Source: a virus | IMG/VR virus record: IMGVR_UViG_3300011116_000272 | Location: 1 to 34,553 of that record | Strand: one strand, 5' to 3' | DNA length: 34,553 nucleotides | In this document: positions 1 through 34,553 of the stretch, one piece after another | Position numbering within the stretch: position 1 is the first letter of the stretch | Layout of the letters: the number at the start of each line of letters is the position of its first letter | The notes under the pieces: model-generated | What the model was told of the DNA's origin: nothing | The model's input: the letters and a program-made list of their open reading frames with translations, nothing else | The model's database searches: none | Translations under genes and position numbers: made by a program

Positions 1-458
1 TCTATGGCGACCCTCGCGGCGGCGAAAGTGCTGACCGTATGTGGGAGATACCCAATGTAGTATATTGGACCCCGCCATATCCTATGTTTTATAGTGATGG
101 TAAGGAAACTCCCTTACCTCGCATTAGGGTGCATAAAAAGACAGTCCAGACATTTACAGATGCTTTTACCGATGTGCTACAGACTATGGGGCATGATAAA
201 ATTAAAGAATTGCATCTGGATGTGACAGGCGGAGTATTTTGTTATAGATTGCAGCGCAATGGTTCATCTTTATCAGTTCATTCGTGGGCTTGTGCCATTG
301 ATATGGACCCCCAAAGAAACCAATACCCTTCTCATTGGAAGGCTGGAATGATTGACCAAACTTTTGTTGAAATTATGAAAAAGCATGGTTTTACATGGAG
401 GGGAGAGACAGGGGATAATGACCCCATGCACTTCCAATTAGCTAGGAGATCAAAATGA
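1..458 (+). CDS. M15-family peptidase endolysin, 5' end missing
   Basis: Cell-wall hydrolase, probably an L-alanyl-D-glutamate or D-Ala-D-Ala type carboxypeptidase of the M15 (VanY/Peptidase_M15_4) family that cuts peptidoglycan cross-bridges at lysis. The reading frame (codons starting at base 3) is already open at the window edge and encodes YGDPRGGESADRMWE before the first ATG at 39, and YGDPR is typical of the start of these endolysins, so the true start lies outside the window. Zinc-site motifs are visible: SVHSWACAIDMD (His81 and Asp88 counted from the Met at 39) and DPMHFQ (Asp128, His131). It is followed by a holin-like gene through an ATGA overlap, then by spanin-like genes, which makes a lysis cassette. 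Family assignment is confident; the exact bond cut is inferred. Confidence 0.9.
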   Translation, partial: YGDPRGGESADRMWEIPNVVYWTPPYPMFYSDGKETPLPRIRVHKKTVQTFTDAFTDVLQTMGHDKIKELHLDVTGGVFCYRLQRNGSSLSVHSWACAIDMDPQRNQYPSHWKAGMIDQTFVEIMKKHGFTWRGETGDNDPMHFQLARRSK

Positions 459-625
459 ACAAAGATCAGGTTGGCGGTATTATCCGCGCTGTGCTGGCTG
501 CTCTGGCTGGTTATGCTGCTGGTAAAGGAATTATTTCTTCAGGCATGGCAAGCGAGCTGGTTGGAGCTGGCGTCACTATTGGTGTTGCCATTTGGTCAGT
601 TATTTCAAATAAGACTACTGCTTGA
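455..625 (+). CDS. Small holin-like membrane protein
   Basis: A 56-residue protein that begins MNKDQVGGIIRAVLAALAGY and has two alanine/glycine-rich hydrophobic segments (about residues 8-25 and 31-50) joined by a short polar turn, with a Lys/Thr tail. Size, topology and place directly after the endolysin fit a phage holin that makes membrane lesions for endolysin release; it resembles the family named after Pam3 gp28. The start ATG overlaps the endolysin stop (ATGA), which implies translational coupling, and the stop overlaps the TTG start of the next gene. A longer frame over the same bases is a shadow. Holin role is inferred from family resemblance and context. Confidence 0.8.
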   Translation: MNKDQVGGIIRAVLAALAGYAAGKGIISSGMASELVGAGVTIGVAIWSVISNKTTA

Positions 626-828
626 GCTGGCTAACTGTATTGTTAGCTTTGATTAAAGCTGTTGAAGCTTTGAGTTCTTATTTATCTGAAAAGCGGCTTA
701 TCTCGGCAGAGGATGCTAAGATAGCCGCTGATGCTATGCGGAGAGTCAACGATGCGTTTGCTGCTGGCAATGCTATTGACGTTACCCCTGGCAAATTGCG
801 CGACCATGACGACAATCAACGCAATTAA
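622..828 (+). CDS. Rz-like (i-spanin-like) small lysis protein
   Basis: A 68-residue protein started from TTG inside the TTGA overlap with the holin-like stop. It has a short hydrophobic N-terminus (LTVLLALIKAVEAL), then a charged, helix-rich region with many Ala, Glu, Lys and Arg residues (about residues 20-50), and a polar tail. A membrane anchor followed by a periplasmic helix, with a lipoprotein-like gene embedded downstream in another frame, is the Rz/Rz1 pattern. It has no strong sequence signature of a named spanin family, so the assignment rests on architecture and position. The TTG start is chosen because it is coupled to the upstream stop and no better ATG keeps the hydrophobic segment. 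Confidence 0.6.
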   Translation: MSWLTVLLALIKAVEALSSYLSEKRLISAEDAKIAADAMRRVNDAFAAGNAIDVTPGKLRDHDDNQRN

Positions 829-940
829 CACGCAAGTTTGCCAAGTTTGGGTTCCTGTTTCTTGGTCGTCCAAAGATACAGATCAGACAATCAAAGAAAT
901 TAAGATCAATAACGCTAGGCGCGAAGCCTATTGCATTTAA
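752..940 (+). CDS. Rz1-like small lipoprotein/signal-bearing lysis protein
   Basis: A 62-residue product starting MRLLLAMLLTLPLANCATM, a typical lipoprotein-type signal with a candidate modified cysteine at residue 16. The lipobox (LANC) is imperfect at -1. The rest contains Trp-rich and Asp/Thr-rich segments and ends RREAYCI, the layout of small proteins often found last in phage lysis cassettes. It overlaps the preceding gene by 77 bases in a different frame, as Rz1 does with Rz. An upstream in-frame ATG at 731 would add seven residues and bury the signal, so 752 is preferred. It ends four bases into the convergent glycosyltransferase gene. Outer-membrane spanin is the likely role; this is inference. 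Confidence 0.6.
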   Translation: MRLLLAMLLTLPLANCATMTTINAINTQVCQVWVPVSWSSKDTDQTIKEIKINNARREAYCI

Positions 941-1725
941 TCTACTTTGAGAAACGTACCTTCAAAGAGATAACTACCCATGTGTCCTAGATCCATCCAA
1001 GGTGCAATGTAGATCTTGCCGCCATTCAAGCGCCATGTTCTACAGAAGTGGTAATCCTCAGACAGTAGGCGTTCAGTGCCAGGTTCAATGCTGGTGGTGA
1101 AATATTCTGAAATGCGTTCCTGCATCCCTATTGTACCGGCCTGATCCAGAACATCATTATTATATGCCGGAACTTTCTTCTTCAGCTTATCAAACACCTT
1201 ACGCTTGATAAGCATCATTCCAGTGCCAGCCGCCCACACTTCCAGAGGCTTGTCATTAGGAACTGTAATATCTGGTTTATAATCTATTAGATTAACCACC
1301 CATGATCCTGTGTGATTTTTTAGCTGCTCAATAGGCACGTCTTTTTTAACCGCATTGCTAACTGTGTGCCAGTTAACTTCTTTCTTCGGATAAACTCCGC
1401 AGATAATGTCCTTGTCTGCGTCAAACATTCTAAGAACGTCATAACCGTTCCATTTAATGTCTGCGTCAACAAATAACAAATGAGTGCAATCTGTCTGCAT
1501 GAACGAATGAGCCAGAGCATTTCTAGCCCTAGTAATTAGACTTTCGTTGAACATGAATGAAATACACGCTTCAATGCCAGCAGTTTGGAAAGCCGCTTGC
1601 ATCATAATAATAGACTGTGTGTAAACACCTGAACACATACCGCCATACATGGGAGTAGCGATAAAGACTTTAATCTTTTCAGGTTTTTTTTCTGATACTG
1701 GTTTCTTGATTGGTTTCTTTGCCAT
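937..1725 (-). CDS. Glycosyltransferase family 2-like / Anp1-like protein
   Basis: A 262-residue protein with a Lys/Pro-rich N-terminal tail (residues 1-18), then a GT-A-type core: KVFIATPMYGGM (19-30), SLITRARNALAH (62-73) and a DxD motif in LLFVDADI (83-90) that would bind a metal and a nucleotide sugar. The downstream WAAGTGMMLIKR and a late SEDYHFCRTW acidic motif also fit. It would transfer a sugar to phage DNA, a virion protein or a host glycan; the sequence does not say which. The ribosome site GAGGGATCAAA precedes the ATG. It is the last gene of the minus-strand early operon and meets the lysis cassette tail to tail, with 4 bases of overlap and no obvious terminator. Confidence 0.85.
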   Translation of the reverse strand: MAKKPIKKPVSEKKPEKIKVFIATPMYGGMCSGVYTQSIIMMQAAFQTAGIEACISFMFNESLITRARNALAHSFMQTDCTHLLFVDADIKWNGYDVLRMFDADKDIICGVYPKKEVNWHTVSNAVKKDVPIEQLKNHTGSWVVNLIDYKPDITVPNDKPLEVWAAGTGMMLIKRKVFDKLKKKVPAYNNDVLDQAGTIGMQERISEYFTTSIEPGTERLLSEDYHFCRTWRLNGGKIYIAPWMDLGHMGSYLFEGTFLKVD

Positions 1726-1738
1726 TTTGATCCCTCTT

Positions 1739-2296
1739 TTAGTAGTACAACGTCCCCACCCAAGGCGGGATCTTCGCGTTAACAGCCATTTTAATATACT
1801 TCTGGCGGTAACGCTCTGCTTTGCGAATCAGGAGTTTATTAAATGGACTACCTGATACATGGCAAGAGGCCATTTGAGCCGGTGTTTTAGCACCCAGCTT
1901 AACGCACCTCTCCATATGCCGGATGCCAGCTTCAATTTGCATAGCACAAGAATTATCCAACTCGTATGCACTAATACCTAAACTCTCAGCACTGCCAACA
2001 AGCACCTGTAGTGGACCTATAGCGCGTCCGTGGCGAGTTTTTGGACCCTTGACATGGCAAGTGTAGCCACTCTCGATCTTGGCGATCTTGAGAGCTGGCT
2101 CGACCCATTGCGAACCAAGCCTTGAGTTGACTTGACTTGCAATAGACCTCGCCACTTCCTGTTTGCTCGTCGGAGATGATGCGGAGTGTGAACCATATTT
2201 AGCAAAGAATTGACCAGGCGTTTCATCTTCATAAGCTTGCACAGAAATAGCCATGACAGCCATCGCTGCTATTGATGCTGTTAAGGTTCTAATCAT
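1739..2296 (-). CDS. Secreted lytic transglycosylase-like (SLT) protein
   Basis: A 185-residue protein that begins MIRTLTASIAAMAVMAISVQA, a likely signal peptide with a possible cut after VQA. The mature part has the goose-lysozyme/SLT pattern: catalytic Glu75 in KIAKIESGYTC, GPLQV at 94-98, and a downstream helix with Cys residues. It would cleave glycan strands in the periplasm. The start at 2296 is preferred over a far upstream one because GGAGAGG lies just ahead and the signal peptide begins there; the start also overlaps the stop of the previous gene (ATGA). This is a second wall-active enzyme besides the M15 endolysin and sits in the early operon, so it may act in early remodelling or lysis. 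Confidence 0.75.
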   Translation of the reverse strand: MIRTLTASIAAMAVMAISVQAYEDETPGQFFAKYGSHSASSPTSKQEVARSIASQVNSRLGSQWVEPALKIAKIESGYTCHVKGPKTRHGRAIGPLQVLVGSAESLGISAYELDNSCAMQIEAGIRHMERCVKLGAKTPAQMASCHVSGSPFNKLLIRKAERYRQKYIKMAVNAKIPPWVGTLYY

Positions 2297-2508
2297 TTTT
2301 TCCTCTCCAGTGCTTTTTGAGCAACGCGCCTCATTCCCTGCGACACCGAGCAACACTCCCACCCATCAGACAGGTCACGCAGCGCCGCCTCCAGCTTTTC
2401 AATGCGATCGTCTTGCTTTTCCAAGTGACCAAACGTGACCTCACACGCTCTTATCAACGTGCCATCTGGCAACAGACCGTTCACCATTTTTGTCATACGA
2501 TCAGTCAT
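2293..2508 (-). CDS. Small coiled-coil protein of unknown function
   Basis: A 71-residue protein (MTDRMTKMVNGLLPDG...). Residues about 28-48 (HLEKQDDRIEKLEAALRDL) form a likely short coiled coil, followed by WECCSVSQGMRRVAQKALERKK. No family recognised. A start two codons upstream (2514) is possible, but the AAAGGA ribosome site lies only one base from it and at proper distance from the ATG at 2508. The stop overlaps the start of the lytic transglycosylase gene (ATGA), so the two are probably translationally coupled. The preceding 74 bases to the next gene hold no convincing gene. Confidence 0.6.
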   Translation of the reverse strand: MTDRMTKMVNGLLPDGTLIRACEVTFGHLEKQDDRIEKLEAALRDLSDGWECCSVSQGMRRVAQKALERKK

Positions 2509-2582
2509 CTTCATATCCTTTAATTAGACCATGTCGGTATTTAACAATTTGGCATGATCGTTAAGTAAGGCCATGCCCTTCT

Positions 2583-2888
2583 TCAACGTCTATCTTCCGA
2601 AAAATACAGGTCTGGAACAAACGAATACTTGCCTTCATTGTTGATAGCACCAACATAACAAGCTTTAGCAATAATCCTACTCTGCATAGCGTAGGACTCT
2701 GGTGTGCTTGCATCCATGCCGACAATATCTAAAAATCCGCTTTCTAGCTGTTTTATGCGATATATTAGCTTGTTAATATCGCGCTTATCAACTGGAAGCG
2801 TATTCCAAGGATCTGAACCAGCTTCATTGCGAAGTTTTTCAATTAAAGCATCAACTTCTTTTTTAAAGTGATCGAAATTGTCAACCAT
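2583..2888 (-). CDS. Hypothetical protein, early operon
   Basis: A 101-residue protein beginning MVDNFDHFKKEVDALIEKLR, mostly helical by composition with an Asp/Glu/Lys-rich N-terminal half and a C-terminal segment ending YFSEDRR. I do not recognise a family. A longer frame starts at 2954, but the extra 22 residues are translated from inside the previous gene in another frame and look like noise, and GGAAAGA lies ahead of the ATG at 2888. It overlaps the end of the DUF6378-like gene by 8 bases, which fits co-translation within the minus-strand operon. Confidence 0.6.
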   Translation of the reverse strand: MVDNFDHFKKEVDALIEKLRNEAGSDPWNTLPVDKRDINKLIYRIKQLESGFLDIVGMDASTPESYAMQSRIIAKACYVGAINNEGKYSFVPDLYFSEDRR

Positions 2889-3216
2889 TTGCAGGTCTTT
2901 CCGGTGCAAACTTCTTAGCAAATTCAGCAATATCATCTTCAATAGAAATATCATTCACGTTAAACTTGTAATCGTCTGCCGCAAGAACAGCATAACCAGA
3001 AATATCGTTCCAATGTTCTGACGAGTGATTATTGCCAAACATGATACGCGACAATTTAGGGCAAATCATCTCGATTGCCTCTCTTTGCTGATCTGTCAGC
3101 TTTGTCCAATTATCGCCTTGCGCCAGGACAGACTTTAGTTGTTGGCTCATTAGCGCGACCTTAGCAAAGTCACCATGTGTCTTTGAACGATCAAAGATAA
3201 TCTTCTCAATAGTCAT
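2881..3216 (-). CDS. DUF6378-like phage protein
   Basis: A 111-residue protein with the features I associate with DUF6378: THGDFAKVALMSQQLK near the N-terminus, an internal QREAIEMICPKLSRIMFGN block, and a SEHWNDISGYAVLA block. This family is common in phages and Alphaproteobacteria and has no assigned function; the His and Asp residues in HGDF and HWNDIxGY resemble those of small phage nucleotide-related proteins, but that is only a resemblance. The start overlaps the stop of the upstream small gene (ATGA). It belongs to the minus-strand early operon. Confidence 0.75.
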   Translation of the reverse strand: MTIEKIIFDRSKTHGDFAKVALMSQQLKSVLAQGDNWTKLTDQQREAIEMICPKLSRIMFGNNHSSEHWNDISGYAVLAADDYKFNVNDISIEDDIAEFAKKFAPERPANG

Positions 3217-3407
3217 TTAACGTCCCCTGATTTTTTAATAGAATTGCGTAATTGCATATGAGTAATTGCGCGTAGTTTTGCGTCAATCCTCTTTGTTTCC
3301 CTGTGCGCCATCTGAGCCACTTTGCGTTGCGCCCTGAGAGACCGTATTTCCTCCGGTGGTCGTGGACATATTAGTTTCCACCACAGCCTGTCTAGCCAGC
3401 GTAACAT
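3213..3407 (-). CDS. Small basic protein embedded in the 3' end of the nuclease gene
   Basis: A 64-residue, very basic protein (MLRWLDRLWWKLICPRPPEE...) with a Trp-rich N-terminus and a Lys/Arg-rich C-terminal half. It overlaps the upstream PD-(D/E)xK nuclease gene by 125 bases in a different frame. It is judged real because AGGGGAAGG lies just ahead of its ATG, the same GGGGA-type site used by several other early genes here, and its stop is coupled (ATGA) to the DUF6378-like gene. In the overlap the nuclease reads a low-complexity Thr/Gly/Ser/Gln tail, which would tolerate a second frame. Function unknown. Confidence 0.6.
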   Translation of the reverse strand: MLRWLDRLWWKLICPRPPEEIRSLRAQRKVAQMAHRETKRIDAKLRAITHMQLRNSIKKSGDVK

Positions 3408-3714
3408 TGCCTTCCCCTATTATTGATAGAAAGTCATCCAAACGCATAATTACAATAGGCTCTTTACGATCTGCCTTGGCTATGACTACGGGAGTTAACT
3501 TCTCCCCCGCAGCTTTGATTGCCTGATCCAGCCAAGTGTAAACAGCTATCTTCGCGTAACGCTTACACTCGAATAGCCATTTGCCAATGATGATGTCACC
3601 ACCACTGTCTCTGGTCTGGGTCAGATTGCGAGACGCAGAATAACCACGGTCCTTCAAGATGTTAACAACATCTCGCTCCCAATTATGTCCTTTGTCTCGC
3701 TGTGACTTGCTCAA
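3283..3714 (-). CDS. PD-(D/E)xK nuclease, Holliday-junction-resolvase-like
   Basis: A 143-residue protein. Residues 9-105 have the restriction-endonuclease-like fold pattern used by archaeal-type junction resolvases and phage nucleases: GHNWERDVV (Glu13), RDSGGDI (Asp40), and FECKRY (Glu49-x-Lys51). It would cut recombination or replication intermediates. It starts from TTG at 3714, in a TTGA overlap with the stop of the SSB-like gene. Residues 112-143 are Thr/Ser/Gly/Gln-rich and lie over the embedded small gene. The place after exonuclease, RecT and SSB-like genes supports a recombination role. Whether it resolves four-way junctions is inferred. Confidence 0.8.
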   Translation of the reverse strand: MSKSQRDKGHNWERDVVNILKDRGYSASRNLTQTRDSGGDIIIGKWLFECKRYAKIAVYTWLDQAIKAAGEKLTPVVIAKADRKEPIVIMRLDDFLSIIGEGNVTLARQAVVETNMSTTTGGNTVSQGATQSGSDGAQGNKED

Positions 3715-3980
3715 AACGGTACATCCCCATCGTCAATATTGACCACTTTAGGATATTGTTGCTCAGTCTTGTTTGCTCCAGCCTTGTAGTTGTTAATGAC
3801 TAAACTGTACAGGGGAGCAACAGAAGTCTGCCGAATCCAGCCTGACAATTTAATAACATCACCAGCCTTATAATCCTGATCCAATTTAAGCTCGCCTTGC
3901 AAGTCTGGGCCTTTTGGATTTGTTTTGTCCTTATTTGTGAACAAAACACCACTGCCTTCACGCCTCTCCATCTGTGCCAT
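3711..3980 (-). CDS. SSB-like small protein with acidic C-terminal tip (DUF736-like)
   Basis: An 89-residue protein. The core GSGVLFTNKDKTNPKGPDLQG, then GDVIKLSGWIRQT, resembles small OB-like or DUF736-type proteins. It ends NIDDGDVPF, close to the acidic tip (DDDIPF) by which bacterial SSB recruits recombination and replication partners. The likely role is binding single-stranded DNA made by the exonuclease and handing it to RecT or the nuclease. ATG at 3980 has AAAGGA seven bases upstream; the gene overlaps the end of recT by 23 bases. Family is moderately sure, SSB function is inferred from the tip and the neighbours. Confidence 0.65.
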   Translation of the reverse strand: MAQMERREGSGVLFTNKDKTNPKGPDLQGELKLDQDYKAGDVIKLSGWIRQTSVAPLYSLVINNYKAGANKTEQQYPKVVNIDDGDVPF

Positions 3981-4731
3981 CTTCTATTCCTTTCAGTTGA
4001 TTGAAAACCATCATGTTAACTGCGTTAAGAGCCAAGAGCTTCAGACGTTTTTCTTCGTCGTTCATCTTCTTGGAATTATTGACACTAGAAGAGAGTTTAT
4101 CAAAGCTCTCCATCCAATCTTGAGTGTCTATTGCCATTTTATAAATCTTTGGCTCACCACCGTCCATGTCGGGAACCCAAAGAGGAATAGTGCCTTCCGG
4201 CTGCTCTTCTTCAGAACCAAGATCAATAATCGGCTCAAGCTTTCGCATAGTCTTTTTATCATCAAAGTCCATCACTTCCTCGACTGCATAATGTCCAAGG
4301 ATGCAAGCCGGATATACGCGCCTAATACCTTCAGACACGACACGCGCCGCAAGCATTTGACGTGGATATTTCCGCCAATTGTCTTTTGATGCCAAACCGA
4401 TGGACTGGGCTTGTTTCATAGTCCATTCAACTTTCAGATCACCTCCAGCCGGATGAGAGAAAAGCATTTCTACTTTCTCGTCCGTGTAGCAGAGATATTC
4501 AACCCTGCCACCCGATAGCTGAAACCGCGCCAATAAGGCTTGCGACTTGAGAGCCGGACGACCCTGTATAATGTCGTACTCTTGAGCCACCGTGGCAGGA
4601 TGCTTGCCTTCAGCTTGCGCGATAGACATAAGCGCGAGTACCTGGTTAACTTCTTTAAGACCAAAGAAGCCGGATTTGACAATTGCATTTGCCATCCTTT
4701 CCTGATCGTCGAATGATATGAGTGCGTTCAT
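3958..4731 (-). CDS. recT: RecT-family single-strand annealing recombinase
   Basis: A 257-residue protein of the size of phage RecT/Redbeta-like annealases. The conserved RecT-type blocks are visible: a helix-rich N-terminus (KSGFFGLKEVNQVLALMSIA), IIQGRPALKSQALLARF near residue 55-72, and NWRKYPRQMLAARVVSEGIRRVYP near 118-141. It coats single-stranded DNA and anneals complementary strands. It follows the exonuclease with a 4-base overlap (ATGA), the classical two-gene annealing recombination unit, and is followed by the SSB-like gene. The C-terminal third is acidic and variable. Confidence 0.85.
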   Translation of the reverse strand: MNALISFDDQERMANAIVKSGFFGLKEVNQVLALMSIAQAEGKHPATVAQEYDIIQGRPALKSQALLARFQLSGGRVEYLCYTDEKVEMLFSHPAGGDLKVEWTMKQAQSIGLASKDNWRKYPRQMLAARVVSEGIRRVYPACILGHYAVEEVMDFDDKKTMRKLEPIIDLGSEEEQPEGTIPLWVPDMDGGEPKIYKMAIDTQDWMESFDKLSSSVNNSKKMNDEEKRLKLLALNAVNMMVFNQLKGIEDGTDGEA

Positions 4732-5627
4732 TTTACTAAAAACCTCCGTGAGCCAGGCTGCTCAACAATAAATGATTCGTACAAGGCAGGTTGAGATTGT
4801 TTGAATAGATCCGCTGAGAACCTTTTGCTTGGCTTGGCTTGTTTCCAACTGACCAACACTTCACCAGCAACATTTCTGATCTCTGCTTTGTTAGCCAGAT
4901 AGTTTTGAAGAATGACAGTGTTCTTTTCTTCCCACTCTTCTAGCTCTTTGATCTTTTGCTTGATGGATTTCAATCCAGTAACAATGCCCTCGATATAAGA
5001 ATTGGCAATCACTGCTTGCCCATTCTCATTCCTGTACTTGTATCGCGCTTGCTCAATTGTTTCAGCATCTGGCAGCTCGCCAGTCTGAGCCATCGCCCAC
5101 CAAACCGCAGCGCGTTTGATATGCTCTTCCTTCATCTCGTCTGTGACAATGATCTTCCAATAACGGAAACGCTGACCTCCAAATAAAACAGCAAACCAGA
5201 TGTGAGGCTTATTGAACACAACTGCTTCATGCACACACTGCACAATGTCCGGCTCCGGCAAGTCCATTGCATCTTCATCCATCTCTGGATACTTGCTGAT
5301 CGAAGCTGCATGGAAGTTCTTAACTTCTAATAGGCCGCCGTCATTGGTTTCAAAGTCACCATGTGCGCGAAGCCAGGTATGTTCTGAATGAGTGCCGGAC
5401 CAATCTAGATCTCGAACACCAATGCCTGTCTGTTGAGAGAAGAGTTTGCCAATAGTGGGCTGCATTGCCAGACCCATCTGCACAGCTTCTATGCCGCTCA
5501 GATCGTCTTGCTCGCGCTCTCCGCGCTTTTCCCTGATAACATCAATCAAGCCACCATTGACGGCTCTGCGGCTATCTGTGGCCCACCATGCGCTTTTACG
5601 TTCTGCGTCTGAAAATCCATCACTCAT
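4728..5627 (-). CDS. YqaJ/lambda-Exo-type 5'-3' exonuclease
   Basis: A 299-residue protein with the PD-(D/E)xK exonuclease pattern: WWATDSRRAVNGG (Ser and Arg that hold the 5' end), an internal QPTIGKLFSQQTG helix, catalytic Asp91 in HGDFE, and Glu101-x-Lys103 in LLEVKNF. It would degrade one strand of double-stranded DNA ends to make substrate for RecT. A predicted coiled coil lies at about 215-240 (KQKIKELEEWEEK). The start has AAAGGGGACGACT just ahead, and a good promoter at 5654-5682 reads into it. First gene of the minus-strand early operon. Family is confident; YqaJ versus lambda-Exo subtype is not settled. Confidence 0.85.
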   Translation of the reverse strand: MSDGFSDAERKSAWWATDSRRAVNGGLIDVIREKRGEREQDDLSGIEAVQMGLAMQPTIGKLFSQQTGIGVRDLDWSGTHSEHTWLRAHGDFETNDGGLLEVKNFHAASISKYPEMDEDAMDLPEPDIVQCVHEAVVFNKPHIWFAVLFGGQRFRYWKIIVTDEMKEEHIKRAAVWWAMAQTGELPDAETIEQARYKYRNENGQAVIANSYIEGIVTGLKSIKQKIKELEEWEEKNTVILQNYLANKAEIRNVAGEVLVSWKQAKPSKRFSADLFKQSQPALYESFIVEQPGSRRFLVK

Positions 5628-5653
5628 AGTCGTCCCCTTTGGTTACAGCTATA

Positions 5654-5682
5654 GATATATAGATTGCCATTTGCATTGTCAA
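5654..5682 (-). promoter_or_regulatory. Sigma70-type promoter of the recombination operon
   Basis: On the minus strand TTGACA (complement of 5677-5682) and TATATC (complement of 5654-5659) are separated by 17 bases. The -35 is a perfect consensus match. A transcript would start near 5647, about 20 bases ahead of the exonuclease ATG with its GGGGAC ribosome site. The 11-mer GTATATTGACA that holds the -35 box recurs upstream of the ardC-like gene. Confidence 0.7.
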
Positions 5683-5699
5683 TATACTTTTGCTATATT
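5671..5699 (+). promoter_or_regulatory. Sigma70-type promoter of the replication module
   Basis: TTGCAT (5671-5676), a 17-base spacer and TATATT (5694-5699) point rightward to the regulator gene at 5725. The element overlaps the -35 of the divergent early promoter, so polymerase binding in one direction should interfere with the other, and the ribbon-helix-helix-like product made next door would be a natural regulator. Only a sequence match; no experimental support. Confidence 0.5.
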
Positions 5700-5724
5700 G
5701 AATATCATGCAAACAGGAGCAACC

Positions 5725-5979
5725 ATGCAAAAGAAATTACTCGTCATTCCAGATCACATTTATATCAAGATAAAAAAGTTCAGACATTCACAAGAAATAT
5801 CTAGTGAAGCCGAGGCGATTAGAGTTATCCTTGCCGCCGGTATTGCGTTTTTAGAGGGGGAAACAGATGTCGGCTTATCTCAAACAATTACATCAAGAAC
5901 ACATGGCGAGAGCGATCAGACTGGGCAAAGTGGAGAGACCGAAACTGACATTGGTGTCCAAAACTTATCAACAACCTAA
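5725..5979 (+). CDS. Putative ribbon-helix-helix (CopG/Arc-like) regulator
   Basis: An 84-residue protein beginning MQKKLLVIPDHIYIKIKKF. Residues 3-40 read as a short beta strand (KLLVIPDHIY) followed by two helices with a turn (SSEAEAIRVILAAGI), the plan of ribbon-helix-helix DNA-binding proteins. It probably binds the divergent promoter region just upstream. AGGAG lies at proper distance from the ATG at 5725; another in-frame ATG at 5707 would lack a site. The last 113 bases overlap the next gene in another frame, and the C-terminal half (Ser/Thr/Gly/Gln-rich) looks like a tolerated overlap rather than a folded domain. RHH assignment is by pattern only. Confidence 0.6.
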   Translation: MQKKLLVIPDHIYIKIKKFRHSQEISSEAEAIRVILAAGIAFLEGETDVGLSQTITSRTHGESDQTGQSGETETDIGVQNLSTT

Positions 5980-6364
5980 ACCATTGGAAAGAATAGAAGA
6001 TCTAAAACTTGTCCACACTATTCACAATATTTGTTGTATGAAACAATACGGGATCTTTTTAACTGATGTGCAAATTGAAAAAGTCAGACCATCTTGGGAT
6101 GATATTGTGAATTTTGTCTGCATGAAATTTGGTTACAAAACCCGTTATCTCTTGTGGTCCAAACATCGCAACAAGCGTTATGTCAGATCACGCTGGGAAG
6201 TCTGGGCGCTCGCGGATTATCTTTGTCCACATCTTAGTTATCCTAAAATCGGACAGCTGTCCGGCGGCATGGATCACTCAACAGTCATGCACGGTGTCAA
6301 TCAAATGAAACAAGCTGGTCAAGTAGAAAAACTGGTGAACGAGTTTTGGAATAGAAGTTTATAA
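5867..6364 (+). CDS. Protein with a DnaA domain IV-like DNA-binding signature
   Basis: A 165-residue protein. Its C-terminal part (about 110-150) carries the DnaA domain IV plan: WEVWALADYLCPHLSYPKIGQLSGG followed by DHSTVMHGV (136-144), close to the DnaA signature DHTTVLHA that reads the DnaA box. There is no AAA+ ATPase domain, so it is a stand-alone DNA-binding protein and could be a replication initiator, a DnaA competitor or a regulator. The N-terminal half is basic and unrecognised. GAGGGGG stands 6 bases ahead of the ATG, which supports this start inside the previous gene. Several near-matches to the DnaA box occur within this gene. Confidence 0.8.
   Translation: MSAYLKQLHQEHMARAIRLGKVERPKLTLVSKTYQQPKPLERIEDLKLVHTIHNICCMKQYGIFLTDVQIEKVRPSWDDIVNFVCMKFGYKTRYLLWSKHRNKRYVRSRWEVWALADYLCPHLSYPKIGQLSGGMDHSTVMHGVNQMKQAGQVEKLVNEFWNRSL
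5965..6231 (+). promoter_or_regulatory. Cluster of DnaA-box-like 9-mers
   Basis: Four 9-mers one mismatch away from TTATNCACA lie inside the DnaA-signature gene: TTATCAACA (5965-5973), TTGTCCACA (6009-6017), CTATTCACA (6018-6026, directly abutting the previous one) and TTGTCCACA again (6223-6231). All point the same way. They could bind host DnaA or the domain IV-like phage protein. Single mismatches to a degenerate 9-mer occur by chance, so only the tandem pair and the repeated identical 9-mer make this notable. Confidence 0.35.
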
Positions 6365-6366
6365 AA

Positions 6367-6402
6367 ATGGGCTCCAGAAAGGGGAAGCAAACTGGAGCCC
6401 AT
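6367..6402. terminator. Perfect 11-bp hairpin after the DnaA-like gene
   Basis: ATGGGCTCCAG (6367-6377) and its exact reverse complement CTGGAGCCCAT (6392-6402) enclose a 14-base loop AAAGGGGAAGCAAA. It begins 3 bases after the stop of the DnaA-like gene. No T-tract follows, so it could be a weak terminator, an RNA-processing or stability element, or a protein-binding palindrome. The rest of 6403-6492 holds only a 15-codon frame without a free ribosome site. Confidence 0.55.
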
Positions 6403-6492
6403 GAACAACGTCGCAGGTCAGGTGCGCGTTGATATAGGACATATATAGTATGTTCTTTATCATCGTGCAACCTAAAACATAGGTTAACGATA

Positions 6493-7107
6493 ATGCAATT
6501 AACAAAGATCATAGAAGCCATGGTTCTGAATGGCTGCACAGGTGAGCAGATCTTCGCTGTAGTCAAAACCCATGAAGATGAACTTAAAGTAAAGCTTGAA
6601 GAGAGGCGGGTTAAGGCTCGTGACAAGAAACGCAGACAACGTGCTATGTCCCCAATTGTCCCCAATTGTCCCCCTGTTGTCCCGGGGACAGATCGGGACC
6701 TCTCTCTCCCCTCTCCTCCCCTTAATGGTTCCCCCCTTACCGCATATAATATAAATACTATATCCCCCCTTCCTTTATCCCCTACCTCTCCCCTCACACA
6801 CACTTTTGGTCAACGAAAAGCTGACCTCAATCTTTTCAATGACTTCTGGGATGCCTATCCGCGCAAAACTGCTAAGGGTGCTGCGGAAAAAGCTTGGGCG
6901 AAGGCGATCTTGCACACGTCGGGTTCTGACATCATTCATATTGTTAAACGGGTTAAATGGCCGGACGACCCTGAGTTTGTCCCGCATCCTAGCACTTGGT
7001 TAAATCAGAGGCGCTGGGAAGACGAGGGACCGAAACAGCCGATCACGCAGGAAGAACGAGACGAACGGGCACGGGTTTATCTGAGGAGCATTGGGCGCAA
7101 TGTCTGA
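6493..7107 (+). CDS. Phage replication protein, lambda O / DnaD-like
   Basis: A 204-residue protein in three parts. The N-terminus (1-51) is helical and becomes very basic (RRVKARDKKRRQR). The middle (52-105) is a Pro/Ser-rich linker. The C-terminus has LNLFNDFWDAYPRKTAKGAAEKAWAKA and FVPHPSTWLNQRRWEDE, a block common in phage replisome organisers and helicase loaders. It would bind the phage origin and recruit the host helicase. The gene follows the DnaA-like gene and its linker-coding DNA carries an iteron-like array and an AT-rich tract, as in lambda O. Ribosome site is modest (AGGT). The general role is fairly sure; the precise family is not. Confidence 0.75.
   Translation: MQLTKIIEAMVLNGCTGEQIFAVVKTHEDELKVKLEERRVKARDKKRRQRAMSPIVPNCPPVVPGTDRDLSLPSPPLNGSPLTAYNINTISPLPLSPTSPLTHTFGQRKADLNLFNDFWDAYPRKTAKGAAEKAWAKAILHTSGSDIIHIVKRVKWPDDPEFVPHPSTWLNQRRWEDEGPKQPITQEERDERARVYLRSIGRNV
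6647..6763 (+). promoter_or_regulatory. Candidate replication origin: iteron-like array and AT-rich tract
   Basis: TGTCCCCAAT occurs twice head to tail at 6647-6656 and 6657-6666, a third copy of its core TGTCCCC begins at 6667, and a fourth core is part of the palindrome TGTCCC-G-GGGACA at 6678-6690. Spacing is 10, 10 and 11 bases, one helical turn each, so all sites face the same side of the DNA. About 50 bases downstream lies an A/T-only tract (ATATAATATAAATACTATAT, 6744-6763). Iterons followed by an AT-rich unwinding region inside the initiator gene is how lambda ori is built within O. Function is inferred. Confidence 0.5.
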
Positions 7108-7399
7108 GTATCATCAAAAGGCGATTAAATACATCAAGGGCCAGCCGGAGGAAACGGTCGTCATCTGGACCAATTCTGAACACGCCAAGGCTTCGGGCGC
7201 GGATTATAATCTTGGGCAAACGATTCTGAGCAATTGGCTAGAATATCTCAGATCAATTCAGCAACACGCTATAGCAGATCACCTGGAGTGGCTGAACCGT
7301 GGCAATAGCAAATCCATCACTTTACCCTGTGCAGATCCTGTTCGATTATATGGCAAACTAAAGGGGAGCCCGAAAGCTCCCCATTGGACCGATATTTAA
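7100..7399 (+). CDS. Hypothetical protein, last gene of the replication module
   Basis: A 99-residue protein (MSEYHQKAIKYIKGQPEETV...) with a helical N-terminal part and a basic C-terminal segment; no family recognised. The ATG overlaps the stop of the O-like gene (8-base overlap), which indicates coupling and a role in the same module. A TTG at 7091 could add three residues, but the ATG is preferred and GAGGAG lies upstream. Its last codons lie over a strong GC-rich hairpin at 7363-7382. Confidence 0.65.
   Translation: MSEYHQKAIKYIKGQPEETVVIWTNSEHAKASGADYNLGQTILSNWLEYLRSIQQHAIADHLEWLNRGNSKSITLPCADPVRLYGKLKGSPKAPHWTDI
7363..7382. terminator. Hairpin at the convergent junction
   Basis: GGGGAGC (7363-7369), loop CCGAAA, GCTCCCC (7376-7382): a perfect 7-bp GC-rich stem at the end of the plus-strand module and 40 bases from the end of the converging minus-strand gene. 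It may stop transcription from one or both sides, although no T-tract follows. The stem core GGGAGC recurs in the hairpin at 8040-8054. Confidence 0.5.
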
Positions 7400-7424
7400 A
7401 CTGGATTAGAAGGCCGCTGGTGCG

Positions 7425-7709
7425 TTATAGAAGACTATCTGCTACCTTACCACTTAGAAGCTCGTCAAACCTATCCTGAAGTCCTTTAAGGGCTTTTGCT
7501 TCGAATTGATCTAAAGACTGCACCACATCGGCCTCGGTCCACCATGTCGGCGCCGGAAACAATGGCCGATCTTTTAATAGGCAATAGTATCGCCATAGGT
7601 CTGGATTGACTTCGACGCAAGATTCGGACCTTGGAACGTCCGGCGATTCTGGTCTTTTGCCATGATTGGGATAAAGCGCGAATAGGTAATCTGCGGTTGT
7701 CTTTCTCAT
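7425..7709 (-). CDS. Hypothetical protein, ardC operon
   Basis: A 94-residue protein (MRKTTADYLFALYPNHGKRPES...) with several Trp residues in WRYYCLLKDRPLFPAPTWWTE and an acidic helical C-terminus. No family recognised. The start at 7709 is chosen because GGGAGG precedes it; a frame beginning at 7742 extends over the preceding short gene. It is the most distal gene of the minus-strand ardC-like operon. Confidence 0.6.
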   Translation of the reverse strand: MRKTTADYLFALYPNHGKRPESPDVPRSESCVEVNPDLWRYYCLLKDRPLFPAPTWWTEADVVQSLDQFEAKALKGLQDRFDELLSGKVADSLL

Positions 7710-7710
7710 T

Positions 7711-7803
7711 TTAACCTCCCAAGGCAATGCAAGCCAAGCCAATGGCAGAAACGAAAGTACCTAGTGCGAAGATTTCTGATAGCGTTTTCAGTATAATAAG
7801 CAT
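7711..7803 (-). CDS. 30-residue hydrophobic small protein
   Basis: A short frame MLIILKTLSEIFALGTFVSA followed by IGLACIALGG and a stop, with a hydrophobic stretch long enough for one membrane span. AAGGGGAACAAACA lies ahead of the ATG, the same site type used by the two upstream genes, and the stop sits one base from the next gene's start, inside its leader. It may be a small membrane protein or simply a translation-coupling leader. Function unknown. Confidence 0.5.
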   Translation of the reverse strand: MLIILKTLSEIFALGTFVSAIGLACIALGG

Positions 7804-7815
7804 TGTTTGTTCCCC

Positions 7816-8001
7816 TTAGTATTGATCTGACATTTGACCTGGCAATAAATCCCTATTTTGAGCTTCCCATTGGATTAAAGAGCCTCTCTCAATTTGCAAT
7901 TTTGTGAGATCGATTTCAGTTTCATTTGGCGCACAATGCTTAATCCAGAGCGCCATGATTGTTCTATCTGATTGTTCTCTGAGCCATTGTTCATACGTCA
8001 T
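7816..8001 (-). CDS. Small hypothetical protein, ardC operon
   Basis: A 61-residue protein (MTYEQWLREQSDRTIMALWIKHCAPNE...) rich in charged residues, probably soluble and helical; no family recognised. AAGGGGAAACTATT precedes its ATG. It lies 66 bases downstream of the ardC-like gene, past a small hairpin, and is probably part of the same transcript. Confidence 0.6.
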   Translation of the reverse strand: MTYEQWLREQSDRTIMALWIKHCAPNETEIDLTKLQIERGSLIQWEAQNRDLLPGQMSDQY

Positions 8002-8039
8002 AATAGTTTCCCCTTATTGTGCACAATTGCACACTGGAA

Positions 8040-8054
8040 GGGAGCCAAGCTCCC
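8040..8054. terminator. Small hairpin downstream of the ardC-like gene
   Basis: GGGAGC (8040-8045), loop CAA, GCTCCC (8049-8054). It lies 13 bases beyond the ardC-like stop on the minus strand. Without a T-tract it is more likely to attenuate or stabilise than to end transcription. It shares the GGGAGC stem core with the hairpin at 7363-7382. Confidence 0.4.
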
Positions 8055-8067
8055 CTCGTGTTTGCAA

Positions 8068-8916
8068 TCATGCTGCTAATTGAGTTTCTTCTTTGATTGC
8101 CAAGTTTCTTAAATGTTCTACCGCGGCGCTCGCCTTACTTGCTGCAGTGATGAAAGCTTTCGGATCTGATTCAAGTAAACTGATCCAGTTTTGAATGTAG
8201 GCAGCGTGTTGCGTAGTAGCATCATAGCCGAATTCAGCACACATAAACGCTGCACCTAATTCAGCCACAAGTTCCTCCGCAGCATATGCCCGGTCACCAA
8301 AACGCTTGCCAAATTGTCTATTGCAGCGTTTCTCTGAGCCCGTCCAGTGAACCAATTCGTGCAGCGCCGTGCCATAATAACCGTCGGCGCTTTTGAAAGT
8401 ATCAAAAGGCGGTAGCATGATGTAGTCACCTTTGCTTGTATAATAAGCCCTACCTTCGCCATGTCTGATATCTGCCCCAGTTGTGGACATGAAAGCATCG
8501 CACTCTTTGTCACGTTCGAACGGATTGACTGCAATAGGTTTTTCGCTCAAATGATCCAAACCTTCGCATTGTTCCAGGGCAAAGACTGTGAACGTCTTTA
8601 GGAAAGGAATCATTTTCTTATCGCCATTTTCTGCAATGCGCTCCACTGCAGATGAATAGATAATCATGGTACCCTTCTCACCCTTCTTGACGTTTCCCCC
8701 GGCCTCTTGCGCTTGCTTGTAAGTTAGATACCTTTGAGAAGCATATCCCCTCATCCAGAGCAAGGCGACGTTTGCGCCGCTGTAGGCACGACGTGATATT
8801 GCGTTCCTTGGCATACCTTGTGAGCCAATGGATGACCAAGGCTTGATCCAGGGCAATGATCCAAACTTCATTGTTTCCAGTATCTTATCTGTTACTTCCT
8901 TGTGTATGTCTCTCAT
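8068..8916 (-). CDS. ardC: ArdC-like antirestriction protein (ssDNA-binding domain plus zincin)
   Basis: A 282-residue protein. Residues 1-125 match the ArdC/TraC1 N-terminal domain that binds single-stranded DNA (LPWIKPWSS, NAISRRAYSGANV, VKKGEKGTMIIYSS). Residues 150-280 form a zinc metallopeptidase-like domain with HELVH at 186-190, followed by WTGSEKRCNR and a third-ligand region EELVAELGAAF. ArdC proteins of plasmids protect incoming DNA from restriction. AAGGGGAACATT precedes the ATG and a promoter-like region follows upstream. Its presence in a lytic-looking phage genome fits early defence against host restriction. Domain call is confident; the exact action is not. Confidence 0.9.
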   Translation of the reverse strand: MRDIHKEVTDKILETMKFGSLPWIKPWSSIGSQGMPRNAISRRAYSGANVALLWMRGYASQRYLTYKQAQEAGGNVKKGEKGTMIIYSSAVERIAENGDKKMIPFLKTFTVFALEQCEGLDHLSEKPIAVNPFERDKECDAFMSTTGADIRHGEGRAYYTSKGDYIMLPPFDTFKSADGYYGTALHELVHWTGSEKRCNRQFGKRFGDRAYAAEELVAELGAAFMCAEFGYDATTQHAAYIQNWISLLESDPKAFITAASKASAAVEHLRNLAIKEETQLAA

Positions 8917-9369
8917 AATGTTCCCCTTATGAATAGATAACCTATCTGCTATCTAATACAGTCAATATATCCTATATTCTATAGTGTCAATATACATAAT
9001 GCTCTTATTTGACAATTTATTTAAAATATGATATCTGATGTGCATATTAAAGACTAAGTGATTAGTCCTATCTTATCCTAACCTATTGGATGGTAGGATG
9101 GTTGGGTGATTGGCTCCCATCGTGCCCATATCAAATGGGTCTTTACATTATATAAAGACTGTTATATCTAGATAACCTATTGATTATACTAATGATTGTA
9201 TCCGTTCTATGACCTGTCAATACCCTACTGGATTGGTAGGGATTATGGAGCATGGCATGGGTCAGGGGGGTCTCATTGGTGTGTGCCCCACATTGTTCTA
9301 CCCCAAAAAAAATTATGGGTTTATAGATTTAGTATGATTAGTTGGTAGAATTATGTTTAGGGGGACGAT
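8917..9369. other. 453-base intergenic region ahead of terminase, with inverted repeats
   Basis: No gene is visible. The left part holds the ardC-like promoter. The remainder holds several inverted repeats: GTCTTTA/TAAAGAC (9139-9159, 7-base loop), CCCTAC/GTAGGG (9223-9241, 7-base loop), TTCTACC (near 9296) with GGTAGAA (near 9343), and a short GACTAA/TTAGTC. Two similar blocks built on CTAYTGGAT and GGTAGG lie near 9082 and 9226. An A-run follows CCCC near 9305. The place between divergent early genes and the late operon suits a late promoter, operators, a packaging (pac/cos) site or an origin; I cannot choose among these. Confidence 0.5.
8964..8990 (-). promoter_or_regulatory. Promoter-like element upstream of the ardC-like gene
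   Basis: On the minus strand TTGACA (complement of 8985-8990) is followed, after a short 15-base spacer, by TATATT (complement of 8964-8969). A second TATATTGAC copy overlaps the -10 region, giving two tandem TATATTGAC motifs. The 11-mer GTATATTGACA is identical to that of the recombination operon promoter, which suggests co-regulated early promoters. The spacer is shorter than ideal. Confidence 0.5.
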
Positions 9370-11133
9370 ATGAAGTTTGATCTGAATCATTTTTATAAGT
9401 TCTGTCATCAGCTTAAGATTGAGACTAAGGAGAAGGGGTTGGTTCGTATGGACCAGTTACTTGGTACTCAGACTTATGTGATGAATGAGGTAGCTAAGGG
9501 TTTAGAGAACGACATACATTTCTTTGTTGTGTTGAAGGGTAGACAATTAGGGATCACGACCATTAGCTTGGCTCTGGATCTTTATTGGCATTTTATACAC
9601 CCCGGTCTCCAGGGTACGTTGGTGACAGATACGGAGGAAAACCGTGATATGTTCAGAGGAACCCTTGGGATGTACCTCGACAGTCTCCCAAACGAATACA
9701 AGATCCCTATGCTCACCCACAATCGTAACGCCCTTACCCTCAGAAACAGATCTCGCCTCTTCTATCAAGTGGCTGGACTCAGAGCTAAAGGCTCGCTTGG
9801 GCGAGGAAAGGGCATCACATTTCTTCACGGAACTGAGACTAGCTCTTGGGGAGATGAAGAAGGATTAGCGTCTCTCTTGGCTTCTTTGGCTGAGACTAAT
9901 CCTCTTAGATATTATATGTTTGAATCTACCGCCCGTGGCTTCAATATGTTTCACGAGATGTATGTGACGGCCAAGAAAGCTAGAACACAGAAGGCTATCT
10001 TTTGCGGCTGGTGGCACAATCAATTCTACTCGGCTGACCCTGCTTCTGATGTCTATAAGGTTTACTGGGACGGTAAGCTGACGTCGGAAGAAAAGGAATG
10101 GGTCAAAGATATTAAGAAGATATACAATTTTGAGATCAACTCCCGGCAGATAGCTTGGTGGCGCTGGAAGATGCTGGAAGGTATCAAGGATGAGTCTTTG
10201 ATGTACCAGGAGTTTCCGCCAACCGAAGACTATGCTTTCATTATGACAGGCAGTAGCTTCTTCTCCAGCTCGCGCTGCACCGACGCTATGAAGGAAGCCA
10301 GGAAACAATCTTATGATTCGTATAGATATATCATGGGAGCCAACTTCGAAGACACAGAAGTGGTTAAGAGCCGCGACGCAGTGGCTACACTCAAGGTTTG
10401 GGAAGAACCAATCGACACAGCATATTATGTTATTGGCGCAGACCCGGCTTATGGATCTTCAGACTGGGCAGACCGTTTTTGTATCGCAGTATATCGTTGC
10501 TACGCAGATGGAATGGAACAAGTCGCTGAGTTCACTACATCAGAACTTAACACCTACCAATTTGCCTGGGTCATCGCCCACCTCGCCGGAGCATACAAAA
10601 ACTCTACACTAAACTTGGAAGTCAATGGTCCTGGGCAAGCAGTCATTAACGAGATCCGTAATCTGAAACGCCAAGCCGCCGCCATGCCTTCTGAGCAAAA
10701 GGGCAGAGCCCTGATGGACGTTCTCTCTCATATGCAGAACTATATCTGGCGTAAGAATGATACCATGTCCGGCATCTCGACCAGCATTGGCTGGCTGACT
10801 ACCCAAGCTTCCAAAGAACGGATGCTCTCATACTTCAAGGACTATTTTGAACGCCAGATGTGTATCGTGAAGTCCCCCGACCTGCTGGAAGAAATGAAAA
10901 CCATTGCTCGTGACGGTGGCTCGATTTCCGCTCCTGGACGTGGCAAGGATGATCGGGTTATAGCCTCGGCGCTGGCGGCTGCGGCATACGCAGAACAAGT
11001 TCAACCGCGCCTGATTGCCATGCGGATCACCAAAAGCGTAAGCCATTCTCAAGAAAGCCACACGCCCGAAGAGCTGTCTGTCGGAAAAAATGTCTCTACT
11101 TATCTTAAACATATCGGACTGTATGGACGATGA
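9370..11133 (+). CDS. terL: Terminase large subunit
   Basis: A 587-residue packaging motor protein. The ATPase part has a variant Walker A in LKGRQLGITT (55-64), a Walker B-like GITFLHGTETSSW (148-160), and motif III-like STA (186-188). The nuclease part has an RNase H-like acidic set: Asp358 in VIGADPAYG, Glu417 in NLEVNGPG, and Asp526/Asp527 in GKDDRVIASALA. It pumps DNA into the prohead and cuts it. AGGGGG stands 5 bases ahead of the ATG. It opens the late operon; no recognisable small terminase lies upstream. Confidence 0.95.
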   Translation: MKFDLNHFYKFCHQLKIETKEKGLVRMDQLLGTQTYVMNEVAKGLENDIHFFVVLKGRQLGITTISLALDLYWHFIHPGLQGTLVTDTEENRDMFRGTLGMYLDSLPNEYKIPMLTHNRNALTLRNRSRLFYQVAGLRAKGSLGRGKGITFLHGTETSSWGDEEGLASLLASLAETNPLRYYMFESTARGFNMFHEMYVTAKKARTQKAIFCGWWHNQFYSADPASDVYKVYWDGKLTSEEKEWVKDIKKIYNFEINSRQIAWWRWKMLEGIKDESLMYQEFPPTEDYAFIMTGSSFFSSSRCTDAMKEARKQSYDSYRYIMGANFEDTEVVKSRDAVATLKVWEEPIDTAYYVIGADPAYGSSDWADRFCIAVYRCYADGMEQVAEFTTSELNTYQFAWVIAHLAGAYKNSTLNLEVNGPGQAVINEIRNLKRQAAAMPSEQKGRALMDVLSHMQNYIWRKNDTMSGISTSIGWLTTQASKERMLSYFKDYFERQMCIVKSPDLLEEMKTIARDGGSISAPGRGKDDRVIASALAAAAYAEQVQPRLIAMRITKSVSHSQESHTPEELSVGKNVSTYLKHIGLYGR

Positions 11134-11522
11134 AAACGGTTCTGACCAAGAGAGATCTGTATAACCGGATGGACCGTTTGCTGGCCGACCCCGTTAGGCC
11201 AATATCAATCAAGCTATTGTCTGACTTGGCTGGCTTATCTGATTTTACAATCAAAATGGTTTTTCAGTTAAAGAAGATTCCCATGTCTGAGACAACGCAG
11301 ATTAGAATGTCTAAGGCATTGTTAAGATTGCAGAATGGTGAAATTGAAATTGTTCAGCACAGAGACTTAACCCGCGAAGTCAGATATGTTAAAAATCCAC
11401 GTCCAAGAATCAAACGCTCCTACGGCTTGACGGTTGTAGACGGAGAGATCAAATTAAAGATCGGCCTCAAGAACAGGGCCGACTATTCTGAACCAACCTT
11501 TGAAGAGCTTATGAAAGGGTGA
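11130..11522 (+). CDS. Hypothetical protein with a possible HTH segment
   Basis: A 130-residue basic protein that overlaps the terminase stop by 4 bases (ATGA). Residues about 25-55 (SIKLLSDLAGLSDFTIKMVFQLKK) look like a helix-turn-helix of the lambda repressor type, and the C-terminal half is Lys/Arg-rich then acidic. No family recognised. As a coupled partner of terL with possible DNA-binding ability, it is a candidate for the missing small terminase, but placement after terL would be unusual and this is speculation. Confidence 0.6.
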   Translation: MKTVLTKRDLYNRMDRLLADPVRPISIKLLSDLAGLSDFTIKMVFQLKKIPMSETTQIRMSKALLRLQNGEIEIVQHRDLTREVRYVKNPRPRIKRSYGLTVVDGEIKLKIGLKNRADYSEPTFEELMKG

Positions 11523-11526
11523 CGGC

Positions 11527-11979
11527 ATGGCTATTCTCAGATCTTATAAATGTATAGAACACGGATACTTTGACGCTTGGGAGGCGCTGTGCCCGCATGG
11601 CTGTCTGGACGTGGCAGTGGTTATTTTAAAAGCACCGTCTATGCGTGACTCAACCAAAGCAGCTAGAAGCAAGTCGGTAGATACCACAGCCAAAAGCCTG
11701 GCTAAAGAATTTAATATGACCAACATCAAGACTACCCGCGAGGGCGAGTTCCAAGAAGGTTATCACACCCGTAATAACCAATCCAAAGAACCAGCGCCCA
11801 GAGACTCGATCATGTGGGGCGGCGGCGGCAGATTCAACATGGCTTCCGTTTTATCAGGCAATGCTGTAAAGTCGGCGCATGGTGAACCGGTAGGAACCAA
11901 TATCAAGGATCTGAACCTGACCCAGGGGCCAAAGGCGGCAAGTTACTTTTCTGATCCAGAAGGGCTTAAAATCAAATGA
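11527..11979 (+). CDS. Hypothetical protein with a possible N-terminal zinc knuckle
   Basis: A 150-residue protein. Its N-terminus has YKCIEHGYFDAWEALCPHGC, a Cys/His spacing that suggests a small zinc ribbon. The remainder is polar, rich in Lys, Ser, Gly and Asn, and probably partly unfolded. The gene lies between terminase and portal in the late operon and overlaps the portal start by 4 bases (ATGA). It may help head assembly or packaging; no established family was recognised. Confidence 0.65.
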   Translation: MAILRSYKCIEHGYFDAWEALCPHGCLDVAVVILKAPSMRDSTKAARSKSVDTTAKSLAKEFNMTNIKTTREGEFQEGYHTRNNQSKEPAPRDSIMWGGGGRFNMASVLSGNAVKSAHGEPVGTNIKDLNLTQGPKAASYFSDPEGLKIK

Positions 11980-13571
11980 TAATCCCGTCAAACCCTATTG
12001 AACGCGAGATGTTTTATCTGGATCTAGTCCAGAAATGTTTTGTCTCGCGGGATATGCGGCGCGGAGATTATCAATCCCTTAGATCCTATTTTTTGTTTGG
12101 CGCGGGGCCGGAAGAAAGTCCCGCTGCTTACAACAAGATCTACAGCCATATTGACCAGCTCACGAGCTTTCTTTATTCGGCTGAAACAACCAGATTCAGT
12201 ATGAATCTTGGCGCATCTACACGTCCGTACCTGACAAGGTATATACCTGCTCTGACACAGAAACTGCATGATGAATGGAACAACTCAAACGCCGACCAAG
12301 TGTTTGGTCTTGCTCTGACTTGGGCGCTTGTGTTTAATTCAACCTTTATCAAACTTATTGTTAAAGACGGAAACATTAACCCGTTCTTTGTTGACCCAGG
12401 TACAGTCGGTGTCTTGCGTGAAGATGTTCCGCAAACTGATCGGCAAGAAGCTATTAGCCATAACTATTACATAACAAAATCAGAACTTTATCGTAGGCTT
12501 TATAGCCACCCTAAACGGGCAAGCATTATTGATAGAGTTAATTCACAACAGCATCAACCAACTCACATACCAAACGGTATTGACCGGATTGTTATGTCCC
12601 AGACCAACCCGACTATCTACGGCAATGTTAATCTGGACCTTTACGGGTTTAACCGTATGAAGGCAGAAGTTGCTGAAGATACTATTGAAATGACAGACCT
12701 ATACGTCTGGAACGATGAAGAAAACGATTACCAGATCGTAACCATTGCAGAGCCTGACGTTATTATCTATGACAGGCCGCATGGCGATATGTTCTTGAAA
12801 GGCGAGTTGCCTATCATACAAATCTGCCCCAAGCCTCAATATGATTATTATTGGGGCCAATCAGAAGTTCAAAAGCTGGTTGCTCTCCAGCAAATGCGTA
12901 ATCGGCGCATGACCGAGATTCTGGATCTTTTATCCAAACAGGTTAACCCGCCGACCAGCCTTATGGGCTTTACCGGCATATTGGATGAAAAGAATTTTGC
13001 GCTGAATAGAGCCGGTGGCTTGTTATCTACCGATATGCCTAATGCCAAAGTAGAACGCTTGGCTCCAACTTTGCCGCAAGACTTATACGCTCAGTTGCGT
13101 GAAATAGATTCAATGTTTGCTGAAGCTTCTGGAATTAGCAGCATTTTGTCCGGGCAAGGCGAACAAGGCGTTAGGTCTGCCGGTCATGCTTCCCAGCTTG
13201 CAAGGCTTGGATCAGCCAGAGCCAAGAAGAGCGCACTGGTTGTTGAAGATGCTTTGGAAAAGATGGCAACGCTCTACATGAAACTGATTCAAGTGTATGA
13301 CACTGATAAACTTTTGGATGTTGAGGACCAACCATTTATAGCTGAACAATTTACTAAGGATTATGTGGTAAAAGTGGACGCGCACTCAAATAGCCCGATC
13401 TTTATGGAAGATCTTCGCTCACTGGCGTTTAATCTTTACAAAGCTCAAGCTATTGATAAGGAAAGCCTTATCGAACTGCTCGACCCGCCAATGAAACAAA
13501 TGCTCAAAGAAAAGCTAAAAGTTATGGAGAAAAAGGCTGCGGCTAATCCTCCTCCACAGAAAGCAGGTTAA
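11976..13571 (+). CDS. Portal protein
   Basis: A 531-residue protein, within the size range of podovirus portals, placed directly after terminase and its small neighbours. It begins with MFYLDLVQKCFVSRDMRRGDYQSLRSYF and has typical portal features: an alpha/beta stem and wing region with many aromatic and proline residues, PKPQYDYYWGQSEVQKLVALQQMRNRR near 283-310, and a long helical segment EASGISSILSGQGEQGVRSAGHAS with following helices. The C-terminus is Lys/Pro-rich. Twelve copies should form the DNA entry ring at the capsid vertex. Assignment rests on position, size and the YYWGQSEV...QQMRNRR block. Confidence 0.85.
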   Translation: MIIPSNPIEREMFYLDLVQKCFVSRDMRRGDYQSLRSYFLFGAGPEESPAAYNKIYSHIDQLTSFLYSAETTRFSMNLGASTRPYLTRYIPALTQKLHDEWNNSNADQVFGLALTWALVFNSTFIKLIVKDGNINPFFVDPGTVGVLREDVPQTDRQEAISHNYYITKSELYRRLYSHPKRASIIDRVNSQQHQPTHIPNGIDRIVMSQTNPTIYGNVNLDLYGFNRMKAEVAEDTIEMTDLYVWNDEENDYQIVTIAEPDVIIYDRPHGDMFLKGELPIIQICPKPQYDYYWGQSEVQKLVALQQMRNRRMTEILDLLSKQVNPPTSLMGFTGILDEKNFALNRAGGLLSTDMPNAKVERLAPTLPQDLYAQLREIDSMFAEASGISSILSGQGEQGVRSAGHASQLARLGSARAKKSALVVEDALEKMATLYMKLIQVYDTDKLLDVEDQPFIAEQFTKDYVVKVDAHSNSPIFMEDLRSLAFNLYKAQAIDKESLIELLDPPMKQMLKEKLKVMEKKAAANPPPQKAG

Positions 13572-13572
13572 T

Positions 13573-13734
13573 ATGCCAGCTCAAACAGGTACTATGCCTA
13601 AAGGTGACCAGGCAAGAGCAAGTATTGACAGCTTCTCAAAACCAGCTAATCTACAGTATAAGGTTGTGAATATTCGCTCTCAGACCAAGCAGCCACAAGC
13701 TCGACAGGTCAACAGAGGAATGAAACGATCTTAG
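13573..13734 (+). CDS. Small basic protein between portal and scaffold
   Basis: A 53-residue protein, MPAQTGTMPKGDQARASIDS then a Lys/Arg/Gln-rich tail ending RQVNRGMKRS. The ATG lies one base after the portal stop. It is strongly basic and may bind nucleic acid or the acidic faces of head proteins. No family recognised. Confidence 0.5.
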   Translation: MPAQTGTMPKGDQARASIDSFSKPANLQYKVVNIRSQTKQPQARQVNRGMKRS

Positions 13735-13763
13735 GGGACGTTTCTAACATCGGAGTCATTCAC

Positions 13764-13799
13764 ATGGCACGTCGTAAGGGTCGCGGTAAGCGCAAGTGA
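13764..13799 (+). CDS. Micro-gene 1: 11-residue Arg/Lys-rich peptide
   Basis: ATG at 13764 opens MARRKGRGKRK and a stop. GGAG (13752-13755) stands 8 bases ahead, ideal for translation. Eight of eleven residues are Arg, Lys or Gly with 7 positive charges. The stop codon touches a terminator hairpin (13799-13823). It may be a DNA- or RNA-binding peptide, a leader peptide, or chance; the neighbouring peptide of almost the same composition makes chance less likely. Confidence 0.45.
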   Translation: MARRKGRGKRK

Positions 13800-13823
13800 A
13801 GTTTGGCTTAGGCCAAGCTTTTT
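13799..13823 (+). terminator. Rho-independent terminator-like hairpin
   Basis: AAGTTTGGC (13799-13807), loop TTAG, GCCAAGCTT (13812-13820): a 9-bp stem with one G-T pair, followed by a T-run (13819-13823). It begins on the last base of the micro-gene stop codon. Such a placement can end transcripts after the portal block or act as an attenuator controlled by ribosomes on the micro-gene. Confidence 0.6.
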
Positions 13824-13857
13824 AAACAATTCAACCCCTCAAATTCAGGAGCGCATC

Positions 13858-13890
13858 ATGCGTCGTAAAGGTCGTAAGGCTCGTCGTTAA
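13858..13890 (+). CDS. Micro-gene 2: 10-residue Arg/Lys-rich peptide
   Basis: ATG at 13858 opens MRRKGRKARR and a TAA stop. AGGAG (13847-13851) stands 6 bases ahead. The peptide shares the RRKGR core with micro-gene 1. Again a hairpin follows immediately (13896-13914). Highly basic peptides this short resemble arginine-rich nucleic-acid-binding motifs and the tiny basic DNA-condensing proteins of microviruses, but no homology can be claimed from ten residues. Confidence 0.45.
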   Translation: MRRKGRKARR

Positions 13891-13895
13891 CTCAT

Positions 13896-13946
13896 AAGCG
13901 GGTCAGTCCCGTTTAATGATTCGAGTTTCCCCGGAGGGGAGGGAAA
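13896..13946 (+). terminator. Two further hairpins ahead of the scaffold block
   Basis: AAGCGGG (13896-13902), loop TCAGT, CCCGTTT (13908-13914) forms a 7-bp stem with one G-T pair and ends in TTT. CCCC (13929-13932), loop GGA, GGGG (13936-13939) forms a second, tight stem, with an alternative pairing TTTCCC/GGGAAA over 13926-13946. With the terminator at 13799 they make a row of three hairpins in 150 bases between portal and scaffold genes. Confidence 0.45.
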
Positions 13947-13965
13947 TCCTAAAAATATCCCCCAC

Positions 13966-13994
13966 TTGACATTTTACAGATTTTATCTGTTAAA
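13966..13994 (+). promoter_or_regulatory. Promoter-like element with an internal palindrome
   Basis: TTGACA at 13966-13971 is a perfect -35 box, with only weak -10 candidates about 16-18 bases on (GTTAAA region). A perfect inverted repeat ACAGAT-TTT-ATCTGT (13976-13990) fills the spacer and could be an operator. A start near 14001 would give an almost leaderless message for the gene at 14004, whose ribosome site is weak. Confidence 0.4.
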
Positions 13995-14003
13995 GTGAGT
14001 CCC

Positions 14004-14480
14004 ATGGCAAACGAGCAACTCATGGCCCTTATGGGGCAACAAGGTGGTCAACCTCAAGGCGGCATTTCAATGTCCCCTGGAGCTGATGGTGCATCTGCAC
14101 AGCCACCCATGACTTCTCCTATGTCAACTCCTGAACCAAAGTCCGGGCAACGCGAATCGGCGTTAGTCAACGTGAGCATGGCTCTAGACCTTATCGAGCA
14201 GTCCCTTCCTGCTATTGGAAGCGAGACACCGGAAGGCCAAAAACTTATTTCTGCTTTGAACAATCTTACTTCTGTTCTTGGGCCTAAGAAACAAAAGGCC
14301 GGAGAACTTCAGTCTGCTGAGATTCTTCAGCTTCTACAGAATCTTCCTAATGCTGGTGGTGGTTCTCCTGGAGCCAGGACAATCTCTGCCGCTGGTCCGA
14401 ATCTCGGACAAATGACGCCGCCACCTCAAGGTGGTGGAGCCCCACCAATGCCGCCTATGGGCGGTCAGATGCCTATGTAA
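14004..14480 (+). CDS. Low-complexity Gly/Pro/Met-rich head protein
   Basis: A 158-residue protein. The ends are low complexity (Gln/Gly/Pro/Met-rich: GQQGGQPQGG, and PPPQGGGAPPMPPMGG at the C-terminus) and the middle (about 45-115) is helical, SALVNVSMALDLIEQSLPAI. Such proteins sit between portal and scaffold in many podovirus-like genomes and have no firm role; assembly chaperone or minor scaffold are options. ATG at 14004 is chosen over an in-frame GTG at 13995. Ribosome site poor, hence the interest of the promoter just upstream. Confidence 0.7.
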   Translation: MANEQLMALMGQQGGQPQGGISMSPGADGASAQPPMTSPMSTPEPKSGQRESALVNVSMALDLIEQSLPAIGSETPEGQKLISALNNLTSVLGPKKQKAGELQSAEILQLLQNLPNAGGGSPGARTISAAGPNLGQMTPPPQGGGAPPMPPMGGQMPM

Positions 14481-14490
14481 GGAGCTAACA

Positions 14491-14676
14491 ATGGAACTCT
14501 TTAAGCCGCGTGGGGCTTCTCAGCCTCGTCGTCCTACTTCAGACGTGCAACAGAATGGTCAGATTACAAACACTCCGCGCTTTGCGCGTTTGGGTGGTTT
14601 GTCTGGTCCAAATAAAACTGGACCTAAGTCCAAATATGCTATCAAGCCTCCGGGCGATGGCAAAAAAGTTATCTAA
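14491..14676 (+). CDS. Small basic hypothetical protein
   Basis: A 61-residue protein, MELFKPRGASQPRRPTSDVQ..., with many Pro, Gly, Lys and Arg residues and no hydrophobic core, so probably extended. AAGGAG lies 6 bases ahead of the ATG. Longer frames from upstream are translated out of the previous gene and are rejected. It may bind a capsid or DNA surface; function unknown. Confidence 0.65.
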   Translation: MELFKPRGASQPRRPTSDVQQNGQITNTPRFARLGGLSGPNKTGPKSKYAIKPPGDGKKVI

Positions 14677-14695
14677 AGAAAGTTAGGGGACAATT

Positions 14696-15241
14696 ATGGC
14701 TTCTCTTGAAGATCTTACTCCAGAGGCTCGTGACGAACTGGCTTTGCTTGCAAATGAACTTGCAAACAATCCCCAGACTCGTGAACAGTTTCTTCGTTTA
14801 ACTAAACAAGCTCGCCCGTCTGTAATGATTGATTCAATCGACATTAAAGACGAAGTTAGCAAAGTTATGAGCGAGGCAAATGATCGCGTTATGTTTATGG
14901 AAAACAAAATGCGTGAACGCGATGCCATGGATGATCTCCAGAATCGTCGGAACTCTTTGCTAAAAAAAGGCAAAGTAAAGTCCGAAGAAGATATTGCTGA
15001 GATTGAAAAGATCATGCTGGAAAAAGGCATACAGAATCACGAAACTGCCGCAGACTACTTTCAGTGGATGCGTCAGGCTGCTACTCCAACACCTTCAAAA
15101 ACTTTCAGCCAGAATGTTCTGGACGAAACAGCAAGAGGTACATTGGAGAAATTCTGGAAAAATCCAGCAGTAGCAGCGCGAGACGAAGCTTCTAAAGCCT
15201 TAACGGAATTGCGTAGAAACGCAAGACCAATAGGTTTTTGA
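14696..15241 (+). CDS. Scaffold-like protein
   Basis: A 181-residue, charged, strongly helical protein directly ahead of the major capsid gene, the usual place for a scaffolding protein. Helical stretches include TPEARDELALLANELANNP, EVSKVMSEANDRVMFMENKMRE and SEEDIAEIEKIMLEKG. The C-terminus is basic (LTELRRNARPIGF), as in scaffolds that contact coat protein through a basic helix. AGGGGACAATT precedes the ATG. Role inferred from position and composition. Confidence 0.7.
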   Translation: MASLEDLTPEARDELALLANELANNPQTREQFLRLTKQARPSVMIDSIDIKDEVSKVMSEANDRVMFMENKMRERDAMDDLQNRRNSLLKKGKVKSEEDIAEIEKIMLEKGIQNHETAADYFQWMRQAATPTPSKTFSQNVLDETARGTLEKFWKNPAVAARDEASKALTELRRNARPIGF

Positions 15242-15283
15242 AAATGGGGACAGTGCTTAACCATACAACTATGAGGTAATGCC

Positions 15284-16306
15284 ATGGCTATCGGTGGGGG
15301 CATTGTCCCAGCATCCGGCTCTACGCAGTATAATGAATTAACCTACGTCACAAGGCGTGCGTTTATTCCTAAGATGATTGTACAGATTTATAACAGTACA
15401 CCTCTTATGGCTGCTCTTATTGCTAACTCACAAACCGCTACTGGCGGTGTTAGCTCCGTAACGGTTCCTGTCCAAGGCGCACAGTTTGTAAACGCGCAAT
15501 GGTCAGATTATTCCGGTTCATTCACCCAACCTTCTGTTCAGCAAGGTGCTTTCAACGCTGAGTTCAATCTCAAGCTTATGATTGCTCCCGTGCCGTTCCT
15601 TGGTATGGAAGGCGCAGTACAGCAAGATCATGCAATTATTCCGCTGATTGAAGCTCGTATGAATGACGCAACAAACGTCATGCTCGACGGTATGGCTTAT
15701 GCTTTGTACAACAACACATCAAACACGCAGCAATTTATCGGACTGCCAGCCGCTGTTGATGATGGTACAACGTCTGGTGCTGCTACCTACGGCAACATTA
15801 CCCGTTCATCCACCCAGAATTCATGGTGGAGATCAAAGGTATATGCCGCTGGCTCTGTCAACCCGACTCGTCAAAACGTCTTGCAATACATTTCCGGCAC
15901 TGTGAAGAACGGCGCTGAAGTACCTAGCTTTGGCGTTTGCGGCTTTGGAACATGGACGCTTCTGGCTCAAGATTATGTTGGTCAGGAACAATATGTCATC
16001 ACTCCTGGTGGTGGTTTTGATGGTGATGCTAACGGACCTTCTGCTGCGTTCCGCGCTCTGATGGTTGCTGGTGTTCCTATCTATCCAGATCCGTATTGCC
16101 CTGAAGGCACGGTGTACTTCTTGAATACTAACTATCTTTCGCTCTACATCCATGAGCAAGGGCAGTTTGTGTTCACCGGCTTTGAATCCACGCTCCCGAA
16201 CTGGCAGATTGGTTATGTCGGCGCGGTCTTGACAATTGCAGAATTGGTCAACACCAAGCCTAAAGCCATGACAAAGGTTACGGGCTATAATTCAATCAGC
16301 CTGTAA
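15284..16306 (+). CDS. Major capsid protein
   Basis: A 340-residue protein, suited to an HK97-fold coat protein. The N-terminus (AIGGGIVPASGSTQYNELTY) is followed by helix TRRAFIPKMIVQIYNSTPLM, a beta-rich E-loop-like SSVTVPVQGAQFVNAQWSDYSG, and a long region with VLDG..ALYNN-type helix (MNDATNVMLDGMAYALYNNT). It ends in a beta/alpha segment. Its place after the scaffold-like gene and before small decoration-like genes supports the call, and GAGG stands ahead of the ATG. This is the likely main shell protein of the head. Confidence 0.9.
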   Translation: MAIGGGIVPASGSTQYNELTYVTRRAFIPKMIVQIYNSTPLMAALIANSQTATGGVSSVTVPVQGAQFVNAQWSDYSGSFTQPSVQQGAFNAEFNLKLMIAPVPFLGMEGAVQQDHAIIPLIEARMNDATNVMLDGMAYALYNNTSNTQQFIGLPAAVDDGTTSGAATYGNITRSSTQNSWWRSKVYAAGSVNPTRQNVLQYISGTVKNGAEVPSFGVCGFGTWTLLAQDYVGQEQYVITPGGGFDGDANGPSAAFRALMVAGVPIYPDPYCPEGTVYFLNTNYLSLYIHEQGQFVFTGFESTLPNWQIGYVGAVLTIAELVNTKPKAMTKVTGYNSISL

Positions 16307-16317
16307 GGAGAGATACA

Positions 16318-16695
16318 ATGGCACTCGGACTCAATAAAATCTTAGTTACCAATACTTCTACAAATACAGCTTCGGCTTATTTTCAGACAGTATCAATTAC
16401 CAGCGTTGGCATTGGTAACGCCACAGCTATGAACGCTGGTGTATCGGCTGCTCAGTTTGTTCCAGCGGGTCTATATATTTACCCGCCAACAGCAAACGTA
16501 ACAATTGAAGTGAATAACTATAACACTTCAACAAACGCAAACTCTTGGACAACTCTGGTTGCTGCTAACGTCGGCGCTGCTACACTTGTTTCTGATGGGT
16601 GGAACATCCGCGCCAATGCTACAACAGCTACTCAAACCGTTACATTGTTTACGGTTAATGGTGGTCTTGGTGTAACTGGTCAGTACAACAGCTAA
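16318..16695 (+). CDS. Small beta-rich virion protein (decoration-like)
   Basis: A 125-residue protein made almost wholly of Thr, Asn, Val, Ala, Ser and Gly with alternating hydrophobic residues, typical of a beta-sandwich or jelly roll on the capsid surface. AAGGAG stands ahead of the ATG, and the gene follows the capsid gene by 11 bases. Similar composition and position to the next gene suggest both are head decoration or fibre-like proteins. No named family recognised. Confidence 0.65.
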   Translation: MALGLNKILVTNTSTNTASAYFQTVSITSVGIGNATAMNAGVSAAQFVPAGLYIYPPTANVTIEVNNYNTSTNANSWTTLVAANVGAATLVSDGWNIRANATTATQTVTLFTVNGGLGVTGQYNS

Positions 16696-16706
16696 GGAGA
16701 ATTTCC

Positions 16707-17195
16707 ATGGCTAATCCTGATGCAGTAGGTCAGAATACACAAGACAACTTTGGCTTCTACCGCATTGCGTTTGCGGCAGGTCAGTCAATTGCCAGCACAG
16801 GTAATGCTGTCATCACTCTTCCTATTCTGAGTGGTGGCATCGGTCCTAGTTTTGGCAATGGGTCTTATGTTATACGGCGTATTACAGTTACCAATCCGTC
16901 AAACACGGCTGGTGGAACTACGCCAAGTATGACTACAGCTAATGTGACTATATTAACCAGCAACGATGGTAATACGTCTAACGCTATTACTACTGCTGTT
17001 GGTCAAACTTTGGGAAATGTTTCTGGTACTGCCACTTTCCAAGATCTTGTTTTGATTAACGGAAATGCAAACGTAACAACTCTTTGCACGGCTGGACCCA
17101 CTTATAATTCCCCTGCGTTGTTCGTTAAGGTTGGTGTTGCTGTGGCTAATGCTGCTGTCAACATTACCATTTGGGGCGACGTGGTGCAGCTCTGA
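16707..17195 (+). CDS. Beta-rich virion protein (decoration-like)
   Basis: A 162-residue protein. After MANPDAVGQNTQDNFGFYRI it is Thr/Asn/Ala/Val/Gly-rich with repeated beta strands (GNAVITLPIL, YVIRRITVTNPS, ANVTILTSNDG, ALFVKVGVAV). A single beta domain of capsid decoration type is likely. TAAGGAG precedes the start. Its last base is shared with the next ATG. Confidence 0.65.
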   Translation: MANPDAVGQNTQDNFGFYRIAFAAGQSIASTGNAVITLPILSGGIGPSFGNGSYVIRRITVTNPSNTAGGTTPSMTTANVTILTSNDGNTSNAITTAVGQTLGNVSGTATFQDLVLINGNANVTTLCTAGPTYNSPALFVKVGVAVANAAVNITIWGDVVQL

Positions 17196-17527
17196 TGGCT
17201 AATGTCTGGGTGCTAAACACAACGGATCAGTCTTTAACTGATGGCTATGATGGCAAATTTTATGAATTTGTGCCTAGCAATTGGGTAGAGGTTCCTGAAG
17301 AAATAGCTGTCCATGTATTTGGATACCAGCAAGAAAACAAAGAGCCGTACTTAGTTAGACTTGGTTGGACTCGCTTTTCTAATGATATGCCTCAAGCTTT
17401 TGAACGCTTGGACAAGATTAAGATTAGCACTCAACCACAAAAAACCACAGCTAACCCGTCCCCGGGTGTGGTCCAGATCTCCTCTCCTTCTGTAAAGAGG
17501 GAGGGGGGTAAGGGGATTTCTGTTTAA
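17195..17527 (+). CDS. Hypothetical protein between decoration and adaptor genes
   Basis: A 110-residue protein starting MANVWVLNTTDQSLTDGYDG, with a compact, aromatic-rich first 75 residues (YEFVPSNWVEVPEEIAVHVFGYQQ) and an unstructured Pro/Ser/Lys tail. The start at 17195 shares one base with the preceding stop (TGATG). In this place small head-tail joining or head completion proteins are usual; I do not recognise the family. Confidence 0.65.
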   Translation: MANVWVLNTTDQSLTDGYDGKFYEFVPSNWVEVPEEIAVHVFGYQQENKEPYLVRLGWTRFSNDMPQAFERLDKIKISTQPQKTTANPSPGVVQISSPSVKREGGKGISV

Positions 17528-17539
17528 TGTGGAGCGAAA

Positions 17540-18178
17540 ATGGCGACTACACTTTCGACCTACATTACTCAAGTCAGACGTTTATTGCATGACGTAAACG
17601 CTAACTTTTGGACTGATCCAGAGTTAACGGATTACATCAATGAAGGTCGCAACCGTCTTGTGCGTGACACCGGTTGCTTGCGTAAGATTCAAACAAGTAC
17701 ACTTGTTGCTAATCAAGAAGTTTATGATTTAAGTTCTTTGCCAAGTGGCAACCTTAATATGGATATTCTTAATATTAACGTGTACTGGGGCAATTCTCGT
17801 TTGCCTCTTCGTTATTTACCTTGGACTCAATTCAACACTCAAATGCGTTTTTGGCAAAACTATATAGGTCAGCCAATCGCTTATTCTATGTACGGACCAG
17901 GTAAATTTTATGTTGGTCCAGTGCCAGATCAAAATTATACAGTTGAAATTGACACTGTTATTCAACCTGTGACGCTTGTTAATTCTACAGACATTGACGA
18001 GATTCCAAACCCGTGGACGGGGCCTGTACAATTCTACGCGGCGTATTTGGCTAAATTCAAAGAACAGAGTTATGGCGAAGCTGAGTTATTTAAGAACCAA
18101 TATATCTCACAAGCTCAGTCTGTTCTTAGCACCACATACACCAGACGTATTCCTGATCCCTACAGCTCTGCGTATTGA
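17540..18178 (+). CDS. Portal adaptor / head-tail connector
   Basis: A 212-residue protein. The N-terminus MATTLSTYITQVRRLLHDVNANFWTD and the following TDYINEGRNRLVRDTGCLRK block match what I know of the podovirus portal adaptor (SU10-adaptor-like, related in role to T7 gp11). A beta-rich middle (YDLSSLP, LPLRYLPWTQFNTQM, GPGKFYVGPVP) and a helical C-terminus follow. It would sit as a ring below the portal and carry the nozzle. It lies directly before the nozzle gene, the usual order. GGAGC precedes the ATG. Confidence 0.8.
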   Translation: MATTLSTYITQVRRLLHDVNANFWTDPELTDYINEGRNRLVRDTGCLRKIQTSTLVANQEVYDLSSLPSGNLNMDILNINVYWGNSRLPLRYLPWTQFNTQMRFWQNYIGQPIAYSMYGPGKFYVGPVPDQNYTVEIDTVIQPVTLVNSTDIDEIPNPWTGPVQFYAAYLAKFKEQSYGEAELFKNQYISQAQSVLSTTYTRRIPDPYSSAY

Positions 18179-18181
18179 TCC

Positions 18182-20410
18182 ATGGCCCAGAAATCACCAG
18201 AGCAACGTAAATCTTACCATGTGACTAAGGCTTTCAAAGGTCTTAACACACGGCCAAATCGTACTGCTTTGGATTCTGATGAATTTGCTTGGCTGGAAAA
18301 CATTCAACCAATTGGCTTTGGCAATCTAAAGGTTGTTGCTAATTCAACCAATGTAACAATATCTGGTGGCTCCAATGTTGCTTGGTCAAATACTGTTACA
18401 GAGCTTACAAGCATAAACCTTAACAACACAGATTATGTTGTTGCTTTTGAAGCTGATGGTCGAGCTGAGTATTATAACATAGCAACTTCTACAAAAGCTA
18501 ATGTTGCTGTTACTGGAACATTTTCCACGTCAGGTGTGCGCCTAAGACAATGGAAGAATGAACGTGCTTTGATTGGAGATCCCAACAACGGTTTCTACAC
18601 TTGGGATGGAACAAATATTGTTTCTATTGGCTCTATAGGTTCTGTTGGCATTACCAACACAGGATCTAATTATACAGAGCCTCCGGTAGTTACCGTGTCT
18701 GCTCCTAACGAAACAGGTGGCGTTCAAGCTACTATCTTGGCTTCTATATCTAATGCCGCCGGTACTATTATTAACATAACTATTACTTCTGGTGGAACAG
18801 GCTACACGGCTTTTCCAAGCGTTACAATTGCTGCCCCTTCTCAGCCTACAGGTGTACAGGCTACGGCTGTTGTAACTGGCATTACAGCAGGTGCAATTAG
18901 CTCAATTGCAATTACAAACCCTGGTTATGGTTACACAACTACTGCACCTAGCGTTACATTTTCCAGTGGTGCGGCTACTGCTACGGCTGTTGTAGGATCT
19001 GGAATAGTCACATCATTAAGTGTGAGTGAAGCTGGCACAGGATATACATCTGCGCCTACTATTACATTTACAGGTGGTGGAGGATCTGGCGCGGCTGCTG
19101 TTGCTGGGCCTTTAACTTTTCGTAAAGGTTCTATAGGCATAACAGTTAGCTCTGGCGGTATTGGCTATGCCAGTACACCATCTGTTGTTATTGGAGCGCC
19201 TCCTGGAAGCGGTGTTCAAGCCGTAGCTACAGCAATTATGTTTGGTGGTATTGTTACAGGTGTAATTGTTACAAACCCCGGCAAAGGCTATCTGACTGCT
19301 CCCAGCGTATCATTTAGCGGCGGTACACCTACAACGGCTGCGACTGCAACGGCAGTCTTGACTGATCAAGTTATAGTGGACGTTTCTAGTTTTTCCGGTC
19401 GTGCTTGGATAGGTCAAGGGCGTAATATTTTCTATTCTGCCGCAGGAACTTACAACGACTTTGTAAGTGTTTCGGCTGGCGTAGAAACAATTAAAGACGA
19501 TACGCTGCATAGCAATGTTACAGCTTTGATATCTGCCAATAACTTCTTGTACGTCTTTGGTGACGATTCAATCAACGTGTTTTCAGATGTTAGAGTTGGA
19601 ACCACAGGTCTGACCAGCTTTACAAACACAAATGTGTCAGCATCTACTGGTTCAACCTACATTGACGGAATCTTTCCATATTTTAGATCTTTGTTGTTTA
19701 TCAACCAGTACGGAATCTTTGCTCTGGTTGGCGCTACAGTTACCAAGATTTCGGATGCTCTTGACGGAATCATACCATATATAGACTACACCTATCCTAT
19801 TACGGGTGGTCAGGTCTTGGTCAATAACATTTTGTGCGCTGCATTTAATGTTTACTACAATGATCCTTTGTCATCTCTTAGACCTGTGCAATTGGTTTTC
19901 TTTGACAAAAAGTGGTTTGTGACCAGTCAAGGCACAGTCAAATATGTGACGTTAGTACCTACAGCCAATAAACTTTGGCTTTATGGTAGCAGCGGCACTA
20001 ATCTTGTGCGTTTGTATAACGACAGCACAACCAACATCAGCACAACTATGCGTAGTGCTTTGTGGCCCATGGAAGATGCAATTCGTGATAAACAAGCTCT
20101 TAAATTTGCTTTTGAAGCAACGGTAAGTACGTCTGCATCGTTCAATGTTACGGTTGACAGTGAATATGGATCAAGCCCTGTCTATGTCATGTCCAATACA
20201 AACACTTGGCTAAACACTTTGGGCAACACAATACCTTGGCAAAATAATGTGTTATCTAACATTGGCTGGATAACAGGTTATGGGTATTCTCTCTACAAAT
20301 CAGATGCGGCTCAATATGGTAAGTATTTGGGCCTTACTATCACTTCTATAGCTCCTGCTTTCACGCTTAACACGCTTGAAATGGAACACGAACTAAGAGC
20401 GAGGTTCTAA
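18182..20410 (+). CDS. Tail nozzle (gp12-like) with an inserted repeat domain
   Basis: A 742-residue protein. The start has nozzle features (FKGLNTRPNRTALDSDEFAWLENI) and RLRQWKNERALIGDPNNGFYTWDGTN near 117-142, and the later part continues with SFSGRAWIGQGRNIFYSAAG, SINVFSDVRVG and a beta-rich C-terminus. Between them, about residues 153-396 (18641-19370), sits a run of six repeats built on G-x-GY followed by aliphatic strands and PSVT-type motifs. The two flanks would be continuous in an uninterrupted nozzle. It forms the distal tail channel. Function sure at the level of tail tube; the insert is described separately. Confidence 0.85.
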   Translation: MAQKSPEQRKSYHVTKAFKGLNTRPNRTALDSDEFAWLENIQPIGFGNLKVVANSTNVTISGGSNVAWSNTVTELTSINLNNTDYVVAFEADGRAEYYNIATSTKANVAVTGTFSTSGVRLRQWKNERALIGDPNNGFYTWDGTNIVSIGSIGSVGITNTGSNYTEPPVVTVSAPNETGGVQATILASISNAAGTIINITITSGGTGYTAFPSVTIAAPSQPTGVQATAVVTGITAGAISSIAITNPGYGYTTTAPSVTFSSGAATATAVVGSGIVTSLSVSEAGTGYTSAPTITFTGGGGSGAAAVAGPLTFRKGSIGITVSSGGIGYASTPSVVIGAPPGSGVQAVATAIMFGGIVTGVIVTNPGKGYLTAPSVSFSGGTPTTAATATAVLTDQVIVDVSSFSGRAWIGQGRNIFYSAAGTYNDFVSVSAGVETIKDDTLHSNVTALISANNFLYVFGDDSINVFSDVRVGTTGLTSFTNTNVSASTGSTYIDGIFPYFRSLLFINQYGIFALVGATVTKISDALDGIIPYIDYTYPITGGQVLVNNILCAAFNVYYNDPLSSLRPVQLVFFDKKWFVTSQGTVKYVTLVPTANKLWLYGSSGTNLVRLYNDSTTNISTTMRSALWPMEDAIRDKQALKFAFEATVSTSASFNVTVDSEYGSSPVYVMSNTNTWLNTLGNTIPWQNNVLSNIGWITGYGYSLYKSDAAQYGKYLGLTITSIAPAFTLNTLEMEHELRARF
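18641..19370 (+). repeat. Degenerate protein-repeat block inside the nozzle gene
   Basis: Six copies of a 35-45-residue unit. Each has an N/G-Y turn (NYTEPP, GYTAFPS, GYTTTAPS, GYTSAPT, GYASTPS, GYLTAPS), two beta strands and a Gly/Ala-rich link such as GVQATA or GAATATA. Similar G-x-GY repeats are known as surface beta repeats in phage fibres. At DNA level the copies are diverged, so this is an old expansion. Confidence 0.7.
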
Positions 20411-22824
20411 TGGCACTCCCGATTACTATTCCATATACATTCGGGTCTCAGACAGCTCCGATTCCGCTCTCAAACCTAGACTCAGACTTCTCTGTTTTGG
20501 TCAATGCTGTAAATGGCATAGGCAACGGTTCTGTTGCTCTGTCTAATGTTCTGATTACAGGCGGTGTTATTTCTGGCGTAACAACATCAGTAAGTGTTGG
20601 CGTTCAAAACAATAGCACCTTGGTTGCAACACAACCAAACATCAATTTTATTCCAGGATCTAATGTTTCAATTGCTATAACAAACGACTCTGCAAATAGC
20701 CGTTCTAATGTAACAATTAACTCTACTGGTGGCGGTGGACCTAGCGGAACTATCAACTCAGCTAATGTATCATTTCAATCATTATTATCTAACTCGGTTG
20801 CTCGAACTGGTTTGGCTAAATATTCTGATATAGTTAGTGTTCAAGACTTTGGCGCTGTTGGCGATGGTGCTACAGACGACACAACTGCTATTCAATATGC
20901 AATTACTAGCGTAGCCAATGCTGGCGGGGGTACTGTTTATTTTCCTTATGGAACATACAAGATTACTTCTGCTTTGAGCTTTACAGGTGGAAAAGTAAAA
21001 CTTCTTGGTACAGGTAAACAAAGTTCAATCATTAAACAATTTACTACTAATGCTAAAATATTAAATATTCTCACAAACAATAACAGTGCGGTGTCTCTTG
21101 GATTCACATACAACGGAACTCCTTCCTCTGGCGCGTCGGCTATTTATTGTTCTGGCTTTTATAATTATTTTGATGATCTTGACATTAACAATTCCTACAA
21201 CGCCTTTGAAGGTGATGGCACAAGCGTTCAATCAAACAGCGTATATGTGGATAATTGCGAAGTAAGAAACTACGCTAACTGCGGGTTCTATTTGCATGAC
21301 GTTTGTTATAACTGGATGGTGTCTAACGTATTCTGCGTAAATGACACAAACAGCTATGGCGCTCTGGGAGCTATTCGTTTTTATAATGCTTCTGAAGGTC
21401 ACAGCTTTACAAACATTCAAGTGTATGCAGGAGCTTATTGCATTACAACAGATGCTGCTTCTAACGTAATGGGTAGTCGTCCAGCATATAACAAATTCAG
21501 CAATAGCTATTTTGATTCTTGCACTAGCGGTTGCAACATCAACAATTCAGTTGAATTTGATTTCAACAATTGTTGGTTCTCTAATCGTCCATCTTCAGGC
21601 ATCAGCATTGCTACAGCCAATGGCATCAGGTTTACTGGTGGCGGTGCTGTCAATAATGAACAGAACGGTGTTTCGGTTGGCGCAAATGCCACAAAGGTTA
21701 CTTTTGTTAATTTCTCGGCAAGAGGCAACAACACGGGCGGCGGGTCTTACTATGGTATTCTTTTCCAAGCCAATTGTTCGTATTTCACGGTTATTGGCTG
21801 CGCTTTTGGCGACACCCTTAGTTTTGGTACTCAAACTGCTGGTCTCTATATCGCATCTGGGACCAGTGATTACTATGTCATTGGCGGTAATCAGTTTAGC
21901 GGCACTGGCGGTTCTTATTCTGACAATGTTTCTGGAACCAATCGTCGTGTGTTTGGTAACCCTGGTGTGTCTGACTATCCTACGTCTACTGTAAGCGCGG
22001 CTGGATCTACTACACAGATTCAATACAATAGCTCTGGCTCCTTGGCGGCTACTTCAGATCTTTTCTATTCTGGAAATGCTTTGCAAACACCTGGCACATA
22101 TATTCACGCTGTTGGTAGCAGTACCCCTCTTGGAAAGTTGCAATATAGCAGCACAACAATACAGCTCACTTCCGAAACTGGTGCATTAGAATATTATACT
22201 GCTGGATCATTGGCCGGTAAGTTTGACACTAGCCAGAACTTTATTGGCTCTAAAAACGTAGGCACAGCTAACACCTACTTGCAAGACAGCAGCACTTATA
22301 GAATCCTGCAATTGGGTTCCAACACATCCATTTATAACGATGCAGCTCCTCAGTCCGGTTCCGGCACTGATATGTATTTTAATATTCAAAGCGTTACTGG
22401 CGCTATGTATCTGGACAATGCTTCTTTTATTGTAGGTACAACCGGCAACCACATAACTCCTAAGAATTGGGCTTCAACTACTTGGACAAACCTTTCGGAT
22501 GAAAGGTCTAAAACCAACATAACTGCTTTAGACCCTACGGCGTGTCTAGCTAAGATATTGGCATTGCAGCCTAAAGAGTTTGATTGGATACAAGTAAAGT
22601 CTGGTCAGACTCCCCACTCCAAAGGTTTTATTGCACAGGAATTTGCTGTAGAATATCCTGCATCTGTTAGCACAATGTATGACCCTGACGTGTCGGAAGA
22701 TCGGCTGGGTATTGGTCTGAATATGGACTATTTTGCTGATTTGGTAGGCTCTATAAAGGCTTTGAAGGCTGAACTAGATTCTCTGAAGTCCGAATTTGAG
22801 GGCTACAAAGCATCACATCCGTGA
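20410..22824 (+). CDS. Tailspike: pectate-lyase-fold domain with C-terminal S74 chaperone
   Basis: An 804-residue receptor-binding or depolymerase protein. The N-terminus PITIPYTFGSQTAPIPLSNL (about 4-23) is the usual virion anchor of short-tailed phage fibres. Residues 60-115 hold a module also present in the next fibre. A pectate-lyase-3-like parallel beta-helix starts near residue 143 (VQDFGAVGDGATDDTTAIQ) and runs to about 500, with many Asn/Gly turns. The C-terminus (from 695) is a peptidase S74 intramolecular chaperone: LSDERSKTNI, KEFDW, KGFIAQEF, then a coiled coil, normally cut off after trimer assembly. Starts one base inside the preceding stop. Confidence 0.9.
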   Translation: MALPITIPYTFGSQTAPIPLSNLDSDFSVLVNAVNGIGNGSVALSNVLITGGVISGVTTSVSVGVQNNSTLVATQPNINFIPGSNVSIAITNDSANSRSNVTINSTGGGGPSGTINSANVSFQSLLSNSVARTGLAKYSDIVSVQDFGAVGDGATDDTTAIQYAITSVANAGGGTVYFPYGTYKITSALSFTGGKVKLLGTGKQSSIIKQFTTNAKILNILTNNNSAVSLGFTYNGTPSSGASAIYCSGFYNYFDDLDINNSYNAFEGDGTSVQSNSVYVDNCEVRNYANCGFYLHDVCYNWMVSNVFCVNDTNSYGALGAIRFYNASEGHSFTNIQVYAGAYCITTDAASNVMGSRPAYNKFSNSYFDSCTSGCNINNSVEFDFNNCWFSNRPSSGISIATANGIRFTGGGAVNNEQNGVSVGANATKVTFVNFSARGNNTGGGSYYGILFQANCSYFTVIGCAFGDTLSFGTQTAGLYIASGTSDYYVIGGNQFSGTGGSYSDNVSGTNRRVFGNPGVSDYPTSTVSAAGSTTQIQYNSSGSLAATSDLFYSGNALQTPGTYIHAVGSSTPLGKLQYSSTTIQLTSETGALEYYTAGSLAGKFDTSQNFIGSKNVGTANTYLQDSSTYRILQLGSNTSIYNDAAPQSGSGTDMYFNIQSVTGAMYLDNASFIVGTTGNHITPKNWASTTWTNLSDERSKTNITALDPTACLAKILALQPKEFDWIQVKSGQTPHSKGFIAQEFAVEYPASVSTMYDPDVSEDRLGIGLNMDYFADLVGSIKALKAELDSLKSEFEGYKASHP

Positions 22825-22831
22825 GGTTAAA

Positions 22832-23164
22832 ATGGGCGTCCAAGCATTTACCCCAATGGGGAACACGGTGGTTTTTACCGCCAATACAGTCGCGCCTACT
22901 CCTGTCCAAGCTATTGGCAACGGGCTAGGAGCTAACCAATACCGTATTGTAGTGCCTCCGGGCAGCAATATGGTCTTTCTTGGCTTTAGTTTGACTGCCG
23001 CTGGTGCGACTTCTAATGCGGTTGTAATTAGCAGCAGCACATTTACCTTGCCTCTTTTGCCGGGTACGGACGAAATCCTGACATTCCTCCCCAACGCCTA
23101 CTTCACCGGCATTACCTCTGGTGGTAGCACGTCTGTCTATGTGACCCCTGGCGATGGAGTCTAA
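22832..23164 (+). CDS. Small beta-sandwich virion protein, paralogue of the 33957 gene
   Basis: A 110-residue protein starting MGVQAFTPMGNTVVFTANTV and ending SVYVTPGDGV. It is Val/Thr/Ala/Gly-rich and beta throughout. The ending resembles that of the protein at 33957 (AYFTPGEGL), as does the AF-x-x-MG-x-T near the N-terminus. A capsid- or fibre-attached decoration role is likely. The ATG at 22832 is preceded by GAGG; a longer frame from 22796 lies over the tailspike end. Confidence 0.65.
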   Translation: MGVQAFTPMGNTVVFTANTVAPTPVQAIGNGLGANQYRIVVPPGSNMVFLGFSLTAAGATSNAVVISSSTFTLPLLPGTDEILTFLPNAYFTGITSGGSTSVYVTPGDGV

Positions 23165-23167
23165 AAA

Positions 23168-25111
23168 ATGTCTCTCAAGGCAGTCGCATCAACTACTGGA
23201 GGCGGTGGCAACGGCTCTGGCACAGTAACGCAAGTTAATACCGGTACGGGACTGACCGGTGGGCCAATCACTACGTCAGGCACTATCTCGCTTGCCAATA
23301 CGGCTGTAACTGCCGCTAGCTATGGTGGTTCGGCAACTGTATCAGTCATTACTGTTGACGCTCAGGGACGCATTACGGCGGCATCTAATGCGTCTATTGC
23401 TATAAACGTAGCGGCTGTCTCTGGTGCTGTACCAAACACAGTTAACATTTTAACTGGCACAGGTTTGACCGGCGGAGGTGCTTTGACAGGCAACGTGACA
23501 CTTTCTGTTACGGCCAATAGCACAAACCAAAAAGTCACCGTTCAAAACAACGCAACAGTTGTAGGAAGTGAACCTGCAATCAATTTTATTGCCGGTACAA
23601 ACGTAACTATTTCTGTTGCCGATGACTCAGTTGGAGCTAGATCAAACGTCACTATTAGTGCAACGGGCGGCGGCGGCGGTGGTGGCACTGTTACCAGCAT
23701 TACGGCTGGCACAGGCTTGACCGGTGGTACAATCACTACGTCTGGTACAATTAACTTAGCCAACACAACGGTTACGACAGGTACATTTGGTAGCGCGACA
23801 CAAGTTGGTGTATTTACCGTTGACGCCCAAGGTAGGCTTACGGCTGCTTCTAATACAACTATATCCATATCCGCATCACAGATTACTTCTGGTGTTTTGC
23901 CTGTAGCTAACGGTGGTACAGGTGTCACTGTTTCGTCTGGCGCAAGCAGCGTTGTACTGCGTGATTCTAATTCAAACATAACCGCTAATTATCTTTACCC
24001 CGGCTTTTCTAACACGGCTGCGGCTGGAACAACCACAACCCTAACTGCGGCATCAGTTTTTAATTACAATGTAACAGGGTCCGGCGGTCAAACCTTTAAA
24101 CTCCCTGACGCAACAACTTTGTCTGTTGGAGCTGTTTATACGTTTAACAACAATCAAACTTCTGGCACAATTGTTGTTCAAAACAACAGCACGACAACAG
24201 TGGCAACAATCCAATCTGGTGGATTTTTGTGCCTAACATTGTTGACCAATTCGGTTGCTGCTGGAACTTGGGATACGCATTACCAAGCACCATCTAACGT
24301 AACATGGTCCACCAATACATTAGACTATGCTGGTTCTATTACATCCGCCACATGGAACGGTGTTACTGTTGCTTACAATCGCGGCGGTACTGGTCTTACT
24401 ACATTTACCGCTGCTAATAATGCTATTTATTCAACATCTAGTACAGCTCTAACGGCTGGAACATTGCCTGTAGCGGCTGGTGGTAGCGGCGCAACAACTC
24501 TTACTGGCGTTTTAAAAGGCAATGGTACGTCTGCCTTTACTGCGGCTACGTCTGGTACTGATTACCTTGCACCTCCATCCGGTACAGCTATCCTCAAAGC
24601 TAATAGTGGCGGTGCGCTGGCTAATGCTACGGCTGGCACTGACTATGTAGCACCCGGAACTGCAACGACATTCACAGCTACTCAAACCTTTAACGGTACT
24701 TCTAGTGTTCTTGCTGAAGTATTAGTTAATGTGGCTGAGACAACAACTGTAAGTGCTACGGCAGCTACAGGCACAATTGCTTTTGATGTTACTACCCAGT
24801 CAGTGTTGTATTACACCAGCAATGCTTCAGCTAACTGGACTGTTAACTTTCGCGGCAGCTCCGGCACATCGTTGAACACATTGATGTCAACAGGTCAGAC
24901 AATGACGGTGGCTTTCTTGGTGACACAAGGCACAACAGCTTACTACAATAGCGCAGTGCAAGTTGATGGATCTTCCGTGACTCCCAAGTATCAAGGCGGC
25001 ACAGCGTGGTCGGCAGGAAATGCTTCTGGCATTGACGTTTACACTTACACCATTATCAAAACTGGCAGTGCTGCGTTTACGGTTCTTGCTGGGCAAACAC
25101 AGTTTAAGTGA
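23168..25111 (+). CDS. Repeat-rich tail fibre
   Basis: A 647-residue Gly/Thr/Ala/Ser-rich fibre. A unit GTGLTGG-x-ITTSGTI-x-LANT...VDAQGRITAASN occurs twice, near residues 23-80 and 177-235, and a middle module VQNNATVVGSEPAINFI (near 122-170) is shared with the preceding tailspike. Further Gly-rich fibre repeats (LPVANGGTGV, LPVAAGGSGATTL, GTDYLAPPSGTA, GTDYVAPGTA) follow, and a compact C-terminal beta domain begins near 515. It would be a trimeric receptor-binding fibre. Head of the gene lies 3 bases after the previous stop. Confidence 0.85.
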   Translation: MSLKAVASTTGGGGNGSGTVTQVNTGTGLTGGPITTSGTISLANTAVTAASYGGSATVSVITVDAQGRITAASNASIAINVAAVSGAVPNTVNILTGTGLTGGGALTGNVTLSVTANSTNQKVTVQNNATVVGSEPAINFIAGTNVTISVADDSVGARSNVTISATGGGGGGGTVTSITAGTGLTGGTITTSGTINLANTTVTTGTFGSATQVGVFTVDAQGRLTAASNTTISISASQITSGVLPVANGGTGVTVSSGASSVVLRDSNSNITANYLYPGFSNTAAAGTTTTLTAASVFNYNVTGSGGQTFKLPDATTLSVGAVYTFNNNQTSGTIVVQNNSTTTVATIQSGGFLCLTLLTNSVAAGTWDTHYQAPSNVTWSTNTLDYAGSITSATWNGVTVAYNRGGTGLTTFTAANNAIYSTSSTALTAGTLPVAAGGSGATTLTGVLKGNGTSAFTAATSGTDYLAPPSGTAILKANSGGALANATAGTDYVAPGTATTFTATQTFNGTSSVLAEVLVNVAETTTVSATAATGTIAFDVTTQSVLYYTSNASANWTVNFRGSSGTSLNTLMSTGQTMTVAFLVTQGTTAYYNSAVQVDGSSVTPKYQGGTAWSAGNASGIDVYTYTIIKTGSAAFTVLAGQTQFK

Positions 25112-25119
25112 GATAAACC

Positions 25120-26466
25120 ATGCCTACTATAGTATCAACTGGAGCTATGTCGGCACGAGCATTTGGTGCTTTTAGAACGTATCTGAACAGTGCTGTTAAC
25201 TTTTTAGAAGTTAGAACTGTTTCTGGCGGTGCTCTTCAATATAACAATTCTTTTGTTGATTCTGCTTATAATACTTATGTAACTGGATACGAAGGAAATG
25301 CGACATTTATTCCTATTGAAAAAATAGATTCAACTGGAGTTACAACATCATTTTCAAACCGTGTTACTGGCGGATCAATTTCAAATTGTTGTTATTCATA
25401 TTCTTCTATTGGTAATTGTGTAGATGTAGATTCTTCCGGCAATATTTATGTTGGAGGATCGGCTGGTGCTGGGAATGGAAACTGTAGCGCCTATGGTTCT
25501 GTTAATGCTTATGACTCTTCAGGAACTTTGCTTTGGCAAAAAACTATAAGTTCTGCTGGCTTACGAGATCAAATTTGCGTTCAAGGGATTAAATATAATT
25601 CAATTAACGGCTACGTTTATGTTGTCACTCAACTTGGTTCTAGTTTTGCTTTTGCTGCCTTAAACGCGTCAACTGGCGCTGTAGTATACAATAATAAAAT
25701 GTCTGGATATGTAGGAAATCCGCAAAACTCTTTTTACACAATGTCAAACAACATGGCTATTGATAGCTCTGGTAATGTATATGTTTGCTATTATTCCGGT
25801 ATTTATGTTGGATATTTAAAAATTAACACTAGTTTTGCTATCCAACAATTTCCTGTTGTTACTGGTTTAGTGAGTAATATGTATTATTCACAATGTATAA
25901 CTTTGGATTCATCTGGTAATGTTTACATTGGAACTGGTTTTGGTTCTACTTTGAAAGCGTGTGTTATTAAATTTGATTCTAGTGGAACTTACGTTTGGAA
26001 CGCTACAGCTAGTTTTACTGGAAATTCTATAGGTTTTCAAGCTATAACAACGGACTCAAGCGGCAATGTTTATTGCGGCGGCGGTGGCGCGGGTGGAAAT
26101 CTTGGGGGTAATTCATACATATTAAAATTTGATTCAAGCGGCACAATTCAATACCAAAGAAAATTTAATTCAGATACCGCTCCTATAAGAGGACTAAATA
26201 TGGGTCCGTCAAATAGTATGTATTTTACTGGAACTTTTGCAAATCAAAAAGCACTTTTTGGCAATGTTCCTACAGATGGATCAAAAACAGGTACATACAC
26301 AGTTGGGTCTAATTCAGTCATATATTCGGCGGGTAGTATGACAATAGGGTCTGAAACCCTCGTAGGAACAACACTTTCAACAGCTTTTTCTGGATCTGCA
26401 ACTTATTCTACTTCAACTTACGCAACAGGTTCGTTTACACCAACTGTAAGCAGGACAGTGATATGA
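25120..26466 (+). CDS. Beta-propeller-like receptor-binding protein
   Basis: A 448-residue protein. The N-terminus MPTIVSTGAMSARAFGAFRT resembles a virion-attachment segment. The rest carries at least four DSSGN(V/I)Y repeats (DSSGNIYVGG, DSSGNVYVCY, DSSGNVYIGT, DSSGNVYCGG) alternating with YDSSGTLLWQ or FDSSGTYVWN, the pattern of SBBP/NHL-like propeller blades. It probably binds a host surface structure. Its codons are noticeably richer in A and T in the third position than those of the neighbouring fibre genes, which may mean recent exchange. Function as adhesin is inferred. Confidence 0.7.
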   Translation: MPTIVSTGAMSARAFGAFRTYLNSAVNFLEVRTVSGGALQYNNSFVDSAYNTYVTGYEGNATFIPIEKIDSTGVTTSFSNRVTGGSISNCCYSYSSIGNCVDVDSSGNIYVGGSAGAGNGNCSAYGSVNAYDSSGTLLWQKTISSAGLRDQICVQGIKYNSINGYVYVVTQLGSSFAFAALNASTGAVVYNNKMSGYVGNPQNSFYTMSNNMAIDSSGNVYVCYYSGIYVGYLKINTSFAIQQFPVVTGLVSNMYYSQCITLDSSGNVYIGTGFGSTLKACVIKFDSSGTYVWNATASFTGNSIGFQAITTDSSGNVYCGGGGAGGNLGGNSYILKFDSSGTIQYQRKFNSDTAPIRGLNMGPSNSMYFTGTFANQKALFGNVPTDGSKTGTYTVGSNSVIYSAGSMTIGSETLVGTTLSTAFSGSATYSTSTYATGSFTPTVSRTVI

Positions 26467-26774
26467 TTTATATCAAACTCTCAACACTTGAGTATCCAAG
26501 ACATCAGGGTGACGTTCGCCTTGATTACCCCGACATGGGTGAAAAGTTTGTCTTGCCGGATACTTATGCGTTTGTGCGCGTTGAACCAATGCCAGAATAT
26601 GATGGCACAACATCTGTCTTTGAATATAGCCCACCATTTGAACAGGACGGGCAATGGTTTCAAAATGGGCAAGTAAGATTGCGAACTGAAGAAGAACAAA
26701 TTGAATTTGAAAAGATGTTAGACCGTATGCGGCCATTAGAAGCAAAGGGGACTAAGCCAGATGTTATCGGTTAA
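26463..26774 (+). CDS. Small tail-fibre-associated protein
   Basis: A 103-residue protein (MIYIKLSTLEYPRHQGDVRL...), acidic at the C-terminus, with YSPPFEQDGQWFQNGQVR, a pattern found in proteins placed after tail fibres that act as fibre assembly factors. It overlaps the propeller gene by 4 bases (ATGA). The call as assembly factor is a guess from position; family not recognised. Confidence 0.55.
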   Translation: MIYIKLSTLEYPRHQGDVRLDYPDMGEKFVLPDTYAFVRVEPMPEYDGTTSVFEYSPPFEQDGQWFQNGQVRLRTEEEQIEFEKMLDRMRPLEAKGTKPDVIG

Positions 26775-27069
26775 AACCTTAGAGAATCTTGGCGATTTGC
26801 GCGGCTCAATCTACGACTTTGAGAAAGCCGGAGACATTCTCGCAAAGCACGTTCATAACGAAGATAACGTGCATATTACTATTGTGACTCGTGGGCGTAT
26901 TAAAGCCTACAGCCATGATTGGGAAAAAGAAGGTTCTGCTGGTCAAATCATGGACTTTAGACCCCATGAGCCGCATGAGATAATGGCTCTGGAAGATAAT
27001 ACCAGAATTGTTAATATTCAGAAGAAAATGGGCGGTAGTTACGATTTGTCGGACTCTGAAGCGGTATAG
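26761..27069 (+). CDS. Cupin-like protein
   Basis: A 102-residue protein with a compact double-stranded beta-helix (cupin) pattern: LAKHVHNEDNVHITIVTRGRIKAYS (His30, His32 and a further His38), then QIMDFRPHEPHEIMAL (His69, His72). The HxH and later His positions could bind a metal. It overlaps the previous gene by 14 bases in the virion operon, between fibre and lysis-like genes. Whether it is a structural part or an enzyme is unclear. Confidence 0.6.
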   Translation: MLSVKTLENLGDLRGSIYDFEKAGDILAKHVHNEDNVHITIVTRGRIKAYSHDWEKEGSAGQIMDFRPHEPHEIMALEDNTRIVNIQKKMGGSYDLSDSEAV

Positions 27070-27077
27070 GAACAATA

Positions 27078-27314
27078 ATGGACACGCAAAGCATCATAAA
27101 TTTAGCCGGTGGCGCTATTCTGGCGACTATAGGATGGTTTGCTAGGACAATTTATGATGCGGTTAATGAATTACGGCGTGATATACATGATTTAGAGGTA
27201 GACATACCCAAAAGGTATGTAGCCAAGGAAGATTTCAATATTACGATGAAGCACATAGAAACCATGTTTCAGCGTATATACGACAAACTAGACGATAAGG
27301 CTGACAAACAATGA
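27078..27314 (+). CDS. Small membrane-anchored coiled-coil protein
   Basis: A 78-residue protein with one N-terminal membrane span (about 6-25, INLAGGAILATIGWFARTIY) followed by a charged coiled-coil-like helix (AVNELRRDIHDLEVDIPKRY) and a Lys-rich tail ending DDKADKQ. Proteins with this layout are common near phage tail and lysis genes and are usually of unknown function; a role in lysis or membrane association during ejection is possible. Confidence 0.65.
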   Translation: MDTQSIINLAGGAILATIGWFARTIYDAVNELRRDIHDLEVDIPKRYVAKEDFNITMKHIETMFQRIYDKLDDKADKQ

Positions 27315-27649
27315 ATATGGACGTGTTAGCATCCGTTAAATTTGGTGAACAGGAGTCTCTTAACGAGTTTCTGTTCGAAAACGGCTTGCAACACCGTCTT
27401 TTCAGCAATGTTTTGTCTGAAAGTAACATATTAGGCCCGTCATACCCCCTAATAGACGTAGATGTGGACCAATTTGACGACTGGTTACAGGCTCATCAGG
27501 TCGAACATGAGTTCTTTGCAGCACAGCTTGATCTGTCTAATCCGTTCAATATGTTGGACGCTGATTTTCGTAAGGAAGATGATTTTTACGACTGGTTAAG
27601 TCAACATTACCTAATTCATCTGCAAATAGCTGCGGCATTGAAGGTGTGA
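27311..27649 (+). CDS. Acidic hypothetical virion-operon protein
   Basis: A 112-residue acidic protein (MNMDVLASVKFGEQESLNEFLFENGLQ...) with two DDW/DFYDWL-type motifs (FDDWLQAHQVEH and FYDWLSQHYLIH) at about 55-67 and 92-104 that look like a repeated helical unit. It overlaps the preceding stop by 4 bases (ATGA). Function unknown. Confidence 0.65.
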   Translation: MNMDVLASVKFGEQESLNEFLFENGLQHRLFSNVLSESNILGPSYPLIDVDVDQFDDWLQAHQVEHEFFAAQLDLSNPFNMLDADFRKEDDFYDWLSQHYLIHLQIAAALKV

Positions 27650-27650
27650 C

Positions 27651-28115
27651 ATGGTTGAAAGCGTTATCCCCAACCCCATAAAAAATTCTGAACTGTTAAG
27701 CTTTAGCTCAAAGGGTGAGGCCAATAAGCCTGAGCAACCCAAAAGCTCGGCTGACATCATCCAGGCGGCTTCCCCTGATGGTTCACTTATGAATCAAATA
27801 GGTACATTGGTTCAAAGAAAAATAATCAAGCTGCTTCAGATTGGTGAGACGGTATTTGCTCTGCGTCCCATGCCTGATGGCTCGGTTGAGGCTCATATCA
27901 TCACCCAGGAGAACCCCAAAGACATAGCCAACAGGGTAAAGGTGTTACCCAAAAGTCTAAAGGAAATGGGTTTTAAGAAGGTAACTTCCTATGCAACTGA
28001 ACCTGGCATGGCTAGGGTCTTGCAAAGCACCGGATTGCCTATAAGAATGACCAAAACAAGCCAGATGATAGGTGGCACTCAACAGCCTATCGTCAAGTTT
28101 GAATTGGACCTATGA
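27651..28115 (+). CDS. Hypothetical protein, possible GNAT-like fold
   Basis: A 154-residue protein. After an unstructured N-terminus (1-40) the rest has alternating strands and helices: TVFALRPMPDGSVEAHIITQE, PKSLKEMGFKKVTSYATEPGMARVLQSTG. This layout resembles GNAT-fold proteins sometimes found among phage internal virion genes, but conserved catalytic residues cannot be pointed to. It opens the block of presumed ejection proteins. No firm family. Confidence 0.55.
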   Translation: MVESVIPNPIKNSELLSFSSKGEANKPEQPKSSADIIQAASPDGSLMNQIGTLVQRKIIKLLQIGETVFALRPMPDGSVEAHIITQENPKDIANRVKVLPKSLKEMGFKKVTSYATEPGMARVLQSTGLPIRMTKTSQMIGGTQQPIVKFELDL

Positions 28116-28116
28116 C

Positions 28117-28896
28117 ATGGCTTTTGCGGCATTTGTTCCCCTGCTTCTTAGTGAGCTTGGAATAGTTGTTAGTGCTGGGGCTGTGGGTAGTGCTGTTCTA
28201 GGCTCTATAGGCGTTACAATTGCGGCTGAGACTGTTGTAGCTAGTGCAGTTGGCGGCGCTATTTTAGGCGCTGGTACAAGTGCTTTGGCGGCGGCTGCTA
28301 CAGGTAATAATATTGCTAAAGCTGCTGGGATTGGCGCTCTTACTGGCGGCATTGGCGCTGGCTTGACACCTGTTTTGACTAGTGCCCTTGGAAGCGGATT
28401 GAGTAACATACCCGGTGGCGCTGCTTTGTCTAAAGGATTGGGCACGGCCATAAGCGGGGAAGTTGCCGGTACTGCCGGTGGCCTTGCTGCCGGACAAGAC
28501 TTTACCAAGGCGGCTCGTGGAGCTTTGCCAGGGGCATTGGCTAGTGGCCTATCTACTGGTTTGATGGCAGGTATTTCCGACCTATCTGGTCGGGATTTAG
28601 GTTCGGCTGGCAAGTTTGCCGGTACAGCTTTGCAACAAGCTTTGACCCCTGCCTTGTCTAAAGGGTTAGGGGTTAATAAAGCTCAATCGTACAGTGTAAG
28701 CAATCAACCTACGCAAATGACCCAAACGGCTCAAAATATGCCTAGTTCAGCATTAGGCGGGGCACTGGCATCTTCTCCGGGTTTCGCGTATGCTCCGGGT
28801 TCAACAATATTTGGTTCCAGCGACAAGGATCAAAAGCCTGCCAGCGATGTCTGGGGATCTTCATCCTTGCGTGGTGTTAGCGAGACGGTGACATAA
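28117..28896 (+). CDS. Hydrophobic Gly/Ala-rich DNA-ejection-type protein
   Basis: A 259-residue protein. Residues 1-190 are almost wholly Ala, Gly, Val, Leu, Ser and Thr in long hydrophobic stretches (VVSAGAVGSAVLGSIGVTIA, VGGAILGAGTSALAAAATG). The C-terminal 70 residues are polar. Such proteins are stored in the virion and insert into the host membrane when DNA is ejected (role as in the P22 and T7 ejection proteins). ATG at 28117 is chosen; the frame opening at 28072 lies over the previous gene. Ribosome site is weak. The function is inferred from composition and position. Confidence 0.65.
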   Translation: MAFAAFVPLLLSELGIVVSAGAVGSAVLGSIGVTIAAETVVASAVGGAILGAGTSALAAAATGNNIAKAAGIGALTGGIGAGLTPVLTSALGSGLSNIPGGAALSKGLGTAISGEVAGTAGGLAAGQDFTKAARGALPGALASGLSTGLMAGISDLSGRDLGSAGKFAGTALQQALTPALSKGLGVNKAQSYSVSNQPTQMTQTAQNMPSSALGGALASSPGFAYAPGSTIFGSSDKDQKPASDVWGSSSLRGVSETVT

Positions 28897-29975
28897 TGGC
28901 AAAGATCGCATCTATCCTGAAAGCTGATATGTCTCTGCCGTTTCTGGCTCAGGAACTTCGTAAGAAAGGGCGCGGCAAAGATACCATGCTGGCGCATATC
29001 ACGCCTCGTGAAGCTAGGATGCTCAAAGAAGCGGGTGGTAGCGGTACGATCAACCCCGATACAGGTTTGCCTGAGTACGATACAAGTTTCTGGGACAGTC
29101 TGACTGATTTTTTTAGCCCCTCAGCGGCTCAAGCTGTCCCAGAAACAAATGTTCCTAAAATTACCAATCGCGCTGAAGATTTGTCTCAAAATTATTCTCC
29201 GTCATCTTATGATAACTTTCAAAGCACGTCTTATGATCCGAATTGGATGAGTGGATATACTACTGCTGGCTATAATAACCCTGGACAACAATTTACTCCT
29301 TACAATCAACCGTTTTCTGGCATGGCTCCTACGCCTCCTGTTCGTGAGGTTGATTTTGCAGTTCCTAATGTGCAAACTCAAGATCAAACTGTGTCGGAAG
29401 ATACTGCCGGTCAAACCACCAAGCTACAAGATCGGGTTAACACAGATCCGACAAAGTCTGGTTTCTTGGATCGTTTGACTTCAGATCCATTAAAGTTGGC
29501 ACTTGGTCTTGGTGGCCTTGGTATGGGTTTGTACGGTCAATCACAGGCTCGTTCTCAGGCTAACAACCTTGCCAGCCAGATTGCAGCCATCTCTGAACAA
29601 CAAAAGACAATGGCACAGCCTTACCTTACGCAAGGTGCTACTCAGTATGGTCAGGCGGTGCAGGGTGCATTGACACCTGTTCAACAGCAACAGTTTGACG
29701 CTGCTAGAGCCCAGATTGCACAACAAGCTTCACGCACTGGCGCTGTGGGTGCTATGCAAGCGACTGCCCTTGAAGAACGTATGCGGCAACAAGCTTTAAA
29801 CAGTCAGTTAACGGCTGGATTGCAGATCCTTGGCACTGGCAACACTGTTATGAACAATGCTTTTGCCAATGAAATTCAAGCTCTGCAAACACGTGGTCAA
29901 TTGGCTGGTCAAGCTGCACAGGTCGGCAGTCAATTCTTTGCTGCTCTTGGTAATATGTTAGGGAGGCAATCTTAA
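28896..29975 (+). CDS. Internal virion protein A-like
   Basis: A 359-residue protein. The N-terminus holds LAHITPREARMLKEAGGSG (33-51), a block seen in phage ejection-operon proteins. Residues 65-190 are Tyr/Asn/Gln/Pro-rich and unstructured. Residues 205-359 are helical and Gln/Ala-rich (QSQARSQANNLASQIAAISE, QIAQQASRTGAVGAMQATAL). It belongs to a run of four adjacent genes that probably make the internal core of the head. Its start and stop share bases with the neighbours (TAATGG). Confidence 0.65.
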   Translation: MAKIASILKADMSLPFLAQELRKKGRGKDTMLAHITPREARMLKEAGGSGTINPDTGLPEYDTSFWDSLTDFFSPSAAQAVPETNVPKITNRAEDLSQNYSPSSYDNFQSTSYDPNWMSGYTTAGYNNPGQQFTPYNQPFSGMAPTPPVREVDFAVPNVQTQDQTVSEDTAGQTTKLQDRVNTDPTKSGFLDRLTSDPLKLALGLGGLGMGLYGQSQARSQANNLASQIAAISEQQKTMAQPYLTQGATQYGQAVQGALTPVQQQQFDAARAQIAQQASRTGAVGAMQATALEERMRQQALNSQLTAGLQILGTGNTVMNNAFANEIQALQTRGQLAGQAAQVGSQFFAALGNMLGRQS

Positions 29976-31312
29976 TGGTTGATGAAATCCAACAAGAGTT
30001 TCAGCCTCAAGACATAACTAAAGCTTATCAAAATCAAGCTAATGTTATGTCGCAAGTTCCGGTTGAGAAAGCAAAAGCTCAAGCATCTTATGATGCTCAA
30101 CAATCTAATTATGTGCGTGGTTTGGACACTAAGTTTCAGGGTCAGATGCAATCTACTCCTGAGTTCAAGCCCAGCAGAGAATCAGCTCAGGATATGGTTG
30201 CCTTATTTGGCATGATTGGCGCTATTGGAGCTATGGGTGGTGGAAAGTCTTACGGTAATGCTTTGGGTGCTATGCAGGGCATGACTGGGATGCTCAATGG
30301 CTACAATCAGGGTCGTAAAGACCTGTTTGAGCGTGAAAAGTCTGAGTTTGATAAAAATATGCAAGCTGTGAAGGCGCATAACGATCAAATAACTCAGGCT
30401 TTTGACCGTGCAGTAAAGATGGCTCCATATAATCTTACGGCTGCTAAGAATGAATTGTCTTTGAAACTTGCTGGTTTAGATGCTCAAGTTCTTAAATCTC
30501 AACTTGAAACTCAAGGTATTGAAAAGACTGCTCAAGCTTGGAATCAAGCTAATAGTTCCGCAACGCAAAAGATAAATGCTCAGACAGCACAATTTAATGC
30601 TTTATCGGCCAGCCAACGGCTTCAACAACAAACTGATAGCCCTCCCACTCGTGGTCGCCCAACAGCTACAGATGAAGATATTGAACAGACGGCGCATGGT
30701 ATTGCCAACCTGTCTTTGAAAGCACCAGGGCTCAACAACCGAAATCGTGATAAGATCTTGGCTCGTGTACGTCAGATCAATCCTAATTACAACGAAGGTG
30801 ATTTTGGTAACATTCAAGCTGCCGAAAGAAACTGGACTAGCCCAAACGGTGCTGGTGCTAAACAAATTCAAGCATTTAATACCGTTTATAACCATCTTGA
30901 AACCATTGATAAGCTTGGTGAAGCTTTGCAAAATGGTGACGTACAAGCAACAAATCGTTTTACTAACTTTTTCAGAACCAACCTTGGGCATCCAGAAGTT
31001 ACAGACTTCAATGCTGCCAAACAGGCTGTTGCTTCTGAAATTGTCAAAGCTATTACAGGCACGGCTGGTGCTTTAGCTGATCGTCAAGAAGCTGAAAGAG
31101 TTTTGGCTTCATATAACTCGCCACAACAAACAAAAGGTGTTGTTAATACACTTCGTAATTTGATTGGTGGCCGTTATAAAGCTGCTGAACGTCAATACAC
31201 GGCTGGTACACGCCGCAGCAAAGAAGATTTCCAGCGTTTCTTGCCAGAAAATGTTAATGAATACTTTTCTGGATCTACATCAACGCAAGATGATCCTCTT
31301 GGATTGAGGTAA
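29975..31312 (+). CDS. Internal virion protein, coiled-coil-rich
   Basis: A 445-residue protein rich in Gln, Ala, Lys and Asn with long predicted helices (TKAYQNQANVMSQVPVEKAK, NELSLKLAGLDAQVLKSQLE). A Gly/Met-rich hydrophobic patch lies at about 72-103 (MVALFGMIGAIGAMGGGKSY). No enzymatic motif seen. It fits the DNA-ejection block. No family named. Confidence 0.6.
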   Translation: MVDEIQQEFQPQDITKAYQNQANVMSQVPVEKAKAQASYDAQQSNYVRGLDTKFQGQMQSTPEFKPSRESAQDMVALFGMIGAIGAMGGGKSYGNALGAMQGMTGMLNGYNQGRKDLFEREKSEFDKNMQAVKAHNDQITQAFDRAVKMAPYNLTAAKNELSLKLAGLDAQVLKSQLETQGIEKTAQAWNQANSSATQKINAQTAQFNALSASQRLQQQTDSPPTRGRPTATDEDIEQTAHGIANLSLKAPGLNNRNRDKILARVRQINPNYNEGDFGNIQAAERNWTSPNGAGAKQIQAFNTVYNHLETIDKLGEALQNGDVQATNRFTNFFRTNLGHPEVTDFNAAKQAVASEIVKAITGTAGALADRQEAERVLASYNSPQQTKGVVNTLRNLIGGRYKAAERQYTAGTRRSKEDFQRFLPENVNEYFSGSTSTQDDPLGLR

Positions 31313-31317
31313 TAAAC

Positions 31318-33273
31318 ATGGCTGACCTTACAATTAGTGATGTTAGAGAAAAGTTTCCTCAATACAAAGACTTGTCAGACGAACAATTGGCTCAGGGACT
31401 TCACAAGAAATACTACGCTGATATGCCGTTCGAAGAGTTTTCTAACAAGATTGGTTATAAAACTGAATCAAAAACTAAACCAAAAACTGAAAAAACAGGC
31501 ATTGATGCCTTTCGAGAAGCTATAGATCCAACACCTATGGTGCGTGGTTTAGCTATGGGAACTCTTGGTATCCCTGGTGCTTTAGAGGAACTTGGTGCTT
31601 ATACAATTCCAAGAGCTTTAGGATTCAAGGTTGAAGATCAACAATCACCCACTGGCGGAAAGACACTTTTTCCTACACCAGAAGAAATTGGAAAATACAA
31701 ATTTCTTCAATCAGAAGATGGAAAAAGGGGCCAACTTAGCGAGAAAGTAGCTGAATTTGCTCCTGCGGCTATTGGTGGCATCGGATTGATTAAATCTGGC
31801 ATAAAAGCACTCACTGGACGTGGCGGGAAAGAACTTGCTGATGCCTTAAAAGCTGCAAAAGACAGAGGCGATAAGCTTATCGCAGAGGCCACAACTGAAG
31901 CTGAAAAGACAGCGGCTAGGGCTCAGAAAGATCGGCTTATTTCTGAAACGATTATTTCTCGCCAACAAGCAAAAGCGCAAAAAAATGTTTCTGAGGGCGA
32001 AAAAGCTCAAGATCTGGCTCGTCAAGAAACTAACTTGCCTGCGCCTCATACGTCTGTTGACATTGCCAAGAAGAACGACGTTGGATCAAAACTTAGGGCG
32101 TTGGGCGCTCAGAAATTTGCTGCTGCTGAAAAACAACAGCAAACAATCGGCGGGAAAGCTTTTGAAGAATACAAGAATGTCGCTGCACAGAAACAGGCAG
32201 TTGAGCCGTTCAGTGTGTCTAAGCCCGGATTGGCATTAAAAACTGAGCTAGAAGGCATTATTGAAGGTGGCGCTGGACCATTACGTACTTACGGCGAATC
32301 ATCTATCAATCTTGCTAAAAAAATCAAAAATGAATTGTTTGGGGTTGGTGAAGAGGCCAAGCCTGTTGATTTCAAGCTTGTTGATGAAATGCTAAGAGAG
32401 CTTCGCCAAACTGAAGCGAGTAAAGCTCCAGAAGCAGCCACTAAGATTGCGCGTGAACGGTACAAGAGCGCGGCTGATAGCATTGAAGAAGCTTTGAAGA
32501 AATGGGTAGGAGAAGAAAACTATCCTCGTGAAGCCTATGCGAAAGCCTCTGAGGCGTTCAATAAATTTAGGACTGATCTTGGTGAGGCTCTGAGTGCTAG
32601 AGAAGAAATTCCCTATGCCAAAGAGCCAGGTGCTTACAAAGTTCCAGAAGGAAAACTTCCTAAACTGGTGTTTGGAAGCCGTGAAAACGTAAAATACGCC
32701 AAAAACATTCTTGGTGAAACGGAAGTGTCTGCATTGGCAGAACAACAAGCTGTTAATCAGCTTGCAGGTAAGGATGCTAAGGCTGTTAATGATTGGCTCA
32801 ATAAAGCGGAAAACGCTTTTATTTTTGAAGTTCCTGGATTGCCGGAAAAGCTGGCTAAATACGGTCTATCTCTTGCTAGGCGCGAGGGCGATATTGCTGT
32901 GGCTGAAAGGCTCGTCAAGCAATATGGCAAGGACATCGAAACTGCCGGTAAAACGGCTGAAAAGACCAAGTTTAATGTCTCCAAAATTAAAGATACGCTT
33001 GATGATTTGCGTATCAAGATGACCGATTCATCACCTGCCAAACTGCAAGATGAATGGACTAAGGCCGGTGGCTTACGTAAGAAGCTGGAAGATACTGGAA
33101 TGTTCCAACCGGCTCAACTGGATGATCTTGGCCAAGACATTGCTAAGGTCGGTGCTGCTGCTAGTAAGATCGAAAGAGCCAAACTGGCTAATGATGTTGG
33201 AATCAAAATCCTTAAATATGCCGGTGTGCCATCAGGTGTTGTGGCAGCTGGCTCATATTTTATGAAGGATTAA
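31318..33273 (+). CDS. Large internal virion / DNA-ejection protein
   Basis: A 651-residue protein. Residues 1-48 (SDVREKFPQYKDLSDEQLAQ...) resemble the short motif at the start of many large phage internal virion proteins. A Gly/Leu-rich amphipathic region lies at about 72-165 with VAEFAPAAIGGIGLIKSGI, and the rest is a long Lys/Glu/Ala-rich helical domain (ELADALKAAKDRGDKLIAEA, ARAQKDRLI). It lacks a visible lysozyme or transglycosylase domain, unlike some relatives. It probably leaves the virion with or before the DNA to build a channel. GAGG precedes the ATG. Confidence 0.7.
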   Translation: MADLTISDVREKFPQYKDLSDEQLAQGLHKKYYADMPFEEFSNKIGYKTESKTKPKTEKTGIDAFREAIDPTPMVRGLAMGTLGIPGALEELGAYTIPRALGFKVEDQQSPTGGKTLFPTPEEIGKYKFLQSEDGKRGQLSEKVAEFAPAAIGGIGLIKSGIKALTGRGGKELADALKAAKDRGDKLIAEATTEAEKTAARAQKDRLISETIISRQQAKAQKNVSEGEKAQDLARQETNLPAPHTSVDIAKKNDVGSKLRALGAQKFAAAEKQQQTIGGKAFEEYKNVAAQKQAVEPFSVSKPGLALKTELEGIIEGGAGPLRTYGESSINLAKKIKNELFGVGEEAKPVDFKLVDEMLRELRQTEASKAPEAATKIARERYKSAADSIEEALKKWVGEENYPREAYAKASEAFNKFRTDLGEALSAREEIPYAKEPGAYKVPEGKLPKLVFGSRENVKYAKNILGETEVSALAEQQAVNQLAGKDAKAVNDWLNKAENAFIFEVPGLPEKLAKYGLSLARREGDIAVAERLVKQYGKDIETAGKTAEKTKFNVSKIKDTLDDLRIKMTDSSPAKLQDEWTKAGGLRKKLEDTGMFQPAQLDDLGQDIAKVGAAASKIERAKLANDVGIKILKYAGVPSGVVAAGSYFMKD

Positions 33274-33324
33274 CCTTCTAACCACCCAGTAAAATCCGAA
33301 TGGTCAAGCTTAAGGTGGGACAAA

Positions 33325-33525
33325 ATGAGCAAGAAAAACAATAGCTTAAACCCTGATCTGGAGAAGGCTATCAGTGAAATGCTGAAGCAAGCCATGTCAG
33401 ACGCCAGCATGGAGCCTGATTTGAAGCTCAAAATCATTGACCGTGCAATAAACCTTGAAAAGATCAAGCAAAAGATACAAGATGATTCGTATGGGACGGG
33501 CTTCTTTGATGGTGAAGATGCCTAA
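33325..33525 (+). CDS. Small helical protein downstream of ejection genes
   Basis: A 66-residue protein (MSKKNNSLNPDLEKAISEML...) of alternating charged and hydrophobic residues, likely two helices, ending YGTGFFDGEDA. Small proteins of this kind follow the ejection block in several podovirus-like genomes; function unknown. GGTGGGACAAA precedes the ATG. Confidence 0.65.
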   Translation: MSKKNNSLNPDLEKAISEMLKQAMSDASMEPDLKLKIIDRAINLEKIKQKIQDDSYGTGFFDGEDA

Positions 33526-33545
33526 TCTTTGCTGTCGAGGAGGTA

Positions 33546-33782
33546 ATGGACGTGGATGCTACTGTTTTAGCTATCGTACGCATGGGCTTAACCGTGCTTA
33601 CGGATCGGATTCTAACGCTGTTCTCGTTATGGATGACGTTCGGCCTAACGTGTTGGGCAATGTACACTCCAACAATAGAGCGGCTTTATGTCGTGGCAGG
33701 GTTCGCCTGTCTTGTTTACGTTCCAGCCGTAATAAAGGAGAGACGTCGTGAAGAAAGAAAACAGCAACAAGAACCTCAATGA
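33546..33782 (+). CDS. Small two-span membrane protein
   Basis: A 78-residue protein with two probable membrane segments (about 20-38 and 46-62) and a strongly basic/Gln-rich tail (KERRREERKQQQEPQ). AGGAGG lies only two bases from ATG 33546, too close, but 8 bases from the in-frame GTG at 33552, so translation may really start there (two residues shorter). Membrane role, possibly lysis-related, is inferred from topology. Confidence 0.65.
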   Translation: MDVDATVLAIVRMGLTVLTDRILTLFSLWMTFGLTCWAMYTPTIERLYVVAGFACLVYVPAVIKERRREERKQQQEPQ

Positions 33783-33957
33783 GCCAGCATGGCCAGCCAA
33801 AGCTGTTAAGCCTCAGACCGTGAGAAACACTCTTGGTCATGGTGGAGGACGCTTCACACCCGGTATTATGCAACCATTTCAACCGATGTGGGTCTTTGAC
33901 GGTACTAAGGACTACAAGAACAGTCCTACCGGAAAGCCTGACAAAAAGGTGTACTAA
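33748..33957 (+). CDS. Small basic hypothetical protein
   Basis: A 69-residue protein started from GTG with AAGGAG 8 bases ahead. Sequence MKKENSNKNLNEPAWPAKAV, then HGGGRFTPGIMQPFQPMWVFDGTKDY: charged ends around a Gly/Pro/aromatic centre, probably extended. It overlaps the membrane-protein gene by 35 bases and the next gene by one base (TAATG). Function unknown. Confidence 0.6.
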   Translation: MKKENSNKNLNEPAWPAKAVKPQTVRNTLGHGGGRFTPGIMQPFQPMWVFDGTKDYKNSPTGKPDKKVY

Positions 33958-34307
33958 TGGGCAATACTATTGCTTTTCAAGCTATGGGTAAGACGTACAA
34001 GGCTAACGTCACTACCTCTACCCAGACCATCACTGTCACGGCTGACAGTCCTGTAAACCAGATCTTAGTTGCTAACCATCAGCCTACCGGCGCCACTGGT
34101 TATCCTGTCTATTTTCAAGTTAGCACGGCTTCTAACGTCACAGTTTCTGTGCCTGTTGCAGGTACGCCTTCTTACTGCTTGGTATCGGTTCCCGGCAGCA
34201 CTAAGGTATATACTATACCGCAATGCAGCTCTACCCAGACTATCTATATAGCGTTTATAGGTGAAGCTGCTTCTGAGGCTTACTTCACTCCTGGTGAAGG
34301 TCTATAA
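33957..34307 (+). CDS. Beta-sandwich virion protein, paralogue of the 22832 gene
   Basis: A 116-residue protein, MGNTIAFQAMGKTYKANVTT, with alternating Val/Thr/Ser strands and the ending EAYFTPGEGL. The overall layout, the AF-x-x-MG-x-T block and the YxTPGxG ending match the 110-residue protein at 22832, so they are probably an old gene pair. It may decorate the capsid or a fibre. The ATG shares a base with the preceding stop. Confidence 0.65.
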   Translation: MGNTIAFQAMGKTYKANVTTSTQTITVTADSPVNQILVANHQPTGATGYPVYFQVSTASNVTVSVPVAGTPSYCLVSVPGSTKVYTIPQCSSTQTIYIAFIGEAASEAYFTPGEGL

Positions 34308-34309
34308 CG

Positions 34310-34546
34310 GTGTCTAAAAAGGATAAACCATCACTGTCCGTTGGCAGGGGCGAAAAGCTCTCTGTCAAGGCCGGTAGTGGTCTTACTGCTAAGGGACGGG
34401 CTAAATATAATCGCGCTACCGGAAGTAATCTCAAAGCCCCTACCAAAGACAAGAATAGTCCTAGACATAAAAGTTTCTGTGCCAGATCACGGTCTTGGAA
34501 GGGTGAGCGAGGTAAAGCAGCTCGCAGACGTTGGGGTTGCAGGTAA
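34310..34546 (+). CDS. DUF6321-like small basic phage protein
   Basis: A 78-residue protein started from GTG. The block KAGSGLTAKGRAKYNRATGSNLKAP (split here as AGSGLTAKGRAKYNR and ATGSNLKAP, about 21-44) followed by PRHKSFCARSRS and a Cys-containing, Arg-rich end (ARRRWGC) is the pattern I associate with DUF6321, a widespread phage family of unknown function. Basic throughout, so nucleic-acid binding is possible. The next frame (ATG at 34546) begins on its stop codon and is cut by the window end. Confidence 0.8.
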   Translation: MSKKDKPSLSVGRGEKLSVKAGSGLTAKGRAKYNRATGSNLKAPTKDKNSPRHKSFCARSRSWKGERGKAARRRWGCR

Positions 34547-34553
34547 TGGACTG
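34546..34553 (+). other. Start of the next gene, cut by the window end
   Basis: ATG GAC TG overlaps the preceding TAA stop by one base and runs out of the window after eight bases. The first gene of the window lacks its N-terminus, and a very short Met-Asp-x start followed by YGDPR would suit an M15 endolysin, so both pieces may belong to one gene. Directly joining the two ends leaves the frames out of step by two bases, so some bases would have to be missing. Confidence 0.4.

Follow-up and report, generated by a model that had tools for sequence, protein, structure and literature searches.

A candidate replication origin of phased TGTC half-sites within a phage initiator gene, and a basic helix as its proposed reader

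Positions 6647-6763 of the window, by which we mean the whole 34,553-base stretch of viral DNA that was analyzed, are likely to be the replication origin of the phage. The candidate origin lies in codons for the linker of the phage's own replication initiator, and its array of short repeats is likely read by the basic helix of that same protein. The initial annotation had proposed an origin inside its own initiator gene and unlike that of lambda. At the level of sequence this proposal is now better supported, because the C-terminus of the initiator, the constraint at the DNA level, the A/T element, and the joint exchange of N-terminal domain and array all fit it. The locus has the following features:

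5867-6364, plus strand: gene with a match to the DnaA C-terminal domain, domain IV (PF08299, 1.1e-12), given as context and not claimed as the array reader
6493-7107, plus strand: replication initiator (rep) gene, 204 amino acids, with PHROG matches over residues 32-194
6493-6642, plus strand: small N-terminal domain, codons 1-50, delimited by the family alignments A7/A10 and AlphaFold2
6607-6642, plus strand: basic end of the long helix, residues 39-50, RVKARDKKRRQR (contains KKRRQR), delimited by KRxQR conservation
6647-6690, plus strand: phased array, with TGTCCC at 6647, 6657, 6667 and 6678 and an inverted copy at 6685-6690
6691-6743, plus strand: pyrimidine-rich stretch (Pro/Ser linker codons), read from the sequence
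6744-6763, plus strand: A/T tract ATATAATATAAATACTATAT, candidate unwinding element, 19 of 20 bases A or T and one C
6811-7074, plus strand: C-terminal replication-initiation domain, residues 107-194, from the phrog_270 match

The TGTCCC copies on the plus strand follow each other in steps of 10, 10 and 11 bp. The first two belong to a tandem duplication of TGTCCCCAAT (6647-6666), and the inverted copy on the minus strand (6685-6690) completes the palindrome TGTCCC-G-GGGACA at 6678-6690. These positions agree with what had originally been noticed, a tandem repeat followed by a third core and a palindrome at a spacing of 10, 10 and 11 bases, and the array indeed lies in Pro/Ser-rich linker codons of a replication gene. 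The linker separates the two halves of the initiator, and its DNA carries the array. In all 23 genes of 23 examined, the half-sites start 1-27 nt past the codons of the basic helix. The DNA from +60 to +160 past the basic motif is 77% pyrimidine.

TGTCCC as such is not over-represented in the 34,553-base window (14 copies observed, 11.7 expected, standard deviation 3.3). Five of the 14 copies are packed into the 44 bases of the array, and 6647-6684 is the one place in the 34,553 bases where three or more TGTC follow each other at 10 or 11 bp. A chain of four did not occur in any of 200 Markov-simulated windows. We give hardly any credence to the idea that the array is a by-product, in the DNA, of a proline repeat in the protein or of codon bias. 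The stretch does encode a Pro/Ser linker, and in 65 of 5000 trials a milder shuffle of the gene's own synonymous codons gave four TGTC in a chain. However, none of 5000 recodings of the 204-residue protein with the codon usage of the window yielded four identical 6-mers chained at 10/11 bp, and none of 5000 yielded six TGTCCC. Moreover, the 10/10/11 steps shift the reading frame, so that a repeated peptide cannot cause the array. The protein-level proline repeat that had been named as a potential refutation therefore fails, with the cores sitting in different reading frames. In an alignment of the window with L004 and L005, all 24 core columns are invariant, whereas 9 of the 20 spacer columns differ (P = 2.4e-4, assuming equal columns). 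Across the family, the peptide over the array changes, while the phase of the DNA is kept. GC skew, also suggested as a check, makes no sharp turn at the array; its cumulative minimum, at about 8.5-9 kb, tracks gene direction, and we dropped it as evidence for an origin.

The initiator matches phrog_270 (E = 5.2e-20), phrog_9327 and phrog_9474, with E values from 5.2e-20 to 3.6e-17. Searches of the 204-residue protein against Pfam and NCBIfam gave no match. The conserved C-terminal domain of the three PHROG families is present in the window protein. The matches start at profile positions 143-171, and the long N-terminal region that precedes the basic segment in initiators of this type is absent; the window protein has about 50 residues before the linker. 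AlphaFold2 predicted for this N-terminal domain (mean pLDDT 93.4) a short helix (residues 3-12), a turn or loop, and a long helix (residues 17-51) with a basic end. The linker is modeled with very low confidence in the full-length structure. The KRxQR motif is kept in the whole small-domain family, and we propose that the basic end of the long helix is the DNA reader of the array.

On its own, the small domain gave nothing useful in Pfam and NCBIfam, and a fold search returned no PDB match at E<=0.001, as expected for a 52-residue hairpin. Its profile matches were mostly to designed helical proteins and covered part of the domain. For DNA binding in the manner of bHLH or bZIP proteins, considered as an analogy only, neither a solved fold nor a sequence relative was matched. 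In the host search, the A3 profile scan of genome_contigs found 0 relatives, and the small-domain model matched 0 of 9 genomes and 0 of 289 genomes of the class of G001. Weak matches to this model (E 0.01-0.08) were found in 3 of 8 genomes.

The pairing of domain and array can be approached from either side. Starting from the protein, we collected 20 loci by an N-domain alignment scan and Pan3 by protein similarity, with no array criterion. L347, L358 and L362 (already known) and L352 and L355 (near copies) were excluded from the resulting set of 19 distinct genes, and L004 and L006, near copies as well, were not entered. All 19 genes have three or more TGTC/GACA half-sites in the 130 nt past the basic motif. 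Together these genes have 36 same-strand pairs at 10 or 11 bp, compared with a mean of 3.2 and a maximum of 10 in 2000 codon shuffles, and 80 of their 84 same-strand distances up to 40 bp fall at 10-11, 20-22 or 30-33 bp. Taken singly, 14 of the 19 genes pass the codon-shuffle test at 5%; L348, L354, L357, L363 and L364 do not. The C-termini of the small-domain family are of several kinds, and all 10 family members scanned match PHROGs with replication names, L360 weakly (E 0.002). No such array was found in five phage initiators with a related C-terminus and another N-terminus (Hum25, Mova, Shamal, KHumphrey and Azospirillum Cd). As a separate observation, a second ORF in L023, with its frame at 798 upstream of rep, has a similar helix-plus-basic N-terminus (weak domain match, E 0.02), followed by a segment that we label HNH-nuclease-like.

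Starting from the DNA, a complete scan of viral_contigs with the exact 11-bp array pattern yielded 37 loci. A regular expression found a KRxQR-type motif at most 45 residues upstream for 40 of the 50 array matches, corresponding to 29 of the 37 loci, and inspection of the other eight by eye revealed a similar basic stretch, such as RKRRERARKK, in seven. Ten of the 37 loci have the small domain. In 25 others, a good many of which are near-copies, the N-terminal region is unrelated and longer, and it terminates in the same kind of basic segment, AARKRRQRA-like or RKRRER. The array therefore accompanies the basic helix and not one N-terminal fold. In L372 (5261-5752), the one locus of the eight without such a stretch, the open frame starts next to the array: the initiator frame is broken there and the basic segment is readable in another frame just upstream, due to either an error or a real frameshift.

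A looser search gave at least 120 array stretches with the core TGTCCC and 75 with the control core CCTGCT, the control being complete. Matches to phrog_186, a DnaD-like loader family, were counted among ORFs of at least 190 amino acids (57 of 63 used, six second-frame ORFs left out). They occurred in 18 of 57 ORFs among the TGTCCC matches listed and in 2 of 33 for the control core. Nine of ten hand-picked ORFs from the TGTCCC matches listed match replication PHROGs, and many of the ORFs listed there are initiators of a different kind. An upstream basic segment was found for 17 of 49 ORFs among the viral TGTCCC matches listed (background 0.142) and for 2 of 23 with the control core. The corresponding scan of genome_contigs gave at least 120 stretches. 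Among the matches listed there, the upstream basic segment was no commoner than background (4 of 40 ORFs, background 0.099), and this set was therefore left unused. L025, L029, L043, L136, L139 and others also have arrays of the GGTGTCCCTATGGTGTCCCTATGGTGTCCCTCAGGGACACC kind, stepped at 11 bp and closed by a palindrome; no ORF of at least 100 amino acids lies over them, and they perhaps represent the origins of a different group of phages or plasmids.

A natural exchange can be read from the comparison of the window with L003. Identity is 97-99% through the DnaA_C gene and still 92% between this gene and rep, drops to 49% in the N-domain codons and 40% in the array, and is 81% in the linker, 70% in the A/T tract and 86% in the C-terminal part. 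N-domain and array thus diverge between conserved flanks, which indicates that the two were swapped together, as a single cassette, with the C-terminal part retained. It had been argued at the outset that relatives with the same gene but without the repeats would speak against an origin. L003 and L006 do lack the TGTCCC array, but they also have a different N-domain, and at the position of the array they carry TGTC on the minus strand at 11-bp steps and the terminal palindrome TGTCACGTGACA, so the objection does not hold. Our proposal that the initiator may read its own array rests on this joint exchange and on the co-occurrence of the two elements.

The same comparison bears on the question whether the array is a site for some other protein, such as the upstream DnaA_C product, host DnaA, or a recombination or packaging factor. 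We think this very unlikely. A protein with DnaA domain IV is encoded just upstream, and the DnaA-box-like TTGTCCACA sequences at 6009 and 6223 partly resemble the core. However, the DnaA_C protein is 99% identical in L003 although array and N-domain were replaced there together, so that a nearly unchanged DnaA_C protein did not preserve the earlier array. In addition, the array accompanies either the N-domain or the basic helix in phages that are unrelated to each other, and its cores are without the CACA of DnaA boxes. A read-out by the initiator itself is the reading we prefer.

The upstream region has further features of its own. Both copies of TTGTCCACA lie inside the DnaA_C gene; the one at 6009 is in the same place in L003, L004 and L006, and L005 has TTATCCACA. 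Between the DnaA_C gene and rep there is an intergenic hairpin (6367-6402), in the same place in L003-L006. In L005 and L006, two of its stem pairs show changes in both partners, and the loop AAAGGGGAAGCAAA is invariant. The hairpin has no T-run, and an Rfam search with it gave no match.

The A/T tract begins 53 bases past the palindrome. It had been described as a 20-base, A/T-only tract about 50 bases on; the position holds, and the composition needs the correction that one of the 20 bases is a C. Among 592 windows of 20 bases in the gene, the tract ranks first in A/T content. In 22 of 25 genes, the best 20-mer after the array ranks within the top 16 windows of its own gene by A/T content; no clear A/T element was found in the remaining three (L349, L356 and L365). 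The initiators L351, L353, L360, L361 and L366, whose N- and C-termini differ, share an identical 18-mer behind the array, ACCCCCTAAAGAAATTAA, which is perhaps part of the candidate unwinding element.

Phased half-sites alone do not specify an origin and would also suit the own gene of a DNA-binding protein. The array could then be an autoregulatory operator, at which the initiator blocks its own transcription as a roadblock, with the origin elsewhere; sites for self-binding inside the gene could indeed limit its expression. We consider this unlikely, because the array lies about 150 nt into the gene and not at a promoter, because an A/T element follows it in the 22 genes mentioned above, and because the origins of lambda and SPP1 occupy the same place according to passages in published accounts (PMC3349717, PMC7466680, PMC6316719).

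An origin within the initiator gene accordingly has precedents. In lambda, iterons and an A/T-rich stretch are located in the middle part of the initiator gene O, as parts of two accounts describe (PMC3349717, PMC7466680). The window gene resembles it in having presumptive initiator-binding repeats and an A/T-rich stretch (6744-6763) beside them, both inside the initiator gene (compared with NC_001416 and the passages on lambda in PMC3349717 and PMC7466680). The modules differ. Lambda iterons are 18 bp long with starts 20-24 bp apart, whereas the window has half-sites of 4-6 bp at 10-11 bp, and gene O contains no TGTC chain. Unlike lambda O, the window N-domain is predicted to be a helical hairpin with a basic tail, and no O-like PHROG was matched. 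Membership in the lambda O/ori-lambda family proper was rejected on the lack of 18-bp iterons and of an O-like family match, and the early remark that the repeat is unlike the lambda iteron is borne out. For SPP1 oriL and gp38, sections of PMC6316719 place direct repeats, together with an A/T-rich element for unwinding, inside the gene whose product binds the repeats, a likeness to the window by description and not by sequence (PMC6316719). The record of the Lactococcus phage Tuc2009 notes an origin within rep, as we propose for the window, but that gene has no TGTC/GACA chain and no KRxQR motif.

A similar layout is seen in initiators of the Rep_org_N type from Firmicutes phages (phi 11, SN8, IPP62, Javan584, Javan242), in which a basic helix is immediately followed by short repeats at 10/11 bp. 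In these five among 13 genes examined, identical 6-mers were above nearly all shuffles. N-domain, basic helix and core (GTAACG) differ from those of the window. Phased GTAACGTTAC/GTAACG repeats directly past the basic helix were seen in the Firmicutes replisome organizers L405, L406, L407, L409 and L410, a group that includes Staphylococcus phage phi 11. Searches of the open-licence literature turned up no account of the array, of the domain or of their pairing. The original suggestion of an uncharacterized origin type thus stands for the module and not for the kind, as origins inside initiator genes are already known. The best explanation appears to be that the locus works like the intragenic origins of lambda and SPP1 and is a different module.

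A possible code relates the helix register to the spacing of the sites. Counted from the conserved glycine of the turn, KRxQR ends after 37 residues in seven genes, all with 10-bp arrays, and after 36 residues in sixteen genes, all with 11-bp arrays; L349 has seven extra residues and mainly 11-bp multiples. With all multiples counted, helix length and spacing are concordant in 24 of 24 genes. With adjacent steps and strict cores, 21 genes are for, one (L349) is against, and two (L355, L361) are undecided. On the domain tree, helix length and spacing each change once, so that their match amounts to one event and not to independent support. We regard the code as a lead, not as proof.

If the locus functions as proposed, initiator molecules would dimerize or oligomerize via their N-terminal helices, and the basic end of each long helix would sit in TGTC half-sites on one face of the DNA. 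The resulting protein row, anchored at the inverted pair, may strain the duplex. This strain could open the A/T tract about 50 bp downstream, and the C-terminal domain might then recruit the host helicase or its loader.

Taken together, the comparisons allow a broader reading, which we put forward tentatively: the KRRQR-type helix may be a portable origin reader, helix and array may form a self-contained, swappable cassette, and the register of the long helix may set the spacing. On this reading, the basic helix would recur after N-terminal domains that are unrelated to each other, each time just upstream of the array that it reads. A distance of 37 residues between turn and basic end would go with 10-bp arrays and one of 36 residues (with or without a 7-residue insert) with 11-bp arrays, and where the basic helix changes, the core would change as well (GGGACA/GTCAC or GTAACG). 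If true, phage origins would be predictable from sequence alone, including those of uncultured phages, as an initiator basic helix followed by half-sites phased at 10-11 bp. There would be a small protein-DNA code, relating helix register to site spacing and basic residues to the core. It would also explain how an origin and its reader can be exchanged jointly among phages without breaking the match between them.

Follow-up and report, generated by a model that had tools for sequence, protein, structure and literature searches.

Tandem micro-genes behind the portal gene

The window analysed here is a virus record taken over its whole length of 34,553 bases, whose plus strand encodes terminase, portal, capsid and tail proteins. 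Behind the portal gene lie a small conserved gene, ORF1, and two very short reading frames, micro-genes B and C, followed by two predicted RNA structures and a promoter-like element (Table 1). PHROG searches returned no match for either ORF1 or the 158-aa gene downstream. An ORF of 45–60 aa was observed behind the portal in this group, with a shared GDQPRA / LQYRV pattern and a basic C-terminus. At the far end of the window, a 78-aa basic protein (34310–34546) ending in KGERGKAARRRWGCR matched several PHROGs of unknown function, among them phrog_10346, at their ends.

Table 1. Features of the portal–capsid region of the window (SD, Shine-Dalgarno sequence; MCP, major capsid protein)
Feature	Position	Strand	Description
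Portal protein gene	11976..13571	+	531 aa; PHROG portal/head-tail adaptor matches; syntenic anchor
ORF1	13573..13734	+	53 aa (MPAQTGTMPKGDQARAS...NRGMKRS); small conserved gene between portal and micro-genes; basic C-terminus
Micro-gene B	13764..13799	+	MARRKGRGKRK, 11 aa; SD GGAG upstream
Terminator-like hairpin	13800..13823	+	AGTTTGGC-TTAG-GCCAAGCT-TTTT; behind micro-gene B; read from sequence
Micro-gene C	13858..13890	+	MRRKGRKARR, 10 aa; SD AGGAG upstream
Hairpin	13896..13914	+	AAGCGGG-TCAGT-CCCGTTT; behind micro-gene C
H-type RNA pseudoknot	13925..13962	+	S1 13925-13931/13941-13947; S2 13936-13940/13958-13962; A-rich linker 13948-13957
TTGACA	13966..13971	+	-35-like; ahead of next gene in most lineages
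Gene downstream	14004..14480	+	158 aa; "scaffold region" in the initial annotation
MCP gene	15284..16306	+	PHROG 9953, E 2.8e-33; yardstick for codon choice and SD strength

Micro-gene B reads ATG GCA CGT CGT AAG GGT CGC GGT AAG CGC AAG TGA and micro-gene C reads ATG CGT CGT AAA GGT CGT AAG GCT CGT CGT TAA, exactly the two Arg/Lys-rich frames with ATG, SD and stop that the initial annotation had described. When both strands of the 34.5 kb window were scanned for ATG-initiated ORFs of 8–26 aa in which R+K make up at least 50% and which have an SD-like word, these two were the sole matches. Shuffling the window 100 times with dinucleotides preserved produced no such ORF, and shuffling the gap alone 2000 times produced 0.0015 per gap and never two in one gap, which bears out the earlier judgement that the pair is improbable by chance. 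Many relatives have three micro-ORFs, with an additional first peptide resembling MYKSVKRSRRSRRK; this first micro-gene is missing from the lineage of the window (the window, L002 and L003), where it has been lost. A start at MEAHMRRKGRKARR was dismissed because its GGAGG is the SD that serves the inner ATG.

The hairpin behind micro-gene B is a feature of the window lineage; its T-run version is not generally conserved, and it was absent from the consensus-scan output for the window. The same scan found no consensus -10 for the TTGACA in the window. Palindromes such as GTTTGTA-TGTGT-TACAAAC were observed just behind TTGACA in L157, L159, L163, L178 and their relatives, where they overlap the presumed -10 and look operator-like, as for a regulated head-gene promoter.

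Conservation, selection and expression signature

Relatives were collected via the portal and comprised 69 IMG/VR loci, 80 members of a portal alignment (some of them shared), 12 genome contigs and two deposited Manatee Spring phages, MW202825 and MW202753. The genome contigs are MAG contigs of many phyla, a spread that is probably due to binning and on which no host assignment is based, and the search turned up no cultured phage of the group. The initial annotation had proposed to inspect the syntenic portal–scaffold gaps of relatives, and tiny basic ORFs were indeed found there: where 450 nt or more were available behind the portal (137 loci), 129 loci had at least one and 112 at least two by loose criteria, under which a few extra ORFs lacking an SD are chance. 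Each locus holds one to three micro-genes, encoding peptides of 9–17 aa and mostly of 10–15 aa. Typical sets are MYKSVKRSRRSRRK with MRRKGRKSKR and MRRKGRKARR, or MYKKMKRGRKTRR with MARKARKGRKGRK; counterparts of micro-gene B at the same place read M(A)RRKGRKxKR or MARKARKHKR, and MRRKGRKARR and MARKARKGRKARK are both found among the family peptides. In L026, a single in-frame hybrid of the first and last micro-genes is present, MYKSMMRMKGRKARR (MYKSM-MRMKGRKARR). The distant relative L062 carries four tiny basic ORFs at 3248–3630 (MARRHRRSKRK, MNEPINAAARPARLKGARTRKHGR, MFDLLDARPARLKGYRKQRR and MNNEYPTHGHFSERKRKRDRRGRK). One Cys was seen near the end of a micro-peptide in L142, L144, L156, L170, L177 and L139 (GCK, GCR, KCRK, MCK, VCK and KCRR), which may reflect chance CGY to TGY changes or some function.

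On a tree of 71 dereplicated portals, 67 were followed by an SD-preceded micro-gene, a slightly low count since GTG starts were left out (L184 has GTG-TACAAA...), and the portals with micro-genes span identities down to about 40%. The other four were a clade of two (L042/L201), one with a 21-aa variant, MAYKMPMKPMKRPPMRDGKRS (L047/L197), and one very distant row (L203). The existence of three lineages without micro-genes indicates that the function is dispensable or replaceable.

A location-blind test searched 2.9 million viral contigs for DNA encoding MARK-x-RK-x-RK-x-RK-stop and found at least 115 copies. Among the matches listed, 102 of 115 followed a portal relative in the same orientation at a distance of 148–409 nt; of the 13 remaining copies, 12 were no more than 600 nt from a contig end, and one (L276) had the usual micro-ORF pair. 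Nine different DNA spellings of the exact peptide MRRKGRKARR occurred over 59 viral contig stretches, and two other peptide forms were present in five stretches, which, where read, all lay behind a portal relative (L062 and L325 being known contigs). An SD-anchored wide pattern was too strict and gave no match in the viral contigs. No comparable ORFs were found in the portal–capsid block of more distant MCP relatives (Mx9, BUCT555, Manatee Spring MW202803 and a TM7 phage), which have a related capsid protein and a different portal. As far as tested, the family seems limited to this portal group. The micro-genes are members of a new family of tandem microgenes, and their carriers are a large group of uncultured podovirus-like phages that keep them between portal and scaffold.

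Selection on the frames was assessed in 41 nearest-neighbour pairs, where 178 nucleotide differences were distributed over codon positions 1, 2 and 3 as 34, 28 and 116. Amino-acid changes numbered 37 versus 117 expected under random placement, about one third of expectation, so that the proposed comparison of synonymous and non-synonymous change also came out on the side of coding. Changes between Arg/Lys and other residues numbered 7 versus 73 expected; basic ORFs were chosen for their charge, which biases this count toward conserved charge, and the bias is small, with nearly all loci having such ORFs. Pairwise pN/pS ranged from 0.22 to 0.81 when read in the true frame; the other frames gave values above 0.97, with frame 2 of the class mid-11 (0.58) as the exception. 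Among relatives, R and K interchange freely and the charge is retained. R makes up 38% and K 29% of the composition, followed by G, A and S as spacers; R+K account for 66% of residues after Met, D for 0.1%, E is absent and there are hardly any hydrophobic residues.

At the DNA level, MRRKGRKARR varies rather little in its most frequent spelling (20 and 16 of 49 distinct contexts), as would be expected of a motif conserved as DNA or RNA that merely happens to read as basic ORFs, such as a site with CGTAAG repeats for protein binding or packaging. Such a non-coding motif is hardly conceivable given the third-position excess of substitutions, the start, SD and stop retained throughout, the in-frame insertions (MRKGRKGRKARR) and the frame kept across the fusion in L026. 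Purifying selection is shown, by comparison among relatives, on the reading frames, their start signals, their site and their Arg/Lys character, and the micro-genes are almost certainly genuine translated genes.

The codon choice and start signals of the micro-genes resemble those of the capsid gene or exceed them. The share of CGT/CGC among Arg codons was 88% in micro-genes, 84% in MCP, 66% in scaffold, 63% in portal and 57% in terminase genes. Median SD duplex energies were -8.0 kcal/mol for micro-genes, the strongest of the genes compared, -5.7 for MCP and -1.9 for portal, and the micro-gene values were above the portal's in 62 of 66 loci; the other genes were scored at the start with the best SD, making the comparison, if anything, conservative. 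Capsid-like Arg codons and the strongest SDs imply an abundant product, and we read them as signs of high expression rather than proof of it.

The initial annotation regarded the frames as genuine genes that escape annotation. The conserved syntenic frames, purifying selection, strong SDs and capsid-like codons speak for the first part, and the second holds for both MW202825 and MW202753, in which the micro-ORFs are left out. Hypothetical minus-strand genes were deposited over the micro-gene region in MW202825.1 (L071, 7779–8039) and MW202753.1 (L072, 4740–5038), and these are probably false calls. Our literature search found no paper describing this family, its synteny or its role; an earlier listing in a catalogue (e.g., Fremin et al. 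2022) is possible. The GMSC 2024 catalogue reaches down to about 9–10 aa (PMC11364881), and this catalogue and that of Fremin et al. may contain some of these sequences.

RNA structures beside the micro-genes

In relatives, the hairpin behind the last micro-gene reads AACGGG-TTAGA-CCCGTT, with pair changes such as ACCGG/CCGGT. The pseudoknot recurs with a stem 1 of 4–8 bp, a stem 2 of 5–8 bp in which the stem-1 loop pairs with a strand further downstream, and an A-rich linker similar to TAAAAATA. Both stems change wholesale between lineages with pairing retained (TGGCAGTT/AACTGCCA, TGGCGGTT/AACCGCCA, TGACGGGG/CCCCGTCA and GGAGGGG/CCCCTCC), and the best pseudoknot score averaged 28.8 versus 12.2 in shuffles. 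As the MAFFT alignment across lineages misplaced stem 1, pair counts were replaced by a partner-swap test, in which partners swapped between loci paired at 51–57% over 16 stem-1 and 20 stem-2 core types; the 100% pairing of own partners is by construction, and the swapped value and the shuffle comparison are the informative ones. The copy in the window is among the weaker ones and only mildly stable (z -1.7), energy folding preferring a nested alternative. An Rfam 15 covariance-model scan of the window gave no match in the pseudoknot region, a result to be read in the light of the incomplete scoring of pseudoknots by Rfam models.

The pseudoknot precedes TTGACA in most lineages and stands directly before the start of the next gene in L007, L120, L124, L125 and L148; its position and covariation make it a candidate control element for the scaffold gene. 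It resembles the H-type pseudoknot upstream of a phage gene in T4 gene 32 mRNA, which is an autogenous operator (PMC535899), but differs in standing before a head gene, in its strongly covarying stems and A-rich linker, and in having no known repressor. Nine aligned three-gene loci (e.g., L012, L007 and L030) all have GGGGAC between the first and second micro-genes, and a C-rich stretch, CCCCTC, stands before the last micro-gene, with possible long-range pairing around the middle gene. Such GGGG/CCCC pairing around micro-gene B was spotted by eye and had insufficient support.

The pseudoknot was present in 65 of 73 loci with at least two micro-genes versus 3 of 19 with one (Fisher 1.6e-9, uncorrected for relatedness), a comparison that treats related loci as independent and counts some bulged versions as misses. 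The pseudoknot and the micro-genes may be linked in evolution. Together with the covarying pseudoknot and hairpin directly behind the last micro-gene in most loci, this association would suit RNA-binding regulators, in which the peptides bind the adjoining structures and control termination or translation of scaffold and capsid in the manner of N; Arg-rich peptides are classical RNA binders, and the micro-peptides share with lambda N an Arg-rich stretch of about ten residues and a nearby RNA structure. However, the N protein has a long further part for antitermination, contacting RNA polymerase, whereas the micro-peptides are the basic stretch alone, ending after 9–17 residues, and ten residues are too few for such a part. 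There is also no obligate link to the pseudoknot: most single-gene loci are without the pseudoknot, and the peptide is kept in L139, L147, L152, L156, L170 and others, which indicates that the peptides do not need the pseudoknot and argues against action solely via that RNA. A single specific RNA target is hard to reconcile with free R/K exchange and with loci that encode two or three different peptides, and the capsid-like codons and very strong SDs better suit an abundant product. We consider RNA regulation of this kind unlikely.

The same neighbourhood of very short ORFs, strong SDs and adjacent RNA structures could also be that of leader peptides or attenuators, in which translation rather than the peptide matters and the structures respond to it, all the more as basic nascent chains can slow ribosomes. 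We find this highly improbable: selection acts on the amino acids, R and K codons are swapped freely so that no particular tRNA is read, the Arg codons are common and fast, several ORFs stand in tandem, and the ORFs persist where the structures have been lost.

A possible role as genome counter-ions

Considering that charge is kept while R and K exchange, which is the signature expected of unspecific polyanion binding, and that location in the head-gene block, codon usage and SDs speak for abundant synthesis along with the capsid genes, we favour DNA binding at packaging. The peptides may well bind and neutralise phage DNA in packaging and probably enter the capsid with it, a proposal that we put forward tentatively. 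They would be translated at a high level late in infection, each product being an unstructured polycation, about two thirds Arg+Lys with no acidic residues, that would bind nucleic acid without sequence specificity. The peptide would then coat or neutralise the phage DNA as a counter-ion while it is packaged and would probably be carried into the capsid with it. Strong positive charge, head-gene location and a signature of abundant expression, as would be looked for in a DNA-condensing peptide, were all found. The median charge per locus is 16 R+K, which means that many hundreds of copies would be required to neutralise a useful part of the 35-kb genome. Nucleic-acid binding is what we infer from composition, and the presence of the peptides in the virion is conjecture. 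The initial annotation thought a virion-packaged DNA-condensing peptide or an RNA-binding antiterminator-type peptide conceivable; between abundant nucleic-acid binding and regulation of the adjoining RNA, the sequence evidence leans to the former. DNA, RNA or an acidic protein partner such as scaffold are targets that sequence does not separate.

A protein partner is assumed when the peptides are seen as assembly cofactors, polycations that attach to an acidic protein of the head, be it scaffold, portal or capsid, and aid procapsid nucleation or maturation like a detached basic tail of the scaffold. The location between portal and scaffold is compatible with such a role, as are the likewise basic ends of ORF1 (GMKRS, RAMRRS, YGRMKR), including the ORF1 of one lineage without micro-genes, which ends in GRMKR. 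The peptides have no conserved hydrophobic or acidic positions suggesting a specific protein interface, and we regard this role as quite unlikely.

For neutralisation of DNA, several known systems offer partial parallels. Microvirus J proteins are small, strongly basic, DNA-binding products of head genes, roughly 25–40 aa long, of ssDNA phages, with a hydrophobic part that binds the capsid. The analogy drawn in the initial annotation stands for charge only; at 9–17 aa, the micro-peptides are without J-like length or a C-terminal hydrophobic part. Adenovirus mu (protein X) is an Arg-rich peptide with a mature form of 19 aa, present at 100–300 copies per virion, which condenses DNA and is cut by protease from a 79-aa precursor (PMC7998265). 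The likeness lies in the very short Arg-rich peptide; mu condenses a dsDNA genome in the virion, whereas the micro-peptides are known from genes alone, each having its own gene of 10–15 codons, often two or three in tandem, in an unrelated virus. In T4, lysines of internal proteins contact the phosphates and, together with polyamines, offset part of their charge, which has been proposed to speed packaging (PMC3012670). The T4 internal head proteins are likewise basic and belong to a tailed phage. They are packaged with the DNA and are full-sized, folded proteins with a capsid-targeting sequence, whereas the micro-peptides, known as genes, have about 10 aa, too short for testing a sequence relation.

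With 9–17 codons, the micro-genes rank with the shortest gene families for which selection is clearly evident, and they are kept across portals differing by up to 60%. They are invisible to gene callers, profile libraries and trypsin-based proteomics, the last because trypsin would cut the peptides to fragments of one to three residues. Conserved synteny combined with codon-position substitution patterns offers a route to more such genes. If the peptides neutralise packaged DNA, tailed phages would have their own encoded counterpart of protamine, with consequences for our understanding of what determines genome pressure and the speed of packaging. It is also possible, if rather doubtful, that two or three protamine-like peptides of 10–15 residues serve as dedicated genome counter-ions of the capsid with their dosage (or that of the scaffold) set by the pseudoknot; if true, this would be a kind of head component undescribed for tailed phages.
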